From contig NZ_JALBYQ010000001.1 of the NCBI RefSeq assembly GCF_022678625.1, positions 1,263,895 to 1,327,894 on the forward strand: a DNA stretch of 64,000 nucleotides, in the 5' to 3' direction. Of the stretch, positions 1 through 64,000 are shown piece by piece (positions within the stretch are counted from its first letter, which is position 1; each line of letters starts with the position of its first letter). The notes under the pieces are model-generated. The model had not been told where the DNA came from. It was given only the letters and a program-made list of their open reading frames with translations, and ran no database searches. Source of the DNA: Aliiroseovarius subalbicans (lineage in GTDB: Bacteria > Pseudomonadota > Alphaproteobacteria > Rhodobacterales > Rhodobacteraceae). Made by a program: the position numbers and the translations under genes.

Positions 1-122
1 ACCCGACGTCGGAGTTCGACCTTCTTGAAGTCGTCGAAGTTACCCCGGCCGCTCAGGTCACCTATGATCCCGACCACCCGATGTTCACGGGCGGCGCTCT
101 GGGTGAGTGCAACGCCGGCTAA
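1..122 (+). CDS. C-terminus of an ABC transporter substrate-binding protein (partial)
   Basis: An open frame enters from the left edge and stops with TAA at 120-122, giving about 39 residues that end in GALGECNAG. It lies directly ahead of livH-livM-livG-livF on the same strand, the normal place for the periplasmic binding protein of a branched-chain amino acid type (HAAT family) importer. The single Cys near the C-terminus would fit a disulfide seen in some binding proteins, but that is inference. Identity rests on position more than on the short sequence, and the ligand cannot be told. Confidence 0.65.
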   Translation, partial: PTSEFDLLEVVEVTPAAQVTYDPDHPMFTGGALGECNAG

Positions 123-144
123 GCCGATACGTTCTAAAATCAAT

Positions 145-173
145 GGTCGCGCGGGATCCCCGCGCGGCCGACC
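145..173 (+). promoter_or_regulatory. Intercistronic hairpin after the binding-protein gene
   Basis: CGCGCGGG (148-155) pairs with CCCGCGCG (159-166) around a three-base loop, and GGT/ACC can extend the stem across a bulge. No T-run follows, so it is not a full terminator. Such stems between a binding-protein gene and its permease genes often protect the upstream mRNA or give partial termination, so that more binding protein than permease is made. Confidence 0.5.
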
Positions 174-225
174 CTGACCGGCCGTGCGCGACCGGCTGGA
201 CCCAATTTATCCAATGGTGGGGACA

Positions 226-1257
226 ATGGACGCCATAATTCTTCAAATTCTAAACGGGCTCGACAAAGGCTCGGCCTATGCGCTGATCGCGCTTGGGCTT
301 ACTCTCATCTTCGGCACGCTGGGTGTCGTGAACTTCGCGCACGGCGCGCTGTTCATGATCGGTGCGTTCTGCGCGGTAACGATGCAGCGCATTCTGACCC
401 TGTCGTATGAAACGATCGACGCCACAAAAACCGACTTCCTGGGCAACGCCCTGAAGGTGAAAACACCTTATGTGGAAAGTTGGTTCGGCCCGGAAATGGG
501 CGCCTCGATCATCGACTGGGCCGTGCCGCTGGCGATCCTGTTTTCGATCCCGATCATGCTGCTCGTCGGCTATGTGATGGAGCGCGGGCTGATCAAGCAC
601 TTCTACAAGCGCCCCCATGCCGACCAGATCCTTGTGACCTTCGGTCTGGCCATCGTGTTGCAGGAGCTGATCAAGCACTATTATGGCGCCAACCCGATCC
701 CCACCGGGGCGCCCGATGCCTTCAAGGGCTCGTTCGATTTCGGCACGCTGCTTGGCTTTGACCCGAATACGGTGATCTATCCCTACTGGCGTATGGTTTA
801 CTTCGCTTTTGCAGCGGTGATCATCGGCGCCGTCTTCGCCTTCCTGCAGTTCACCACCTTCGGGATGGTTGTGCGCGCGGGCATGGCAGACCGGGAAACC
901 GTCGGCCTTTTGGGCATCAACATCGACAAACGCTTCACCATCATGTTCGGCCTGGCGGCCGCCGTGGCGGGGCTTGCGGGTGTCATGTATGCACCGATCA
1001 ACTCGCCAAACTACCACATGGGCATGGACTTCCTGGTCCTCAGCTTCGTCGTGGTGGTTGTCGGCGGCATGGGCAGCCTTCCGGGCGCCGTGCTGGCCGG
1101 CTTCATGCTGGGTATCCTTGAGAGCTTCGCCTCCATGAACTGGATCAAGGACATCGTTCCCGGCATCGACCAGATCATCATCTACCTGGTCGCGATCATC
1201 ATTCTACTTACACGTCCGCGTGGCCTGATGGGTCGCAAAGGCGTGATGGAGGACTAA
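226..1257 (+). CDS. livH: Branched-chain amino acid type ABC transporter permease LivH
   Basis: Inner-membrane permease of a HAAT-type importer, pairing with LivM. The start at ATG 226 ([15 protein letters not shown]) is preferred over upstream GTG 184 or ATG 214. It gives a usual-looking LivH N-terminus and has a purine-rich GGTGGGGAC just ahead. The family motif [17 protein letters not shown] is present near the start, followed by eight or so hydrophobic segments and the [13 protein letters not shown] loop near the C-terminus that contacts the ATPase. About 343 residues is slightly longer than E. coli LivH (308), mainly through a polar insert around residues 75-100. Four bases separate it from livM. 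The substrate could be an amino acid, amide, urea or another small polar compound. Confidence 0.9.
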
Positions 1258-1261
1258 GGCA

Positions 1262-2482
1262 ATGCTTGGACTCAGCAAAAAAGACACCAAATTCCTGTTC
1301 ATCGTCATTGCATTGACCGCGGCGACCCCAATCCTGCTGCAACCCTTCCCGGAAGGCAGCGCGATGTCGCAGTTCAACGCGGGCTATCCTGACCTGATGC
1401 AGCGCTTTGCCATCTTCGGCATCTTCGCGATCGGCTTCAACATCCTGTTCGGCCTGACCGGCTACCTCTCGTTCGGTCACGCGGCCTTCCTGGGTGTCGG
1501 CTCCTACTCGGCGGTGTGGATGTTCAAACTGCTCAGCATGAACGTGCTGCCGGGCATCATTCTGGCGATCATCGTCTCGGGCCTGTTTGCCCTGGTGATC
1601 GGCTATGTCTCGCTGCGGCGATCGGGGATCTACTTCTCGATCCTGACGCTGGCCTTTGCGCAGATGTCGTTCAACCTGGCCTATTCGGTTCTGACCCCGA
1701 TCACCAACGGTGAGACCGGTCTGCAGGTGACCCTGAACGACCCGCGCATCCTGGGTCAGCAGGTGGCTGCAAACGGCAACGTGCCGCCGACCAACTTCTT
1801 CGGTCTGGAGATGGGCTCGTCGCTGAAAATTCCGGTCGGTGGGTGGGAATTCACCTTCAACGCCGGATATTACTTCTGTGCCGTCATCGCGATCCTGGCT
1901 TTCTACCTCAGCCTGCGCATCTTCCGCTCGCCCTTCGGGCTGATGCTGCGCGCGATTAAGACGAACCAGACGCGCCTGAACTATACCGGCCTGAACTCGC
2001 GCCCCTACACCCTGGCGGCCTTCGTCATCTCGGGCATGTATGCCGGTCTGGCTGGCGGCCTTCTGGCCTCGATGGACCCGCTGGCAGGCGCCGAGCGCAT
2101 GCAGTGGACCGCATCCGGTGAGGTCGTTCTGATGACCATCCTCGGCGGTGTGGGCACCATGATGGGCCCGATCCTGGGCGCTGGCTTCATCAAGTACTTC
2201 GAGAACATCTTCTCGAAGATCAACGAAAACGTTCTGCACCAGTGGTTCTCGTTCCTGCCCGACGGGCTTGAGGGCTTCGTGATCTGGGTTGCCGAACACT
2301 TCGTTGGCTCTGGCTGGCACCTGACCTCGGGCGTTCTGTTCATGATGGTCGTGATCTTCCTGCCCGGCGGGCTGGTCGAAGGCGGTCAACGCATCGGCAA
2401 GAAGCTGAAGCGGAAAAAGTCGGACGGTGACGGCGACGATGCCGAGCATCACCCGAAACAATCGCCCCACGTGGCTGAATAA
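1262..2482 (+). CDS. livM: Branched-chain amino acid type ABC transporter permease LivM
   Basis: Second permease of the importer (406 residues). It has the LivM hallmarks: [16 protein letters not shown] in the N-terminal third, the [17 protein letters not shown] segment, and [15 protein letters not shown] in the ATPase-contact loop. The C-terminus is hydrophilic and strongly charged ([20 protein letters not shown]) and presumably cytoplasmic. It lies in one operon with livH (4-base gap) and livG (14-base gap carrying the ribosome site AGGAGA). It is expected to form the LivH-LivM heterodimer in the cytoplasmic membrane. Confidence 0.92.
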
Positions 2483-2496
2483 GAGGAGACTGAAAG

Positions 2497-3252
2497 ATGG
2501 GACTTCTTGAAGTCAAAGGCGTGGGCAAGCGTTTCGGGGGCCTTCAGGCGCTTGGCGACGTGAACCTCAGCGTGCAGGAAAACACCGTGCACGCGATCAT
2601 CGGGCCGAACGGGGCCGGCAAGTCGACACTGTTGAACTGCTTTGTTGGCAAGCTGATCCCGGACACCGGCAGCGTGATGTTCAACGGCCAGTCGGTCCTT
2701 GGCCGCACGCCGTTCGAGATCAACCAGATGGGCATCAGCCGCGTGTTTCAGACGCCGGAAATTTTCGGCGATCTGAACGTGATGGAAAACATGATGATCC
2801 CCTGTTTCGCTAAGCGTGACGGCGCCTTCCGCCTGCACGCCTTCGAAACGGTCGAGAACGAGAAGGATCTGGTCGAGAAAGCCGAGCAGATGCTGATCGA
2901 CGTGAACATGATCGACAAGCGGCACATGAATGCCGCCTCGATGTCACGTGGTGACAAGCGGCGCCTGGAAATGGCCATGTGCCTGGTCCAGGATCCGAAG
3001 CTTCTGTTGTTGGACGAACCCACCGCCGGCATGGCGCGGGCCGACACCAACAACACGATCGACTTGTTGAAGGAGATCAAGGAAAAGCGCGATATCACCA
3101 TGGCGATCATCGAACACGACATGCACGTTGTGTTCAGTCTGGCCGAGCGCATCACCGTTCTTGCACAGGGCACCCCCCTGGTCGAGGACACGCCGGAAAA
3201 CATCAAAGGTCACCCGAAGGTCCAAGAGGCCTATCTGGGTGAGGCACATTGA
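2497..3252 (+). CDS. livG: ABC transporter ATP-binding protein LivG
   Basis: Cytoplasmic ATPase subunit of the HAAT importer, 251 residues, the usual LivG length. Walker A is GPNGAGKST (residues 38-46), the Q-loop follows in FQTPEIFGDLNVMENM, and Walker B is LLLLDEPTAGM. The signature region reads SMSRGDKRRLEMA, a variant of LSGGQ (SRGDK in place of SGGQQ), so the canonical second Gly is absent. The H-loop His lies in IIEHDMHVV. The gene follows livM and precedes livF, with which it would form the ATPase heterodimer. The altered signature may be a subfamily trait. Confidence 0.92.
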   Translation: MGLLEVKGVGKRFGGLQALGDVNLSVQENTVHAIIGPNGAGKSTLLNCFVGKLIPDTGSVMFNGQSVLGRTPFEINQMGISRVFQTPEIFGDLNVMENMMIPCFAKRDGAFRLHAFETVENEKDLVEKAEQMLIDVNMIDKRHMNAASMSRGDKRRLEMAMCLVQDPKLLLLDEPTAGMARADTNNTIDLLKEIKEKRDITMAIIEHDMHVVFSLAERITVLAQGTPLVEDTPENIKGHPKVQEAYLGEAH

Positions 3253-3263
3253 GGGAGACATCA

Positions 3264-4055
3264 ATGGCTGACGAAAAACTCATCGACCCGGCGGACCACA
3301 CGCGCGAGAAACGGGACTTTTCCAAGTTCCAGAACGTCGCGGCAACCGCTCCGGCTTATTTCTCGGTCTGGGATATGCACGCCTATTATGGTGAAAGCTA
3401 CATCGTGCAAGGGGTGAGCTTCACCGTGCACGAAGGCGAGATCCTGGCGCTTTTGGGCCGCAACGGGGCGGGCAAGACCTCGACCCTGCGCGCGATTGCC
3501 CGGATGGACGACCCTGTCATCACCCACGGCGAAGTGTGGCTGGACCACAAAAGCCTGCATGACAAGAAGTCCTATGAGGCCGCCCAGCTGGGCATGGGCC
3601 TGGTGCCAGAAGATCGCTGCATCATCCAGGGCCTGACCGTGGAAGAGAACCTGCAACTGGCCCAGATCGCCGAGCCGGTCGGCTGGTCGCTGGACCGGAT
3701 TTATGAGCTGTTCCCGCGACTCAAGGAACGGCGCAAGCAGGAAGGCACCACCTTGTCTGGCGGTGAACAGCAGATGCTGGCCATTGCCCGCGCGCTGGCC
3801 CGTGACATCAAGGTGCTGCTGCTGGACGAACCTTACGAAGGCCTTGCCCCGGTGATCGTTGACGAGATCGAAAAGACGCTCAACATCATCAAGGAACAGG
3901 GCATCACCACGGTGATCGTGGAACAAAACGCCGTGCGTGCGCTGGAATTGGCCGACCGCGCCGTGATCCTGGACACCGGCACCGTTGTTTTCGACGGACT
4001 GGCTTCGGAAGTGCTTGAAAACGAAGCGCTGCGGATGGAATACTTGGCCATCTGA
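3264..4055 (+). CDS. livF: ABC transporter ATP-binding protein LivF
   Basis: Second ATPase of the importer. ATG 3264 is chosen because GAGGGAG sits 7-8 bases upstream; a TTG at 3249 in the same frame would overlap livG and lacks support. Walker A is GRNGAGKTS, the signature is TTLSGGEQQML, Walker B is VLLLDEPYEGLAP, and the H-loop region is VEQNAV (His replaced by Gln in the usual position, common in LivF). An N-terminal tail of about 30 residues rich in charged residues precedes the ABC domain, so the protein (263 residues) is longer than E. coli LivF (237). It is the last transporter gene before a weak hairpin and acs. Confidence 0.92.
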   Translation: MADEKLIDPADHTREKRDFSKFQNVAATAPAYFSVWDMHAYYGESYIVQGVSFTVHEGEILALLGRNGAGKTSTLRAIARMDDPVITHGEVWLDHKSLHDKKSYEAAQLGMGLVPEDRCIIQGLTVEENLQLAQIAEPVGWSLDRIYELFPRLKERRKQEGTTLSGGEQQMLAIARALARDIKVLLLDEPYEGLAPVIVDEIEKTLNIIKEQGITTVIVEQNAVRALELADRAVILDTGTVVFDGLASEVLENEALRMEYLAI

Positions 4056-4062
4056 TTAGGTT

Positions 4063-4096
4063 GGGGGCGCCGCCCTGCCGCGCCCCCTTCCCTCTC
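4063..4096 (+). terminator. Possible weak terminator or attenuator between livF and acs
   Basis: GGGGGCGC (4063-4070) pairs with GCGCCCCC (4080-4087), followed by a pyrimidine-rich TTCCCTCTCTCTT rather than a clean T-run. It may end part of the liv transcription or only stabilise the message, so read-through into acs is possible. Confidence 0.45.
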
Positions 4097-4124
4097 TCTT
4101 CTACGAGACAAGAAAGGTGCCCCC

Positions 4125-6065
4125 ATGTCCGAGATCAAAACCTACCCGCCCAGTGCAGATTTCACCGCGCATGCGCATATCGACGCGGCGAAATACACCG
4201 AGTTGTACAATGCCTCGGTCAAGGATCCGGAAGCGTTCTGGGGCGAGGCTGCAAAGCGCCTGGACTGGATCACCGCCCCCACGAAGATGAAGAACACCAC
4301 GTTCAAATACCCCGACGTCTCGATCAAATGGTTCGAAGACGGCGTGCTGAACGTGTCCGCCAATTGCGTCGACCGTCACCTGGCGACCCGCGGCGACCAG
4401 ACCGCGATCATCTGGGAAAGCGACAACCCGGACGTTGACGCCAAGATCACCTATAACGAGCTGCACGAGAAAGTGTCGAAGCTGGCCAATGTCATGAAGG
4501 GCATGGGCGTCGGCAAGGGCGACCGCGTGGTTCTCTACCTCCCGATGATCCCCGAGGCCTCCTATGCCATGCTGGCCTGCGCGCGCATCGGTGCTGTGCA
4601 TTCCATCGTCTTCGCCGGCTTCTCGCCCGAGGCGCTTGCCTCGCGGATCGGTGCCTGTGGCGCGTCGCTGGTCGTGACGGCTGACCAGGCCCCGCGCGGC
4701 GGCCGCAACACACCGCTGAAAACCAATGTGGACAAGGCGCTGTCAATCTGCGGCGACGTGCAGACCCTGGTGGTTGAACGCACCGGTGAGGACGTGCCGA
4801 TGACCGACGGGCGCGACCATGCCTATGCGGCGAAGATGGCTGCGGCGTCGGCAGATTGCCCGCCCGAACCGATGAACGCCGAAGACCCGCTGTTCATCCT
4901 CTATACGTCGGGTTCGACCGGACAACCGAAGGGCGTGGTGCACACGACCGGCGGCTACCTGCTCTACGCCGCGATGACGCATGAGCACGTGTTCGATTAC
5001 CATGACGGCGACGTCTACTGGTGTACGGCCGACGTGGGCTGGGTCACCGGCCACAGCTATATCGTCTATGGCCCGCTCGCGAATGGTGCGATCACATTGA
5101 TGTTCGAAGGCACCCCGACCTATCCCGATTTCTCGCGGTTCTGGCGGGTCTGCGAAAAGCACAAGGTCAACCAGTTCTACACCGCCCCCACCGCGATCCG
5201 CGCGCTGATGGCGCATGGGGACGACTGGGTGACGAAATGCGATCTGTCGTCGCTGAAGGTGCTGGGCACGGTCGGCGAACCGATCAACCCCGAGGCCTGG
5301 AACTGGTACAATGACATCGTCGGCGGGGGCACCTGCCCGATCGTCGACACTTGGTGGCAGACCGAAACCGGCGGTCACCTGTTGACCCCCCTGCCCGGCG
5401 CCACACCGACCAAACCCGGATCGGCCACCGTGCCGTATTTCGGCGTGCAACCGGTGATCCTGGACCCCACCACGGGCGAAGAAATCACCACGACCGAGGC
5501 CGAGGGCGTGCTGTGCATGCGCGACAGCTGGCCCGGTCAGATGCGCACCGTCTGGGGCGATCACGACCGCTTCGTTGCGACCTATTTCGCGGACTACAAG
5601 GGCTACTACTTCACCGGTGATGGCTGCCGCCGCGATGCGGACGGCTATTACTGGATCACCGGCCGGGTCGACGACGTGATCAACGTCTCGGGCCACCGCA
5701 TGGGCACCGCCGAGGTCGAAAGCGCCCTGGTCGCCCATGAGGCCGTATCCGAGGCCGCCGTCGTCGGCTTCCCGCACGACATCAAAGGTCAGGGCATCTA
5801 TTGTTACGTCACCCTGATGGACGGTGAGGAATACACCGACGAGCTGAAGACCGTGCTGCGCAATTGGGTGCGTTCGGAAATCGGCCCGATCGCCAGCCCG
5901 GACCACATCCAGTGGGCGCCGGGCCTTCCCAAGACCCGCTCGGGCAAGATCATGCGTCGCATTCTGCGCAAGATCGCCGAGGATGACTACGGCGCCCTGG
6001 GCGATACCTCGACCCTGGCCGATCCGGGCGTGGTGAACGACCTGATCGACAACCGCATGAAGTAA
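4125..6065 (+). CDS. acs: Acetyl-CoA synthetase (AMP-forming)
   Basis: Makes acetyl-CoA from acetate, ATP and CoA through acetyl-AMP in the cytoplasm. At 646 residues it is full length for Acs. The P-loop-like motif [11 protein letters not shown] is at about 260-270. WWQTETGG carries the Trp that closes the acetate pocket and favours acetyl over longer acyl groups. [18 protein letters not shown] forms the hinge, and the C-terminal SGKIMRR holds the catalytic lysine that is acetylated in the family. ATG 4125 follows AAGAAAGG. It sits 70 bases behind livF and ends at a strong terminator. The placement could mean that the transporter feeds a substrate broken down to acetate, but simple adjacency is also possible. 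Confidence 0.95.
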
Positions 6066-6088
6066 CGCGCCCCGCGCGTTCAAGCCAA

Positions 6089-6118
6089 GGGGCCGGTGCC
6101 AGCGCGCCGGCCCTTTTT
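6089..6118 (+). terminator. Rho-independent terminator after acs
   Basis: GGGCCGG (6090-6096) pairs with CCGGCCC (6107-6113) and is followed by TTTTT at 6114-6118. It closes the rightward liv-acs unit. Confidence 0.85.
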
Positions 6119-6226
6119 CATGCGCGTCTTTCCGCCGGTCCCACCCCGGTTTGACGCGGATCATTGCGCGACCTCAACCCAAGCGCGACCCTTCCCCCAC
6201 ATCACAGAAAGATGGGGAGGAATACT

Positions 6227-6499
6227 ATGCGTAAACAATTGATCCTTTTGGCCTGTGCCAGCAGCTTGGCGATTGCGGGCTGCAACATGACCACCCAGGA
6301 ACAGATGGTCGTGGGCGGCGTTGTCGGTGGGGCCGCCGGGCTTCTGACCGCTAACGCATTGAATGCTAACACGAATTGGACAATTCTGGCGGTTCTGGCT
6401 GGGGCAGCGGCAGGCTCTTTGGTTGCGAAGAACAACGCGACAGGCGAATGCGCCTATGCCAAGGGCGACGGCACCTACTACACCGCCCCGTGCTACTGA
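6227..6499 (+). CDS. Small glycine-zipper lipoprotein
   Basis: 90 residues. ATG 6227 is preceded by GGGGAGG, so this start is preferred over a GTG-type extension at 6164. MRKQLILLACASSLAIAGC is a lipoprotein signal with lipobox IAGC, giving a lipid-anchored Cys at residue 19. The mature part holds a glycine-zipper pair (VVGGVVGGAAG and AVLAGAAAGS) typical of small envelope lipoproteins of the 17 kDa antigen or OsmB type. The tail has two more Cys (GECAYA and APCY) that could pair. It stands alone between the acs terminator and the convergent dehydrogenase gene. Exact role unknown. Confidence 0.8.
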   Translation: MRKQLILLACASSLAIAGCNMTTQEQMVVGGVVGGAAGLLTANALNANTNWTILAVLAGAAAGSLVAKNNATGECAYAKGDGTYYTAPCY

Positions 6500-6518
6500 T
6501 CTGACGTCCGATCCGAGC

Positions 6519-7322
6519 TTATTGCGCCGTCCAGCCACCATCGATTGGGATGGTGGTGCCGGTCACGTTATGAGCAATCGGGTCGCAGAGCCACAAGGCC
6601 AGCGCGCCGATCTCGGCAGGGTCCGAGGTGCGCTGGCTGGGCTGTTTTTCCGACAAAAGGTCAGCGATGCCCTTGTCGCGGTCACCGCCGAAGGCCTCGG
6701 CGCGCGCCTGCACCTGCGGTTCGATGATCGCGGTTTCGGTCCAGCCCGGCGCGATGCAGTTCACCGTCACACCGCCCTGCGCTTTGGTGCCCGCGTTGGC
6801 ATACTCCAGCGCCGCGACACGGCTCAGCCCGACCAGGCCGAACTTGGCCGCCACATACGGCGCCTTGTGCTTTGAGGCGACCAATCCATGCACCGACGCG
6901 ATGTTCACCACCCGGCCATAGCCGCGCTTGGCCATGCCCGGCATCGCGGCCTGCATCGTGTGGAACGCGGCGGACAGGTTCACATTCAGGATCGCGTCCC
7001 AGGTGTCGCGCGGCATGTCGGCCAAGGCTGCCGTGTGCTGGATACCTGCGTTGTTGACCAGAATGTCCGCCCCACCCCAGGCCGCGACCGCGTCCATCAT
7101 GTCGGCAATTCGGTCCGGGTGACGCAGGTCGCCGCCGAAAAACTCGGCCTCGGGCGCGCCAGCCTTCTCAAGCTTTTCACACACCTCGCGCACCTGCATG
7201 TCGCCCGCCAACCCATGTACAGCGATCCGCGCACCCGCACCCGCAAGCGCTTCGGCAATCGCCAAGCCAATACCTTGCACAGACCCTGTGACAAGGGCAG
7301 TTTTTCCGGTCAGATCGGTCAT
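6519..7322 (-). CDS. bdhA: 3-hydroxybutyrate dehydrogenase-type short-chain dehydrogenase
   Basis: NAD(P)-dependent SDR of 267 residues. The nucleotide motif TGSVQGIGLA lies close to the N-terminus, NNAG follows, and the catalytic set is Ser in NIASVHGLVAS, Tyr-x3-Lys in APYVAAKFG. The VHGLVAS-K segment and the PGWTET region resemble 3-hydroxybutyrate dehydrogenases, which interconvert 3-hydroxybutyrate and acetoacetate. ATG 7322 overlaps the stop of the upstream CoA ligase by four bases (ATGA), so translation is probably coupled; the open frame continues upstream only as a shadow. It is the last gene of the thiolase-ligase-dehydrogenase operon. A different hydroxyacyl substrate is possible. 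Confidence 0.82.
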   Translation of the reverse strand: MTDLTGKTALVTGSVQGIGLAIAEALAGAGARIAVHGLAGDMQVREVCEKLEKAGAPEAEFFGGDLRHPDRIADMMDAVAAWGGADILVNNAGIQHTAALADMPRDTWDAILNVNLSAAFHTMQAAMPGMAKRGYGRVVNIASVHGLVASKHKAPYVAAKFGLVGLSRVAALEYANAGTKAQGGVTVNCIAPGWTETAIIEPQVQARAEAFGGDRDKGIADLLSEKQPSQRTSDPAEIGALALWLCDPIAHNVTGTTIPIDGGWTAQ

Positions 7323-8821
7323 TTCTCCATTTCCTCCAGCCTCTGGCGCAATTCTGTCTTCAAAACCTTGCCATAGTTGTTTTTTGGTAATTCCGAGACC
7401 CAAAAATAGGCTTTGGGCCGCTTGAAACGTGCGATTTGTGTAAGGCAGTGCGCGTCCAGATCTGCCTCGCTCGGCCCATTTTCGTCGCGCAGGACGAAGG
7501 CCACCACGTCTTCGCCCCATTCCGGTTCTGGTCGCCCGATCACCGACACCTCGCGCACACCGGGATGGGTCAGCAGGGCCTCTTCCACCTCGCGCGGATA
7601 GATGTTCGTGCCACCCGAAATGATCACGTCTTTTGAGCGATCGCGCAAGGTCAGGTATCCGTCGTCGTCCAGAAACCCCATATCGCCGGTCATCAGCCAG
7701 CCATTCACCAGCGTCTTGGCGCTGGCGGTGTCGTTCTGCCAATAGGACGGCATGACAGGATGCCCGCGCACCATAATCTCACCTACGTCGCCCGGTTTCT
7801 TCGCACCTTCGATCGCGACCTCGACCACACTTTGCGCCCGCCCGACCGAGGCCAGACGGTCCTGCCAGCGCGGGTGGCTACGGTCCGCCACATCGCCGCG
7901 CGACAAGGCGGTGATCGCCATCGGGCATTCACCCTGGCCATAGATCTGTACGAAACGCGGGCCGAACCAGTCGACTGCGTCGACGATATCGGCCAGATAC
8001 ATCGGCCCGCCGCCGTAAACGATGGTCTTGATCCCCGCACCGCGCCGCCCGGCGGCCTTGGCGACATCGGTAAAGCGGCGCACCATCGTGGGCGCCATGA
8101 ACATCGACAGCGGCCCCTGTGCTTCGGCAGCATCCAACAGTTCAGTTTCGTCAAACCCGCCCGAGATCGGGCAGATATGACGCGCAGCCTTGAGCACATG
8201 AACCGGCGCATACATCCCCGCCCCGTGGCTCATCGGCGCCATATAGAAGGCGGCATCGTCCGGGCTGACCTCATCAACGTCGACAAGGTAGGTCAGCGAC
8301 GTCGCGGTCATCATGCCGTGGCTGATAAACACGCCCTTGGGCCGCCCGGTGGTGCCAGAGGTATAGAACAGCCAGGCCAGATCGTCGGGATCGCGCGCGA
8401 CCACCTCAAGCGGGTCATCCGCGCACATGCGGGCGAAATCGTCGCTGGTCACGTCTAGAAGTGCCACATCACTGACCTCGGCCAGCCCCGCGCCCAGCTC
8501 TGGCGTGACAAGGGCCAGGCTGGCGCCGGAATTGTCCAGGATGAAAGCAGCCTCTTTCGGGTGCAGTTTCGCGTTGATGGGCACCACGGCGGCGCCCGCC
8601 GTCCAGATGCCGAAAAAGGCGATCAGGTAGTCCGGGCAGTTTTTCATGAACATCGCCACCCGGTCGCCGGGCTTCACTCCAGCGGCTCTCAATGCCCCCG
8701 CCAGACCGGCGGCGCGTTGGTGAAACACGGCGTAATCCGCCACCATCCGGTCGCCCAGAAACAGCGCCGGGCGCTCGCCTTGTGTCTGCGCGACGCGGGC
8801 CAGCCAATGGGCGATGTTCAT
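7319..8821 (-). CDS. AMP-dependent acyl-CoA synthetase/ligase
   Basis: 500 residues, class I adenylate-forming enzyme that activates a carboxylic acid to its CoA ester. Core motif LFYTSGTTGRPKG lies at about 150-162. GWLMTGDMGFLDDDGYL and DRSKDVIISGGTNIYPREVEEALL form the hinge and C-terminal domain, and the catalytic lysine is in LPKNNYGKVLK. Both ends overlap their neighbours by ATGA (thiolase stop at 8818, dehydrogenase start at 7322). The substrate is unknown. Size and motifs fit malonyl-, short-chain, aryl- or cyclohexane-carboxyl-CoA ligases. The operon suggests a short or branched acid cleaved by the thiolase. Confidence 0.85.
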   Translation of the reverse strand: MNIAHWLARVAQTQGERPALFLGDRMVADYAVFHQRAAGLAGALRAAGVKPGDRVAMFMKNCPDYLIAFFGIWTAGAAVVPINAKLHPKEAAFILDNSGASLALVTPELGAGLAEVSDVALLDVTSDDFARMCADDPLEVVARDPDDLAWLFYTSGTTGRPKGVFISHGMMTATSLTYLVDVDEVSPDDAAFYMAPMSHGAGMYAPVHVLKAARHICPISGGFDETELLDAAEAQGPLSMFMAPTMVRRFTDVAKAAGRRGAGIKTIVYGGGPMYLADIVDAVDWFGPRFVQIYGQGECPMAITALSRGDVADRSHPRWQDRLASVGRAQSVVEVAIEGAKKPGDVGEIMVRGHPVMPSYWQNDTASAKTLVNGWLMTGDMGFLDDDGYLTLRDRSKDVIISGGTNIYPREVEEALLTHPGVREVSVIGRPEPEWGEDVVAFVLRDENGPSEADLDAHCLTQIARFKRPKAYFWVSELPKNNYGKVLKTELRQRLEEMEK

Positions 8822-9975
8822 CGCACCGCCTCCAGCACGCTGGCATAGGAGGCAACGCCCGAACCGCCCATGTTGAACACAAGCCCGGTCGCGGCCCCCG
8901 GCACCTGCATCGCATCCGCCGTGCCGCTGACCTGGCGCGCGATCAGCACATGCATCGACACGCCGGTGGCGCCGACCGGGTGGCCCTTGGCCTTCAACCC
9001 GCCCGACATGTTCACCGGCAACTTGCCGCCGGGCATCACAAGCCCTTCGTCCAATGCGCGCATGCCCTGCCCCGGGGCGGTCAGGCCCATCGCCTCATAA
9101 ATCATCAACTCGGCAATGGTGAAACAATCGTGCACCTCGGCCACGTCCAGATCATCCAGCGTCATCCCGGCAGAGGCCAGCGCCTGCGCCATCGCGCGCT
9201 TCGGCCCCTCAAAAGCCGTCAGGTCGCGCCGCGACATGGGCAGGAAATCGTTCACTTGTGCGCTGGCGCGCAAGTGCACCGCCTGCGGCATCGCGGCGGC
9301 CAGATCGTCAGCAACCAGAACCAGCGCCGCCGCCCCGTCCGAGACCAGCGAACAATCGGTGACCTTCAGCGGATCGGCGACCATCGGGTTGCGCTCACTG
9401 ACCTCCTCGCAAAACGCAACGGGAAGTGGTTTGTGCAATTGCGCCAAGGGGTTGTTCATCGCGTTGGCGTGGTTTTTCGAGGCGATGCGCGCCAGCGTCC
9501 CGGTCTGGTCGCCCCATTTGTCATAATACGCCCGCGCGAACCCGGCAAAGACCTGGGGGAAGCTCAGCCCGGCCTCTTCGGCCTGATAGGACGCGTGGCC
9601 CAACCCCTTGGCGACCTCGGCGGTGGGCAGATGGGTCATCTTCTCGGCCCCGATCACCAGGGCGATGCGCGCGCGCCCGCTGTCAATCGCGTCACGCGCC
9701 GCAAAGATCGCCGCCGCCCCCGACGCACAGGCGTTCTCAACCCGCGTGGCCGGGGTGAAACGAAGCGCGTCGTCAATCCCCAGCGCCAGAGAGGAGGCAA
9801 AGCCGTCACCCACCATGCCGCCGTTGAAATGACCCAGCCAGATGCCGTCGACCTCGCCCGGTGCGACGCGCGCGTGTTCCAATGCCTCGCCCCCCGCAGC
9901 GACGATCAGATCTTCCAGCCCCATTTCGGCCAGTTTGCCAAATTGTGTGTGACCCCAGCCGACGATATGCACCAT
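8818..9975 (-). CDS. SCP2-type thiolase / acetyl-CoA acetyltransferase family
   Basis: 385 residues. ATG 9975 with GGGAG upstream starts the characteristic MVHIVGWGHTQFGKL. Cys83 in ENACASGAA is the nucleophile position; HDCF in EVHDCFTIAE and KGHPVGATG are the other active-site loops of the thiolase fold. The HDCF form and the lack of the usual C-terminal CGGG cysteine loop (here FNMGGSG) place it with SCP2/SCPx-type thiolases and lipid-transfer-like homologues rather than PhaA. It heads the leftward operon. It could cleave a 3-ketoacyl-CoA or run a condensation; which one cannot be decided from sequence. Confidence 0.85.
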   Translation of the reverse strand: MVHIVGWGHTQFGKLAEMGLEDLIVAAGGEALEHARVAPGEVDGIWLGHFNGGMVGDGFASSLALGIDDALRFTPATRVENACASGAAAIFAARDAIDSGRARIALVIGAEKMTHLPTAEVAKGLGHASYQAEEAGLSFPQVFAGFARAYYDKWGDQTGTLARIASKNHANAMNNPLAQLHKPLPVAFCEEVSERNPMVADPLKVTDCSLVSDGAAALVLVADDLAAAMPQAVHLRASAQVNDFLPMSRRDLTAFEGPKRAMAQALASAGMTLDDLDVAEVHDCFTIAELMIYEAMGLTAPGQGMRALDEGLVMPGGKLPVNMSGGLKAKGHPVGATGVSMHVLIARQVSGTADAMQVPGAATGLVFNMGGSGVASYASVLEAVR

Positions 9976-10071
9976 GCGAAAGCTCCCTTTTTGCCTCGTT
10001 TCAGCATCACAGGCGCACTGCTTGGGCGCAATCGGGTAGAAATACGCAGCCGCACGGGGCACAGTGGCGTC

Positions 10072-10614
10072 ATGGAAAGCTCGGACCTTGCCTTTACCCA
10101 CGCCCCGATCGGGCTGGCGTTGACCGAAGATCGGATCGTGAAACGCGCCAACCTGCGCTTTGGCGAGGTATTCGGCGACACGCCCGAGCATTTTGCCAAC
10201 ACGCCGCTGGCCCGACTGTATCCGTCCAGCCAGGACTATGAACAGATCGGCGCGCGCGGGGCGCAGATCCTGCGTGAAACCGGGCGCTATGAGGACGAAC
10301 GGGTGATGCGGCGGCTGGATGGCGCGCTGTTCTGGTGCCGGGTGCGCGGGCAAAGCCTGACCCCGGACGACCCGTTCAAACGCGGTGTCTGGAGCTTTGT
10401 TGACCTGTCGTCGGAACGTCCGGTTGTCGAACTGACGCCACGCGAACGTGAGGTTGCGATCCTGACCTGTCAGGGGCTGACCTCAAAGGAAATTGGCCTG
10501 GCTCTGGATCTGTCCTATCGCACGGTCGAAGCCCATCGCGCGCGACTTCTTGAGAAGTTCGGCGCGCGAAAACTGCCCGAACTGGTGGCGAAGTTTTCCG
10601 GCATGCCGCTGTAG
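10072..10614 (+). CDS. PAS-LuxR family transcriptional regulator
   Basis: 180 residues, start at ATG 10072 (MESSDLAFTHAPIGLAL); longer upstream frames are shadows of the thiolase gene. Residues about 5-115 form a PAS sensor domain (APIGLALTEDR, FGEVFGDTPE, FWCRVRGQ). Residues about 120-178 are a LuxR/GerE helix-turn-helix (LTPREREVAILTCQGLTSKEI, SYRTVEAHR). There is no homoserine-lactone domain and no receiver domain, so a small ligand or redox signal bound by PAS is the likely input. It is divergent from the thiolase operon with a 96-base shared upstream gap, so it probably controls that operon. Confidence 0.85.
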   Translation: MESSDLAFTHAPIGLALTEDRIVKRANLRFGEVFGDTPEHFANTPLARLYPSSQDYEQIGARGAQILRETGRYEDERVMRRLDGALFWCRVRGQSLTPDDPFKRGVWSFVDLSSERPVVELTPREREVAILTCQGLTSKEIGLALDLSYRTVEAHRARLLEKFGARKLPELVAKFSGMPL

Positions 10615-10675
10615 CGAGATGTTGAAATTTCCCTGAAAAACAGGCACATTCGCGGCAGTGGGCAAGGGGATAACT

Positions 10676-11293
10676 ATGGCCAACGCGCGGCCGCGTACGC
10701 GGATTCAGGAACGGAACCGGGGAACGATCCTCGAAGCGGCGCTTGAGGTGTTTTCCCGCCACGGCTTTCGCGGGGCCACGCTGGATCAGATCGCCAAAGC
10801 GGCGGGCCTGTCCAAGCCAAACCTGTTGTATTATTTTCCGTCGAAAGAGGCAATTCACGTCGAGCTTCTGTCCGGTTTGATGACCAATTGGCTGGAGCCG
10901 CTTGAGGCCCTGAATGCCGAGGGCGATCCGATCGAGGAAATCATCGCCTATGTGCTGCGCAAACTGGACATGGCGCGCGATCTGCCGCGCGAAAGCCGGC
11001 TGTTCGCCAATGAAATCGTGCAGGGCGCACCACGCATCCTGGACCAGATCGAAGGCCCGTTGAAGACATTAGTCGATGAAAAGGCCCAGGTGATCCGCAG
11101 TTGGTCCGACCAGGGTCACCTGGCGTCGGTCGATCCCTATCACCTGATCTTTTCGATCTGGGCCACGACGCAGCATTACGCCGATTTTGACGTGCAGGTG
11201 CGCGGTATACTGGCCCCTGAGGGCGACAGCCACTTTGCCGATGCGGCCCGCTTCCTGGACCACATGTTCCGCGCCACGCTCACCCCGCATTAA
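10676..11293 (+). CDS. rutR: TetR-family regulator, RutR-like
   Basis: 205 residues from ATG 10676, with AAGGGGA upstream. The N-terminal HTH (ILEAALEVFSRHGFRGATLDQIAKAAGLSKPNLLYYFPSKEAI) and the ligand domain both read like E. coli RutR: WLEPLEAL, RESRLFANEI, GAPRI, LVDEKAQVI and FSIWATTQHYADF all have close counterparts. RutR represses pyrimidine breakdown genes and responds to uracil or thymine. No rut genes lie in the window, so the target is elsewhere or the ligand differs. A perfect palindrome follows the stop codon. Symbol given on sequence resemblance only. Confidence 0.78.
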   Translation: MANARPRTRIQERNRGTILEAALEVFSRHGFRGATLDQIAKAAGLSKPNLLYYFPSKEAIHVELLSGLMTNWLEPLEALNAEGDPIEEIIAYVLRKLDMARDLPRESRLFANEIVQGAPRILDQIEGPLKTLVDEKAQVIRSWSDQGHLASVDPYHLIFSIWATTQHYADFDVQVRGILAPEGDSHFADAARFLDHMFRATLTPH

Positions 11294-11311
11294 CCAATTC
11301 TTGCGATTTTC

Positions 11312-11329
11312 CCGGGCGTTAACGCCCGG
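11312..11329 (+). terminator. Perfect palindrome after rutR-like gene
   Basis: CCGGGCGTTAACGCCCGG is an 18-base perfect inverted repeat 19 bases past the stop of the TetR gene. Only TT follows on the plus strand and AAAA on the minus side, so it would be a weak terminator; it could also be a protein-binding site ahead of the next gene. Confidence 0.45.
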
Positions 11330-11356
11330 TTCACCTTCGCCATCTAGTGTGAGTGT

Positions 11357-11389
11357 CCGTGGGGGCTCCTGTCAGTAATAGGAGCACGG
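11357..11389 (+). promoter_or_regulatory. Hairpin that buries the ribosome-binding site of the next gene
   Basis: GCTCCT (11365-11370) pairs with AGGAGC (11380-11385) around a nine-base loop, and CCGT/ACGG extends the stem across a GGG bulge. The right arm contains AGGAG, the only good Shine-Dalgarno site for ATG 11394, nine bases away. Folding would hide it, which suggests translational control. Confidence 0.55.
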
Positions 11390-11393
11390 GAAA

Positions 11394-11861
11394 ATGGAAA
11401 TCTCGGGAACATCGCCCTTCGGGGGGCACGCCTCTGTGGCGGCCCAGATGCCGACACGCACACCTCCTGACGTTCCGAAGATCGACGAAAGCCGGCACTC
11501 GGACCAGGCACAGGCGGACACGCGATCAAAGCAGCAGAACGATACCGCCGGCGCCGCGCGCGACTTGCAAGACGCGCGTCAGGGCAAAGAGGTGCCCACC
11601 GGGCCACCGCCCACCTTCGAGATGACAGCACTTGAGGTGGAAGCGGACCTGCAGGCTGCGATTGCGCGCATGGAAGCCAAACGCAACCAGGCGGCCAACG
11701 CGGATGGCGTAAAAGCCCGTGACCCTGCGCCAGAGGCCAAGGCCCGCCCCGATGAGGCGCCGCCACCGTCAGAGGTTACGGAGAAAAAACCTGCCGAACG
11801 GGTGGCCGTGGCGCAGCTTGAGCAGCCTTATGATGCCAAACCAACACCGGACGCAGCCTGA
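11394..11861 (+). CDS. Hypothetical low-complexity protein
   Basis: 155 residues starting MEISGTSPFGGH, with AGGAGC nine bases ahead of ATG. No signal peptide, membrane segment or recognised domain. It is rich in Ala, Pro, Glu, Lys, Gln and Asp and almost certainly disordered apart from one helix around residues 75-110 (TALEVEADLQAAIARMEAKR). It lies between the RutR-like regulator and accB with its own leader. I do not recognise the family. The ribosome site is held in a hairpin, so expression may be conditional. Confidence 0.65.
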   Translation: MEISGTSPFGGHASVAAQMPTRTPPDVPKIDESRHSDQAQADTRSKQQNDTAGAARDLQDARQGKEVPTGPPPTFEMTALEVEADLQAAIARMEAKRNQAANADGVKARDPAPEAKARPDEAPPPSEVTEKKPAERVAVAQLEQPYDAKPTPDAA

Positions 11862-11994
11862 TTATTCGACGCCTTGACCCTGTCAAAGGCAAAATTGCCG
11901 CAACTGGAGCTTTTCTCCCCTTCCTGCCCGGCCTATAAGCGGTAAAGCTTCAAAGGCCCGCACAAAGACCGGGCAGTTATAGGTCGAGGATGGC

Positions 11995-12486
11995 ATGACG
12001 AAAAAATCGCACGACAACGATGTGGCCTTCATCAAGGCACTGGCAAAGTTGCTTGAGGAGAACGACCTGACCGAATTGGAGGTCATGCGGGACTATGGCG
12101 AGAACGATACGCTGAACGTCCGCGTCAGCCGTGCGAAAGAAGTCGTGGCCCAGGTCGCCGCCGCGCCGGTCGCTGTTGCCGCAGCCCCTGCCGCCCCGGC
12201 CGCTGCTGCCCCGGCCACCGCAGCCGCCTCAAGTGACGATCCCGCAGCACATCCCGGCGCCGTGCCCTCGCCGATGGTGGGCACCGTATACCTTCAAGCA
12301 GAACCCGACACGCCCGCCTTCGTGAAGGTCGGCGACAAGGTCGAGGAAGGCCAGACCCTTCTGATCGTCGAAGCGATGAAAACGATGAACCAGATCCCGG
12401 CCCCCAAAGGCGGAACGGTGAAGCGCATTCTGATCGAAGACGGCGCCCCGGTCGAGTTTGGCGCGCCCTTGATGATCATCGAATAA
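11995..12486 (+). CDS. accB: Biotin carboxyl carrier protein of acetyl-CoA carboxylase
   Basis: 163 residues. The N-terminal domain (residues 1-50) is followed by a long Ala-Pro linker of about 30 residues and a C-terminal biotinyl domain. Lys129 in EAMKTMN is the biotin attachment site. It carries carboxybiotin between AccC and the AccA-AccD transferase in the first step of fatty acid synthesis. accC follows after 10 bases, the conserved accBC operon. The repeated Ala codons of the linker make this stretch very GC-rich. A promoter presumably lies in the 133-base gap upstream, but I cannot place it securely. Confidence 0.97.
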
Positions 12487-12496
12487 GGGCGGTCCC

Positions 12497-13843
12497 ATGT
12501 TCGAAAAAATCCTGATTGCCAACCGCGGAGAGATCGCCCTGCGCGTCATCCGCGCGGCGCGTGAAATGGGGATCAAGACGGTCGCGGTGCACTCCACCGC
12601 TGATGTCGATGCCATGCATGTGCGTATGGCCGACGAAAGCGTCTGCATCGGCCCGCCGCCGGGCACCGAAAGCTACCTTTCGATCCCTGCGATCATCGCC
12701 GCCTGTGAAATCACTGGCGCCCAGGCGGTTCACCCCGGCTATGGCTTCCTGTCCGAAAACGCGACCTTCGTGCAGGCGCTGGAAGACCACGAAATCACCT
12801 TCATCGGCCCCAGTGCCGCGCATATCCGCATCATGGGCGACAAGATCACCGCCAAGGACACGATGAAGAAGTTGGGCGTGCCCTGCGTGCCCGGTTCGGA
12901 CGGTGGCGTGCCGGATCTGGAGACCGCCCGCAAGGTGTGCGAAGGCATCGGCTATCCCGTCATCATCAAGGCAACCGCCGGTGGTGGCGGCAAGGGCATG
13001 AAGCTTGCCCAAACCGCCGATGATCTGGAAATGGCCTTCAAGACCGCGCGCTCCGAAGGCAAGGTGAACTTCGGCAATGACGAGGTTTACATTGAGAAAT
13101 ACCTGGGCAAGCCGCGCCATATCGAGGTGCAGGTGTTCGGCGATGGCAAGGGCACAGCGGTGCATTTGGGCGAACGGGATTGTTCGCTGCAGCGCCGCCA
13201 CCAGAAGGTGTTCGAGGAGGCCCCCGGCCCCGTCATCACCCCCGAACTGCGCGATCAGATCGGCAAAGTCTGCGCCGACGCCGTGGCCGGCATCGACTAT
13301 ATCGGCGCGGGTACGATCGAATTTCTCTATGAGGACGGCGAGTTCTTTTTCATCGAAATGAACACACGGCTTCAGGTTGAACACCCGGTGACCGAGGCGA
13401 TCTTCGGCGTCGACTTGGTGCGTGAACAGATCCGGGTGGCCGAAGGCCTGCCGATGTCCTTCACCCAGGACGAACTGGAGCTGCATGGCCACGCGATTGA
13501 AATCCGTATCAACGCTGAAAAACTTCCCAATTTCTCTCCCTGCCCGGGCAAGATCACCCAGTATCACGCCCCCGGCGGGCTGGGTGTGCGGGTGGATTCG
13601 GCGCTTTACGACGGTTATTCGATCCCGCCTTATTACGACAGCCTGATCGGCAAACTGATCGTGCATGGCCGCGACCGGCCCGAGGCGCTGGCGCGCCTGA
13701 ACCGGGCGTTGGGAGAGCTGATCGTGGACGGGATCGACACCACGGTGCCGCTGTTCAGCGCGCTGCTGGAAGAAACCGCCATTCACACCGGCGACTATGA
13801 CATCCACTGGCTGGAACGCTGGCTGGATGACAACATGGGCTAA
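12497..13843 (+). CDS. accC: Acetyl-CoA carboxylase biotin carboxylase subunit
   Basis: 448 residues, the normal AccC length. It carboxylates the biotin of AccB using ATP and bicarbonate. [17 protein letters not shown] is at the N-terminus. The ATP-grasp Gly-rich loop is [12 protein letters not shown]. Catalytic residues are in [16 protein letters not shown] (Glu and Arg) and EIRINAE. It follows accB directly, and aat starts nine bases after its stop, suggesting one transcript. Confidence 0.97.
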
Positions 13844-13851
13844 GGGCCGCT

Positions 13852-14493
13852 TTGGCCCAGCCCGACCTGACCGCCGACCTGCTTTTGCGCGCCTATGCGA
13901 TGGGCGTGTTTCCGATGGCCGAAAGTCGCGACGACCCGCGTGTGTTCTGGGTGGACCCGGAACAGCGCGGTGTGCTGCCGTTGGACGGCTTTCGCCTGTC
14001 TCGATCCTTGCGCAAGCGCATCCTGCAAGAGCCGTTCAAGGTCACACTGAACCGCGATTTCGCGGGCGTGGTCGAAGGCTGCGCCGATCGGGACGAGACC
14101 TGGATCAACGACACAATTTTCGATCTCTATGCGCAGTTGCACGACATGGGCCACGCCCATTCGTTGGAGCTTTGGGACGGTGCGGCATTGGTTGGCGGCG
14201 TCTATGGCGTTTCTCTGGGGCGGGCGTTTTTCGGCGAAAGCATGTTCTCGCGTCGACGCGATGCATCCAAGATTGCACTGGCCTACCTGGTGGCCCATCT
14301 TACACAGACTGGATTTACCTTGTTCGACACGCAGTTTCTGACCGAACACCTTGCCAGCTTGGGGGGCGTTGAAATCCCGCGTGCCCAATATCACGACATG
14401 CTGTCACAGGCGCTGGAGCGGATGGCAGATATCACTGCTTGCGCCCTGCCCGGCGTTCACTCTGTCGTGCAGCGCAAAACCCAGACGTCATAG
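13852..14493 (+). CDS. aat: Leucyl/phenylalanyl-tRNA--protein transferase
   Basis: 213 residues. It adds Leu or Phe from tRNA to proteins with N-terminal Arg or Lys, marking them for ClpS-ClpAP (N-degron pathway). Family motifs: [76 protein letters not shown] and FDTQF. The frame has a TTG start at 13852 nine bases after accC; no ATG lies early enough to keep the family N-terminus. Its 3' end overlaps the convergent DUF2155 gene by 37 bases. Confidence 0.95.
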
Positions 14494-14816
14494 CGCGAAT
14501 GGTCCAGCGCGCTCAGTGCTGGAGAGGACGCGATCATCCAGCCTTCGAAAAGGGGCGTCTCGGCATTGCCTTCGCGGATTACCAGCCAAGCATAGGCGTC
14601 GCCCGACGGGTTGTCGTTCGGGTATCGGCAGTCGCCCAGGGTCACCTGCAACCAGCCCAAGGCGGCAGTTTCACCAATTGCCAACGTCATATCATGGGTT
14701 GTGCCCGCATGCTTGTCCAACCCGCGCAGGTTGGCGCCGGTGCCTACAGTGGCAGGTTCCTGAGCGACAGCCGGGCTTGCAACAAGGGCCAAAGCAAGGA
14801 CCGCGACGCGGATCAT
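14457..14816 (-). CDS. DUF2155 domain protein (secreted)
   Basis: 119 residues with a Sec signal ([19 protein letters not shown]). The mature part holds the DUF2155 pattern: [16 protein letters not shown], a short beta-rich core, [19 protein letters not shown], and a C-terminal Cys in WVLRC. The two Cys could form a disulfide. Function unknown; it is periplasmic by prediction. ATG 14816 overlaps the stop of the MlaD-like gene by four bases (ATGA). The run NDUFA12-like, MlaD-like, DUF2155, opposing aat, is one I associate with this bacterial family. Confidence 0.9.
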
Positions 14817-15262
14817 TCCTCGTCCCCGCCGGACACGAATTTCATCAAAAGGTTCACCACACTGATCGAGCTTTGCGTGTCCTCGATCTCGGCCCCCGGT
14901 TCCAGGTTGAACGGCGATCCGCCCGGCAACAGCTCAACAAACGAGCCGCCCAGCAGGCCCTCGGAGGCGACGATCACCGCTGTGTCTTCGGGCAGTGGGA
15001 TGTCGGATTGAACGCTGAAGGATGCATCGGCGCGGAAGGTTGTGGGGTTCAGCACCATATCGGTGACGGTGCCCACTTTAACGCCTGCCAGACGCACGTC
15101 TGTGCCGATCGAAATGCCTTCGGCCGAGCGAAAACTTGCGGAGTAGACATCGCTGCTCCCCGCCCCGGAAAAGCCCGCGATCTGGCTGGCATACATGAAG
15201 AAGCCCACCGCGCCTGCCAGCACGATGCCCCCTGTGATCACCTCTGTCGCGTGCGATGCCAT
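14813..15262 (-). CDS. mlaD: MlaD-family protein (MCE domain)
   Basis: 149 residues from ATG 15262, which has GGAGGGGG immediately upstream. One N-terminal membrane anchor (GGIVLAGAVGFFMYA) is followed by a single MCE/MlaD domain (YSASFRSAEGISIGTDVRLAGVKVGTV, LPEDTAVIVASEGLLGG). Such proteins form hexameric rings in the periplasm that hand phospholipids between membranes. The usual MlaFE ATPase and permease genes are not adjacent. Upstream is the NDUFA12-like gene (14-base gap), downstream DUF2155 by ATGA overlap. Confidence 0.88.
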   Translation of the reverse strand: MASHATEVITGGIVLAGAVGFFMYASQIAGFSGAGSSDVYSASFRSAEGISIGTDVRLAGVKVGTVTDMVLNPTTFRADASFSVQSDIPLPEDTAVIVASEGLLGGSFVELLPGGSPFNLEPGAEIEDTQSSISVVNLLMKFVSGGDEE

Positions 15263-15276
15263 GGCCCCCTCCGGTC

Positions 15277-15648
15277 TTATTCCGGCTGCCAAGCCTCATA
15301 GTCCCGACGCTCGGTCGGCTGCGCCTGACGCATCGAGCCAGCAGGCGCATAGGCCAGCGCAGAACCGGTCGGGTTCACCTCATGCGGCTTTTCCCAGGTC
15401 TTGTGGGTCAACGCAGTGGTGCCGGGGCATTCGTCGAATGTGTGGTGCAGCCAACCATGCCAATCCGGGCTGACGCGGCTGCCCTCGGGTTCACCGTTGA
15501 AGATGACCCAGCGACGTTTGTCGTCGCGGTCGCGATAGAAGACATTGCCCTGATCGTCCTCGCCCACCTTCACGCCTTTGCGGCGGGTGAACAGCCAAGT
15601 GCCCAGGGTTTCCCCGTGCCACCAGGTCAGAAGCGAAAGTAAGCGCAT
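15277..15648 (-). CDS. NADH:ubiquinone oxidoreductase NDUFA12-family protein
   Basis: 123 residues. The NDUFA12 (B17.2) pattern is clear: [52 protein letters not shown] and [15 protein letters not shown]. In alphaproteobacteria and mitochondria this is an accessory subunit or assembly factor on the matrix/cytoplasmic arm of complex I. The C-terminal tail ([22 protein letters not shown]) matches the family's end. AGGAGGC precedes ATG 15648. The other complex I genes are not in this window. Confidence 0.93.
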
Positions 15649-15768
15649 GGATGCCTCCTGTCTCAGTCATACCTCATATGGCGCAAGCGCGCGCGAAGGT
15701 CCAGAGCCAAGCGGCCCGGTCGGCGGGATTATCGCCAACGGAGACCTCGTTTGCATCTGGTGGTCTAT

Positions 15769-17034
<1,266 letters not shown>

Positions 17035-17123
17035 GTTCTGTTCCCTCGGGCCGTGCCCGGTTCAAATTCTCGACCAAATTGGCCCGTTTGTGCCCCGCGC
17101 GGACAGCTTAAGACAGGGCTAGA

Positions 17124-17161
17124 GGCGGCACAATGCGAAATAAATCACCCTGTGTGCCGCC
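17124..17161 (-). promoter_or_regulatory. Inverted repeat between clpP and clpX
   Basis: GGCGGCACA (17124-17132) and TGTGCCGCC (17153-17161) are perfect nine-base arms around a 20-base AT-richer centre, 12 bases past the clpP stop. No T-run follows on the minus strand. It may be an mRNA processing or stabilising stem, or a regulator site for a clpX promoter. Confidence 0.5.
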
Positions 17162-17172
17162 GCCAACCAGCG

Positions 17173-17796
17173 TTATTCGCCGTCTTTGGCGCGGTGATCG
17201 ACGATCTCGTCGATGTGGCCCCAGTCCTTCGCCTCCTGAGGTGACATGAAGTTGTCGCGCTCCAGCGCGGCTTCGACCGCCTTCAGCTTCTGACCAGTAT
17301 GCTTCACATAGATCTGGTGCAGCGTGTCCTTGACCTTCTGTGTTTCGGCGGCATGGATCATGATGTCCGTCGCCTGGCCCTGGTAGCCGCCCGAGGGCTG
17401 GTGCACCATGATACGCGAATGCGGCAGCGAGAAACGCATGCCCGGTTCGCCCGCCACCGACAGGACCGACCCCATCGACGCGGCCTGGCCGATCACCAGC
17501 GTGGACACCGGCGGTTTGATGTATTGCATCGTGTCATAGATCGACAGGCCCGACGTCACCACGCCACCGGGCGAATTGATGTACATAGAGATTTCCTTGG
17601 AGGGGTTTTCCGCCTCAAGGTGCAAAAGCTGGGCAACGATCAGCGTCGACATGCCGTCGTGGATCGGCCCGTTCACGAAAATGATGCGTTCCTTGAGGAG
17701 CCGCGAGAAGATGTCATAGGCCCGTTCACCGCGCGAGGTCTGTTCGACCACCATGGGAACGAGGTTGTTTTCAAGATTATCAATCGGGTCAAACAT
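17173..17796 (-). CDS. clpP: ATP-dependent Clp protease proteolytic subunit
   Basis: 207 residues from ATG 17796 ([19 protein letters not shown]). The longer frame upstream lacks similarity to the family and is not used. The catalytic triad is Ser107 (IGQAASMGS), His132 (MVHQP) and Asp181 (ERDNFM). It forms tetradecameric proteolytic barrels with ClpX or ClpA. A short propeptide may be removed. Regulated proteolysis by ClpXP is central to the alphaproteobacterial cell cycle. Confidence 0.97.
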
Positions 17797-17955
17797 GTAT
17801 GCGCCTGCCTGCTCTGTTCGCGTCAAAGGGTAACCGTATTGGTCCTTACAGAGTCTTAGTCCCCGGTTCGGGGGGCTGCAAGGGCGGTCCCAGACCTTTC
17901 CGTACGACATGGCGGATATTGGTTAACAAACCCTTCCAAAAAAACAGGTTCGCAA

Positions 17956-17984
17956 AGAAAAAGCGGCGCCCGAAGGCGCCGCGT
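17956..17984 (-). terminator. Rho-independent terminator of the ABC importer operon
   Basis: On the minus strand GCGGCGCC, loop TTCG, GGCGCCGC (17982 to 17963) is followed by TTTTTC. It lies immediately past the stop of the last permease gene at 17989 and ends the leftward transporter operon. Confidence 0.9.
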
Positions 17985-17988
17985 TTCG

Positions 17989-18843
17989 TCAACCGGGGGA
18001 CAGGCCCCTCAACCGTTCGGACCGTCGTCGCAGCAATTCGACCGTGGTCAACAACACAATCGAGATCGCCACAAGGATCGTCGCGACCGCCAGGATGGTC
18101 GGGCTGATCTGTTCTCGCAGTCCCAGGAACATCTGCCAGGGCAGTGTTTTCTGCCCCGCTGAGCCGACGAACAGCACCACGACCACCTCGTCAAACGAAG
18201 TGATGAAGGCAAACAGCCCGCCCGAGATCACACCGGGGAGGATCAGCGGCATCTGCACCCGAAAGAACGTGGTCACAGGGTCGGCACCCATGTTCGCCGC
18301 CGCCCGCGTCAGCGAACGATCAAAGCCCACAAGCGTGGCTGTCACCGTAATGATCACGAAAGGAATACCCAGTGCGGCATGGGCCAGGACCACGCCGATG
18401 TAGGTGCCTTGCAGTCCGAAACGGGCATAGAAGAAGAACATCCCAGTCGCCGAGATGATCAGCGGAACGATCATCGGCGATATCAGGATCGCCATGATTG
18501 CCCGGCGAAAAGGCACGTGCGGTTGGCTCAAGCCAATCGCCGCCAGCGTGCCGAAGCCCACCGACAAGAGCGTCGCAACTGGCGCAATCGTCACCGAATT
18601 CCACAACGCCTGTTGCCAGTCCGGACTGGTCAGAAAATCCCGGTAATGTTTGAGCGAATACCCGTCCGGGTCCAGCCGCAGCATTTCGGGTGTGAAAGTG
18701 AAGAAGTCCTGCGCGTTGAAGCTGAGCGGGATCACCACCACGATCGGCGCGATCAGGAAGAAGAAGATCAGCCCGCAAATCACGCGAAACGCATAGTACC
18801 AGACGCGTTGGCCGGTGGTGGCATATGGGGGAAGCTTGCTCAT
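17989..18843 (-). CDS. ABC transporter permease, spermidine/putrescine (PotC) type
   Basis: 284 residues, with six predicted membrane segments and the ATPase-contact loop around NMGADPVTTFFRVQMPLILPGVISG (EAA motif variant). The first segment is FRVICGLIFFFLIAPIVVVIPLSFN, and the PotC-type pattern SFDEVVVVLFVG follows the EAA loop. It pairs with the upstream permease (5-base gap) in a type I importer of the polyamine/opine/phosphonate class. The terminator lies directly after the gene. The substrate is probably a cationic or guanidino compound, given the creatinase gene in the same cluster. Confidence 0.9.
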   Translation of the reverse strand: MSKLPPYATTGQRVWYYAFRVICGLIFFFLIAPIVVVIPLSFNAQDFFTFTPEMLRLDPDGYSLKHYRDFLTSPDWQQALWNSVTIAPVATLLSVGFGTLAAIGLSQPHVPFRRAIMAILISPMIVPLIISATGMFFFYARFGLQGTYIGVVLAHAALGIPFVIITVTATLVGFDRSLTRAAANMGADPVTTFFRVQMPLILPGVISGGLFAFITSFDEVVVVLFVGSAGQKTLPWQMFLGLREQISPTILAVATILVAISIVLLTTVELLRRRSERLRGLSPG

Positions 18844-18848
18844 GTTCG

Positions 18849-20132
18849 TTATCCCAACTTCACATTATCGATGCCGACGATCTTGTCATAGGCCCAGTAG
18901 AGCCCCAGCACGACGACCAGCAGAATGGCACCCAATGCGGCGCCAAGGCCCCAGTTGAGCGAGGACGAAATGTGTCGAGCGATCTCGTTCGAGATGAACG
19001 TGCCCTTTGTGCCACCAACCAGCGCCGGGGTGATGTAATACCCGATCGCCAAAATGAAGACGAGAATACTGCCCGCCCCGATGCCCGGGATCGTCTGCGG
19101 AAAATATACCCGCCAAAACGCCGTCCAGTTGGTCGCGCCCAGGCTTTTGGCCGCGCGTAGATAGGTGGGCGGGATGGTCTGCATCACCGAGTACATCGGC
19201 AGGATCATGAACGGCAGCAGGATGTGGGTCATCGCCACGATGGTGCCAAACTGGTTGTTGATCATCACCAGGCGGTTTTCGTCGGCAACCAGACCAATCC
19301 AGACGAGCACGTCGTTGATCACCCCCTGTTGTTGCAGCAGGATCTTCCACGCCGAGGTCCGTACCAGAAGCGAGGTCCAGAACGGCAGCAACACCAGGAT
19401 CATCAAAACGTTGGCGGTGCGCATCGGCAGGTTGGCAAGCAACCACGCCACCGGATATCCCAACGCAATACATGCAAAGGTGATCAGGCATGACATCCAC
19501 AGCGTGCGTTTGAGAAGCTTCATGTAGATGCGTTCATCTTCCGGGCGCATTTCGGCCCCGTTGGTGCCGACCTGCATGTCAATGGCGTTCAGGTAATACC
19601 CGGCAGTATAGGTCGAGGAATAGGTCAGGATCGTGCGCCAGTTCTCATGCTCACCCCAGCCATCATTGATGTCGATAAGGGCTTCCTTCCAAGGGCCTCC
19701 GGCCTCCAGATCGAATTTCTTGGCTTTGCGGCCGGTCTTGCGAAACAGCGACGAAATGCCAGGGGATTCATAGTTCAGTCGCCCGCCAACCTTGGTGTGT
19801 GTCTTGGCGGTGGCGGCTTCCTTCAGATCGGCGGCCATGGCTGCGAATACCGCCTCGGAGGGCAGCTCGCCGCTGTCGGCATCCCAGTCGGCCAATGCAA
19901 CGACCGTGCGTGGCAAAGTTTCCTCGACGATGCTGTTTTCCACCGAGCGGAACAGCATGTCCGCCACGGGCAGGATGAAAGTCAGAAGGATGAAGGTCAG
20001 TAGTGGTGCGATCAGCATCAGGGCGCGCCATTTCTGGCGGCGCAGCGCACGGGCCAGGCTGCGTTTCAGCGGGGTGCCGTCTGCGGCCAAAACCGGGCCG
20101 CCCGTTGCTGCATCTGTGGTTGCGTCGCTCAT
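18849..20132 (-). CDS. ABC transporter permease, PotB type with a large periplasmic insert
   Basis: 427 residues against about 285 for E. coli PotB. After a cytoplasmic lead rich in Arg and Lys (SLARALRRQKW) and membrane segment 1 (ALMLIAPLLTFILLTFILPVA), a hydrophilic region of about 140 residues precedes segment 2 (MSCLITFACIALGYPVAWLLA). The rest is a standard permease with the EAA-type loop AAKSLGATNWTAFWRVYFPQTIPG. The insert must lie in the periplasm, and I associate it with some proteobacterial polyamine-type transporters. It follows the binding-protein gene after a hairpin and precedes the PotC-like gene. Confidence 0.9.
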   Translation of the reverse strand: MSDATTDAATGGPVLAADGTPLKRSLARALRRQKWRALMLIAPLLTFILLTFILPVADMLFRSVENSIVEETLPRTVVALADWDADSGELPSEAVFAAMAADLKEAATAKTHTKVGGRLNYESPGISSLFRKTGRKAKKFDLEAGGPWKEALIDINDGWGEHENWRTILTYSSTYTAGYYLNAIDMQVGTNGAEMRPEDERIYMKLLKRTLWMSCLITFACIALGYPVAWLLANLPMRTANVLMILVLLPFWTSLLVRTSAWKILLQQQGVINDVLVWIGLVADENRLVMINNQFGTIVAMTHILLPFMILPMYSVMQTIPPTYLRAAKSLGATNWTAFWRVYFPQTIPGIGAGSILVFILAIGYYITPALVGGTKGTFISNEIARHISSSLNWGLGAALGAILLVVVLGLYWAYDKIVGIDNVKLG

Positions 20133-20200
20133 GTCATCCCTGTCGTTTTTCGTTGCAGATCGTCAAAGTGACAAACGAATAAGATCTTGAAAAATGGGGT

Positions 20201-20224
20201 GGGAAGGGCCCGAAGGCCCCTCCC
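20201..20224 (-). terminator. Attenuator-like hairpin between binding-protein and permease genes
   Basis: GGGA-GGGGCC, loop TTCG, GGCCC-TTCCC on the minus strand, followed after ACCCC by ATTTTTC. It stands 12 bases past the stop of the binding-protein gene. Partial termination here would give excess binding protein over permease, as is common in importer operons. Confidence 0.6.
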
Positions 20225-20236
20225 GAAAGCAAAGGC

Positions 20237-21346
20237 TTACTTGGCCAGCCATGCCTGGAACTTGGCGTCCAGATCATCGCGGTTGTCGGCCCACCATTCG
20301 TAGTCATAGACGTGGACGTTGGTCGCATTGGCCGGATCGGTCGGCATGTGCGGCGCCATGTCGATACCCAGGGTGGCATGCATGCCAACCAGCGGCGCCG
20401 AGGAGGCACGAGCGGGACCGTAGGAGATGAACTTGGCCTGGTCTGCCAGACGCTGGGTGTCGGTGGCGAACTTGAGGAAGTCCATCACGCGCGCTTTGCG
20501 GTCCTCGGACAGACCGGCGGGTACAACCCAACCGTCCAGGTCATAAGACTGCATGTCCCACAGCATACCAATCGGCTGGTCCTGCTCGGCGATGGCCGAG
20601 AACAGACGACCGTTGAAGGTCGAGCCGAACACGACTTCGCCATCGGCCAGCAGCTGCGGCGTTTCCGCACCGGCGGTCCACCAGACCACGTCCGACTTGA
20701 TCGTGTCGAGCTTGGCCAGCGCCTGCGCCACACCTTCGTCGGTGCTCAGCGTGTCATAAATGTCATCCTTGGCCACGCCGTCACAGAACAGAGCCCATTC
20801 CATGTTGTCGATCGGGCGCTTCTGCAGCGCACGCTTGCCCGGATACGCGTCGGTGTCGAAGATCGCGCAGACCGAAGTCGGCGCGGTGTCACCCACCATG
20901 TCGGTGCGGTAGCCGAACGTGGTCGAATACACGATCTGCGGCACGAAGCAGTCCGACACGATCAGATCGCCAAAGTCTTCGCTGGCCGAAGTGCCATCGG
21001 GGGCCGCAGCCAGAACGGCGTCATGGTCCAGTTCTTCGATAAGGCCTTCGTCGCACATGCGCATAGCGTCCGACGCAGTGGCGTCAACCAGGTCCCAGGT
21101 CACGTTACCCGCTTCGGTCATCGCACGCATCTTCGCGGTCGCTTCGGCCGAGCTTTCGTCCCAGATGACTTTCACTTCGGGGTGCATCGCCAGGTAGGGC
21201 TCGACATAGGCTTTCACCTGGCTGGCCTGATAGGCGCCACCCCAGGAAACAAGGGTCATTTCGTTGGCCATGTGACCATCAGCATTGGCCGCGCCGGTGG
21301 CAGCAACCAGGGCCGTGGTGGCCAAAAGGATCTTGGTGGGTTTCAT
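20237..21346 (-). CDS. ABC transporter substrate-binding protein, polyamine type
   Basis: 369 residues from ATG 21346 with GGGAG upstream; the longer frame is rejected because it puts 47 non-signal residues ahead of the clear Sec signal MKPTKILLATTALVAATGAANA. The mature protein follows the PotD/PotF pattern (NEMTLVSWGGAYQASQVKAYVEPY, VIWDESSAEATAKMRAMTEAGNVTWDLVDA). Aromatic residues such as Trp in VVWWTAG and IGMLWDMQSYDLDGWVVP are placed like those lining polyamine pockets. Ligand unknown; creatine, a polyamine or a related guanidino compound are the best candidates. Cys pairs (RMCDEG and DCFVPQ) could form a disulfide. Confidence 0.9.
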   Translation of the reverse strand: MKPTKILLATTALVAATGAANADGHMANEMTLVSWGGAYQASQVKAYVEPYLAMHPEVKVIWDESSAEATAKMRAMTEAGNVTWDLVDATASDAMRMCDEGLIEELDHDAVLAAAPDGTSASEDFGDLIVSDCFVPQIVYSTTFGYRTDMVGDTAPTSVCAIFDTDAYPGKRALQKRPIDNMEWALFCDGVAKDDIYDTLSTDEGVAQALAKLDTIKSDVVWWTAGAETPQLLADGEVVFGSTFNGRLFSAIAEQDQPIGMLWDMQSYDLDGWVVPAGLSEDRKARVMDFLKFATDTQRLADQAKFISYGPARASSAPLVGMHATLGIDMAPHMPTDPANATNVHVYDYEWWADNRDDLDAKFQAWLAK

Positions 21347-21450
21347 TCTTAACTCCCTAATAGTCATCCCGTTTTTGAGTGATGGGCCCCGCGCCACGGG
21401 CGGAAACACGGGGGCCTTGAACCCCGCACCTGTCAGGATGCGGGCTATTC

Positions 21451-22551
21451 TCACGCGTCCAGGGCGCGACAATCCTCGGGCAGCCAACCGATTTCGATCT
21501 GGTTACCGGGCTCCAGGCGCACCTGGTCGGGTGCGTTGCGCGACTTGATGACAAACTCATCGTTGCCGGCGACCTTCAGGCGGGTGCGGAACACGTCGCC
21601 CATATAGATGAATTCCTTAACCTCGGCCTTGAGCAGATGCGCGCCTTCCTGCAGGCGGTCCTTGCTGAATTCCACCCGCTCGGGGCGGATCGAGACCTTG
21701 GTGCGCTCGCCCACTTTCGAGACGTTGACCGGCGTGGCGTCCAAAATCTCTCCGTCGTCCAGCTGCACGGTGCAAATATCGCCCTTCATCTCGGTCACGA
21801 CACCTTCCAAGGTGTTGTTTTCACCAATGAATTGGGCAACGAAGCTGTTTTCCGGCTTCTCATACAGATCCGCCGGCGGGGCCAGCTGCTGAATGCGGCC
21901 ATCGTCGAACACGGCGACGTTGTCGGACATGGTCAGCGCCTCGGTCTGGTCATGGGTGACATAGACAGTGGTGATGCCCAGTTCATGCGCCAGGCGGGTG
22001 ATTTCGAACTGCATGTGCTCACGCAACTGCTTGTCCAGCGCGCCCAGGGGTTCGTCCATCAAGACCAGCTCGGGTTCAAACACCAGCGCACGCGCCAAGG
22101 CGATCCGCTGCTGCTGCCCACCAGACAGTTGCGCCGGACGGCGGCCGCCGAACTCGCCCATCTGCACCATGTCAAGGGCGCGTTTGACCTTCTCTTCACG
22201 CACGGATTTGCCCATCTTGCGGACTTCCAGCGGGAACGCCAGGTTTTCGGCCACGGTCATGTGCGGGAACAAAGCGTAGTTCTGGAACACCATGCCAATG
22301 CCGCGCTTGTGCGGCGGAATGTTGTTGATTGGATTACCACCCAGAAGGATATCGCCGTGGGTTGCAGTTTCAAACCCGGCCAGCATCATCAGACATGTGG
22401 TCTTTCCCGAGCCCGACGGCCCCAGCATGGTCAAAAACTCGCCCCGCCCGACTGAGAGGTTCAGGTCCTTCACGACCAGGTTCACCCCGTCATAGCTTTT
22501 CTGGACACGATCGAAGACGACGAACCCGTCGTTGGATGCAGTTTCTGCCAA
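21451..22551 (-). CDS. ABC transporter ATP-binding protein, PotA type
   Basis: 366 residues. Walker A GPSGSGKTT lies near residue 44, signature LSGGQQQRIALARAL, Walker B LVLMDEPLGALD, H-loop VTHDQTEAL. A C-terminal TOBE domain (about 240-360, TKVSIRPERVEFSK) is typical of PotA/CysA-type importers. It lies between the creatinase gene and the binding-protein gene, all leftward. The 161-base gap upstream is AT-rich and the best place for the transporter operon's own promoter. Confidence 0.93.
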   Translation of the reverse strand: MAETASNDGFVVFDRVQKSYDGVNLVVKDLNLSVGRGEFLTMLGPSGSGKTTCLMMLAGFETATHGDILLGGNPINNIPPHKRGIGMVFQNYALFPHMTVAENLAFPLEVRKMGKSVREEKVKRALDMVQMGEFGGRRPAQLSGGQQQRIALARALVFEPELVLMDEPLGALDKQLREHMQFEITRLAHELGITTVYVTHDQTEALTMSDNVAVFDDGRIQQLAPPADLYEKPENSFVAQFIGENNTLEGVVTEMKGDICTVQLDDGEILDATPVNVSKVGERTKVSIRPERVEFSKDRLQEGAHLLKAEVKEFIYMGDVFRTRLKVAGNDEFVIKSRNAPDQVRLEPGNQIEIGWLPEDCRALDA

Positions 22552-22712
22552 GTGACCCCCCTGGTCATGTTTTTCTTTTTTTATCAGACTACAGCCAACA
22601 CGATGACGTGCCTGATTTCAATAAGCATTTTCTTTTTTATGCGGAAATGCCGGTCGTTTTGTGCGGAAACGCGCCGCGGGACCATGCATTTGGCCCGCAG
22701 CGCTTCACCTTG

Positions 22713-23921
22713 TCAGGCTTCAATGATGTTGTGCTCCGGCCCATAGGGAAAGCCGGTGATGTTCTCGGCGCCAGCGTCGCCCACCACCAGAATATCATGT
22801 TCGCGGTAGCCCCCGGCACCCGGCAGGCCCTCGGGCAGGAACAGCATCGGTTCCATACTGACCACATGGCCCGGTTGCAGCTCGGTATGGATATCTTCGC
22901 GCAGTTCCAGCCCCGCCTCGCGGCCATAATAATGGCTGAGCACACCGAAGCTGTGGCCGTATCCAAAGCTGCGGTATTGCAGCAGGTCCTGGTCGGCGAA
23001 GAAGCGGTTGATCTCGGCGGTGATGCCAGAGCAGGTCGCACCGGGCTTGATCAGGCTCAGGCCCAGCTCATGGGCGTCCACGTTCGCCTGCCAGATCCGC
23101 AGGCTGTCAGCGTCGGGCTGGCCCAGAAACAGCGTGCGTTCAAGCGCGGTGTAATAACCCGAGATCATCGGAAAGGTGTTCAGGCTCAGGATATCGCCCA
23201 TCTGCAGCTTGCGGGTCGTCACCGGGTTGTGGGCACCATCGGTGTTGATGCCGGACTGGAACCAGACCCAGCTGTCGCGCAGCTCGCTGTCAGGATGGGC
23301 GCGGGCAATCTCCAGCTCCATGGCATCGCGACCGGCCATCGCCACGTCGATCTCGCGCACGCCTTCGCGAATGGCTGCGTAAATGGCGGCGCCCCCGACA
23401 TCGGCAATGCGCGCGCCTTCGCGGATCAGCGCGATCTCTTCATCGCTTTTCACCATACGCGCGGTCATCGTGTCGGGCGCGATGTCCTTGAAGACGCGGG
23501 CGCCCAGGAAGTCCTCCATGAACCCGCGCTGCAGCAGCGTCATGTGGTCCGCCTCGATTCCGACCGTTTCGGCCTTACCGATTACGTCCTTCACCGCGCG
23601 CCAGTAATTGTTCCGCTCCCAATCGGTATAGATCACGTTGTCACCAAAGGACCGGCGCCAGGGCTGGCCCGCGTCGATATTGGCGCTGATGGTTGTGCAC
23701 CGATCGGCGGTCACCACACAGGCATAGGGGCGCCCGAACGAACAATACAGAAAGCCCGAATAATAGGCCACATTGTGCATCGAGGTGAACACGGCCGCTT
23801 CGACACCGCGCACAGCCATGAGCGCGCGCAGCTCTGCCAAACGGCGCTCATATTCCGCGTCCGAGAACGGCAACACCGCCTTCTCACCATTTTCGCATAC
23901 AAAAAACTGGGGACGTTCCAT
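22713..23921 (-). CDS. Creatinase (creatine amidinohydrolase)
   Basis: 402 residues from ATG 23921 (AAGGAGAGG upstream). It hydrolyses creatine to sarcosine and urea. Sequence blocks match what I recall of Pseudomonas putida creatinase: LYCSFGRPYA, SANIDGGQPWRR-like SANIDAGQPWRR, VWFQSGINTDGAHNPVTTRK, LSLNTFPMISGYYTALERT, YRSFGYGHSFG, LSHYYGREAGLELREDI and EGLPGAGGYREHDIL. His231 corresponds to the catalytic His232. The pita-bread fold is shared with M24 peptidases but needs no metal. The gene heads the polyamine-type ABC cluster, which suggests uptake of creatine. Urea and sarcosine would enter nitrogen and one-carbon metabolism. Confidence 0.93.
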   Translation of the reverse strand: MERPQFFVCENGEKAVLPFSDAEYERRLAELRALMAVRGVEAAVFTSMHNVAYYSGFLYCSFGRPYACVVTADRCTTISANIDAGQPWRRSFGDNVIYTDWERNNYWRAVKDVIGKAETVGIEADHMTLLQRGFMEDFLGARVFKDIAPDTMTARMVKSDEEIALIREGARIADVGGAAIYAAIREGVREIDVAMAGRDAMELEIARAHPDSELRDSWVWFQSGINTDGAHNPVTTRKLQMGDILSLNTFPMISGYYTALERTLFLGQPDADSLRIWQANVDAHELGLSLIKPGATCSGITAEINRFFADQDLLQYRSFGYGHSFGVLSHYYGREAGLELREDIHTELQPGHVVSMEPMLFLPEGLPGAGGYREHDILVVGDAGAENITGFPYGPEHNIIEA

Positions 23922-23940
23922 CCGCCTCTCCTTTCGAAAA

Positions 23941-23960
23941 GGGCCGGATACGCTCCGGCC
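23941..23960 (-). promoter_or_regulatory. Inverted repeat in the creatinase leader
   Basis: GGCCGG (23942-23947) and CCGGCC (23955-23960) flank seven bases, about 20 bases ahead of the creatinase start on the minus strand, and are followed by CTTTTC in the sense direction. It could be a weak attenuator or an operator. Confidence 0.35.
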
Positions 23961-24154
23961 AACCAAAACCCCGGCGTGCAGGGCAGTGATTTCCGGACCA
24001 CGGGCGCATGAGGCACCCCGGGCAGCGACGCCATCGCTGCGGATGGCGAAAGACTGGCGTAGCTGCGCACGCCTGTCAATTCCTTCGTGACGCGCGAGGC
24101 GAAACGCCAATCAGAATAAAGCGTGGCGCAGCCACACCGCTGGATCGCGCCCGC

Positions 24155-25366
24155 TCAAAGCGCCTCACGGTCCAGAACCAGAACGCCGTCGCTGATCTTG
24201 TCACCCGGATGGGTGATGACCACTTCGTCCGGCTCAAGCCCGCTCAAAACCTCGGCAAATTCCGTGTTGCGCTGGCCTATCGTGACCGGGCGCAGCACCG
24301 CTTGCCCCGCCTCGACCACGAACACGGCCCAATCGCCGTTCTCGCGGAACAAGGCGCTGATCGGCAGGCGCAGCACCTCGTCGCCGCGCCATTCCACGAC
24401 GCGCAGGAATACGCGGAACCCGTGGCCCAGCGCCGGGCGCTCGGCTTCGGGGGTGACGAAGTCCAAAAGAACCTTCACCCGCTGCTCTTCGATGCCCAGC
24501 GCGCTGATCTTGGTGAAGCCCGCTGGCTCAATCACCCGCACCTTGGCCTCCAGCGCCTCTGGCCCGCCCCAGCGTTCGACATAGGCCATGTTGCCCGCCG
24601 TGATCCGCACCGCGTCGGTGGACAGAAGATCGGCCGTGATCTCAAGATCGCCGGGCCGCCCGATTGACAGAATCTGCGAGCCTGCCATCACCATGCGGGC
24701 GCTTTCGTTCTCCAGGCTCAGGACAGACCCTGATGCCGGGGCAAGAATGTCGATGCAGCAAGAGGTGCTGACCGCCCCCCCGCCCGCGCCGGGCTGGATC
24801 AGCACCGCGCGTTGAGCGGCCAGTTCCGCCTCGCGCATGTCGAAACTGGCATGCGCGCTGTCCAGCTGCGCGGCGGCCACGTCCACGGCCAGCTCGGCCT
24901 GGTCAAGCTGCGCTTGCGGGATCGTGCCGCGTTCGTGCAGGTCATGCACCCGGCTCAGTTGCGACTGCGCAAAGGACAGGTCCGCTTCGGCGATCGAAAT
25001 CTGCGTCGTGGCCAGCGACACCGCGGCCACGGCCTGTGCCACGGCCGCCTCGGCCTGGCTGCGCGATCTTTCGTCCAGGAATGCCGGCGCGCCCGGCTCG
25101 ATGCGGGCCACCACCGTGTCGTCCGCAACCACCACATCGCCAATCTGCACCGGGCTGCGCAGGACCCGGCCCGTCACTGGCGCGGTCACATCAAACACGT
25201 CGCGAATGCGCGTTTCGCCATCGGCGTTCACGGTGACTTCCAGCGCGCCGCGCTCGACTTTCGCCAAGTCCACCGGCACCACTTCGGGCTGCAGCGCAAC
25301 CCAGGCAATGCCGCCCACCGCCGCCACCGCGACCGCCCCCGTCAGGATCTTTCGAAACGAAGCCAT
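24155..25366 (-). CDS. HlyD/RND-type efflux periplasmic adaptor
   Basis: 403 residues. One N-terminal membrane anchor (ILTGAVAVAAVGGIAWVAL) is followed by a barrel-sandwich/lipoyl half (VNADGETRIRDVFDVTAPVTGRV), a coiled-coil hairpin of about 90 residues (QAEAAVAQAVAAVSLATTQISIAEADL), the second half (ILAPASGSVLSL) and a beta-barrel domain. This is the MacA/DevB-type adaptor that links an inner-membrane ABC permease to an outer-membrane channel. The permease gene ends four bases upstream. No outer-membrane channel is adjacent; the TolC-type gene at 55341 could serve. Confidence 0.9.
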   Translation of the reverse strand: MASFRKILTGAVAVAAVGGIAWVALQPEVVPVDLAKVERGALEVTVNADGETRIRDVFDVTAPVTGRVLRSPVQIGDVVVADDTVVARIEPGAPAFLDERSRSQAEAAVAQAVAAVSLATTQISIAEADLSFAQSQLSRVHDLHERGTIPQAQLDQAELAVDVAAAQLDSAHASFDMREAELAAQRAVLIQPGAGGGAVSTSCCIDILAPASGSVLSLENESARMVMAGSQILSIGRPGDLEITADLLSTDAVRITAGNMAYVERWGGPEALEAKVRVIEPAGFTKISALGIEEQRVKVLLDFVTPEAERPALGHGFRVFLRVVEWRGDEVLRLPISALFRENGDWAVFVVEAGQAVLRPVTIGQRNTEFAEVLSGLEPDEVVITHPGDKISDGVLVLDREAL

Positions 25367-25370
25367 CTTG

Positions 25371-27734
25371 TTACTCCCTCGTCTTCATCACCGCGACCAG
25401 GTCCATCCGGTCGATGCGGCGGCGCACGATCAGCGCCGATATGATCGAGGCCACGGCCACCACGGCCGCCGCCCGCAAATAGGTATCCCGCGTGATCACC
25501 AGCGGGATGGAATAAAGATCACTGTCAAAACTGGCCACCATGGCGCCGGCCAGTCCACGCCCGATCAGCATGCCCAGCGGGATTGCTACCAGGGTCAGGG
25601 CCAAAAGCTCCCCCAACAGAATGTAGCTGACTTCGCCCCGCGTGAATCCCAGAATACGCAAGGACGCCAATTCGCGCGCGCGTTCCGACAGCTGGATGCG
25701 CGCCGAGTTATACACCACGCCGATCGCGATCAGCGCCGCCAGCAGGCTATTGATCGTCGTCGTCATGCCCGCGTTTTCCGCGATCGTGTCGTCAAAGCTT
25801 TTGCGCACCTGCGCCAAAAGGGTGATGCCGCTGATCGCCGGGGCGTTTTTTACCGCCTCGAACAGCGCGGGCGCGTGGGCATCGTCGATCTCGACATTCG
25901 CCATGGTGATCCGGGGCGCCATGCCGACCAGACGGCCCATCGTTTCGATCTCCATGAAGGCCGACAGGCCGAAATACTGGCCCGCCAGGCCGCTGACCAC
26001 AACGTCGTGGCGCGTGTCGCCCAGTTGCAGGAATTCAACCTGGATCACGTCGCCCACCTGCACATCCAGGTGCTTGGCCAGCCGCCGGGCCAGGACGATG
26101 CCGTGTTCCGGGCGCACCGGCACCTTGGTTTCGGCGTCGAACACCCGGCTCAGGTCATCGCCATCGCGCCGTCCTTCGACGCCAATGGTACGGGTCAAAT
26201 GGCCGTGATACAGCCGCGCGGCCAGGCTCCAACTGCCTTCGGCGGCCAGGACGCCTGGCAGGTTCTCGACATCCTCCAGCGCGCTTTCGGGCCGGTCCAG
26301 CGCGAAAGCCAGAATCGCATCTTGACGGTTGATCTGCACGAAACTGACGTCCAGCAATTCATCCATCGCGTCGAACATGAACATCGCCGCCACCATCACC
26401 GCCGCCGAGGTCGCGATGCCCAGGCTGGTCAGCGCCGCGCGCAGGGGCCAACGCCCGATTGCACGCATGATCATCATCGTGGTCTGGCGCGGGCGGAACA
26501 GGCGGATCACCCGGTCCAGCAACCCCTTGCGGAACCGTGTCGGTGCCGGAGGGCTCATCGCCACTGCGGGTTTCAGCGCCACGACCCGGCGCACCGCGCC
26601 CAGCGCGCCGATCACCGCTGCCGCCATCCCCGCCAGCGCCGAAATCGCATAGGTCGCCGGGTATTGCACGAACACCAAGTACGGGAAGTGGAAGAACTCC
26701 TGATACAGCACCGCCATGCCACGTCCGGCCCACATGCCAAAGCCCCAGCCCATCAGAATGCCGATCGCGCCGATCCCCATCGCAAGCTTCACATAGTGCC
26801 ACGAGATTTCCCAATCGCTATAGCCCAGCGCCTTGAACAGCCCGATCTGCTCGCGCTCCAACGCGATCAGGCGGCCCAGAACCATGTTCACCAGGAAGGC
26901 CGAGATCACCAGGAAGATCGGCGGCACGATGCGTGCCATCACGTCCAGCTGCTCCAGCTCACCGTCCAGAAAGGCGTTCGACACCTGTTCCTTGCGCCCA
27001 TACGGCCCGGTGCCGCCATAGGGTTTCAAAAGCGTTTCCAGCGCGTCCTTGACCGGGGCCAACTCGGTGCCACGTGTCACGTTCAGGCTGACCGAATTGA
27101 ACGCGCCCGACAGGTTGAAGGCGGCCGCCAGCACGTCCTCGGCCATCCACAGGATGCCAAAGCGTTCATCGTCGGGCATCAGGGCACCCGGGCCGATCGT
27201 ATAGATGAATTCGGGGCTGAGCGCGGTGCCGACAATGGACACTTCGCGCTTTTGGCCGTTCAGCGTCACTTCGAACCGGTCGCCAAGGGTAAAGCCGTTC
27301 GCCAGGGCGAAGGTCTCGTTCACCATCACCTCATTCGCCCGCCCGGCAGCCGGAAGGCGGCCCGCGCGCAGGTTGGGCGTGTTCATCAAAGGATCAGACG
27401 TAGTGGGCAGCGACAGGACCTGCCCCATAGCCGGTTCCACCAATCCTTCGATGTCCAGAATGGCGAATTGGCTTATGCGCGCCTCGACCCGGCTGACGCC
27501 TTCGATGGCGGCAATTTCAGGCACCAACGACATCGGCGCGCGGGACGCGGACGACCAGACATCGGCAAAGCGGTTGCGCTCATAATACGTGTCGCGGGTT
27601 TCGATCAGCGACCGCTGGGTGCCGAACGACATGACCATGATCATCACGCCGGTCGCCAGCACGGCGGCAATCGCCAGACTTTGCGCCCAGAGCCGCCCGA
27701 TATCACGCACCAGTTTCTTGTCGAGCGCGCGCAT
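25371..27734 (-). CDS. ABC transporter permease with two FtsX domains
   Basis: About 787 residues. Four-segment FtsX/MacB-type cores occur twice: one at about 265-385 (IVPPIFLVISAFLVNMVLGRLIALEREQIGLFKALG) and one at the C-terminus (SLLAALIAIGVVYNSARIQLSERARELASLRILGFTRGEV). Each is preceded by a large periplasmic MacB-like domain. This resembles the LolC/E- and DevC-like export permeases in a duplicated form. ATG 27734 is taken as the start; GTG 27740 overlaps the stop of the ATPase gene (GTGA) and is a real alternative. Cargo unknown: lipid, lipoprotein or peptide are possible. Confidence 0.9.
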   Translation of the reverse strand: MRALDKKLVRDIGRLWAQSLAIAAVLATGVMIMVMSFGTQRSLIETRDTYYERNRFADVWSSASRAPMSLVPEIAAIEGVSRVEARISQFAILDIEGLVEPAMGQVLSLPTTSDPLMNTPNLRAGRLPAAGRANEVMVNETFALANGFTLGDRFEVTLNGQKREVSIVGTALSPEFIYTIGPGALMPDDERFGILWMAEDVLAAAFNLSGAFNSVSLNVTRGTELAPVKDALETLLKPYGGTGPYGRKEQVSNAFLDGELEQLDVMARIVPPIFLVISAFLVNMVLGRLIALEREQIGLFKALGYSDWEISWHYVKLAMGIGAIGILMGWGFGMWAGRGMAVLYQEFFHFPYLVFVQYPATYAISALAGMAAAVIGALGAVRRVVALKPAVAMSPPAPTRFRKGLLDRVIRLFRPRQTTMMIMRAIGRWPLRAALTSLGIATSAAVMVAAMFMFDAMDELLDVSFVQINRQDAILAFALDRPESALEDVENLPGVLAAEGSWSLAARLYHGHLTRTIGVEGRRDGDDLSRVFDAETKVPVRPEHGIVLARRLAKHLDVQVGDVIQVEFLQLGDTRHDVVVSGLAGQYFGLSAFMEIETMGRLVGMAPRITMANVEIDDAHAPALFEAVKNAPAISGITLLAQVRKSFDDTIAENAGMTTTINSLLAALIAIGVVYNSARIQLSERARELASLRILGFTRGEVSYILLGELLALTLVAIPLGMLIGRGLAGAMVASFDSDLYSIPLVITRDTYLRAAAVVAVASIISALIVRRRIDRMDLVAVMKTRE

Positions 27735-27736
27735 GT

Positions 27737-28456
27737 TCACCACTCGATTTCCGAGGGGTGCACGCGGGTCTTGTTCTGCTTGACCTCGCTGATGTTGCCA
27801 TCGGCGAAATAGATCACCCGATGCGCCATTTCGCGAATACCCGCGTTGTGGGTGATCACGACCGTGGTGGTGCCCAATTCGGTGTTGATCTTGTCCAACG
27901 CCTCAAGCACCTGCACGCCGGTGTTGCTGTCCAGCGCGCCGGTGGGTTCGTCGCACAGCAGCACCTCGGGCCGCTTGGCAATCGCGCGGGCAATCGCCAC
28001 GCGCTGCTGTTCGCCACCCGACATTTCCGCCGGGAAATGGTCCATCCGGTGGTCGAGCCCGACGCGTTCCAGCGCCTCTTCGGGCGTCATCGGGTTCTTG
28101 GCGATCTCGGTCACCAGCGCCACGTTTTCACGCGCGGTCAGGCTGGGCACCAGGTTGTAGAACTGGAACACAAATCCGACATGGTCGCGGCGATAGCGCG
28201 TCAACCCGCTTTCGTTCATCGCCGTCAGGTCACGATCCTTGAACCAGGCCTGCCCGTCGGTCGCGCTGTCCAGCCCGCCCAGGATGTTCAAAAGCGTCGA
28301 CTTGCCCGACCCCGACGCGCCCAGCAGAACAGTCAGCTCACCCGCGAACAGCTCGACATTCACACCGCGCAGGGCATGCACTTCGACCGCATCGGTCTTG
28401 TAGACCTTGGTGATTCCATCGGTGTGGAAAATCCGGGTGTTGCTGTCTTTGGCCAT
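27737..28456 (-). CDS. ABC transporter ATP-binding protein, LolD/MacB type
   Basis: 239 residues. Walker [10 protein letters not shown], the type-specific [14 protein letters not shown], signature [16 protein letters not shown], Walker [14 protein letters not shown]-loop VITHNAGI. This is the standard ATPase for FtsX-type permeases. It is the first gene of the three-gene export operon (ATPase, permease, adaptor). The C-terminal tail [17 protein letters not shown] extends past the ABC core. Confidence 0.93.
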
Positions 28457-28603
28457 GAAACGTCCTTAACGGTTCCTGTGTGCCTTACCTTGATGTGGCG
28501 CAAGATCGGGCCTGATTCAAGCCCGCTTCAACCGGGAAACTCGGGGCCAAGGCGCCGCCCTCGCCCTTCCAGCGCCGGGTCTGTCTCAAACGGAACAAGA
28601 ATT

Positions 28604-28689
28604 TGGTACCCGCGGCCGGACTCGAACCGGCACGGCCTTTCGGCCTGGAGATTTTAAGTCTCCTGTGTCTACCATTCCACCACGCGGGC
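28604..28689 (-). tRNA. tRNA-Leu (anticodon TAA)
   Basis: Read on the minus strand, the acceptor GCCCGCG pairs with CGCGGGT (one G-T), followed by ACCA encoded in the DNA. The anticodon stem GGAGA/TCTCC encloses the loop CTTAAAA, giving TAA. A variable arm GGCC-GAAA-GGCC marks a class II tRNA, and the T arm GCCGGTTCGAGTCCGGC is standard. Length 86 bases with CCA. Confidence 0.97.
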
Positions 28690-28750
28690 CACTGGCGCTG
28701 CGATGGTGCACCTGTAGGCCGCGCGACAATAGCGTGTGGGGGACGAGTGT

Positions 28751-29281
28751 CTAGAGCTCCTGACCGGGAATTGGGGTCAGAAAAGCACGCTCTGGCAGCC
28801 AGGGATTTAGCGCCAGCGCCTGTCGCAGGGTCGCCTGCGCCTCTGCCTCGCGCCCCAGGCCGCGCAGGGTCAGAAATCTGCCTGCCATTGCTGCCAAATG
28901 CAGCGGCGAGCGTTCCAATGCAGCTTCAAGATCCGGCAGGGCGGCTGCGAAATTGCCGCGCAGAAAATGCGAAAAGGCCCGTTGGTTGTAGCCCTCGGCA
29001 TAATTCGGGCAATAGGCGATCAACTCGGAAAACGTTGCCTCGGCGACCGCAAAATCCGAATGGCGCAACTCCTCGCGCCCCGTCTCCAACAAGGCCTGCG
29101 CCTTTTCATCTGGTGCGGCGGTCCACAGATCCCACATCTGCCCCGTCACAACCCGCGCGTCGTGGTCGGATTGCGCGGTTTGCACTTCAGAAATCAACGC
29201 CTCCAACGACGCGGTGACATCGCGGGGCATGGGGCATTCTGCAAAAGCCGGGCCCGCCAAGAGGAAAAGAAGGTATCGCAT
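28751..29281 (-). CDS. Secreted tetratricopeptide-repeat protein
   Basis: 176 residues from ATG 29281, which begins a Sec signal [19 protein letters not shown]; the extra upstream residues in the open frame lack a signal and are not used. The mature part has two to three TPR-like helical pairs (residues about 75-150, e.g. [20 protein letters not shown] and [20 protein letters not shown]). Probably periplasmic and a protein-binding scaffold. It stands between tRNA-Leu and putR on the same strand, with no clear functional partner. Confidence 0.82.
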
Positions 29282-29316
29282 GGGGCCATTCTGCCACCCC
29301 TGCCCCACAGGTCAAT

Positions 29317-29781
29317 TCACATGCCTGCGAGGTCGTCTTTCACCGCCTGCATTGCCACATGGGTCGTCGAATGCGCGACGTGGGGTAACGCCGAGATCGA
29401 TTCGCCTAGTACCCGGCGATAATCCCGCATGTCGCGGCAGCGGATTTTCAGAAGGTAGTCGAACTCGGCGGCCAACATGTGGCATTCCTCGACCTCGGGG
29501 ATCTTCACCACGCCTTCGTTGAAGGCCCTAAGCGCCGCTTCACGCGTATCCGACAGCTTGACCTCGACAAAGGCGACGTGTTCGCGCCCGATGCGGATCG
29601 GATCGACCAAGGCGCGATACCCGGTGATGACGCCCGCCTGTTCAAGCCGCTTAACCCGTGCCTGCGTCGGGCTTTTCGACAGACCAATGCGGCGGGCCAG
29701 GTCCGTCAGGGACAATCTGCCTTCGGCGGTCAGAACCTCTAGAATCACTTCGTCGTGTCGATCCAACCGAAACTCACCCAT
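29317..29781 (-). CDS. putR: Lrp/AsnC-family regulator, probable PutR
   Basis: 154 residues from ATG 29781 (MGEFRLDRHDEVILEVL). The N-terminal winged HTH (GRLSLTDLARRIGLSKSPTQARVKRLEQAGVI) and the C-terminal RAM ligand domain are complete. It is divergent from putA with a 121-base shared gap. In Rhodobacter and Agrobacterium an Lrp-type PutR activates putA in response to proline, and this PutA lacks its own DNA-binding domain, so the same logic applies here. Confidence 0.88.
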   Translation of the reverse strand: MGEFRLDRHDEVILEVLTAEGRLSLTDLARRIGLSKSPTQARVKRLEQAGVITGYRALVDPIRIGREHVAFVEVKLSDTREAALRAFNEGVVKIPEVEECHMLAAEFDYLLKIRCRDMRDYRRVLGESISALPHVAHSTTHVAMQAVKDDLAGM

Positions 29782-29848
29782 TGACCCGCCTATTCCATAA
29801 AACACGGGCACTTCGCCCGCTGAGTGTAGAAAAACAGGAAATACGCCC

Positions 29849-29886
29849 AGTGATCAAGCGGTATCATGGGGCAATTCCAGATCACT
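29849..29886 (+). promoter_or_regulatory. Inverted repeat upstream of putA, candidate PutR site
   Basis: AGTGATC (29849-29855) and GATCACT (29880-29886) are perfect seven-base arms separated by 24 bases, ending 16 bases before putA. Widely spaced half-sites suit an Lrp-type octamer that wraps DNA. Assignment is inference from position. Confidence 0.4.
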
Positions 29887-29902
29887 TGACCCGGAGGCCT
29901 TC

Positions 29903-32900
29903 ATGTCCGAGACCCATCGCCTGATTATCGACGCGCTGATGTATGCGCCCGAACACGAGCGCGTGGCCGCCCTGATTGCGCAGGCTGATCTGAGCGACGC
30001 AGACCGCGCCCGCATCGCTGCCCGTGGCGCCGAGTTGGTTCGCGCCATTCGCGCCAGCGCCGACCCCGGTCTGATGGAGGTCTTTCTGGCCGAATATGGC
30101 CTGTCCACCGACGAAGGCATCGCGCTGATGTGCCTGGCCGAAGCGCTGTTGCGTGTGCCCGACGGTGACACGATCGACGCGTTGATCGAAGACAAGATCG
30201 CGCCGTCGGACTGGAGCCGCCATCAAGGCCAATCAACCTCGGCGCTGGTGAATGCGTCGACCTGGGCCTTGATGCTGACGGGCAAGGTTCTGGAAGAGGC
30301 GGAACCCGGTATCCTGGGCACCCTTCGCGGCGCGGTAAAGCGGCTGGGTGAACCGGTCATCCGCACCGCCACCGCGCGTGCGATGAAAGAGATGGGCGCG
30401 CAGTTCGTTCTGGGCGAAGACATTGAAAAAGCGATGAAACGCGGCGCCGGGATGGAAGAAAAGGGCTATACTTATTCCTTCGACATGCTGGGCGAAGCGG
30501 CCCGCACCGACGCGGATGCGCGGCGCTATCAGATGGCCTATGCCAACGCGATTTCCGAGATTGCCGCGAATTGCACCTCGGACGATATCCGAGACAATCC
30601 CGGCATTTCGGTGAAGCTGTCAGCGCTGCATCCGCGATATGAATTCGGGCAACGCGACCGGGTGATGGCCGAGCTTGTGCCCCGTGTCGCGGCCCTGGCC
30701 CAGCTGGCGAAATCCGCCGGCATGGGGCTGAACATCGACGCGGAAGAGGCCGACCGCCTGCACCTCTCGCTGGACGTGATCGAGGCGGTGCTTTCAGCGC
30801 CCGCTCTGGCGGGATGGGAGGGGTTCGGCGTTGTGGTGCAGGCCTTTGGGCAACGCGCCGGCGCGGTGATCGATTTCCTTCATGCGCTGGCCGCACGGCT
30901 GGACCGGCGCATCATGGTGCGGCTGGTCAAAGGCGCCTATTGGGACAGCGAAATCAAGCGCGCGCAGGTCGAGGGCTTGGAGGCCTTCCCGGTTTTCACC
31001 ACGAAAGCCGCGACCGACGTCAGCTATATCGCCAATGCACGCAAACTGTTGGGAATGACCGACCGGATCTATCCGCAATTTGCCACCCACAACGCCCACA
31101 CGGTCGCCGCGATCCTGGACATGGCGCCTGATCTGGGCGCCTTCGAGTTTCAGCGCCTGCATGGCATGGGCGAACGGCTGCATGACATCGTGAAGGCCGA
31201 CCACTCCACCCGGTGCCGCATCTATGCCCCGGTGGGGGCGCATCAGGATTTGCTGGCCTATCTCGTGCGCCGGCTTCTTGAAAACGGCGCGAACTCCAGC
31301 TTCGTCAACCAGATCGTGGACGAAGACGTGGCGCCCGAGATCGTCGCCGCCGACCCGTTCGCTGCCCTTGATCAGGCCGCACATCCGATCCCCACCGGCC
31401 CCGCGCTGTTCGCGCCTGAACGCCGCAACTCCACCGGGCATGACCTGACCCATCCGCCACATCTGCACCTGATCGACACCGCGCGCGACCCGTGGAAGAC
31501 GGCGACTTTCAGCGCCGCACCACTGATTGCAGGTTCGGTTGAGGGCGGGCCGGCCTGGACGGTCACAAACCCCGCCGATCCCGGCGACATCGTCGGAAAA
31601 TTGATCCCGGCCAGCGCGGCGGATGTGGAAACGGCGTTGGCTGGCGCTCAGGCTTGGGACGCCCCACCCGCCGACCGCGCCGCAGCGCTGAACCGGGCGG
31701 CGGACCTCTATGAAGCGCATCTGGGGCCACTCTTCGCGCTTTTGGCGCGAGAGGCCGGGAAAACCCAGTTGGACGCCGTGGGAGAGCTGCGTGAAGCCGT
31801 TGATTTCCTGCGCTATTACGCCTCTCAGGCCGAAGGGTTGACCGCCCCTGCCCGTGGCCTCTTCTGCTGCATTTCACCTTGGAACTTCCCGCTGGCCATC
31901 TTCACTGGCCAGATCGCGGGGGCCTTGGCGGCGGGCAACGGTGTGCTGGCAAAGCCTGCCGAACAGACGGGCCTGATCGCCCATGAGGCCGTGACGCTGC
32001 TGCATGAGGCTGGCGTGCCGCGTGGGGTTTTGCAGCTTCTGCCCGGCGATGGTACGACGGTGGGGGCTGCGCTGACCTCGGACGCGCGGATTGGCGGCGT
32101 GGCCTTCACCGGCTCCACCGACACCGCCCAGATCATCCGCCGCGCCATGGCCGATCACCTGTCGCCCGAGGCGCCTTTGATCGCCGAAACCGGCGGCTTG
32201 AACGCGATGATCGTCGATTCGACCGCCCTGCCGGAACAGGCCGTGGCCGATATCATCGCCTCCGCCTTTCAATCTGCCGGACAGCGCTGTTCGGCGCTGC
32301 GCTGTCTTTACCTGCAGGATGACATCGCCAACGGCTTCCTCGACATGCTCAAGGGCGCGATGGCCGAGCTGCGTCCAGGCACGCCCTGGGACCTGAGCAC
32401 GGACCTTGGCCCGGTGATCGACGCACAGGCGCGCGACGAGATTACCGCCTATATCGCCCAGGCAGAGGTGATCGCCCAGACCCCGGTGCCCGCGGCAGGG
32501 TTTTTCATCCCACCAACGGCCGTCGCAGTGTCCGGCATCAACGATCTGGGGCGCGAGGTCTTTGGCCCTGTCCTGCATGTCGCCCGTTTCCGGTCACAGG
32601 ATCTGGACCGTGTGATCGACGATATCAACGCGCGTGGATATGGCCTGACCTTCGGCCTGCACACGCGGATCGACGACCGGGTGCAACATGTTGCGGACCG
32701 ACTTAGGGTCGGCAACCTCTATGTGAACCGTAACCAGATCGGTGCGGTGGTCGGCTCTCAACCCTTTGGAGGAGAGGGACTTTCCGGCACCGGACCCAAG
32801 GCAGGCGGACCGATGTATCTGTCGCGTTTCTGTGCCGAACCGCGCGAGCGTGCACCCGAAACGAACACCCCGCGCAGTGATCTGACCGACGTGATGCAGG

Positions 32901-33319
32901 CGCTGGTTGCTCTACCGCCTGTGCCCGTGCGCCTGTCAGCCGAGGTTTTGCCCGGACCAACCGGAGAGCTGAACCGCCTGACCACCCACGCCCGCGCACC
33001 GTTCCTGTGCCTGGGTCCGGGGACTGCGGCGCAGCGACAGAAATCGCAGGTCGAGGCTGCGGGCGGACAGGCCGTGATCGCTGATCGCCTGCCCCCACAT
33101 CACCTCGAAACCCTGCAAGGCATCGGCGGGGTGATCTGGTGGGGCGACGATGGCACGGCCCGCGCGATTGCACAGGCCTTGGCCGCCCGACCGGGGGCCA
33201 TCCTGCCGCTTCTGACTGGCCCGGCCACGCCGGAACATGTGCGTCAGGAGCGTCATCTCTGCGTCGACACCACCGCGTCGGGGGGCAACGCCGAGCTTCT
33301 GGCGGCCAGCTCGGCTTGA
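29903..33319 (+). CDS. putA: Bifunctional proline dehydrogenase / delta-1-pyrroline-5-carboxylate dehydrogenase
   Basis: 1138 residues. It oxidises proline to glutamate in two steps. There is no N-terminal ribbon-helix-helix. An alpha domain leads into the FAD-binding PRODH barrel (about 100-450: FDMLGEAART, ISVKLSALHPRYE, RLVKGAYWDSEIKRAQ, ATHNAHTVAAI, RIYAPVGAH). The aldehyde dehydrogenase half follows (about 530-980: CISPWNFPLAIFTGQIAGAL, the Glu near 760 in AETGGLNAM, the Cys near 795 in GQRCSALRC). A C-terminal extension of about 150 residues resembles the tail of long PutA proteins. ATG 29903 has GGAGG upstream. The two sites are linked by a channel for the semialdehyde in this family. 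Confidence 0.97.
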   Translation: MSETHRLIIDALMYAPEHERVAALIAQADLSDADRARIAARGAELVRAIRASADPGLMEVFLAEYGLSTDEGIALMCLAEALLRVPDGDTIDALIEDKIAPSDWSRHQGQSTSALVNASTWALMLTGKVLEEAEPGILGTLRGAVKRLGEPVIRTATARAMKEMGAQFVLGEDIEKAMKRGAGMEEKGYTYSFDMLGEAARTDADARRYQMAYANAISEIAANCTSDDIRDNPGISVKLSALHPRYEFGQRDRVMAELVPRVAALAQLAKSAGMGLNIDAEEADRLHLSLDVIEAVLSAPALAGWEGFGVVVQAFGQRAGAVIDFLHALAARLDRRIMVRLVKGAYWDSEIKRAQVEGLEAFPVFTTKAATDVSYIANARKLLGMTDRIYPQFATHNAHTVAAILDMAPDLGAFEFQRLHGMGERLHDIVKADHSTRCRIYAPVGAHQDLLAYLVRRLLENGANSSFVNQIVDEDVAPEIVAADPFAALDQAAHPIPTGPALFAPERRNSTGHDLTHPPHLHLIDTARDPWKTATFSAAPLIAGSVEGGPAWTVTNPADPGDIVGKLIPASAADVETALAGAQAWDAPPADRAAALNRAADLYEAHLGPLFALLAREAGKTQLDAVGELREAVDFLRYYASQAEGLTAPARGLFCCISPWNFPLAIFTGQIAGALAAGNGVLAKPAEQTGLIAHEAVTLLHEAGVPRGVLQLLPGDGTTVGAALTSDARIGGVAFTGSTDTAQIIRRAMADHLSPEAPLIAETGGLNAMIVDSTALPEQAVADIIASAFQSAGQRCSALRCLYLQDDIANGFLDMLKGAMAELRPGTPWDLSTDLGPVIDAQARDEITAYIAQAEVIAQTPVPAAGFFIPPTAVAVSGINDLGREVFGPVLHVARFRSQDLDRVIDDINARGYGLTFGLHTRIDDRVQHVADRLRVGNLYVNRNQIGAVVGSQPFGGEGLSGTGPKAGGPMYLSRFCAEPRERAPETNTPRSDLTDVMQALVALPPVPVRLSAEVLPGPTGELNRLTTHARAPFLCLGPGTAAQRQKSQVEAAGGQAVIADRLPPHHLETLQGIGGVIWWGDDGTARAIAQALAARPGAILPLLTGPATPEHVRQERHLCVDTTASGGNAELLAASSA

Positions 33320-33350
33320 CCTGAACCCTGCATTCGGGTGAGGTCACGTC

Positions 33351-34097
33351 ATGTTCCCTTTGCGCGACCACAACCCGTCTGAACGCACGCCTTACGTGAC
33401 CTACGCGCTGTTGGTTGCCAATATCGGCATCTTCCTCGCGATGTGGCCGATGATGGGCGACGAACGCGTCTTGGGGCAGTTCTATTTCGACTGGGGCCTG
33501 GTCGGCTACAAGGTGCTGCATGGCGATGGGTTGTCGGGCTTCGTCACCTCGATGTTCCTGCACGGCGGGTGGCTGCATCTGGCAGGGAACATGCTGTTTT
33601 TGTGGATCTTTGGCGACAATATGGAGGATGAGCTGGGCCATGTCGGCTTTGCCATCTTCTACCTTGTCTCGGGCATTGGCGCGGCCATCCTGCAGATCCT
33701 GCCCGACCCGGAAACGATGGTGCCGATGATCGGCGCCTCGGGGGCGATTGCCGGGGTGATGGGGGGCTATCTGCTGTTGTTTCCACGCGCGCGGGTCGAT
33801 GTTCTGTTCATCTTCATCGTCTTTTTCAAGATCTTCCCGGTGCCGGCCTGGGTGATGCTGGCGCTGTGGTTCGGGCTACAGGTGTTCAATGGCGCTGCCA
33901 GCCTGGGTGCCGAAGGCGGCGTGGCCTATTGGGCCCATGCCGGTGGTTTCATCGTCGGGTTCCTGTGGGTGCTGCCAAAATGGTTGCGCGAAGGCGGGCC
34001 TGACTTTTGGCGACGCACACGCGGCCACCCGGACCACCCCGAAATGCGCTGGAAATTGGCGCAAAGCCCGATCCCGAAAGTGAGACGACCAAAATGA
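33351..34097 (+). CDS. Rhomboid-family intramembrane serine protease
   Basis: 248 residues with six membrane segments. The catalytic dyad is Ser near 131 in MIGASGAIAGVMGGY and His near 198 in AYWAHAGGFIVGF. The family's conserved LHGGWLHLAGNMLFLWIFGDNMED lies between segments 1 and 2. It cleaves single-pass membrane proteins; the target is unknown. The gene follows putA by 31 bases; a hairpin in that gap (GACCT/AGGTC with inner ACCC/GGGT, 33318-33345) includes the ribosome site. It overlaps the next gene by ATGA. Confidence 0.92.
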   Translation: MFPLRDHNPSERTPYVTYALLVANIGIFLAMWPMMGDERVLGQFYFDWGLVGYKVLHGDGLSGFVTSMFLHGGWLHLAGNMLFLWIFGDNMEDELGHVGFAIFYLVSGIGAAILQILPDPETMVPMIGASGAIAGVMGGYLLLFPRARVDVLFIFIVFFKIFPVPAWVMLALWFGLQVFNGAASLGAEGGVAYWAHAGGFIVGFLWVLPKWLREGGPDFWRRTRGHPDHPEMRWKLAQSPIPKVRRPK

Positions 34098-34462
34098 CGC
34101 GATCCCATCGCTCCACCTGCCATTGCGGTGCGGTCAAACTGCAGTTCACACTGACCGATGGGCTAAGCACCGCCCGGCGCTGCAATTGTTCCTATTGCGC
34201 CCGGCGCGGCACCATCGCGGTGACCGCACCGACAGCCGATGTTCGAATTGTGCAAGGTGCTGACAAGCTGTCGCTCTACCAATTCAACACAAACACCGCG
34301 AAACACTGGTTTTGTTCGATTTGTGGTATTTCAACCCATCACCAACGGCGATCTGACCCGTCAGAATGTGGGGTTAATGCTGCTTGCATCAAAGGTGTGG
34401 ACGTCACGAAACTGGGGAATATCCCTTGGGGCGATGGTCGCAACCACTCAAAAGATCAGTAG
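34094..34462 (+). CDS. GFA / CENP-V family zinc-binding protein
   Basis: 122 residues from ATG 34094, which overlaps the rhomboid stop by four bases. The Mss4-like GFA fold has its zinc ligands in STCHCGAVKLQF, RRCNCSYCARRG and HWFCSICGISTHH. The family includes glutathione-dependent formaldehyde-activating Gfa, but most members have no known activity, and this one has no adjacent formaldehyde dehydrogenase. Its 3' end overlaps the convergent Flp-like gene by seven bases. Confidence 0.88.
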   Translation: MTRSHRSTCHCGAVKLQFTLTDGLSTARRCNCSYCARRGTIAVTAPTADVRIVQGADKLSLYQFNTNTAKHWFCSICGISTHHQRRSDPSECGVNAACIKGVDVTKLGNIPWGDGRNHSKDQ

Positions 34463-34659
34463 GTGCGGATGCCCATTTCTTCCATATCGGCGCCAACATC
34501 ATTTGCCACCTGAGGCACACTGCTGGCAACGACGAACGCCGATCCCATACCCAGAAAGACAACTGCGGCGGCCAGGACGATCCAGTCCACGGTTACGGCG
34601 CCTTCTTCGTCATGGAAGAACAAAGGCGCGGTTCTTAGGAGGTTGGCAAAGCGTTTCAT
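34456..34659 (-). CDS. Flp-pilin-like small membrane protein
   Basis: 67 residues. A basic lead (MKRFANLLRTAPLFFHDEEG) is followed by AVTVDWIVLAAAVVFLGMGSAFVVA, one hydrophobic helix. The break G|AVTVD imitates a type IVb prepilin site, with Asp in place of the usual Glu at +5 of the mature form. No tad/cpa secretion genes are nearby. It could be an orphan Flp/Fap-type subunit or a simple membrane peptide. A ribosome site AACAGGGG lies ahead of the start. Confidence 0.75.
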   Translation of the reverse strand: MKRFANLLRTAPLFFHDEEGAVTVDWIVLAAAVVFLGMGSAFVVASSVPQVANDVGADMEEMGIRTY

Positions 34660-34723
34660 ACCCCTGTTTTAAACCGAGATTGCGGCGAAACAGGGGCAGG
34701 CACGTGCCGCTTTCACGGAGTTT

Positions 34724-35512
34724 TCAAACGTCTCGGATGATATTCGCGAATTTTCCGAAAATTGGTTCGTTCGCCGCAACAATCTCACCGTCTGCCAGAA
34801 TATTCCCATCCGGGTTCAGTGGCTCAACCAATCCGCCCGCTTCTTTCAGGATCACCATGCCTGCCGCCATATCCCAGGCGTGAAGGCGGCGTTCCCAGAA
34901 CCCGTCGTAACGACCCGCGGCCACATAGGCGAGGTCGAGGGAGGCAGCGCCCCAACGACGCACCCCGGCGCAGGTCGGCATTAGACGCGCCAGATCCTGC
35001 AGCGTCGCAGGCAGGTCCGAGCGGCCGCCGAACGGCAACCCGGTGGCAAAGATCGCTTCAATCATCCGCGACCGACCTGAAACTCGAAGGCGGCTTTCGT
35101 TCAACCAGGCACCCGCGCCCTTTTCTGCATAAAACATTTCGTCCTTGGCCGCGTCGAACACGACACCGGCGATGATCTCGCCCTTGTGCTCCAGCGCGAT
35201 GGAAACCGCCCAATGCGGCAGGCCGTGCAGATAATTGGTGGTGCCATCCAGCGGGTCAACGATCCAACGACGCGTTGGGTCTTTGCCGGCGACTTCGCCG
35301 CCCTCTTCGCCCAGAAAACCATAGTTCGGCCGCGCTTCGGTCAACGCTTCGCGGATGATCTCTTCCGCCGCCAGGTCGGCGCGCGACACGAAGTCCCCCG
35401 CGCCTTTGACCGAGACCTGAAGGTTCTCGACTTCGCGGAAATCCTTGACCAGGCTGCGCCCCGCGGCGCGGGCGGCCTTGATCATCACGTTCAGGTTTGC
35501 ACTGCCTTGCAT
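34724..35512 (-). CDS. suhB: Inositol monophosphatase family protein (SuhB-like)
   Basis: 262 residues. Mg-dependent phosphatase motifs: GEEGGEVAG (motif Glu), IVDPLDGTTNYLHGLPHWAVSIAL, and WDMAAGMVILKEAGG near the C-terminus. It releases phosphate from inositol 1-phosphate or related sugar phosphates; in enterobacteria SuhB also helps rRNA antitermination. The gene is monocistronic between the Flp-like gene and metR. The symbol reflects family only. Confidence 0.9.
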   Translation of the reverse strand: MQGSANLNVMIKAARAAGRSLVKDFREVENLQVSVKGAGDFVSRADLAAEEIIREALTEARPNYGFLGEEGGEVAGKDPTRRWIVDPLDGTTNYLHGLPHWAVSIALEHKGEIIAGVVFDAAKDEMFYAEKGAGAWLNESRLRVSGRSRMIEAIFATGLPFGGRSDLPATLQDLARLMPTCAGVRRWGAASLDLAYVAAGRYDGFWERRLHAWDMAAGMVILKEAGGLVEPLNPDGNILADGEIVAANEPIFGKFANIIRDV

Positions 35513-35572
35513 CGGACGGCTCCAGTTGTTCAGGCCGCGCGTATACGCCCCCTGTGCCCGCTTGCCAAGCCT

Positions 35573-36478
35573 TCACGCGCGTTGGAGCTTAACCGGTTCG
35601 GTGCGCGCCAGCCGCATCATGTGGGCAACATAGGGCTTCAGGCTGTCTTCGTCCCGCGTCGCGGCATACATGCGTTTGGACAGCCCCCCCTTGGTGATCG
35701 GCAAGGTGACGTAATCCGGGTGATCCTTCACGTCGCGCAGCACCCAGTCGGGCAACACCGTGACACCCCGGTTAGAGGCGACCAGCATCAAGATGACCTC
35801 GGTCAGTTCCACCTGACGCAGACCGCGCGGCTCGACCCGTTCAGGGGTCAGAAGCCCGCTGAAAATATCCAGCTTGGCGCGTTCCACCGGGTAGGTGATC
35901 AAAAGCTCGTCGGCAAAATCCTTGGCTTCGACAAAGGACCGGCCTGCCAGGCGATGCCCCCGCGCCGCGACAAAGCGGGGTTCGTAGTCGAACAGCGGCG
36001 TGAACTGCACACCCGGCAGGTCGACCGGGTCCGACGAAACGACAAAATCGACCTCTTCGCGCCGAAGCGCCTCGATCGCGTCGAAGGCCAGGCGCAGGCG
36101 GATGTCCACGTCGACCTCGGGCCAGGCATGGCGAAAGCCATCCAGCACCGGCAAAAGCCAGTCGAAGCAGGCATGGCATTCGATGGCGATATGCATGCGC
36201 CCTGACCGACCCGATTTGAGCGCGCGGAACTCTTCCTCGACAGCGGCGATCTCCGGCAGAATGCGTTCAGCAAGGCGCAGGAGCCTCAGCCCTGCGGGGG
36301 ACAATTTCATCGGTTTTGTGCGCCTGTGGAACAGCTCCAGGCCCACCTGCGCCTCAAGCCCCTTCACCTGGTGTGACAGCGCCGATTGCGTGATGTGCAG
36401 CATGTCGGCGGCCCGTGCGAGCCCGCCGGCTTCGTGGATCGCGCGGATCGTGCGCAGGTGGCGAAATTCCAGATACAT
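35573..36478 (-). CDS. metR: LysR-type activator MetR
   Basis: 301 residues. The N-terminal winged HTH (LRTIRAIHEAGGLARAADMLHITQSALSHQVKGLE) and the effector domain resemble E. coli MetR: MHIAIECHACFDWLLPVLDGF has a direct counterpart, and FDYEPRFVAARGH and YPVERAKLDIF also align. MetR senses homocysteine and controls met genes. It is divergent from metF with a 90-base gap holding a strong inverted repeat. Confidence 0.9.
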   Translation of the reverse strand: MYLEFRHLRTIRAIHEAGGLARAADMLHITQSALSHQVKGLEAQVGLELFHRRTKPMKLSPAGLRLLRLAERILPEIAAVEEEFRALKSGRSGRMHIAIECHACFDWLLPVLDGFRHAWPEVDVDIRLRLAFDAIEALRREEVDFVVSSDPVDLPGVQFTPLFDYEPRFVAARGHRLAGRSFVEAKDFADELLITYPVERAKLDIFSGLLTPERVEPRGLRQVELTEVILMLVASNRGVTVLPDWVLRDVKDHPDYVTLPITKGGLSKRMYAATRDEDSLKPYVAHMMRLARTEPVKLQRA

Positions 36479-36496
36479 GCGTAATCCTCATGATCT

Positions 36497-36524
36497 TTGT
36501 GAGTATTATGAATTTGCCTCACAA
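36497..36524 (+). promoter_or_regulatory. Candidate MetR operator in the metR-metF gap
   Basis: TTGTGAG (36497-36503) and CTCACAA (36518-36524) are perfect seven-base arms separated by 14 bases, with TATTATGAATTT-type AT-rich DNA between. Each arm carries the T and A of a LysR T-N11-A style site in an extended frame. It is placed 19 bases from the metR start and 44 from metF, so it could serve both. Confidence 0.6.
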
Positions 36525-36568
36525 CATAGCGCCGGGCATAAGCGCGTCAAGCAACCAAGGTCTGTCCG

Positions 36569-37435
36569 ATGAAAACGCCCAATATCTCTTTCGAATTCTT
36601 CCCGCCGCAATCGCTTGAGGCCTCGTTCCGGCTTTGGGACACGGTGCGCGAACTTGCCCCGCTGGCGCCCTCGTTTGCATCCGTGACCTACGGCGCTGGG
36701 GGTACAACGCGCGACCTGACGCATGAGGCAGTGGGCACAATCCACCGGCATTATGGGCTGAATGTCGCCGCGCACCTGACCTGCGTCGATGCCACCCGCG
36801 CCGAGACGTTGGAGATCGCGCAAAGCTACCACAAGGCCGGGGTGCGCGAGATCGTGGCGCTACGGGGCGACCCGCCCAAGGGGGCCAGCGCCTTCCAGCC
36901 GCACCCCCAGGGTTTTGCAAACTCAGTCGAGCTGATCGAGGCATTGTCTGAAACCGGCGATTTTCACATCCGCGTTGGCGCCTATCCCGACCGGCACCCC
37001 GAAGCGTGCGATATGGCCGCCGACGTGGCTTGGCTGAAGCGAAAAGTCGAGGCCGGCGCGAGATCGGCGATCACGCAGTTCTTTTTCGAAGCTGACACCT
37101 TCTTTCGCTTCCGCGACGCCTGCGTGGCGGCGGGGATCGACGTGCCGATCATTCCCGGCATTCTGCCAATCGAGAACTGGACCGGGGTGCGAAAATTTGC
37201 CATCCGCTGCGGCACGCAAGTACCCGCTTGGCTGGACGATGCGTTCGCCAAGGCTGCGCGGGACGGGCGCGAGGACCTGCTGTCCACCGCGCTGTGCACC
37301 GAACTGTGTTCCGACCTGATCGAGGGCGGGGTGGACGACCTGCACTTTTATACGCTGAACAAACCGGCGCTGACGCGCGAAGTGGCGCATGCGCTGGGGA
37401 TCACCGCCGGGACAACCCTGCGCGACGTGGCGTAA
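36569..37435 (+). CDS. metF: 5,10-methylenetetrahydrofolate reductase
   Basis: 288 residues. It reduces 5,10-methylene-THF to 5-methyl-THF for methionine synthesis, using FAD. Motifs: ISFEFFPPQS at the N-terminus with the catalytic Glu, PSFASVTYGAGG, AHLTCVDATR, IVALRGDPPKG, FHIRVGAYPDRHPEA, ITQFFFEADTFFRFRD and IPGILPI. The C-terminal DLHFYTLNKPALT is typical. It is divergent from metR, which probably activates it. Confidence 0.96.
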   Translation: MKTPNISFEFFPPQSLEASFRLWDTVRELAPLAPSFASVTYGAGGTTRDLTHEAVGTIHRHYGLNVAAHLTCVDATRAETLEIAQSYHKAGVREIVALRGDPPKGASAFQPHPQGFANSVELIEALSETGDFHIRVGAYPDRHPEACDMAADVAWLKRKVEAGARSAITQFFFEADTFFRFRDACVAAGIDVPIIPGILPIENWTGVRKFAIRCGTQVPAWLDDAFAKAARDGREDLLSTALCTELCSDLIEGGVDDLHFYTLNKPALTREVAHALGITAGTTLRDVA

Positions 37436-37499
37436 TGACCTGAAGGCTTTGAATACCACACCTGTTCGATACCCGACGTAACACTTGCCCTGATCCGGT

Positions 37500-37519
37500 T
37501 GCGCTCTAATTTGAGCGCA
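37500..37519 (+). promoter_or_regulatory. Inverted repeat ahead of the thioesterase gene
   Basis: TGCGCTC (37500-37506), TAATTT, GAGCGCA (37513-37519) is a perfect seven-base stem, 17 bases before the thioesterase ATG. No T-run follows. It is either an operator or a stem ending metF transcription inefficiently. Confidence 0.4.
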
Positions 37520-37536
37520 CCCACAGGAGCGCACCG

Positions 37537-38016
37537 ATGTTTGTAGCCAAATCCCCAACCGAGCTTTTGAACCAAGAACAAATCCTGTCAATGTCCGGTT
37601 TGGACTTCATGCAAGGCATTCTGGACGGCCACCTGCCCGCCCCGCCGATCAGCCAGGTTCTGAACTACCGCCTGCACGCGGTGGAGGACGGGCGCGTGGC
37701 GTTTCGCGGTACGCCGGAGTTCGACCACACCAACCCGATGGGCACGGTACATGGGGGCTGGTATGGCACGCTTCTGGACAGCTGCATGGCCTGCGCGGTG
37801 ATGACGTTGGTGCCAAAGGGCGCGGTCTATACCACGTTGGAATTCAAGGTGAATATCATTCGCCCGATCAAGCTTGGCACCCAGATCGAAGCGGTGGGCC
37901 AGTCGCAGCACACCGGGCGGTCGACCGGCGTGGCCAACGGGGAAATTCGCGGGGTTGAAGACGGCAAGCTTTACGCCACAGGATCGACCACCTGCATCGT
38001 CATGAGACTGGGCTGA
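37537..38016 (+). CDS. PaaI-type hotdog thioesterase
   Basis: 159 residues. The hotdog core includes FDHTNPMGTVHGGWYGTLLDSCMACAV, where the HGG turn and following helix carry the catalytic Asp region, and YTTLEFKVNIIRPIKLGTQIEAVG. It hydrolyses acyl- or aryl-CoA esters in the cytoplasm; the substrate is unknown. CAGGAGCG precedes ATG 37537. The 3' end overlaps the convergent DUF2235 gene by 17 bases. Confidence 0.88.
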   Translation: MFVAKSPTELLNQEQILSMSGLDFMQGILDGHLPAPPISQVLNYRLHAVEDGRVAFRGTPEFDHTNPMGTVHGGWYGTLLDSCMACAVMTLVPKGAVYTTLEFKVNIIRPIKLGTQIEAVGQSQHTGRSTGVANGEIRGVEDGKLYATGSTTCIVMRLG

Positions 38017-39043
38017 CCGGGCGTGCGCTGAACAACCGCTCCGAGGGGTCGCCACCAACCCGCCGCTTGCGACGATGGACGAACATCTTGCCCCAGCCGC
38101 GCAGCGTGCCGACCGATGGCGCGCCAGGGTTGCAAGGAAAACCTGCGCGCCAACCTGGCGGCAGGGCCACGCCGCAGCCCTCCATCTTGCCCAGCATCCA
38201 GACCAGCGGAATGTTCGACAGCGGGCGCGCCGCGTCAAAGCCGCCCAGCTGCCCGCCGATGTCGCCATGGGCGCCGCGAAACCAGACCTGTTCGACCCGC
38301 CCGGTGAACCCCGGATCACAGGCCCACAGTACAGGTTCAAACGCCTCACGCGTCTCGTCCAGCGCCAGGGCGTGATAGCCATGGTGGATCGATCCGCCCA
38401 GATGGGTCGAATGGAACCGGTGTTGCGGTTCAAACAGGCGCCAGACCAGCGGCCATCGCAAGCCCAGCGCTTTCACCGTGTCCCACACGCCGACCATCTC
38501 GATCGGCGCTTCGGCGTGGCAATAGCTTTTGGCGAACACCGCCGCCGCATCGCTGTTGGGGCTGCATTGATAATGGCGATACACGTCACGGATGTTGCGT
38601 TCAGTCGCGTGTACGGCGGTCAGCAGCCCGACCTGGTCGATCACCCCTGCCAGCGATCGCACCGCGAAGGCGCCACGCGAATAGCCCAGCAGGAAAATCC
38701 GGTCACCGGGTCGATAGCGGGAGGCGAGAAATCCATAAGCGCGGCGGATTTGGCGGTTGATGCCGACACCTGTCGCCACGTGCCAGGAATGTTTCCAGGT
38801 TTCCCACTGGATCCCGGCCTCATACAGGATCGACAGCCGCGCCGACGGGGCGCATTCGCACAACAGTTTGTAAGTTAGCCCCGCGTTGGTTTCATCCCCC
38901 GGCTCCAGCGTCGACAGGGTGCCATCCAGGATCACCACATGATCAACCTGCCCGCGCACCGGACGCGGCTCGGTCCGGGTGCGAACCTTGCCTGCCAACC
39001 ATGTCCTGAGACGTCTGAACACCTGCTGCCGCTCCTTGATCAT
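38000..39043 (-). CDS. DUF2235 alpha/beta-hydrolase domain protein
   Basis: 347 residues. DUF2235 signs are VVILDGTL at the start of the core, the nucleophile elbow FLLGYSRGAFAVRSLAG, VWDTVKALG, and YHALALDETREAFEPVLW. Ser in GYSRG, the Asp of VWDTV and the His of YHAL are the likely catalytic set. Related domains occur in type VI lipase effectors (Tle1) but also in many stand-alone proteins; no VgrG, PAAR or immunity gene is adjacent. No signal peptide is visible, so it is cytoplasmic by prediction. Confidence 0.85.
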   Translation of the reverse strand: MIKERQQVFRRLRTWLAGKVRTRTEPRPVRGQVDHVVILDGTLSTLEPGDETNAGLTYKLLCECAPSARLSILYEAGIQWETWKHSWHVATGVGINRQIRRAYGFLASRYRPGDRIFLLGYSRGAFAVRSLAGVIDQVGLLTAVHATERNIRDVYRHYQCSPNSDAAAVFAKSYCHAEAPIEMVGVWDTVKALGLRWPLVWRLFEPQHRFHSTHLGGSIHHGYHALALDETREAFEPVLWACDPGFTGRVEQVWFRGAHGDIGGQLGGFDAARPLSNIPLVWMLGKMEGCGVALPPGWRAGFPCNPGAPSVGTLRGWGKMFVHRRKRRVGGDPSERLFSARPVSPVS

Positions 39044-39169
39044 GGCCCATCATCGACCGATCACGGTAAACTCCGGGTAAACCCCGCGTCCCAAACCAGC
39101 CTGCCCGCACAGGGGCGCCAATGTCCAGAGCGCTGCGCCCCGGTTTCAAAGCTGTGAAGACCCTTGACC

Positions 39170-40309
39170 TCAGTCGTGGTTGGACTGCACCGTGATCACC
39201 CGGATTGCCCCATAGCCATTGAACCGCGTCACCGTGGCCGTGGAATAGGCCCCCATGCCCTCGAAGATCAGGTAATCCCCTTCCTCAAGGGTTTCGGGCA
39301 ACATCAGCGGGTCCGGCAAGCGGTCGACGCTGTCGCAAGTCGGTCCATAGACCACACGCGGAACCAACGGCGCCTGATGCGCGGTGCCGTCCGGTTTCAT
39401 CGTCGTGATCCGGTCGACGACGCCGATCAGCGGCGCCTCGGCAAAGCCGCCATAGATGCCATCGTTCAGGAAGATCGAACCGCAGTCGCGCAGGGATTTG
39501 ACCTGCGTGGCCAGCGCATAGGCCTCGGCCACCATTGCGCGGCCGGGTTCGCAGACCAGGCCGGGCCGAGTGTCGCCGAACGCGTCGCGCACCGCGCTGT
39601 GGATCGCGGCGAAGATCGCCTCAAGGTCAGGCGCCACGCCACGGTTGGCGGCAAACCCACCGCCCACATTCAACCGCGTCAGCGACACGCCCGCGCGCCT
39701 CGCCACGTCCGCGCAGGTGTCGATATAGACCGACCAGGCCGCCGGATCGGCACATTGCGTGCCGGGGTGGAAGGTCATCGCGGGGGTAAAGCCGGCTTCC
39801 ACCACTGCCTGCAGCAGCTTCACCGCGCCATCAGGGTCCTCGCCGAATTTTTCGCCGAAATCATAGGCCGCGCCCTTGACTGGCAAGCGCAGGCGCACAG
39901 TCACCTCGACCCCCTCGGGCGGCACGATCTCGACCAGCTTGGCCAGTTCGCTCATCCCATCGACAGAATAAGACACCACGCCCAGCTTCGCCGCCTCGGC
40001 GATCTCGGCGCGCGACCGCACGGGATTGTTGTAATGCATGTCCACCGTCGCGCTGATCGCCCTGAGCTTGCGCATCTCGGCGGGGCTGGCCACATCGAAG
40101 GTCGTGATCCCGGCCGCAATCAGGTTTTCCAGCACCACCCGCGCGTCGTTGGCCTTGACCGCATAGGTCACCAGCCCGTCGAACCCGGATTGGAACCGGC
40201 ACGCGGTGTCCTGCAGCGCCTGGGGCGCAAAATACAGCACTGGATGGTCCGGACGGTCGGATTTCAGGTGGGACAGGGCCGTGGGCCAGATCGAAGGATG
40301 TCTGCTCAT
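39170..40309 (-). CDS. Ornithine/lysine decarboxylase, fold-type III PLP enzyme
   Basis: 379 residues from ATG 40309, with GAGGAGC upstream; the longer frame overlaps the regulator's region without support. Lys52 in VTYAVKAND binds PLP. Other blocks are FDVASPAEM, NVGGGF, CEPGRAMVAEA, NDGIYGGF and the C-terminal GPTCDSVDRL with the active-site Cys donated across the dimer. This is the eukaryotic-type ODC family, making putrescine from ornithine (or cadaverine from lysine). A divergent AsnC regulator lies 116 bases away. Confidence 0.92.
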   Translation of the reverse strand: MSRHPSIWPTALSHLKSDRPDHPVLYFAPQALQDTACRFQSGFDGLVTYAVKANDARVVLENLIAAGITTFDVASPAEMRKLRAISATVDMHYNNPVRSRAEIAEAAKLGVVSYSVDGMSELAKLVEIVPPEGVEVTVRLRLPVKGAAYDFGEKFGEDPDGAVKLLQAVVEAGFTPAMTFHPGTQCADPAAWSVYIDTCADVARRAGVSLTRLNVGGGFAANRGVAPDLEAIFAAIHSAVRDAFGDTRPGLVCEPGRAMVAEAYALATQVKSLRDCGSIFLNDGIYGGFAEAPLIGVVDRITTMKPDGTAHQAPLVPRVVYGPTCDSVDRLPDPLMLPETLEEGDYLIFEGMGAYSTATVTRFNGYGAIRVITVQSNHD

Positions 40310-40362
40310 GTCTTGCTCCTCGCGCGGGGTTTTTTCCAGAATTCCGCCCCGCACCGTCGATT

Positions 40363-40379
40363 TCCAGTGGCGAACTGGA
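40363..40379 (+). promoter_or_regulatory. Inverted repeat between decarboxylase and AsnC regulator
   Basis: TCCAGT (40363-40368), GGCGA, ACTGGA (40374-40379): perfect six-base arms in the divergent gap, 54 bases from the decarboxylase start and 47 from the regulator start. Candidate binding site of the AsnC protein for control of both genes. Confidence 0.45.
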
Positions 40380-40425
40380 CAAAATGTCGCATATAGATGG
40401 GCAATACGACGACAAGAGGTGCCAA

Positions 40426-40857
40426 ATGGACGATACAGACCGCGAATTGTTGGCGCAGCTGGAGGGGAACGCCCGCATGCCGGTTGCCACCCTTGCCCGC
40501 CGGCTGGGCTTGGCACGCTCGACCGTGCAGGCCCGAATCGAACGGCTGGAGGAGCGTGGCATTATCGCAGGATATGCCCTGAAACTGGGCGACGGCGCGC
40601 GTGGGGATCAGATCCGCGCAACCGTCTTGATCGCGATCGAACCACGTTCAACCCCCGCCGTTCTGGCCCGGCTTAAAACCCTGACAACGGTGGAAAGCGC
40701 ACATACAGCGTCGGGCCGGTTCGACATGGTACTGCAACTGGCCGCCAGATCGACCGCCGAGTTGGACCAAACGCTGGATGCGATCGGCGCAATCGATGGG
40801 GTGAGATCGTCGGAAAGTTTGATCCATCTGTCTACCCGGATCGACAGGCTAGGATAA
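40426..40857 (+). CDS. Lrp/AsnC-family regulator
   Basis: 143 residues from ATG 40426 (MDDTDRELLAQLEGNARM) with AAGAGGTG upstream; ATG 40384 is rejected for poor spacing and a non-family N-terminus. HTH: MPVATLARRLGLARSTVQARIERLEERGIIAGY. The RAM domain spans about 65-143. It is divergent from the ornithine-type decarboxylase, so it probably tunes polyamine synthesis in response to an amino acid. Confidence 0.9.
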   Translation: MDDTDRELLAQLEGNARMPVATLARRLGLARSTVQARIERLEERGIIAGYALKLGDGARGDQIRATVLIAIEPRSTPAVLARLKTLTTVESAHTASGRFDMVLQLAARSTAELDQTLDAIGAIDGVRSSESLIHLSTRIDRLG

Positions 40858-40932
40858 CCCCCCGCGCGTCGTCTTTCGACCAGACAGCCGCGGGGGCACG
40901 TCCAAGACTGGACGCGACACAGGAGATCGACA

Positions 40933-41559
40933 ATGGACAAGGTCAAGTTCACCCAAATGAAAGATGGCACCAAAGAGGAATACGAATTCCTCACGGCGCA
41001 TGAGATCGACCACACGAAACACACCGCCGACAGGTTGCTCAAGGCGCTGGTGGAGCTGGACGAGAGCCTGTCGGGATACCAGATCACCCGGCTGGGGCAT
41101 TCGGTGCAATCGGCCACGCGGGCCTGGCGCGACGGGGCGGATGTGGACTGGATCGTCGCGGCCCTGCTGCATGATATCGGCGATATCTATGCGCCCTACA
41201 ATCACGACGAATACGCGGCCACAATCCTTCGCCCCTTTGTGCGCGAACAATGCGCCTGGGTGGTGCAGACGCATGGCGATTTCCAGATGCTGTACTACGG
41301 CCACCACCTGCCCGATTTCGACCAGCACAAGCGTGACCGCCACCGCGGGCACGCCTATTTCGACGACAACGCCGAGTTTTGCGAACGCTGGGACCAAGCG
41401 TCATTTGACCCGACCTATGACACGCTGCCGTTGGAGTTTTTCGCGCCGATGGTGCGCGAGGTGTTCAATCGCACACCTTATGACCCTGACGTGATCCGGG
41501 CAGGCATCCGCAAGCCGCTGCAAGACGCCCAGGTCGCGGCCCAGCGCGCCAAGGGCTGA
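40933..41559 (+). CDS. HD-domain protein, possibly a diiron oxygenase-like enzyme
   Basis: 208 residues. Metal ligands fit the HD pattern: His56 (RLGHSVQSA), His80-Asp81 (AALLHDIGD), His91 (YNHDEYAA), His114 (QTHGDFQ) and Asp154 ([10 protein letters not shown]). This spacing and the WD motif resemble the PhnZ/myo-inositol oxygenase branch of HD proteins (predicted HD phosphohydrolases) more than nucleotide phosphohydrolases. The substrate is unknown. It follows the AsnC regulator by 75 bases. AGGAG lies ahead of ATG 40933. Confidence 0.85.
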
Positions 41560-41686
41560 GCCGGGCGCCCATCAGAAACCTGCCTGCGCGCAAGCGCAGA
41601 CCACTGGATCACGCCCCTTCCCCTTTGCGCGCCCTTTCGCTACATGTCCCCGGACCGTATTTTTGAGACGCTGGGAGCCATCCGCC

Positions 41687-44470
41687 ATGGCCATGGAAAA
41701 AACCTTCGACGCCACCGCCCGTGAAGGCGAGATTTATGCCGCATGGGAGGCCGCTGGCGCCTTCCGCGCCGGGGCCAATGCCTCGCGTGACGAAAGTTTT
41801 TGCGTGATGATCCCGCCGCCCAACGTGACCGGCGCGTTGCATGTGGGCCATGCCTTCAACAACACGCTGCAAGACATCTTGGTGCGCTGGCACCGGATGC
41901 GCGGCTTCGACACGCTGTGGCAGCCCGGCCAGGACCACGCGGGCATCGCAACCCAGCTGCAGGTCGAAAAGATGCTGGCGGCGACGCAGCAACCGTCCCG
42001 CCGTGAACTGGGGCGCGAGGCCTTCCTGGCGAAGGTCTGGGAATGGAAGGGCGAATACGGCGGCACGATCGTCAACCAGCTGAAGCGTCTTGGCAGTTCC
42101 TGCGACTGGGACCGCAACGCCTTTACCATGGCCGGCGCCGCGGGGGACCCGCGCACGGGCCATGAAAACAGCCCTAATTTCCACGACGCCGTGATCAAGG
42201 TGTTCGTTGAGATGTACAACAAGGGCTTGATCTACAAGGGCAAACGCCTTGTGAACTGGGACCCGCATTTTGAAACCGCAATCTCCGACCTCGAAGTCGA
42301 ACAGATTGAGGTGAACGGCAAGATGTGGCGCCTGCGCTATCCGCTGGAGAACGGCGAGACCTATACCCACATCACCAAGGACGAAGACGGCGTTGAGATT
42401 GCGCGCGAGACACGCGACTATCTGGTTGTCGCCACCACGCGGCCCGAAACCATGCTGGGCGATACCGGCGTCGCGGTGCACCCCGATGACGAACGCTATC
42501 AACACCTGATCGGCAAAACGGTGAAGCTGCCGCTGGTGGGCCGCTCGATCCCGATTGTGGCCGACGATTATGCTGACCCGGAAAAAGGCACGGGTGCTGT
42601 GAAAATCACCCCGGCGCATGATTTCAACGACCGGGACGTGGGCAAACGCACCGGCCTGCGCATCATCAACGTGATGGGCACCCGCGCGCAGATGGTCCTG
42701 CGCGACAATGCGGACTTTGCCGAAGGCTGCGACGCGGACATGTTGGCCGACACCATCGTGCGCTTTGACAACAAGGACCGCTATGAAGCCCGCGACGCCA
42801 TCGTCACCGAGGCGTTGGACAACGGCTGGCTCGACGGGATCGACGAAGACCGCCACATGGTCCCGCACGGCGACCGCTCGAAGGTCGCGATCGAGCCCTA
42901 CCTGACCGACCAATGGTATGTCGACACGGCCCAGATCGTCGGCCCGGCGTTGGACGCGGTGCGCGAAGGCCGCACCAAGATCATCCCGGAATCGGGCGAG
43001 AAGACCTATTACCACTGGCTCGAGAACATCGAGCCCTGGTGCATTTCGCGTCAGCTCTGGTGGGGGCACCAGGTGCCGGTTTGGTATGACGCGGACGGCG
43101 AAACTTATTGCGCGGCGACCGAGGCCGAGGCGATCGAGATGGCCGGCGGCAAGGCGCTGACCCGCGACGAGGACGTGCTCGACACCTGGTTCTCGTCGGG
43201 TCTGTGGCCGATCGGCACGCTGGGCTGGCCCGAAGACACGGACGAGATGCAGAAATACTTCTCGACCGATGTGCTGATCACCGGCTTTGACATCCTGTTC
43301 TTCTGGGTTGCGCGCATGATGATGATGCAGCTGGCCGTGGTCGATGAAATCCCCTTCCACACCGTGTATCTGCACCAGCTTGTCCGCGACGAGAAGGGCA
43401 AGAAGATGTCGAAAACCACGGGCAACGTGATTGACCCGTTGGAGATCATCGACGAATACGGCGCAGACGCACTGCGCTTCACCAATGCCTCGATGGCGGC
43501 CATCGGCGGTGTGCTGAAGCTGTCCGAAGAGCGCATCAAGGGCTACCGCAACTTCGGCACCAAGCTGTGGAACGCCGCGCGGTTTGCTGAGATGAACGAA
43601 TGCAAGCCGTCCGCCGATTTCGACCCCGCCGCTGTCACCCAGACCGTGAACAAATGGATTGTCGGCGAAACGGCGCAGGCGCGGATCATGGTGGACGAGG
43701 CGCTGGACGCCTATCGTTTCAACGACGCGGCCAACGGGCTATACGCCTACGTATGGGGCAAGGTTTGCGACTGGTATGTTGAGTTTTCCAAGCCGCTTTT
43801 GAACAGCGAAGACCCTGCAATCATTGCGGAAACCCGCGCCACCATGGCCTGGGTTCTGGATCAATGCCTGGTGCTATTGCACCCGATCATGCCGTTCATC
43901 ACCGAACAGCTATGGGGCGACATCGCGGATCGGGCCAAGATGCTGGTGCACGCCGATTGGCCGACCTATGGCGCCGAACTGGTCGATGAGGCCAGCGTGC
44001 GTGAAATGAACTGGGTGATCTCCGCGATCGACGCGATCCGGTCCGCCCGCGCACAGGTCCATGTGCCCGCCGGTCTGAAAATCCCGGTGATCATGCAGGA
44101 CATGGACGATGCCGGGCGCGCGGCCTGGACTGCGAACGAGACGCTGATCAAGCGCATGGCGCGGATCGACAGCCTGACCGAAATGGCCGAGCTGCCCAAG
44201 GGCTGCATCACCGTGCCGGTCGGGGGCGGCACTTTCGCCCTGCCGCTGGCCGAGATCATCGACGTGGACGCCGAAATGGCCCGACTTGAAAAGACCCTGG
44301 GCAAGCTGGCGAAAGAGCTGGGGGGCCTGCGTGGCCGTCTGAACAACCCCAAGTTCGCCGAAAGTGCGCCTGCTGCGGTGGTCGAGGAGACCCGCGCCAA
44401 CCTTGCCGCCCGCGAGGAAGAAGAAGCGAAGCTGAACGAGGCGCTCGCGCGGCTTCAGGACCTGGGCTGA
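41687..44470 (+). CDS. valS: Valyl-tRNA synthetase
   Basis: About 927 residues. Charges tRNA-Val. The HIGH motif appears in [16 protein letters not shown] and KMSKS in [14 protein letters not shown]. The editing domain lies between ([17 protein letters not shown]). The C-terminal arm is a coiled coil ([26 protein letters not shown]) that grips tRNA. ATG 41687 is used; ATG 41693 is also possible. A TTG at 41663 is not needed. Confidence 0.97.
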
Positions 44471-44524
44471 CATCAAGCCACATCGGCGCGTTGGCTGCTA
44501 TGGTTGCCGCGTGGAGCAACTGCG

Positions 44525-44869
44525 ATGAAATGGCGTGACCTGGCCGAACGACGCATGCGAAAGGCCGAACGTGAAGGCCAGTTGACCGGATTGGCCGGGG
44601 AAGGAAAGCCCTTACCCCATCGGCCCGGTGATGCGTTGATTGATCCCGCTGACGCTGTCGGGCACCGCATCATGGCCGAAGCCGGGGCGCTGCCGCAGGA
44701 GATCGAGTTGAAAAAAGCTCTGGATGCGGCGCGCGCGGACTTGGCGCATGAAAACGCCCCTGAGGCACGCAAGGCGAAGATGGCCGAGATTGCCAAGCTT
44801 GAAATGCGCTATAACATCACGGCTGAGGCCCGACGCCGGGCGATGGGGTTGGACCGAAAACCGATGTGA
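44525..44869 (+). CDS. DUF1992 (DnaJ-related) domain protein
   Basis: 114 residues from ATG 44525. The DUF1992 pattern is WRDLAERRMRKAEREGQLTGLAGEGKPLP followed by a basic helix region. In some proteins this domain follows a J domain, but here it is alone. Function unknown. It lies 54 bases after valS on the same strand and converges on the small leader-bearing gene. Confidence 0.85.
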   Translation: MKWRDLAERRMRKAEREGQLTGLAGEGKPLPHRPGDALIDPADAVGHRIMAEAGALPQEIELKKALDAARADLAHENAPEARKAKMAEIAKLEMRYNITAEARRRAMGLDRKPM

Positions 44870-44874
44870 TCGGG

Positions 44875-45039
44875 TCAGTACACCACCCGTTCCACCGCGC
44901 GCATCATGCCCATCGATTTGTCATAGACCAGCGTCAGGATACGCCGCGCTTGCGGGGCATTCGCGATCTGCGGCAGGCCACGCGCGGCGGTTGCGGCGGC
45001 AGCACTTGCCAGGAACATGCGTCGGTTCAGGTCGGCCAT
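44875..45039 (-). CDS. Small protein with a twin-arginine-like leader
   Basis: 54 residues, ATG 45039 to TGA 44875, with GAGGAG nine bases upstream. The N-terminus MADLNRRMFLASAAAATAARG has Arg-Arg followed by a hydrophobic Ala-rich stretch, like a Tat signal (RRxFL). The remaining part is short (RRILTLVYDKS, MGMMRAVERVVY). No Cys and no lipobox. If exported it leaves about 30 residues. I do not recognise the family. It lies between convergent DUF1992 and the divergent aminotransferase gene. The codon pattern matches neighbouring genes. Confidence 0.72.
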   Translation of the reverse strand: MADLNRRMFLASAAAATAARGLPQIANAPQARRILTLVYDKSMGMMRAVERVVY

Positions 45040-45138
45040 GAAAGACTCCTCGTGTTGTTGCGAGCCATTCTCAAGTAAGCACGCCGACGGGCGATTTCAA
45101 CTCTTGCCCCTGCTGGCACGGGGCGGTTAACTCCCCCC

Positions 45139-46251
45139 ATGACCCATGGACCCCGCCTGACCCCGCTTGCCGATGCCCTTCCCGCCGCTGTGCCCTTCGT
45201 GGGCCCCGAAACCCAGGAACGCGCCCGCGGGCGTGACTTTGCCGCGCGCCTTGGGGCGAATGAGAACACCTTCGGCCCTGCGCCCAGCGCCATTGCCGCG
45301 ATGCAGGCGGCAGCGGGTGAGGTCTGGATGTATGGCGACCCTGAGAACCACGATCTGCGCACGGCTTTGGCGCGCCATCATGGGGTGGGAACACAAAACA
45401 TCATGGTGGGCGAAGGCATCGACGGGCTGCTTGGCTACCTCGTGCGGCTGTGTGTTGGGCCGGGCGACAAGGTCGTCACCTCGGCGGGCGCCTATCCGAC
45501 CTTCAACTACCACGTTGCGGGTTTTGGCGGCGCGTTGGTGACCGTGCCCTATTCGGGCGACCACGAAAACCCCGAGGCGCTGGTGGCGAAGGCCGCCGAG
45601 GTCGGTGCGAAACTGGTGTATCTTGCCAACCCCGACAACCCGATGGGCAGCTGGCACGACGCGGCGCGGGTGCAGCGCTTGATCGATGCGGTGCCCGAAG
45701 GCTGCCTGTTGGTACTGGACGAGGCCTATGTCGAATTTGCCCCCGACGGCACCGCGCCTGCATTGGTCCCGGATGATCCGCGTGTCATCCGGATGCGCAC
45801 CTTTTCAAAGGCTTACGGCATGGCCGGCGCGCGGGTGGGCTATGGCATCGGGACCGAGGGGCTGATCACCGCCTTCAACAAGATCCGCAATCATTTCGGC
45901 ATGTGCCGGATCAGCCAGGCGGGGGCCTTGGCCGCTTTGGAAGATCAGGCATATCTGGCGCAGAATGTCGCCCAAGTCGGCGCCGCGCGCGACCGGATCG
46001 GCGCCATCGCGGCAGAGAACGGCCTGACCGCCCTGCCCTCCGCCACCAATTTCGTCGCGATCGATTGCGGCGCGGACGGGGCCTTTGCAAAATCGGTGTT
46101 GGAGCAGCTGATCGCGCGCGATGTCTTCGTGCGCATGCCCTTCGTGGCGCCGCAGGACCGCTGCATTCGCCTGTCGGCGGGACGGCCCGAGGAACTGGAC
46201 CTGGTTGCCGCCGCTCTGCCCGCCGCGCTGGAAGTCGCGCGAAAGGGTTAA
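45139..46251 (+). CDS. PLP aminotransferase of the HisC class
   Basis: 370 residues, fold type I. LGANENTFGPAPSAIAAMQ is the N-terminal substrate segment. NPDNPMGSWHD and DEAYVEFAPDG bind the cofactor, and MRTFSKAYGMAGARVGYGIG carries the PLP lysine. This is the histidinol-phosphate aminotransferase-like group, which also includes aromatic and broad-range enzymes. Not next to other his genes, so the physiological substrate is uncertain. Four bases overlap the convergent aminotransferase gene. Confidence 0.88.
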   Translation: MTHGPRLTPLADALPAAVPFVGPETQERARGRDFAARLGANENTFGPAPSAIAAMQAAAGEVWMYGDPENHDLRTALARHHGVGTQNIMVGEGIDGLLGYLVRLCVGPGDKVVTSAGAYPTFNYHVAGFGGALVTVPYSGDHENPEALVAKAAEVGAKLVYLANPDNPMGSWHDAARVQRLIDAVPEGCLLVLDEAYVEFAPDGTAPALVPDDPRVIRMRTFSKAYGMAGARVGYGIGTEGLITAFNKIRNHFGMCRISQAGALAALEDQAYLAQNVAQVGAARDRIGAIAAENGLTALPSATNFVAIDCGADGAFAKSVLEQLIARDVFVRMPFVAPQDRCIRLSAGRPEELDLVAAALPAALEVARKG

Positions 46252-47447
46252 GCCGCGCTGATCACCCGCGCGGCGGCGGCCAGCCCGCCCGTCCCGTGCG
46301 GCAGGTCGATGGCCTGAAGCCCGGCTTCGATCACCCCCAGGACGCCCAGCACCATATGCGCGTTCACGTGGCCCATGTGACCGACTCGGAAAAAGCCATG
46401 CCAGGCCGGGTCGTCGGGATCGGCCATGCCCAGCCCGATGCCCAGGGTGACGCCCGCGCGGGCCTCGACCCATTCGCGCAGCGCGGTGCCATGGGGGGCG
46501 CCCACCCGCACCGCCGTCACAGCCCGCGACCGGTGCACCGGGTCGGCGACGTTCAGCTCCAGCGGCCCGTCCGCGCCCCAGGCGTCGAACGCGGCCCAAA
46601 TCGCATGGGCCAGCCGGTCATGACGCGCCCAGACGGCGTCCATCCCGCCCTCTTCGGCGATCAGGTCCAGGGCGGCACGCAGGCCCAGCAGGTGATGGGT
46701 GGGCGCAGTGCCGCCAAAATACTGGTAAAAATGCTGCGGCGCCGCGCGCGGTTTCCAGTCCCAATAGGCGCTGACGCAATCGGCATGTTCACGCGCCTCG
46801 GCGGCAATATCGCTGAAAAAGACGAAGGCCATGCCCGGCGGGGTCATCAACCCCTTTTGCGACGCCGTGACCATCACGTCGACGCCCCAATCGTCCATTT
46901 CAAACCGGTCGCAGCCCAGCGAGGCAATGCAATCGGCCATCAAAAGCGCCGGGTGGCCCGCCGCATCCATCGCATTGCGCAGGGCGCCGATGTCATTTCG
47001 GATCGAGGTCGCCGTATCCACATGCACCGCCATCACCGCGCGGATATCGCGTGCAGTGTCCTGGCGCAGCCGGGCCTCGACCTGACCCATGTCGATGGGC
47101 GCGCGGTTTCCAAAATCCATCACCTCGACCTCGGCCCCCAAGGCGCGGGCCATTTCGCCCCATCCGTGGCCGAAACTCCCGGTCGCCAGCACCAGCACTT
47201 TGTCGCCACGGGACAGAACGTTGGACAGAGCAGCCTCCCAAGCCCCATGCCCATTGGCGATGTATATCGCCACATGTCCGTCAGTACGGGCCGCTGCTTT
47301 GAGGTCGGGCACAAGCCCCGCTACCATCTCTACCAGGTCACCCTCATAGATATTCGGCGCGGCGACATGCATCGCATTGAGCACCCGGTCCGGCATGACC
47401 GAGGGGCCGGGAATGGCCAGATAGGACCGTCCGTGGGCAAGCGACAT
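46248..47447 (-). CDS. Alanine/serine--glyoxylate aminotransferase family protein
   Basis: 399 residues from ATG 47447 (MSLAHGRSYLAIPGPSVMP); residues further upstream in the frame are not family-like. PLP lysine is in VTASQKGLMTPPG, and NGHGAWEAALSNVL and HVDTATSIRNDIGALR are typical of the class. Such enzymes transfer amino groups to glyoxylate from alanine, serine or aspartate. BhcA of the beta-hydroxyaspartate cycle belongs here, but bhcB, bhcC and bhcD are not adjacent. Confidence 0.88.
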   Translation of the reverse strand: MSLAHGRSYLAIPGPSVMPDRVLNAMHVAAPNIYEGDLVEMVAGLVPDLKAAARTDGHVAIYIANGHGAWEAALSNVLSRGDKVLVLATGSFGHGWGEMARALGAEVEVMDFGNRAPIDMGQVEARLRQDTARDIRAVMAVHVDTATSIRNDIGALRNAMDAAGHPALLMADCIASLGCDRFEMDDWGVDVMVTASQKGLMTPPGMAFVFFSDIAAEAREHADCVSAYWDWKPRAAPQHFYQYFGGTAPTHHLLGLRAALDLIAEEGGMDAVWARHDRLAHAIWAAFDAWGADGPLELNVADPVHRSRAVTAVRVGAPHGTALREWVEARAGVTLGIGLGMADPDDPAWHGFFRVGHMGHVNAHMVLGVLGVIEAGLQAIDLPHGTGGLAAAARVISAA

Positions 47448-47610
47448 GGCGTTTCTCCGTCTGTTTTGCGACACAGGGTTAGGCTGCGTCAGGGCCAAGG
47501 TCAATCACCGCTTCCCTTGCGACAAGTCGCGTTTGCGGCTACATGCCCCTGCAACCATGTTCCCGCACCGTGCCGGGAGAAGGCACCTTTCGGGGCAAGG
47601 ACCAGATTTC

Positions 47611-48300
47611 ATGTTCAACCGCATCTTCAACGCATTCAAAAGGTGGGAGCGTGATTTCAATGACAGCTTTGGTGACAACATTTCAACGCCCAAGGGCCGG
47701 CGCCAAGCGCGCGTGCACACGCATGTTGTCGATCACGCCTTTCTGCGCGGAATCTGGACCAACCTGGATCAGGTCGCCCCTGGTGTCTGGCGATCAAATC
47801 AACCAAGTGGAAAACGGCTGGCCCGCCACAAGGCGGACGGAATCCACACGATCCTGAACCTGCGCGGAAAAGGCACGCACGGGGTCTACCTGTTCGAGGC
47901 CGAGGCGTGCGCCGAGCTGGGCATGACCTTGGTCGATCACAGCATGGATGCCCGTGCATTGGCGTCGGCGCAAGAATACCTGACGCTGCTGGACTTGTTC
48001 GACACAATCGAGAAGCCGTTTCTGATGCACTGCAAATCAGGGGCGGATCGAACCGGGCTTGCCTCGGCCTTTTATCTGATCGATCAGATGGGGGCGACGC
48101 CGGAACAGGCCGCGGGCCAGCTGTCACTAAGATACATCCACCTGAAGAGCATTCAGACCGGCATTCTGGATCACCTGCTTGCCGATTTCACCGCCGAGCA
48201 TGGCAAGGACGGGATCAGCCTGCGCGACTATCTGGCGACCCGGTATGACCGCGACGCGCTGACCGACAGTTGGAACGCGAAACGTGGACGGAAGGGCTGA
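47611..48300 (+). CDS. Dual-specificity / tyrosine phosphatase family protein
   Basis: 229 residues from ATG 47611. The active-site P-loop is HCKSGADRTG (HCx5R). The upstream LNLRGKG and Asp in the general-acid loop (DHSMDARAL) fit the family. The N-terminal 40 residues are basic and amphipathic. Phosphatases of this size near exporter genes are often linked to envelope lipid or polysaccharide regulation. The ABC exporter gene starts three bases after its stop. Confidence 0.87.
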   Translation: MFNRIFNAFKRWERDFNDSFGDNISTPKGRRQARVHTHVVDHAFLRGIWTNLDQVAPGVWRSNQPSGKRLARHKADGIHTILNLRGKGTHGVYLFEAEACAELGMTLVDHSMDARALASAQEYLTLLDLFDTIEKPFLMHCKSGADRTGLASAFYLIDQMGATPEQAAGQLSLRYIHLKSIQTGILDHLLADFTAEHGKDGISLRDYLATRYDRDALTDSWNAKRGRKG

Positions 48301-48303
48301 GCG

Positions 48304-50058
48304 ATGCCTGACACACCCCACGCCGCCCGACCGGGCATGATCCGTTGGCTCTGGAAGGGCTATATGCGGCCTTACCGTCTGCCACTGGTCATTGGCGTGC
48401 TGCTGATGGTGGTCGAAGGCGCCATGCTGGGCGCGCTGTCTTACCTGGTGCAACCGCTGTTCGACAAAGTGTTCCTGGCTGGCAATAAAAGCGCGCTGAC
48501 CATGGTGGGGCTGGGTGTCGCGGCCGTGTTCGGCGCGCGGGCGCTGGCAGCCTTCCTGCACAAGGTGATCATGGTTTGGATCGGGCAGAAGGTCTCGGCC
48601 CGGTTGCAGACGGACATGGTCGACCACATGCTCACACTGGACAGCGGGTTTTTTCAGGAAAACTCACCAGGCACGCTGATGGAACGAGTGCGCGGCGACA
48701 CCCAGGCCGTCACCACGATCTGGGAGGTCGTCCTGTCTGCCCTTGCCCGTGACGTAGTGTCCCTGCTGGCGCTGCTGGGTGTGGCTTTGTCCGTCGACTG
48801 GCTCTGGACCGTGATCGCGGTGGCGGGGGCGCCGCTTCTGATGCTGCCCATTGGTATCCTGCAGAAATGGGTGCGCCGCACCACCCGCAACGCCCGCGCC
48901 ATAGCCGCGCGCATCGCCACCCGGCTGGACGAAGCGTTTCACGGCATCAACACGATCAAGCTGTCGGGCACGGAAAGCCACGAAAACACCCGCATCAGCA
49001 CCGAGGTGCGCAGCTTTGCCAAGGCGCACCTGCACAGCCAGGCCAACCAGGCCGGTATCGTTGCGATGATCGACCTGATCGCGGCGATCGGCTTTTTCGG
49101 CGTACTAACCTATGGCGGGATGCAGATCATCGACGGCACAAAATCCGTGGGGGAGTTTATGTCCTTCTTCACCGCGATGGCGTTGATCTTCGAACCCTTG
49201 CGGCGGATCGGCAATGTTTCGGGCGCGTGGCAGGCGGCACTGGCCAGCCTGGAACGTCTGCGCGCGATCTTCGACGAACGCCCGACCATCCTGACCCCCG
49301 CAACGCCTGCGACCTTTGCGGTTCCAGCGGCCGAGGCCGATGTCGTGTTCGATGCGGTCAGCTTTTCCTATGGTGATACCCCGGTTCTGCGCGGCGCGAG
49401 CTTCACCGCCAAGGCCGGTCAGACGACCGCGTTGGTCGGTGCCTCGGGCGCGGGGAAAAGCACCGTTTTCAACCTGCTGACCCGGCTGGGCGACGTGGCA
49501 GACGGCACACTGAGCATCGGCGGTGTGCCAGTCGCGGATCTGGCGCTGGACGATCTGCGGGCGCTGTTTTCGGTGGTGTCACAGGACGCGCTTTTGTTTG
49601 ACGAGACCCTGCGCGACAATATCCTGATGGGGCAACAAGCGGACCCGGCGACGCTGGACCATGCGCTTCGGGTCGCCCATGTCGCAGACTTCCTGCCGCG
49701 GATGGAGGCCGGGCTGGACACGCCTGCCGGCCCGCGCGGATCGACCCTGTCTGGCGGTCAGCGTCAGCGCGTCGCCATTGCCCGCGCGGTGTTGCGGGAC
49801 GCGCCGATTTTGCTTCTGGACGAAGCAACCTCGGCCCTGGATGCGCAAAGCGAAAAGCTGGTGCAGGAGGCGCTGGAGGAACTCAGCCAGAACCGCACGA
49901 CGCTGGTCATCGCCCACCGTCTGGCGACGATCCGAGATGCCGACAAGATCGTGGTGATGGATCACGGTCAGGTCGTCGACGAAGGCACACATGATGAGCT
50001 TCTGGCCCGTGGCGGTATCTATGCCGATCTGCACCGTTTGCAGTTTCAGAACGCCTGA
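48304..50058 (+). CDS. ABC exporter, MsbA type (fused membrane and ATPase domains)
   Basis: 584 residues. Six membrane segments occur in residues 20-320. The ATPase domain has Walker A VGASGAGKST, signature [18 protein letters not shown], Walker B ILLLDEATSALD and H-loop IAHRLATI. The layout is that of MsbA-like lipid flippases and multidrug half-transporters, working as homodimers. The operon with the phosphatase suggests a role with an envelope lipid or glycolipid. Substrate unproven. Confidence 0.92.
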   Translation: MPDTPHAARPGMIRWLWKGYMRPYRLPLVIGVLLMVVEGAMLGALSYLVQPLFDKVFLAGNKSALTMVGLGVAAVFGARALAAFLHKVIMVWIGQKVSARLQTDMVDHMLTLDSGFFQENSPGTLMERVRGDTQAVTTIWEVVLSALARDVVSLLALLGVALSVDWLWTVIAVAGAPLLMLPIGILQKWVRRTTRNARAIAARIATRLDEAFHGINTIKLSGTESHENTRISTEVRSFAKAHLHSQANQAGIVAMIDLIAAIGFFGVLTYGGMQIIDGTKSVGEFMSFFTAMALIFEPLRRIGNVSGAWQAALASLERLRAIFDERPTILTPATPATFAVPAAEADVVFDAVSFSYGDTPVLRGASFTAKAGQTTALVGASGAGKSTVFNLLTRLGDVADGTLSIGGVPVADLALDDLRALFSVVSQDALLFDETLRDNILMGQQADPATLDHALRVAHVADFLPRMEAGLDTPAGPRGSTLSGGQRQRVAIARAVLRDAPILLLDEATSALDAQSEKLVQEALEELSQNRTTLVIAHRLATIRDADKIVVMDHGQVVDEGTHDELLARGGIYADLHRLQFQNA

Positions 50059-50067
50059 GTTTACCCG

Positions 50068-50748
50068 TCAGCGCCGCGAATAGGCGCGCGCAAGCACCTC
50101 TGGGTCCGCGCCCAGAGCGTAGCGCAGAAGAGTCCACAGGTTTCGGGCGCCGCCTCTCAGCCAGCCCAGATGCTGGAACCGCGCTGCCGAGGTCCGCGCC
50201 TCGCAGGGGATCGCGACAAGCTGACCACGCAAGGCGCGCGCCATCGCCACGTCCTCCATCAATGGAAGCTCTGGCATGCCGCCCACCGCGTCATAAAGCA
50301 CGCGCGGCAGCACCAGCCCCTGATCCCCAAAAGGCAAGGAAAACAACCGCGCGCGCAGGTTGGCCCAACCGGCCACAAGCCGGGGCGCCAGGCCACGCGC
50401 GCGGAACCGCAGCCGGAAATACCCGGCCCGGTCCCCCGCCATATGCGCAAGCACCGCCCCGGACCAGCCGGGTGCCAGGTGGGTGTCGGCATGCAGGATC
50501 AAAAGCCACCCCCCGGACGCGGCCGCGACCCCGCGCGCGATCTGTCCGCCGCGTCCCGGCGGTCCGGTCACAATCCTTGCACCTGCCTGATCCGCCAGCG
50601 CGCAGGTGCCATCCTCGGACCCGCCGTCAGACAGGATCAACTCGCGCACCACCCCCGCCTCAACGCCCTCCATCAGCGCTGCCAGCGTATCCGGAAGCAC
50701 CGCACTGGCGTTCAGGGTGGGAATGATGATCGACAGGGGCGCACGCAT
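50068..50748 (-). CDS. Family 2 glycosyltransferase (TIGR04283-like)
   Basis: 226 residues from ATG 50748. GT-A motifs: LSIIIPTLNAS, ELILSDGGSEDGT, LLILHADTHLAPG (the DxD-like HADTHL), and FGDQGLVLPR with VMEDVAMAR-like LMEDVAMARAL. This is the compact GT2 group found with TIGR04282 nucleotidyltransferases in putative arsenosugar or polymer loci; its partner is not here. The upstream residues in the frame are antisense to the YgfZ leader. Confidence 0.87.
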   Translation of the reverse strand: MRAPLSIIIPTLNASAVLPDTLAALMEGVEAGVVRELILSDGGSEDGTCALADQAGARIVTGPPGRGGQIARGVAAASGGWLLILHADTHLAPGWSGAVLAHMAGDRAGYFRLRFRARGLAPRLVAGWANLRARLFSLPFGDQGLVLPRVLYDAVGGMPELPLMEDVAMARALRGQLVAIPCEARTSAARFQHLGWLRGGARNLWTLLRYALGADPEVLARAYSRR

Positions 50749-50805
50749 CTGGTCTCTCCGGTGGCAATCGCCATATACTAGGGGACATTGCGGCAGGAGA
50801 ACCAG

Positions 50806-51528
50806 ATGACACGGAAGATTTTGACCCTTATCGGCGCGGATCGGGAACACTTCCTGCAAGGGCTGGTGACGAATGATGTCACGCGCGACGGGCTGAGCTA
50901 TGCCGCGCTGCTAACGCCGCAGGGCAAGTATCTGGCGGATTTCTTCCTTGTGCCGCAGGACGACGCGATCCTGATCGACGTAGACGCGGCGCTGGCCCCC
51001 GGCTTGGCGCAACGCTTGGGCATGTACAAACTGCGCGCGGATGTGCAGATCACACCCAGCGACATCACCGTGACCCGGGGCACCGGCCCTGCCCCTGACG
51101 GCGCCTTTGCCGATCCGCGTCACCCGGCGTTGGGATGGCGCGGCTATGGCGTCGGACAGGACGACGCAACCGATTGGGACGCGATCCGGGTGGCCCATGT
51201 GATCCCCGAAACCGGGGTAGAGTTGACGGGTGAGAGCTATATTCTCGAGGCCGGGTTCGAACGGTTGAACGGAGTCGATTTTCGCAAGGGCTGCTACGTC
51301 GGGCAGGAGGTCACCGCACGCATGAAGCACAAGACCGAGTTGAAAAAGGGACTGGCGCAGGTCGAGATCGACGGCACCGCCCCGGTTGGCACCGCGATCA
51401 CCGCAGCCGGCAAACCAGTGGGCACATTGTTCACTCAATCGGGTGGCCACGCGATTGCCCACCTGCGCTTCGACCGCGCCAAAGGCGAGATGCAGGCGGG
51501 GGATGCCACGGTCAGATGGACCGGCTGA
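50806..51528 (+). CDS. ygfZ: YgfZ/GcvT-type folate-binding protein
   Basis: 240 residues from ATG 50806 with AGGAGA upstream. The signature KGCYVGQEVTARMKHK holds the conserved Cys. The N-terminal LTLIGADREHFLQGLVTNDV is typical. YgfZ helps build and repair certain Fe-S clusters using tetrahydrofolate (MiaB is one target in E. coli). Divergent from the glycosyltransferase gene. Confidence 0.92.
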   Translation: MTRKILTLIGADREHFLQGLVTNDVTRDGLSYAALLTPQGKYLADFFLVPQDDAILIDVDAALAPGLAQRLGMYKLRADVQITPSDITVTRGTGPAPDGAFADPRHPALGWRGYGVGQDDATDWDAIRVAHVIPETGVELTGESYILEAGFERLNGVDFRKGCYVGQEVTARMKHKTELKKGLAQVEIDGTAPVGTAITAAGKPVGTLFTQSGGHAIAHLRFDRAKGEMQAGDATVRWTG

Positions 51529-51603
51529 TCCACGGCCTGCCCAAACGGGGCGTGGCCCAAATTCACGATTTGTTAACTGTCGCGGCGGAATAAGCGGCCC
51601 GGA

Positions 51604-52167
51604 TCAGGCGCGTTCCGAGTAATCCATCGTATCGGTGTTCACCACGATCGCCTCGCCCTGCCCGACGAACGGCGGAACCATGACCTTCACACCATTGTCC
51701 AGGATCGCGGGTTTGAAACTGTTGGCCGCAGTCTGGCCCTTCACCACCGGCTCGGTCTCTTCGACAACGCAGGTCACCTTCTGCGGCAACGTCGCGTTCA
51801 GCGCCTCGCTGTCATAGAATTCAACCACGATGGTCATGCCATCTTGCAAGAACGGACGACGGTCGCCCAAAAGCTCCGCCGGAAGCTCGATCTGATCATA
51901 GGTTTCGGTGTCCATGAACACCAGCATCCCATCGTTTTCATACAGGAATTGCTGGTCTTTTTGCTCCAGACGCACGCGCTCAACCTTGTCGGCAGAGCGA
52001 AACCGTTCGTTCAGTTTCGACCCGTTGCGCAGGTTGCGCATCTCGACTTGCGCGAAGGCACCGCCCTTGCCGGGCTTCACGTGATCCACCTTCACGGCAG
52101 CCCACAGACCGCCATTGTGCTCCAGCACATTGCCGGGGCGAATTTCGTTACCGTTGATTTTGGCCAT
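51604..52167 (-). CDS. efp: Translation elongation factor P
   Basis: 187 residues from ATG 52167. Three beta-barrel domains: KOW-like ([22 protein letters not shown]), OB ([13 protein letters not shown]) and C-terminal OB ([22 protein letters not shown]). The tip residue is Lys in KPGKGGAF, the site modified in many bacteria. EF-P relieves stalling at polyproline. The genes for lysine modification (epmA, epmB) are not in the window. Confidence 0.97.
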
Positions 52168-52280
52168 GTCATATCCACCGTGGAAGGTTGAAGTCCGTTG
52201 GCGCAACCCTATATCTTGGCAGACCGCCCCGCGCAAGACGACTAGGTCTGGTATGCCCTAGGTTAGAGCCATGCATCAAT

Positions 52281-52297
52281 CGCATGGCAGCCATGCG
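52281..52297 (+). promoter_or_regulatory. Perfect palindrome in the efp-DUF6280 gap
   Basis: CGCATGGC A GCCATGCG has eight-base arms around one base, about 88 bases before the DUF6280-like start. It overlaps no gene and is a good candidate for a repressor site or a promoter-bound dimer. Confidence 0.5.
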
Positions 52298-52384
52298 TAT
52301 AGGGGGATACCGAATCGCGTGAAAAAAGCCATATTGGCCTGCACGCCAGAAAGCGCAAGAGCAATAAGAAAACAAGGAAGCCGC

Positions 52385-52702
52385 ATGTTGGATTTCGTAG
52401 ACGGTACTGCATTCAACCACGAACAGGGCAATCGCGCGCGAAAATTGTTCGCCGCTGTGGTCCTGGCCGCGTTGGATGACGCTATTGCCGATGACAAGAA
52501 ATACGGCAACGGCCCTGATCAGATCGCCCGCTGGGCGCGGTCACGCGATGGTCGCGAGGTGCTGAGCTGCGCCGGCATCGACCCGAACGAACGCGTCGTG
52601 TCCGGCCTGATGGATTTCGTGTCCAAAGGCGTGCGCACCTCGGTCGCGCTAAGCCGTGAAGAAAGCGAGCGTCGCAACGCAGCCCAGGCCGAAGCCGCCT
52701 GA
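52385..52702 (+). CDS. DUF6280-like small protein
   Basis: 105 residues from ATG 52385, with AAGGAAG upstream. Mostly helical, no membrane segment: NRARKLFAAVVLAALDDAIADDKKYG, ARWARSRDGREVLSCAGIDPNE, and an Ala-Glu tail. I associate this family with Rhodobacterales, where it is uncharacterised; the assignment is from memory. It is monocistronic with its own palindrome-bearing leader and a strong terminator. Confidence 0.75.
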   Translation: MLDFVDGTAFNHEQGNRARKLFAAVVLAALDDAIADDKKYGNGPDQIARWARSRDGREVLSCAGIDPNERVVSGLMDFVSKGVRTSVALSREESERRNAAQAEAA

Positions 52703-52719
52703 GCATTCTGCCAGTTTGA

Positions 52720-52753
52720 GAAAAGGCGCGTCCTGCTGGGGCGCGCCTTTTTC
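52720..52753 (+). terminator. Rho-independent terminator after DUF6280-like gene
   Basis: AAAGGCGCG (52722-52730) pairs with CGCGCCTTT (52742-52750) around an 11-base loop, followed by TTC. The stem ends in the A-T track typical of terminators. Confidence 0.85.
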
Positions 52754-52858
52754 GTGCCGCCCCCCGCGATGAGCCATATGCGCGGCCCGATAATGCGCGC
52801 AGACACGCGCTGTAGGCACGCCCTTTGCCCGGGCGCGATTTCCCACTAGGAAGGCCCC

Positions 52859-54310
52859 ATGACACGCGCAATCATGATCCAGGGCACCGGTTCGAATGTT
52901 GGCAAATCCATGCTGGTGGCAGGCTTGTGTCGCGCCGCCCGGCGGCGCGGCCTGTCGGTTGCGCCTTTCAAGCCACAGAACATGTCAAACAACGCCGCCG
53001 TAACCGTGGATGGCGGTGAAATTGGCCGGGCCCAGGCGTTGCAGGCACGCGCGGCAGGGCGTGCGGCGCATACGGACATGAACCCGGTGCTTTTGAAACC
53101 AGAAAGCGAAACCGGGGCGCAAGTGATCGTGCAAGGCAAACGCTTCGCCACGATCGAGGCATTCGGCTTTGGCGAAGCGAAGAAGACGCTGCTGCCCAAA
53201 GTGCTGGAAAGCTATCATCGGCTTCGTGCAACCGCGGACCTGGTAATCATCGAAGGCGCTGGAAGTCCGGCAGAGACCAACTTGCGGGCGGGTGACATTG
53301 CCAATATGGGCTTTGCCTTGGCCGCCGATGTGCCGGTCGTTCTGGCCGGCGACATCGACCGCGGTGGCGTGATTGCGCAGATCGTCGGAACCCATGCGGT
53401 GCTGGACACGCCCGACCGTGAACAGATCGTAGCCTATCTGGTGAACAAGTTCCGGGGCGACCCGCGCCTGTTCGACGAAGGTAATTCCGAGATTGGCCGC
53501 CGCACCGGCTGGTCCCCGTTGGGCGTGGTGCCGTGGTTCTCCGACAGTTGGCGCTTGCCCGCCGAAGACGTTATGGACCTGACCACCGGCCCTGCCCGCG
53601 ACGGAGCCTTCAAGGTCGCGGTGCCGCATCTCTCACGCATTGCCAATTTTGACGATCTGGATCCGCTAATGACCGAACCCGGCGTCACGGTCGAGGTCGT
53701 CCCCCCCGGCCGCCCCCTTCCCGGCGACGCCGATTTGGTTCTGATCCCGGGCTCGAAAAGCACCTTGGCCGACCTCGCGTTCTTCCGTGCACAGGGTTGG
53801 GACATCGACCTTAAGGCGCATCTGCGGCGTGGGGGCCACGTGCTGGGCATCTGTGGTGGCTACCAAATGCTCGGCCGCCGCATCAATGACCCTGACGGGT
53901 TGGAGGGTTCCCCCGGCGCGGTTGACGGGTTGGGTCACCTTGACGTGACCACGCGGCTGGAGCCTGAGAAGATCCTGGCCCGCACCCGCGCAACCTGGAC
54001 CCAAACCGGCGACACGGTTGAAGGCTATGAGATCCACCTGGGGCGCACCGACGGACCGGACACGGCCCGCGCCTGGTTACAGGTCGAAAAACGGTCCGAA
54101 GGCGCGGCCAGCCCTGACGGCAGGGTGTCGGGCTGCTATCTGCATGGCCTGTTTTCCCAGGACGCTTTCCGCCGCGCCTTCCTTGCGCAATTGTGCGTGC
54201 ATGCTGATGGCCCTGGCCATGCGACGCAGGTCGAGGCCACGCTGGACGCGCTTGCCAACCACCTTGAGACGCATCTGAACGTTGACGCCCTGCTGACCTT
54301 TGCCAGGTAG
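52859..54310 (+). CDS. cobQ: Cobyric acid synthase
   Basis: 483 residues. It amidates four side chains of adenosylcobyrinic acid a,c-diamide with glutamine and ATP in B12 synthesis. N-terminal dethiobiotin-synthetase-like domain: [46 protein letters not shown]-terminal glutaminase-like domain: [30 protein letters not shown] with Cys in [13 protein letters not shown] and SGCYLHGLF. Other cob genes are not in the window, and no cobalamin riboswitch is seen upstream. Confidence 0.96.
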
Positions 54311-54314
54311 AGAA

Positions 54315-54344
54315 ACAAAAAACGCCCGGGCATCAGCCCGGGCA
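54315..54344 (-). terminator. Terminator for the PopZ-like gene
   Basis: On the minus strand GCCCGGG (54343-54337), six-base loop, CCCGGGC (54330-54324) is followed by GTTTTTTG. It closes the leftward gene whose stop is at 54374, in the gap with convergent cobQ. Confidence 0.85.
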
Positions 54345-54373
54345 CAGGTCGGCCGCGAGAGCGGTCGAAAATC

Positions 54374-55228
54374 CTATTCGAAGTCCTTCAGCGTCAACGC
54401 ACGCTGAATTTCCCGGCGCACAAGACGACGCACGTTGCGGGTTATGCGTTCACCGATCGAACCCTGAAGCTCTTCGCGCACCAGTCGCGCCACCAGTTCT
54501 CGCAAAGCGTCTTCATCGATCACCGCTTCGTCGGCTTCGTCCTCGAAATCATTTTCCGCGGCGATGTAAGGCCAGGCAGAAGCCTCGGGTTGGGACGTGT
54601 CGGTTTCGAGATCGTCCGCATAGTCTTGCGGGTCGGCTTCTGTCTGAGTGTCCAGGTCGATCGCATCCTCGACCTCTTCTGGTGCACCCGCCCAGGCGGC
54701 GTGCTCGAAGACCACCGTTTGCGGCGTATCAACCTCGTCTTCGCTGCCGTCCGGCTCCCAGTCGCCTTCGACGTCGTTTACCGCGGCCTCCAGCTCGGCG
54801 ATCCGGTCTTCTAGGCTGTCTTCATGCGAGGGGACGTCAGCGCTGTCCTCTTCCGCCTCATGCTGGTCGGTCTGGTGTTCGTTCTGATCGTGGTGAGCTT
54901 CGTGATCGTGATCCTCGTTCTCACCTTCATCTTGCGGCACATGGTGACCGTCGCTCCAATCGTCGCCCCGGTGCTCTTCCGAAGTTTCGGACGGCACGCC
55001 CTCATGAACCTCACCCTGATCTTCGTGGTCCGTCTCGGCGTCTTCCTCGGACGCGACCTCCTCCACCTCAGGTGTTTCATTCACTCGAAAGGCCGGGGTC
55101 AGCACCAGTTTTTCACTGCTGGCAGTCGGTTCGGACCCTTCGTCGTCCAGTGTCGCGCTCTCGGACACGAGCTTGCGAATCGATGAAAGAACGTCCTCGA
55201 TCTCAGCATTTGTTACGGGTTCCGACAT
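54374..55228 (-). CDS. Acidic PopZ-like protein (DUF2497-type ends)
   Basis: 284 residues. The N-terminus EIEDVLSSIRKLVSES resembles the partner-binding helix of PopZ. The C-terminal 50 residues hold amphipathic helices (ALRELVARLVREELQ, RNVRRLVRREIQRAL) like the PopZ oligomerisation region. Between them lies a long disordered stretch very rich in Glu and Asp, with a His-Asp-Glu patch at about residues 90-135. PopZ organises the cell pole in alphaproteobacteria. No signal or membrane segment. The resemblance is by pattern, not proven homology, so the function is inference. Confidence 0.6.
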   Translation of the reverse strand: MSEPVTNAEIEDVLSSIRKLVSESATLDDEGSEPTASSEKLVLTPAFRVNETPEVEEVASEEDAETDHEDQGEVHEGVPSETSEEHRGDDWSDGHHVPQDEGENEDHDHEAHHDQNEHQTDQHEAEEDSADVPSHEDSLEDRIAELEAAVNDVEGDWEPDGSEDEVDTPQTVVFEHAAWAGAPEEVEDAIDLDTQTEADPQDYADDLETDTSQPEASAWPYIAAENDFEDEADEAVIDEDALRELVARLVREELQGSIGERITRNVRRLVRREIQRALTLKDFE

Positions 55229-55340
55229 GCCTGCCCCTGTTTTTCACACATTACTGCCTCGGCCACAGTTTACCCGTGTGCCGGTCACCACACAACAGAT
55301 CGTGGCAATTTTCGTCGTTCGGGGCCAAGGCCGCCCGAGC

Positions 55341-56744
55341 TCACTTGCGCCCGAGCGCCTCCAGCACCGCATCCAGTTTCTCGCCCTGCGGGCTGACCTC
55401 GCGCACCGGCGCGGTGGAAACGGTGTTGTAGTAGGCCGCCGGGTCATAGGTTGCGATGCCCAGCCGCAGGTGCTCGGCGGTGAGCAGACCCATCGAGCCC
55501 AGAAGCGCGTAGACCGCTTGATACTGGTCGGATTGCGCGGTAATGCGGCTGGCTTCGGCGTCCAGCAACTCCTGCTCGGCGTTCAGCACATCCAGAGTCG
55601 TGCGGGCGCCAAGACTTGCCTCTTCCCGTGCGCCGCGCAGGGCGACGCGCGTGGCGCGGATCTGACGGTCGGTGGCTTCGATCTGCGCCGCCGCGATTGC
55701 CAACTGCGCCCAGGCATTGCCGACGTTCTGGTCGACGGAATGGCGCACGATGTGCAGGTTGGCGCGCGATGCTTCGGCGCGGGCTTTCGCCTGACGATAC
55801 AGCGCCGAAAGCTTTCCGCCCTGATAAATCGGGCCGCCCAGCGTCACGCCCAGCTGAGTATTGCGGCTTTCGGTGCCCAACTGGCCACCCGTCGAAAAGG
55901 TCACGCTGGAATTTGCGTTCAGCGAGGGCTTCATGCCAGCCAGGGACATCTGCACAGCCAGATCGGCAATCGTCACCTCACGTTGCGCGCGCAGCATGTC
56001 GGGATGGGTACGACGTGCCAGGGCCTTGGCCTGGTCCAGTGTGCGCACAGTCACCGGCGGCGCGGGAGGAGAGGACAGCCGCCCCGGGTAGTGCCCGGTC
56101 GCGGCGCGGTATTCCTCACGCGCAATAGCCACCTGGCCTTGCGCGGCCCCCTCGGCGGCGCGAACGGCCGCCAGGCGCGCCTGCGCCAGCGACACGTCGG
56201 TCTGTGTCACTTCGCCCACTTCAAACCGGTCATTGGCGGCGCGAAGCTCTTGGGTGATCACCCGAACAGAATTCGATTGCAGTGCTGCGTTCTCCAACGC
56301 CGAGCGCACGTTCAGAAACGCCTGCACGGCGCGGAGCAAAACCCCCTGCTCAACCGAGATCAACGCGTCGCGCGTGGCCAGAACCGTTTCCTTGGCGATA
56401 TCGATGCCCAACTGCGTGCGGCCGAAATCATACAACATCATGTTCGCGGACAGGGTCGCGCTGGCGCTGAAATTGTCATCGTTCGCGACAACGGTCGTCG
56501 GGTCGGAATAGCCCGCGCTGATCGCGTAGTTCACCACCGGGCGCAGGGCCGACACGGCCACAGCAACGTCTTCGTCCGTCGCGCGCAGCAATGCGCGTTG
56601 TTGGTTCAGAAGCCCTGAGTGCTTGTAGGCCGAGATCATCGCGTCGGTCAGGCTTTCCGCCCCCGCCGCTACAGGCGCCAAGCCCAATGTCACAACGGCG
56701 GCACCGGCCACCAGTTTACGTTTCAATCCTGCCAGCATGGCCAT
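55341..56744 (-). CDS. tolC: TolC-family outer-membrane efflux channel
   Basis: 467 residues. Sec signal MAMLAGLKRKLVAGAAVVTLGLAPVAAGA. Two structural repeats of the OEP fold follow, with long coiled-coil helices (QTDVSLAQARLAAVRAAEGAAQGQVAIA and the matching LHIVRHSVDQNVGNAWAQLAIAAAQIEAT, ATRVALRGAREEASLGARTTLDVLNAEQELLDAE). The latter is the hallmark of type I secretion/TolC proteins. It forms a trimeric channel across the outer membrane. ATG 56744 with GAAGG upstream. It follows the methyltransferase gene by 44 bases. Confidence 0.93.
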   Translation of the reverse strand: MAMLAGLKRKLVAGAAVVTLGLAPVAAGAESLTDAMISAYKHSGLLNQQRALLRATDEDVAVAVSALRPVVNYAISAGYSDPTTVVANDDNFSASATLSANMMLYDFGRTQLGIDIAKETVLATRDALISVEQGVLLRAVQAFLNVRSALENAALQSNSVRVITQELRAANDRFEVGEVTQTDVSLAQARLAAVRAAEGAAQGQVAIAREEYRAATGHYPGRLSSPPAPPVTVRTLDQAKALARRTHPDMLRAQREVTIADLAVQMSLAGMKPSLNANSSVTFSTGGQLGTESRNTQLGVTLGGPIYQGGKLSALYRQAKARAEASRANLHIVRHSVDQNVGNAWAQLAIAAAQIEATDRQIRATRVALRGAREEASLGARTTLDVLNAEQELLDAEASRITAQSDQYQAVYALLGSMGLLTAEHLRLGIATYDPAAYYNTVSTAPVREVSPQGEKLDAVLEALGRK

Positions 56745-56788
56745 TCCTTCAACTCCGCTTCTCGTCCCTGTTCAAATAGGGGGCGGTA

Positions 56789-57442
56789 TTACAATACAAA
56801 GGCCCGGCGGGCCTCAAAGCCCGGCAGCACTGGCGCACCAGCATTAAACGAGAAACGCCAAGCGACATTTCCGTCAATCTTGTAGCCAATCTTCACGGTG
56901 CCCAGCAGGCCCTCGGTAAAAATACAGGCGATCCGGCCCCCATCTTTAAGCTGGTTCAGCAGGCTCTCGGGCAAATGCTCGACCGCGCCTTCGATCAGAA
57001 TCACGTCATAGGGGCCGTGCTTGGCATCCCCGTCCGCCAGCGTGCCGGTGATCACGGCGACATTGTCCACACCGTTTTCACTCAGCGCCGTTTCAGCGTC
57101 GCGGGCCATGTCTCCGTCTTCTTCGACCGCCACCACGAAATCGGCCATCCGCGCCAGAACAGCGGCCGAGTAGCCCAGGCCACAGCCCAGATCCATCACC
57201 AGCTCATCGGCTTGAATGTCCAGCCCGTCCAGCATCTTCGCCAGCGTGCGCGGCTCAAGCGCGACCCGGTTCTGACCAAGATCGACATTGTCATCCGCAT
57301 AGGCCACTTCGCGTTTTTCCAACGGCACGAAAGCCTCGCGCGGGACGGACAGCATCGCGTCGATGATCGGGAATTTGGTCACATCCGAAGGGCGCACCTG
57401 AGTGTCGACCATCATCGTACGACGGGTTGCAAAATCGCTCAT
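56789..57442 (-). CDS. Protein-L-isoaspartate O-methyltransferase-like protein
   Basis: 217 residues from ATG 57442 ([22 protein letters not shown]). SAM motif I is [18 protein letters not shown], followed by [10 protein letters not shown] and the PCMT-type [14 protein letters not shown]. The N-terminal [12 protein letters not shown] and VPREAFVP match PCMT repair enzymes. The enzyme would methylate isoaspartate in damaged proteins, but this alphaproteobacterial group is only distantly like E. coli Pcm, so the activity is uncertain. It leads into the TolC gene. Confidence 0.87.
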
Positions 57443-57587
57443 GGGGTCCGGGTCCATCTGCTTGTAATCTGTTGCCCTCTCTCTTGCCACAAAGCGGCTG
57501 GATCGGCAACCGGCGCTCGTCTGCTCCGCGACGAAACATAGCACTTTGCGCCCACCTGCGAGCTACGCGACCCCCCGCGCGCACTTC

Positions 57588-57627
57588 GGCAAGTTGGCGG
57601 AGTGGTGACGCCGCGAGTTGCAAATCC
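57588..57627 (+). pseudogene. Truncated tRNA-Cys remnant (5' half)
   Basis: The first 40 bases align with the intact tRNA-Cys at 58670 with 36 identities; mismatches are at positions 4, 25, 29 and 30. D arm and anticodon loop (TTGCAAA) are kept, but the sequence diverges right after TTGCAAATCC and there is no T arm or 3' acceptor strand. It cannot fold as a tRNA. It is the left-hand scar of a broken tRNA gene or of an old insertion event. Confidence 0.8.
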
Positions 57628-57801
57628 CGAAGCATACCTCTGATTTCTCACGGTTTTTGCGTGGCACTCCTCTTGGACGCTTGTAGAACAAAAAAACGGA
57701 TGTTCAGCGAGCGATGTCAACACCGACAGCAGGTCGGAACCGCCCCCGCGGAGCGGGACTTGCCCAGTCTTCTTGCCGCCAAACAGAGCCCCTGAATACG
57801 C

Positions 57802-57842
57802 AAAAAGCCCCGCCTCGGGGTCATCCGAAGTGGGGCTTTTTT
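57802..57842. terminator. Bidirectional rho-independent terminator
   Basis: AAAAAGCCCC (57802-57811) pairs with GGGGCTTTTTT (57832-57842). A-run and T-run flank the stem on both strands, so it can end transcription from either side. It ends at the stop codon of the leftward chimeric ORF. Confidence 0.85.
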
Positions 57843-58501
57843 CATATATCTCGATGCAGAAAGCATTTCCAAGTGAAACGCTTATTCTTAGGGCACCATT
57901 GCCCGCAGGCTATGTTGTCCGCGCGTTCCATGGAATTGTGGTGATGAGCTGTGGTGTCAGAAATTCCACAACCAGATGACCATCTGCCACGTGAGTTCAC
58001 CACCACGCACCGCTCTTGCCCAGCATATATCGCATTTGTGCACTGCACGTATGCGGCGTTCCCACTTTGGTAGAGAAACTTGAAGCATGTGTCGCCACTG
58101 GTGCAAACTGTGTACGAGCGCGGCGCACTGCTCGAAGTCTGGCTGGCTGCATTGCGCGTCGCGCTTGCGACTCCGGCAATCATCGCGCCGATTAATCCAC
58201 CACCTGTGTTTTCCCTTATGCACTCAATGCGCACCCCGGAATACTCCCGGAACCAGCGGCTCTTGTCGTGACCGCCGAAGGCCAGCACATGTGAGAATTG
58301 CACGCCCACCGAGTCATAGGAGCGGCCGATCCGATCCCAGGTGAACGGCGCAGGGGCAACGTTCTCGAAGGCCAACTCCACCAGGCCCCAATGCGCAGGG
58401 TCCAGCAGGATCGCCCGTTCCCGGACACCACCAACACGAGGCGAGAATGACAGGCACCGAGTCATCTTGCCCAGGCCGGCCGGACCCTCGATTAGTTCCA
58501 C
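57842..58501 (-). CDS. Chimeric ORF: amidase-like N-terminal part fused to a Cys-rich tail
   Basis: 219 residues. Residues about 45-95 (TWDRIGRSYDSVGVQFSHVL, DKSRWF) resemble the W-x-G-x-YD...RWFCSE segment of permuted papain-like (YiiX/NlpC-type) hydrolases, but the expected FCSE reads FREY, so the catalytic Cys is missing. The next part (GGGLIGAMIAGVASATRNA) looks like a secretion leader or zipper, followed by a Cys-rich tail (TVCTSGDTCFKFLY, YVQCTNAIYAGQERC). The two halves look like different proteins joined by a deletion. It lies between the tRNA-Cys remnant and the intact tRNA, with a weak start. It may be a pseudogene. Confidence 0.5.
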   Translation of the reverse strand: MELIEGPAGLGKMTRCLSFSPRVGGVRERAILLDPAHWGLVELAFENVAPAPFTWDRIGRSYDSVGVQFSHVLAFGGHDKSRWFREYSGVRIECIRENTGGGLIGAMIAGVASATRNAASQTSSSAPRSYTVCTSGDTCFKFLYQSGNAAYVQCTNAIYAGQERCVVVNSRGRWSSGCGISDTTAHHHNSMERADNIACGQWCPKNKRFTWKCFLHRDI

Positions 58502-58669
58502 GTGGGAGTAAAGGCCACCCGCACCGTGCGTGAAAAAAACCCGCGCAGTCGAAGCTCAGAAAAGGCATGAAGAACCCTGATTTTACCTTGTGGACAGAAC
58601 GGAACGTAAATAGAAAGTGCGGCAGGATGTGTGGCAGCTCACCATGAGCCACACTTAAGTCCTTGAAAA

Positions 58670-58743
58670 GGCGAGTTGGCGGAGTGGTGACGCAGCGGAT
58701 TGCAAATCCGTGTACACCGGTTCGATTCCGGTACTCGCCTCCA
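58670..58743 (+). tRNA. tRNA-Cys (anticodon GCA)
   Basis: Acceptor GGCGAGT pairs with ACTCGCC, with discriminator T and encoded CCA. Anticodon stem-loop GCGGA-TTGCAAA-TCCGT gives GCA. T arm CCGGTTCGATTCCGG is standard. Length 74 bases. A leftward integrase gene ends 68 bases past its 3' end, so the 3' part is the likely attachment site of the neighbouring element. Confidence 0.97.
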
Positions 58744-58811
58744 ATAAAATCAATGACTTGCGTCATCCTACCTCTCCTTCACTGCCAATTTTGAAACAAC
58801 CGTTGAAACTT

Positions 58812-59843
58812 TCACGTTTCGCTCTTGCTTCGTTCCATTTGATTTCTCGCCTCTTGAGCACGCTTCGCGAGCTCCCTTTGCCGGATCGGCCCGCCGTATT
58901 TTTTCAGCATCTCAACGCCTGAGTGCCCGGTGACAGCCTTGACCATCTCGTCATCACATCCAGCCAAATAAAGCTCGATCGTCGCGTTTTTCCTGAGCCC
59001 GTGCGTTTTGTAGTTGCTCGCCTTCTCATGCTTCATCTTCTTTTTGATGGTGCGCATTTCCTCTGCAACGATGCGGTAGCTCACCGGTCGACCTTTGGGG
59101 TCGGTCACGACAGTACCATCCGTTCGCGCGAGTCCGTCGAGATGGGCTTTGAGGCGATCGGTGAGCGGGATCCACAGCGGCTTGTCGGTTTTGCCTTGAG
59201 TGAAATCGAATCCCTCATCCGAAAAGTGCGCCCACTTCATCTTCACGACATCGCCAATGCGCTGGCCCGTGCCAACGCAAAGCTCGTAGACCAGCCGCGC
59301 GCGTTTTGAAGCCAGGGCTTCGAACTCTGCTCGAACATCATCTGGCCAAGGCTCCCACCCGTCGCTTTGCTGCTTGAATAGCGGAATGCCCTTCGCCGGA
59401 TTGCCATGCTCTTTCTTGATAAAACCAATCAGACGGGCGTGGTTCATCAAGACGACCATGACCTGGACGAGATAGTTGGCTTGCCGCCAGTGATCCGCAT
59501 TGGCGCGGTGCAATTCGTAAATGTGATGGGTTTCGATCCTGGCCGGGTCTTTCTCGGCCCAGATCTCACGAATGTGGCTGATGTAACGCCGGTAGTCTGA
59601 TTTCGTCCGGGGCTTCAGCTTCTCATACGCGTCGCTCTCATAGTAGCTGAGGATCAGCGCCTCGAAATTGCGCTTCACCAGTGCTGGCGCTGGCTTGCCC
59701 TTTAGCAACCGATTGTAGTGATCCCAAAATTCCGGAGTGCCCGCTTCCTCATGCATCATGACTGAGATGCCACGCGAACGCCGGATGAACCGGAGATATC
59801 CCCTGTCATTGTAGACGTATTTTGGCAGGCTCTTGCGGGTCAT
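58812..59843 (-). CDS. Tyrosine recombinase / phage-type integrase
   Basis: 343 residues. Catalytic set: Arg195 (GTGQRIGDV), Lys218 (GKTDK), His281-x-x-Arg284 (THGLRK), His307 (TGHSGVE) and Tyr316 (LKKYGG). A SAM-like core-binding domain lies at about 55-150 and an arm-type N-terminal part (PKYVYNDRGYLRFIRR) ahead of it. The gene reads towards tRNA-Cys, the usual layout for an element integrated at the tRNA 3' end. The start overlaps the stop of the 63-residue gene by ATGA. Confidence 0.95.
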   Translation of the reverse strand: MTRKSLPKYVYNDRGYLRFIRRSRGISVMMHEEAGTPEFWDHYNRLLKGKPAPALVKRNFEALILSYYESDAYEKLKPRTKSDYRRYISHIREIWAEKDPARIETHHIYELHRANADHWRQANYLVQVMVVLMNHARLIGFIKKEHGNPAKGIPLFKQQSDGWEPWPDDVRAEFEALASKRARLVYELCVGTGQRIGDVVKMKWAHFSDEGFDFTQGKTDKPLWIPLTDRLKAHLDGLARTDGTVVTDPKGRPVSYRIVAEEMRTIKKKMKHEKASNYKTHGLRKNATIELYLAGCDDEMVKAVTGHSGVEMLKKYGGPIRQRELAKRAQEARNQMERSKSET

Positions 59844-60031
59844 TCGCCCATTCTCAAGTCACTGTTGAGGAAGTCGTCCGCTGCCTCTGGCGCGACCATG
59901 TTCGCATCGACGATGACGCTGCCATCAGGCTTGATCTCGAACTTTGCGCGCTGCCAACCTGCCTCCCGCGCCTCGCGGATAAAGGCTGAGGCCGCTTGTT
60001 TCGCCTTTGTCTGTGCACTTGCTTTGGTCAT
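59840..60031 (-). CDS. Small hypothetical protein coupled to the integrase
   Basis: 63 residues, with ATG 60031 and AGAGG upstream. A basic helical N-terminus (AQTKAKQAASAFIREAREAGWQRAKFEIKPDGSVIV) is followed by an acidic tail. No HTH is evident. Position and ATGA overlap with the integrase suggest a recombination accessory factor or helper. Family not recognised. Confidence 0.7.
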   Translation of the reverse strand: MTKASAQTKAKQAASAFIREAREAGWQRAKFEIKPDGSVIVDANMVAPEAADDFLNSDLRMGE

Positions 60032-60055
60032 CGTCTCGACACCTCTCTCGTCTCG

Positions 60056-60250
60056 TTAACAACGCGCATTATCACACTGATTCATATTGATATTTCCAAT
60101 TGAACCGAGTGCGGAACGCCTGTCCTTCGCCGCGCGAATGGCGCGGATAACTTCAGAGTTTTGGGAGTTGCCATTGCGATCGGACTCCGCCTTGATCCAC
60201 TCTTTGAGCTCTTGCGGAAGCCGAAGCTGCATTGGTTTACGACTATTCAT
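60056..60250 (-). CDS. Arc-type ribbon-helix-helix DNA-binding protein
   Basis: 64 residues from ATG 60250, with GGAGGCG upstream; the frame's earlier ATG lacks a ribosome site. MQLRLPQELKEWIKAESDRNGNSQNSEVIRAIRAA is an Arc/MetJ-like beta strand and two helices. It probably represses or controls the integrase operon downstream and its own promoter. It is divergent from a second RHH gene across an 84-base gap with two palindromes. Confidence 0.85.
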   Translation of the reverse strand: MNSRKPMQLRLPQELKEWIKAESDRNGNSQNSEVIRAIRAAKDRRSALGSIGNINMNQCDNARC

Positions 60251-60282
60251 GAAACGCCTCCAGGTTGAAAACACACCTCATT

Positions 60283-60299
60283 AGTGGCACTTAGCCACT
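60283..60299 (+). promoter_or_regulatory. Palindrome 1 in the divergent RHH promoter region
   Basis: AGTGGC (60283-60288), ACTTA, GCCACT (60294-60299). The half-site TGGC is shared with palindrome 2 at 60320. It lies 33 bases from the leftward RHH start. Candidate operator for one or both RHH proteins. Confidence 0.6.
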
Positions 60300-60319
60300 A
60301 TTGCGTCAATCGCTTTTTA

Positions 60320-60332
60320 TGGCACAATGCCA
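60320..60332 (+). promoter_or_regulatory. Palindrome 2 in the divergent RHH promoter region
   Basis: TGGCA CAA TGCCA lies immediately before ATG 60335, over the ribosome-binding region of the rightward RHH gene. The centre is 35 bases from that of palindrome 1. Binding here would block translation initiation or transcription of that gene. Confidence 0.6.
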
Positions 60333-60334
60333 CC

Positions 60335-60649
60335 ATGTCAGAACAAAATGCTCAAAATCAGGACAAGTTCATCGTGCGATTGCCGGATGGCCTTCGTGAC
60401 CGGATAAGGCTCGCGGCCGAGAGCAACCACCGTAGCATGAACGCTGAGGTCGTTGCCCTCCTTGAAGAAAACTACCCCGCGCCAGTCCCGGAAAACATCA
60501 GCGACCCCGCAGCCCGAATGCTATTCTGGCTCGCCAAACGAATCCGACGGAGAAGCCCGCAACCGGGCTCACCCAGAGACAAGCAAGCCGCCCTATACGA
60601 GCGTATTGCGGGCGATATTTCGGAACGCATGAAGGATATCGGGGAATAG
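60335..60649 (+). CDS. Arc-family ribbon-helix-helix protein
   Basis: 104 residues from ATG 60335. DKFIVRLPDGLRDRIRLAAESNHRSMNAEVVALLEENYP is a clear Arc-like RHH. A basic tail follows (FWLAKRIRRRSPQPG, DISERMKDIGE). It opposes the 64-residue RHH protein; the two probably form a switch between integrase expression and silence, by analogy with Arc/Mnt and phage repressor pairs. Convergent with the TrbM-like gene. Confidence 0.85.
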   Translation: MSEQNAQNQDKFIVRLPDGLRDRIRLAAESNHRSMNAEVVALLEENYPAPVPENISDPAARMLFWLAKRIRRRSPQPGSPRDKQAALYERIAGDISERMKDIGE

Positions 60650-60651
60650 CC

Positions 60652-61293
60652 TTAGTAGGCCACCCACTCGTATCCATGGTTGCCTTCGTGATCTTCCCAT
60701 TCTACGCCAACCCCGCGTCGCCAATTCGACGACGAACAGCGTCGCGACGGCAGCACCCACTGCGGGGCCGCCGCTGGTGTTGTGCGTTGCCAACCGAATT
60801 CGCCCTGCGTGCCATAGGTCCCGAGGAGAATATTGTAGCTCTCAGAACAGTCATCGTCGCGACCGCGTTCGCGATGGCTGTAGTACCGAACATCCCAGAC
60901 GCGGATCGAGCGCACGAAATCAAACTCGAGGCCGCTGATGTCGATATCGGCACCGCCTTCGACCACCTGCGCTAAAATGAATTGACCAAGGTTCTCTCCC
61001 GTTAGAGTGCTTGCGTCCCAAACTCGTGGTGCCGTGCTTTGCAACGGACCTCGCTCTGCAACCCCCATCGGACACCGCCAGATCTGCAACGGCGGCTCGA
61101 TCGGCCAAGGCGTAATCCGCCTTATGAAAACCGCACGAGCATGGGCACATTCTGCTGAAGCTGGCCACCCGCCAGCCAGGCAAAGCAGAATGGCGCAATC
61201 AACTTGGTAGGCTCTTGCTGCCTGCGGAGCCAAGCTGGAAACGACACTTATGGCGACCCCGCCAAGCAAATTTCGGATGGATTTGAGCCACAT
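60652..61293 (-). CDS. Secreted protein with a TrbM-like Cys motif
   Basis: 213 residues. Sec-type leader (LLGGVAISVVSSLAPQAARA) precedes YQVDCAILLCLAGGWPASAEC, then RRITPWPIEPPLQIW and RCPMG. This C-x5-C, PWP-PPLQIW, CPM pattern is like TrbM/KikA-type proteins of conjugation loci. The C-terminal half is rich in Asp and Trp with no known domain. It suggests descent from a conjugative or mobilisable element, though no other transfer gene is present here. Confidence 0.72.
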   Translation of the reverse strand: MWLKSIRNLLGGVAISVVSSLAPQAARAYQVDCAILLCLAGGWPASAECAHARAVFIRRITPWPIEPPLQIWRCPMGVAERGPLQSTAPRVWDASTLTGENLGQFILAQVVEGGADIDISGLEFDFVRSIRVWDVRYYSHRERGRDDDCSESYNILLGTYGTQGEFGWQRTTPAAAPQWVLPSRRCSSSNWRRGVGVEWEDHEGNHGYEWVAY

Positions 61294-61403
61294 ATCAATA
61301 AGCGCCTTTCGATTTCATTACTATAATATTGATAGTTGTTGTCCAACTTCGCCCCGCTCACCATATGCGAGCAAGAGCTTAGATCCACTCGCGCGCGCTT
61401 TGT

Positions 61404-61415
61404 GGAATATATTCC
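61404..61415 (+). promoter_or_regulatory. Palindrome upstream of the Xre gene
   Basis: GGAATATATTCC is a perfect 12-base palindrome, 36 bases before the Xre start, in AT-rich DNA. Candidate autoregulatory operator. Confidence 0.5.
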
Positions 61416-61451
61416 GTAGAGCAATTCTTGTGATCTGGCCGAATACAGGCC

Positions 61452-61664
61452 ATGAAATTGAGGGAACAAGTAGGGTTAAATATCCGGAATCTAAGAAATT
61501 CCAGAGGATTGAGCCAAGAACAATTAGCTTTAGCTGCTGACCTGGATCGCAGCTATATCAGCGAGATCGAGCTCGCGAAATTCTCAGCATCGATCGATGT
61601 TCTAGAGCGGATCGCGCTTGCTCTCGAGGTCGCTCCCAAGGAATTGTTTAACGAGAGGGGCTAG
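61452..61664 (+). CDS. Xre-family HTH regulator
   Basis: 70 residues. Single Cro/C1-type HTH: VGLNIRNLRNSRGLSQEQLALAADLDRSYISEIELAKFSASIDVLERIALALEV. Short, with no sensor domain, as is usual for element-borne or restriction-control repressors. It is the last clearly functional gene of the island; a doubtful TTG-started ORF follows two bases later. Confidence 0.88.
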   Translation: MKLREQVGLNIRNLRNSRGLSQEQLALAADLDRSYISEIELAKFSASIDVLERIALALEVAPKELFNERG

Positions 61665-61666
61665 TT

Positions 61667-61867
61667 TTGCCCGAATTTGAGAGTGGTCGCACAACCGCCG
61701 AAGCCATCGGCCGCATTACGTGCATTAAAACAGGTGTCGAAATCGGCCTACTTTATCTGTGGGATAACGGCGACACGCAGGCCGCGCTGCACGAAGACGG
61801 CCTGCCTCGATCGACAATCTGCCCAGAGCAAAATGCAGAACCGGACCTTGGTGCAAATCGCGGCTAA
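61667..61867 (+). CDS. Doubtful short ORF after the Xre gene
   Basis: 66 residues with a TTG start (MPEFESGRTTAEAIGRITCIKTGVEIGLLYL). No family recognised and no ribosome site of note. Its 3' part runs into the degenerate repeat region, so it may be a broken gene. Confidence 0.3.
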   Translation: MPEFESGRTTAEAIGRITCIKTGVEIGLLYLWDNGDTQAALHEDGLPRSTICPEQNAEPDLGANRG

Positions 61868-62007
61868 GGGCCGGAATGAGCCCTCTTTACCGAATTTCTG
61901 CGCCGCCGCTAAAGTCCGCTTTAGGGAAACAAGGATTTGAAGCTCAATGGAAGTCGGCCCAGAGCGGGCCTTGATGCAGATTGCAACAAATGACGGCTTA
62001 GCGCCCG
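61821..62007. repeat. Degenerate direct repeat in non-coding DNA
   Basis: Two copies, 61821-61874 and 61957-62007, share GCCCAGAGC, then CCTTG-TGCA-AT-GC and a final GGCT-AG with CCCG or CCGG nearby. They are offset by 136 bases and differ by small indels. The first copy overlaps the end of the doubtful ORF. They resemble decayed intergenic repeats I associate with marine Rhodobacteraceae. Confidence 0.45.
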
Positions 62008-62399
62008 TACTGCACAATTCTGCAGGCTGAACGAACAACGCGAATGCACGGTTTACGGACGTCGCTTGCAAAATTTGACAGTCGACTGCGGTCCAACCTT
62101 GGCCGCCACGTCGAAGCAACGCTACTTCACCAAACCGGTCGTTGGCTTGCTGCTTTGCGCGAGTGCATAGGCGAGTGACTGGGTCGCGGGCAACCCGGTT
62201 CTTGTCCCCATGACCAAAAGCCGGCACTGAAAATTGTGCTTGAAATTCGAATCCTGTTGGCACGTCGTGCAGATTGCTGAGTGCCACCACTTTTGCAGGC
62301 TCGACATTCAACTCTGACTAATGTGAAAAAGCTGACATGTTTTGCGTGACGGCCGCCAGCGATAGGCACAAAGGGCAAGCACAGCATCAGATACTCTGT
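61868..62399. other. Non-coding stretch, decayed DNA
   Basis: No supported gene. The leftward open frame 61748-62311 has no family resemblance, crosses the repeat copies and shows poor codon pattern. The stretch holds part of the degenerate repeat and otherwise nothing I can name. It separates the island from the DUF599 gene. No copy of the tRNA-Cys 3' end was found here by eye. Confidence 0.5.
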
Positions 62400-62445
62400 C
62401 AAAAAAATGGAGCGATCCCTTGAACTTAGTCAAGGTAATCGCTCC
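62400..62445 (-). terminator. Strong terminator of the DUF599 gene
   Basis: On the minus strand GGAGCGAT (62445-62438), TA, CCTTGA, six-base loop, TCAAGG, then ATCGCTCC (62416-62409) is followed by ATTTTTTTG. The stem totals 14 pairs with a small internal mismatch. Confidence 0.9.
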
Positions 62446-62481
62446 GTAGTTGGGGAGGAAACACGATGATTTCTCACTCTT

Positions 62482-63240
62482 CTATTCCATCGCGACGGAC
62501 ACCCTTTCGGATACATTCAAAGCATCACCAAGTTGGCTCAACCGAAGTTCTTCCGGGTAACCGGCAATCGAGAACGCTTTAGATTTGAAGTCTCGCCTCA
62601 CGGATACGATCGTCACTAAGGCCAGAGACGGAAACAGCAACCAGGGCGTGAGCAGCCAGGGAATCGCGGCAAATCCGAAGTAATAAGCTCTCACGCCCCC
62701 CCGGAAATGCAGCGACGCGAGAGCGCTCATTTCAGCAAGCTTCTCGACAACCGCATTTGCATATGCACTCTCAGACTCCTCTGGGTGAGGAGCAGCGCCA
62801 ACCAAGGTTAGAGTGTTTGCATGGAGCCGCATCGACCAACCGAACTTGAAAAACGCGATGACGGACAGTGTTAGGAAAGCCGCAATTTTTACAGCAACAG
62901 CTTCCTCCGTTGCAGGCTGAATGTGCGGTAGCCCGTTTAGCTGATCAGCAACCGTTGAGCTCGAGCCAAGGAGGGCCACTAGCCCGCTAATCACGAAAAC
63001 TGTCGTGGTCGCAAAAAATGCGACATTACCAATAAGGCCACGAACGATACCAACATCAGTGATGCGTTCTTCACGCCAAAGCATCTGCCGAGCCCAGGCC
63101 TCTCGCCAGACCATCATCCGGCGACTGATATCGGCGCCCAGCATCCTGTCAGTAACCACCGGATAGAGCGCATAGCTTGAAAAAAGAAAGATGATCGACA
63201 ACAGATCAACCCAAGTGAGCTCCGAAACAAACGCGTTCAT
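62482..63240 (-). CDS. DUF599 family membrane protein
   Basis: 252 residues. Four to five membrane segments: DLLSIIFLFSSYALYP, IVRGLIGNVAFFATTTVFVISGLVALLG, VKIAAFLTLSVIAFFKFGWSMR, and AYYFGFAAIPWLLTPWLLFPSLALVTIV. The family mark SLHFRGGVRAYYFGFA is clear. Function unknown. It lies nine bases after the stop of the gamma-glutamyltransferase gene on the same strand, so they may be co-transcribed. Confidence 0.88.
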   Translation of the reverse strand: MNAFVSELTWVDLLSIIFLFSSYALYPVVTDRMLGADISRRMMVWREAWARQMLWREERITDVGIVRGLIGNVAFFATTTVFVISGLVALLGSSSTVADQLNGLPHIQPATEEAVAVKIAAFLTLSVIAFFKFGWSMRLHANTLTLVGAAPHPEESESAYANAVVEKLAEMSALASLHFRGGVRAYYFGFAAIPWLLTPWLLFPSLALVTIVSVRRDFKSKAFSIAGYPEELRLSQLGDALNVSERVSVAME

Positions 63241-63249
63241 TTGCTTGCA

Positions 63250-64000
63250 CTACTCCTCTGCTACGGCTTCAGCCCAAGGCGACATGACCTCTGTCGCGCC
63301 AGAGTTGATGTCAGCCTCCCGGGAAACGACAGACGGACAAGCAAAGTTGAACGGGTAAGTTGTGCGAGGTGCAAAGGTAATCGGTGAAATCGCTTCCTCC
63401 AATCCGTCCCGAAGTTCGGTGGGAAAACTATCATCGGCAATGGTCATGTCCGCCAAACTGACGTCTATCCGAGGCTGATGAATGGCTGTGTCCAAATCCA
63501 TTTCATAGTCCAATAGGAATGAGGCCAGTTGCGCGACAGACGGCATGATCTTCCTGCCACCAGCAGCACCCAAGGCGAATTGCGCGCCGTCTTCCCTTTG
63601 CAATAGCGTTGGGCACATGTTGGCCAGACAGCGTTTTCCAGCGCCCAACGAATTTGGCTTTCCGGGTTCCGGGTCGAACCACATGATACCGTTGTTCATC
63701 AGAATACCGGTCTCCGGTAGAACCATCCGGGAGCCAAAGATCGACAGCAAGGTTTGGGTGACGGCAACCATGGTGCCATCGGCATCCACAACGTTGAAAT
63801 GGGTTGTACAACTTGGTGCAGGCTCATGTTCTACATCGCCCATGCGCTCAAATCGTTCTGCATTGGCTTGGCGAATGGTGCGATCATAGACAGCAAAATC
63901 ATCCGGTTTGGGCATCAGTCCTTGGGGTTGCCAATCCGACAACAAATCAAATACCCGTTCCAATGTCGGTCCGGCCGTCATTTCAGGTGTGCTGAAAATC
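63250..64000 (-). CDS. ggt: Gamma-glutamyltransferase, C-terminal part (partial)
   Basis: The frame runs off the right edge; about 250 C-terminal residues are seen. SCTTHFNVVDADGTMVAVTQTLLSIFGSRMV starts the small subunit, where the first Thr of TTHF is the autoprocessing and catalytic residue. LMNNGIMWFDPEPGKPNSLGAGKRCLANMCPTLL and LGAAGGRKIMPSVAQL are family blocks. It moves gamma-glutamyl groups of glutathione or similar amides; with a signal peptide it would be periplasmic, but the N-terminus is outside the window. Confidence 0.92.
   Translation of the reverse strand, partial: IFSTPEMTAGPTLERVFDLLSDWQPQGLMPKPDDFAVYDRTIRQANAERFERMGDVEHEPAPSCTTHFNVVDADGTMVAVTQTLLSIFGSRMVLPETGILMNNGIMWFDPEPGKPNSLGAGKRCLANMCPTLLQREDGAQFALGAAGGRKIMPSVAQLASFLLDYEMDLDTAIHQPRIDVSLADMTIADDSFPTELRDGLEEAISPITFAPRTTYPFNFACPSVVSREADINSGATEVMSPWAEAVAEE

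Follow-up and report, generated by a model that had tools for sequence, protein, structure and literature searches.

Which protein reads the pair of palindromes that lies between two opposed repressor genes, and what would its binding decide? The question arises in the window, the whole 64,000-nucleotide stretch of Aliiroseovarius subalbicans DNA analysed here, where two divergent Arc-family RHH genes are separated by an 84-base gap (60251–60334) and a tyrosine integrase adjoins a tRNA gene. How RHH proteins recognise DNA is understood for a small number of them, Arc, Mnt and AmrZ among others; in Arc, the base contacts are made by residues 9, 11 and 13. The rightward gene (60335–60649, + strand) encodes protein A, of 104 aa, whose β-strand KFIVRLP presents the contacts K-I-R. 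It matches PF03869 with an E-value of 3.3e-14 (52.9 bits against a cut-off of 20.4), its closest solved chain is AmrZ (3qoq, E 9e-10), and the top fold matches of its model (mean pLDDT 78.5, pTM 0.49) include Arc mutants, none of them at E ≤ 0.001. Protein B, encoded leftward (60056–60250, − strand), has 64 aa, the β-strand PMQLRLP and the contacts P-Q-R; it also exceeds the PF03869 cut-off of 20.4 (25.8 bits, E 9.9e-6) and matches Arc itself (1u9p, E 2.4e-4), so that the Arc-type identity given to both genes by an earlier, sequence-only reading of this DNA holds.

The B gene, which carries the ribosome site GGAGG (60257–60261, − strand), opens the integrase operon. It is followed in the same direction, after a small gap, by a 63-aa ORF that occupies the B–integrase interval (59840–60031, − strand), has no Pfam match, is 90–100% identical among the relatives compared, and overlaps the start of the integrase gene (58812–59843, − strand; 343 aa; PF00589 E 3.5e-15). 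The leftward transcript thus includes the integrase together with B and the 63-aa ORF, which bears out the link to integrase expression proposed earlier. Beyond the integrase lies tRNA-Cys(GCA) (58670–58743, + strand), the apparent integration site. Downstream of A there is no antirepressor gene, the next ORF (60652–61293) running on the opposite strand; the latter encodes 213 aa, is 82–98% identical in nearly all relatives, and has no match in Pfam, PHROGs, NCBIfam or PADLOC.

Both palindromes are present in the 84-base gap with their centres 35 bp apart, as previously described, and they do share a half-site. The pairing of palindrome 1 reaches 60283–60299 (AGTGGC-ACTTA-GCCACT, centre 60291) and contains putative operator 1, TGGC-ACTTA-GCCA (60285–60297), flanked by the −35-like and the −10-like element of the operon that leads leftward to the integrase. 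Palindrome 2, quoted as TGGCA-CAA-TGCCA (60320–60332, centre 60326), corresponds to putative operator 2, TGGC-ACAAT-GCCA, which ends two bases before the rightward ATG. Both can be written TGGC-N5-GCCA, identical in half-site and in spacing, and 60285–60301 and 60320–60336 form a 17-nt direct repeat, in register and 76% identical. The two sites had been assigned different spacings, which is false: the apparent difference arose because one palindrome was written to include its outer base pairs and the other to include its inner one. A code that tells two proteins apart by spacing therefore does not exist here.

When the gap is shuffled with its dinucleotides preserved, some 4-bp half-site recurs at a single spacing in 114 of 20,000 cases. 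The abundance of TGGC-N5-GCCA proves nothing by itself, because the whole window has 4 matches against 2.9 expected; the case for the palindromes rests on conservation, not rarity. The two further matches of the window lie inside coding sequence, and the surroundings of the tRNA end, the expected location of the integrase arm sites, showed no such palindrome; the search proposed for the arm sites thus has a negative outcome here. In the genome that carries the window, TGGCAC-N3-GCCAC has five matches, two of them in this gap; the other three (G000:C7:1187273, G000:C9:80880 and G000:C9:419278) could be extra A targets or chance.

In geometry the palindromes match the sites of Arc, Mnt and AmrZ, and an operator of two half-sites in an N5 frame near the repressor's own gene, as expected of repressors of this type, is what the gap contains. 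The likeness is closest to AmrZ of Pseudomonas aeruginosa: according to the parts of PMC3325190 that describe its complex with DNA, residues K18, V20 and R22 read two 5′-GGC half-sites separated by a five-base linker, and AmrZ represses its own gene from two sites. At the corresponding positions A has K-I-R, and both sites of the gap are GGC-N5-GCC; A is thus the probable reader of both. AmrZ differs in being a chromosomal regulator of virulence genes, and no divergent RHH partner was seen at the AmrZ-like loci of our sample (for example L128–L143). Another Arc-like RHH regulator of a mobile element, TprA of ICE PAPI-1 (NCBIfam NF052309), resembles A with an E-value of 1.6e-10; however, A scores only 41 against the cut-off of 150 of this profile, and TprA is portrayed, in the sections of PMC8565334 that concern it, as an activator acting with NdpA2, with no operator described for it there.

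A scan of genome contigs gave 36 relatives of A, all in Rhodobacteraceae or other alphaproteobacterial records. In a comparison of distinct window-type gaps, site 1 is retained in 29 of 29 and site 2 in 28 of 29; the palindromes thus recur in homologous gene pairs, whose lack of them would have refuted the sequence-only reading. Agreement with the window over these 29 gaps is 0.98–1.00 for the arms of the half-sites, whereas other parts drift: it falls to 0.80 in the linker between the −35 and site 2 (60310–60318), to 0.76 in the site 2 spacer and to 0.77 in the leader (60263–60280). Between the sites, TTGCGTCAA (60301–60309, − strand; read on the minus strand as TTGACG(CAA)) has a mean agreement of 1.00 over the 29 gaps and is likely the −35 of the leftward, integrase-operon promoter; counting clusters of every type, 65 of 74 contain GTCAA, where shuffles give 10.3. 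A strict σ70 promoter scan gave nothing above threshold, and the promoter positions are therefore putative. Palindrome 2 had also been placed over the ribosome site of A: it does end two bases before the ATG, but no Shine–Dalgarno sequence is recognised there, which makes this placement doubtful, and the A mRNA may be leaderless.

To what extent the half-site belongs to A can be read from a wider family of divergent RHH pairs. Matches to PF03869 were found in 30 of 295 genomes of the family, 34 of 292 of the order, 18 of 385 of the class and 71 of 398 of the phylum; together with loci collected earlier, they yielded a first set of 109 divergent pairs with 75 distinct gaps, 15 of these 75 pairs being left out because their orientation as A and B was not assignable. 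A B-type query gave 74 viral loci (66 distinct pairs), and an A-type query, of which the best 80 of at least 537 relatives were taken, gave loci with a divergent RHH partner in 77 of these 80. In this family, A-type proteins combine a second helix of RSMNAEI type with a C-terminal tail, B-type proteins are short and mostly of the SSQNSE type, and the N5 frame is constant across pairs while the sequence of the half-sites varies. An integrase lies downstream of B in 27 of 74 clusters and downstream of A in one; in the flank examined of the other 46, none was seen. L270 is the sole cluster in which the integrase was seen downstream of A instead of B.

Across 117 distinct divergent pairs, the half-site tracks A. 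A rule relating the three β-strand contacts of A to the half-site was fixed from the first set before the viral loci were examined: K-[I/V]-R to GGC, K-M-R to GTC, Q-N-R to AGC, Q-K-[N/L/M/I] to ACA, Q-K-R to ACC, Q-[V/G]-R to CAC and R-Q-R to ACT. After removal of 9 of the 66 viral pairs as duplicates and of 18 of the remaining 57, whose A triples fall outside the rule, at least one predicted palindrome was found in 28 of 39 held-out gaps and at least two in 22 of 39; the six wrong half-sites gave two or more palindromes in 0 of 234 tests. By triple, at least one predicted site was present for K-[I/V]-R in 9/9, for Q-K-R in 5/5 and for Q-N-R in 4/4 held-out viral pairs, and the failures lay with K-M-R (found in 10 of 16, missed in 6), Q-V-R (0/3) and R-Q-R (0/2). 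In a second set, 24 of whose 48 pairs fall outside the rule, the predicted palindrome occurs at least once in 15 of 24 pairs and at least twice in 13, against a single wrong half-site at two or more copies in 144 tests (L341); pairs with K-[I/V]-R have at least one GGC palindrome in 8 of 9. Two pairs break the rule outright: L341, which has K-M-R and yet carries GGC palindromes twice, and L314, which has K-V-R and no site.

The dependence on A persists when B is held constant. With B fixed as P-Q-R, the 75% clusters have GGC where A carries I or V (9/9) and GTC where it carries M (10/10); clustering at 60% leaves smaller counts, 5 GGC and 3 GTC, in the same direction. In leave-one-out prediction of the half-site, which left out 25 of 76 clusters lacking an unambiguous repeated half-site, the triple of A is right in 39 of 44 cases and that of B in 12 of 36. 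Operators tuned to B were considered as the main reading and rejected, since among pairs with an unchanged P-Q-R in B it is A that the half-site follows. Of 36 K-x-R clusters, 12 without a GGC or GTC call were set aside; residue and site correspond in all 24 that remain, and each of the two changes 7 times on the best tree. The distribution of I/V versus M over the A tree is a scattered one, requiring 10 changes where shuffled labels require 12.1. That tree is built from 41 columns only and places 1 of 7 independent pairs on well-supported branches; being short and mostly unresolved, it suggests rather than proves that the paired changes of residue and site arose independently of one another.

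Several gaps that break the rule contain two to four copies of a single hybrid site in the N5 frame, such as TGTC-N5-GCTA. The 88 clusters with a known A half, which for Q-I-R, Q-M-R, K-L-R and R-x-R was chosen once the hybrid data had been inspected, divide into 33 with at least two homotypic sites, 21 with repeated hybrids, 17 with one homotypic site and 17 that are unclear; L250 is counted as homotypic, its hybrid being an overlap artefact. Mononucleotide shuffles predict about 0.01 clusters with repeated hybrids, against the 21 of 88 found, and the types include TGTC/TAGC, TCGC/TATC and TGCC/TACC. Where A is K-M-R, none of 8 clusters with a P-Q-R partner has hybrids, against 11 of 15 clusters with other partners (Fisher p 0.0013, 6 unclear clusters excluded); where A is Q-I-R, the sites are homotypic if the partner is Q-A-R (3/3) and TCGC/TATC hybrids if it is Q-Q-R or G-L-R (5/5). 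These figures, in which lineage effects may still be present, point to B as the reader of the second half of hybrid sites. No simple β-triple code was found for the half contributed by B. Among K-M-R pairs, small in number, position 9 of B goes with the site class: proline with homotypic sites, alanine with TATC, and lysine, arginine or glycine with TAGC. The exception is L235, which has alanine at this position and yet TAGC.

It is tempting to see in these loci a widespread family of divergent RHH gene pairs, belonging to phages and integrative elements, whose operators are co-read by two different repressors, A fixing one half through three β-strand residues and the divergent B the other, although we hold this generalisation only tentatively, at somewhat less than even odds. 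The closest analogue of the hybrid operators would be TP901-1, in which, as the relevant parts of PMC7250872 have it, two divergently encoded repressors, CI and MOR, act jointly on a composite operator; there, the agent is a CI:MOR complex and not two RHH proteins. Among the titles and abstract openings listed from searches of open-licence PubMed Central full text, there was neither a description of hybrid RHH operators nor one of a divergent RHH pair controlling an integrase. In the window, where B is P-Q-R, both halves of each site carry the half-site of A.

The reading that we favour for the window, with a probability of roughly 0.84, is that the palindromes are the twin operators of A, one for each divergent promoter, through which A locks both its own gene and the integrase operon. 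The computation shows the gene order, the geometry and conservation of the palindromes, and their covariation with A; to these the reading adds binding and repression by A, at promoters whose positions we infer. By comparison with AmrZ and Arc, each operator would be read by two RHH dimers, with one K-I-R β-strand per GGC half-site. Operator 1 would sit in the core of the leftward promoter that serves B, the 63-aa ORF and the integrase, and operator 2 would cover the end of the rightward promoter together with the likely leaderless start of A itself. By repressing the integrase operon along with its own gene, A would form a negative-feedback lock that keeps the integrase off as long as A is present; candidates for releasing it are B, the neighbouring ORF, or the loss of A on transfer.

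In phage P22 (NC_002371), the immI region offers a precedent for a different arrangement, in which each of two RHH proteins owns one palindrome. Like the window, immI has divergent Arc-family RHH genes, overlapping divergent promoters and operators in the N5 frame; between mnt and arc lie the annotated Oarc, TAGA-N5-TCTA, and Omnt, GTCC-N5-GGAC. But these are two different half-sites with centres 25 bp apart, whereas the window has a single half-site repeated at 35 bp, TGGC-N5-GCCA at both places, so that each protein does not have its own operator with its own half-site; moreover, arc leads into ant and the partner operon of the window holds the integrase. With half-site and spacing identical, a division of the two palindromes between A and B by spacing is scarcely credible, and the two-protein toggle built on that difference by the sequence-only reading lacks support, the half-site following A and not its leftward partner. 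Another view would make the palindromes RNA hairpins, or explain their conservation by their promoter context. They do overlap conserved promoter-like DNA, and single palindromes are common, even if a repeated pair arises in only the 114 of 20,000 shuffles given above; yet half-sites that change with the contact residues of a protein are not what a hairpin or a promoter would produce, and operator 2 lies mostly upstream of the putative leaderless start. We consider this view very unlikely.

A sharing of the operators deserves more weight. P-Q-R partners are weakly linked to TGGC halves, and B could therefore share the sites: A and B would read the same TGGC half-sites as side-by-side homodimers or as A–B complexes, and their ratio would decide integrase expression, which amounts to the toggle of the sequence-only reading in corrected form. 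The contact residues of A and B covary over the 74 clusters (permutation p 2e-4 at position 9; same-residue p 6e-4 at position 11), and several pairs have one triple in both proteins, including four held-out pairs with Q-K-R/Q-K-R. In the same direction point the absence of hybrids from pairs of K-M-R with P-Q-R partners (0/8 against 11/15) and the presence of a TGGC half in 5 of 11 P-Q-R-partner gaps, against 9 of 84, where A is not K-[I/V]-R (Fisher p 0.009). Against this stand the switching of the half-site with A in 19 of 19 clusters at constant P-Q-R, and the homotypy of both window operators for the half-site of A, which leaves none set aside for B; a proline at contact position 9 of B would, in addition, be a poor base reader. 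On balance, shared operators appear a possible but rather unlikely description of the window, and A acting on its twin operators remains the preferred one.

The right part of the element indicates how such a repressor may acquire a different operator. Eleven elements (L059–L069) have the tRNA-Cys site or the right part in common with the window; their DNA similarity to it, about 80–88% identity, resumes within the A gene in a zone at about 60446–60503 (+ strand) and extends to 61789–61930 in ten of them, L063 reaching only 60648. The tRNA end is matched in 10 of 11, and the window integrase has a tblastn match in 0 of 11. Upstream of the zone, the DNA-binding half of A and the operators differ, while the C-terminal half is shared: in L059, L062, L064, L067 and L068, A is identical to that of the window at 14–15 of residues 1–44 and at 47–50 of the 60 residues 45–104, and the elements have the β-strand QFKLLLP and, in most, operators of the form GGACA-N5-TGTCC. 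L058 is the reverse mosaic, with 40/44 and 41/60 identical residues. These differences run jointly through the DNA-binding half, the operators, the partner and the integrase, all of which have probably been exchanged as a cassette by recombination near the domain border of A.

At its far end, similarity among the relatives L034–L069 stops near 61883, after a shared end resembling GGCCGGAAnGAGCCC in the region 61850–61930, and the genomes diverge beyond. A search of the window with a 20-mer from the tRNA 3′ end, allowing up to 3 mismatches, gave one match, and no far-end direct repeat was found there. A stretch of 40 bases (57588–57627) that duplicates the 5′ portion of tRNA-Cys, lying about 1 kb upstream of the intact gene and 90% identical where compared in relatives, is perhaps the scar of an earlier integration. 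The relatives also carry additional genes. In L057 (4361–7069), as well as in L055 and L058, A is separated from the 213-aa ORF by some 2.7 kb of cargo, which in L057 encodes a UvrD-type helicase with topoisomerase zinc ribbons and PADLOC matches to GajB-like helicases; in L059, an ORF (5564–6979) past the HTH gene has a PADLOC match to Argonaute-associated restriction-type models, which suggests defence-like cargo at the right side of the element.

In summary, the locus is, by prediction, a real operator pair and part of a large natural series related to Arc, Mnt and AmrZ, in which nature has supplied over a hundred distinct repressor–operator pairs in one fixed geometry, from which a contact code can be deduced, applied predictively and put to the test. 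The joint swap seen in L059–L069, which have the C-terminal half of the repressor and the downstream genes in common with the window despite their joint differences elsewhere, suggests a route by which mobile elements gain new repressor specificity. If the hybrid operators are real, they would represent a new type of two-repressor operator; and if the co-reading of operators by A and B is true of the family, the control of integration would be a two-protein operator code, swapped as a cassette.
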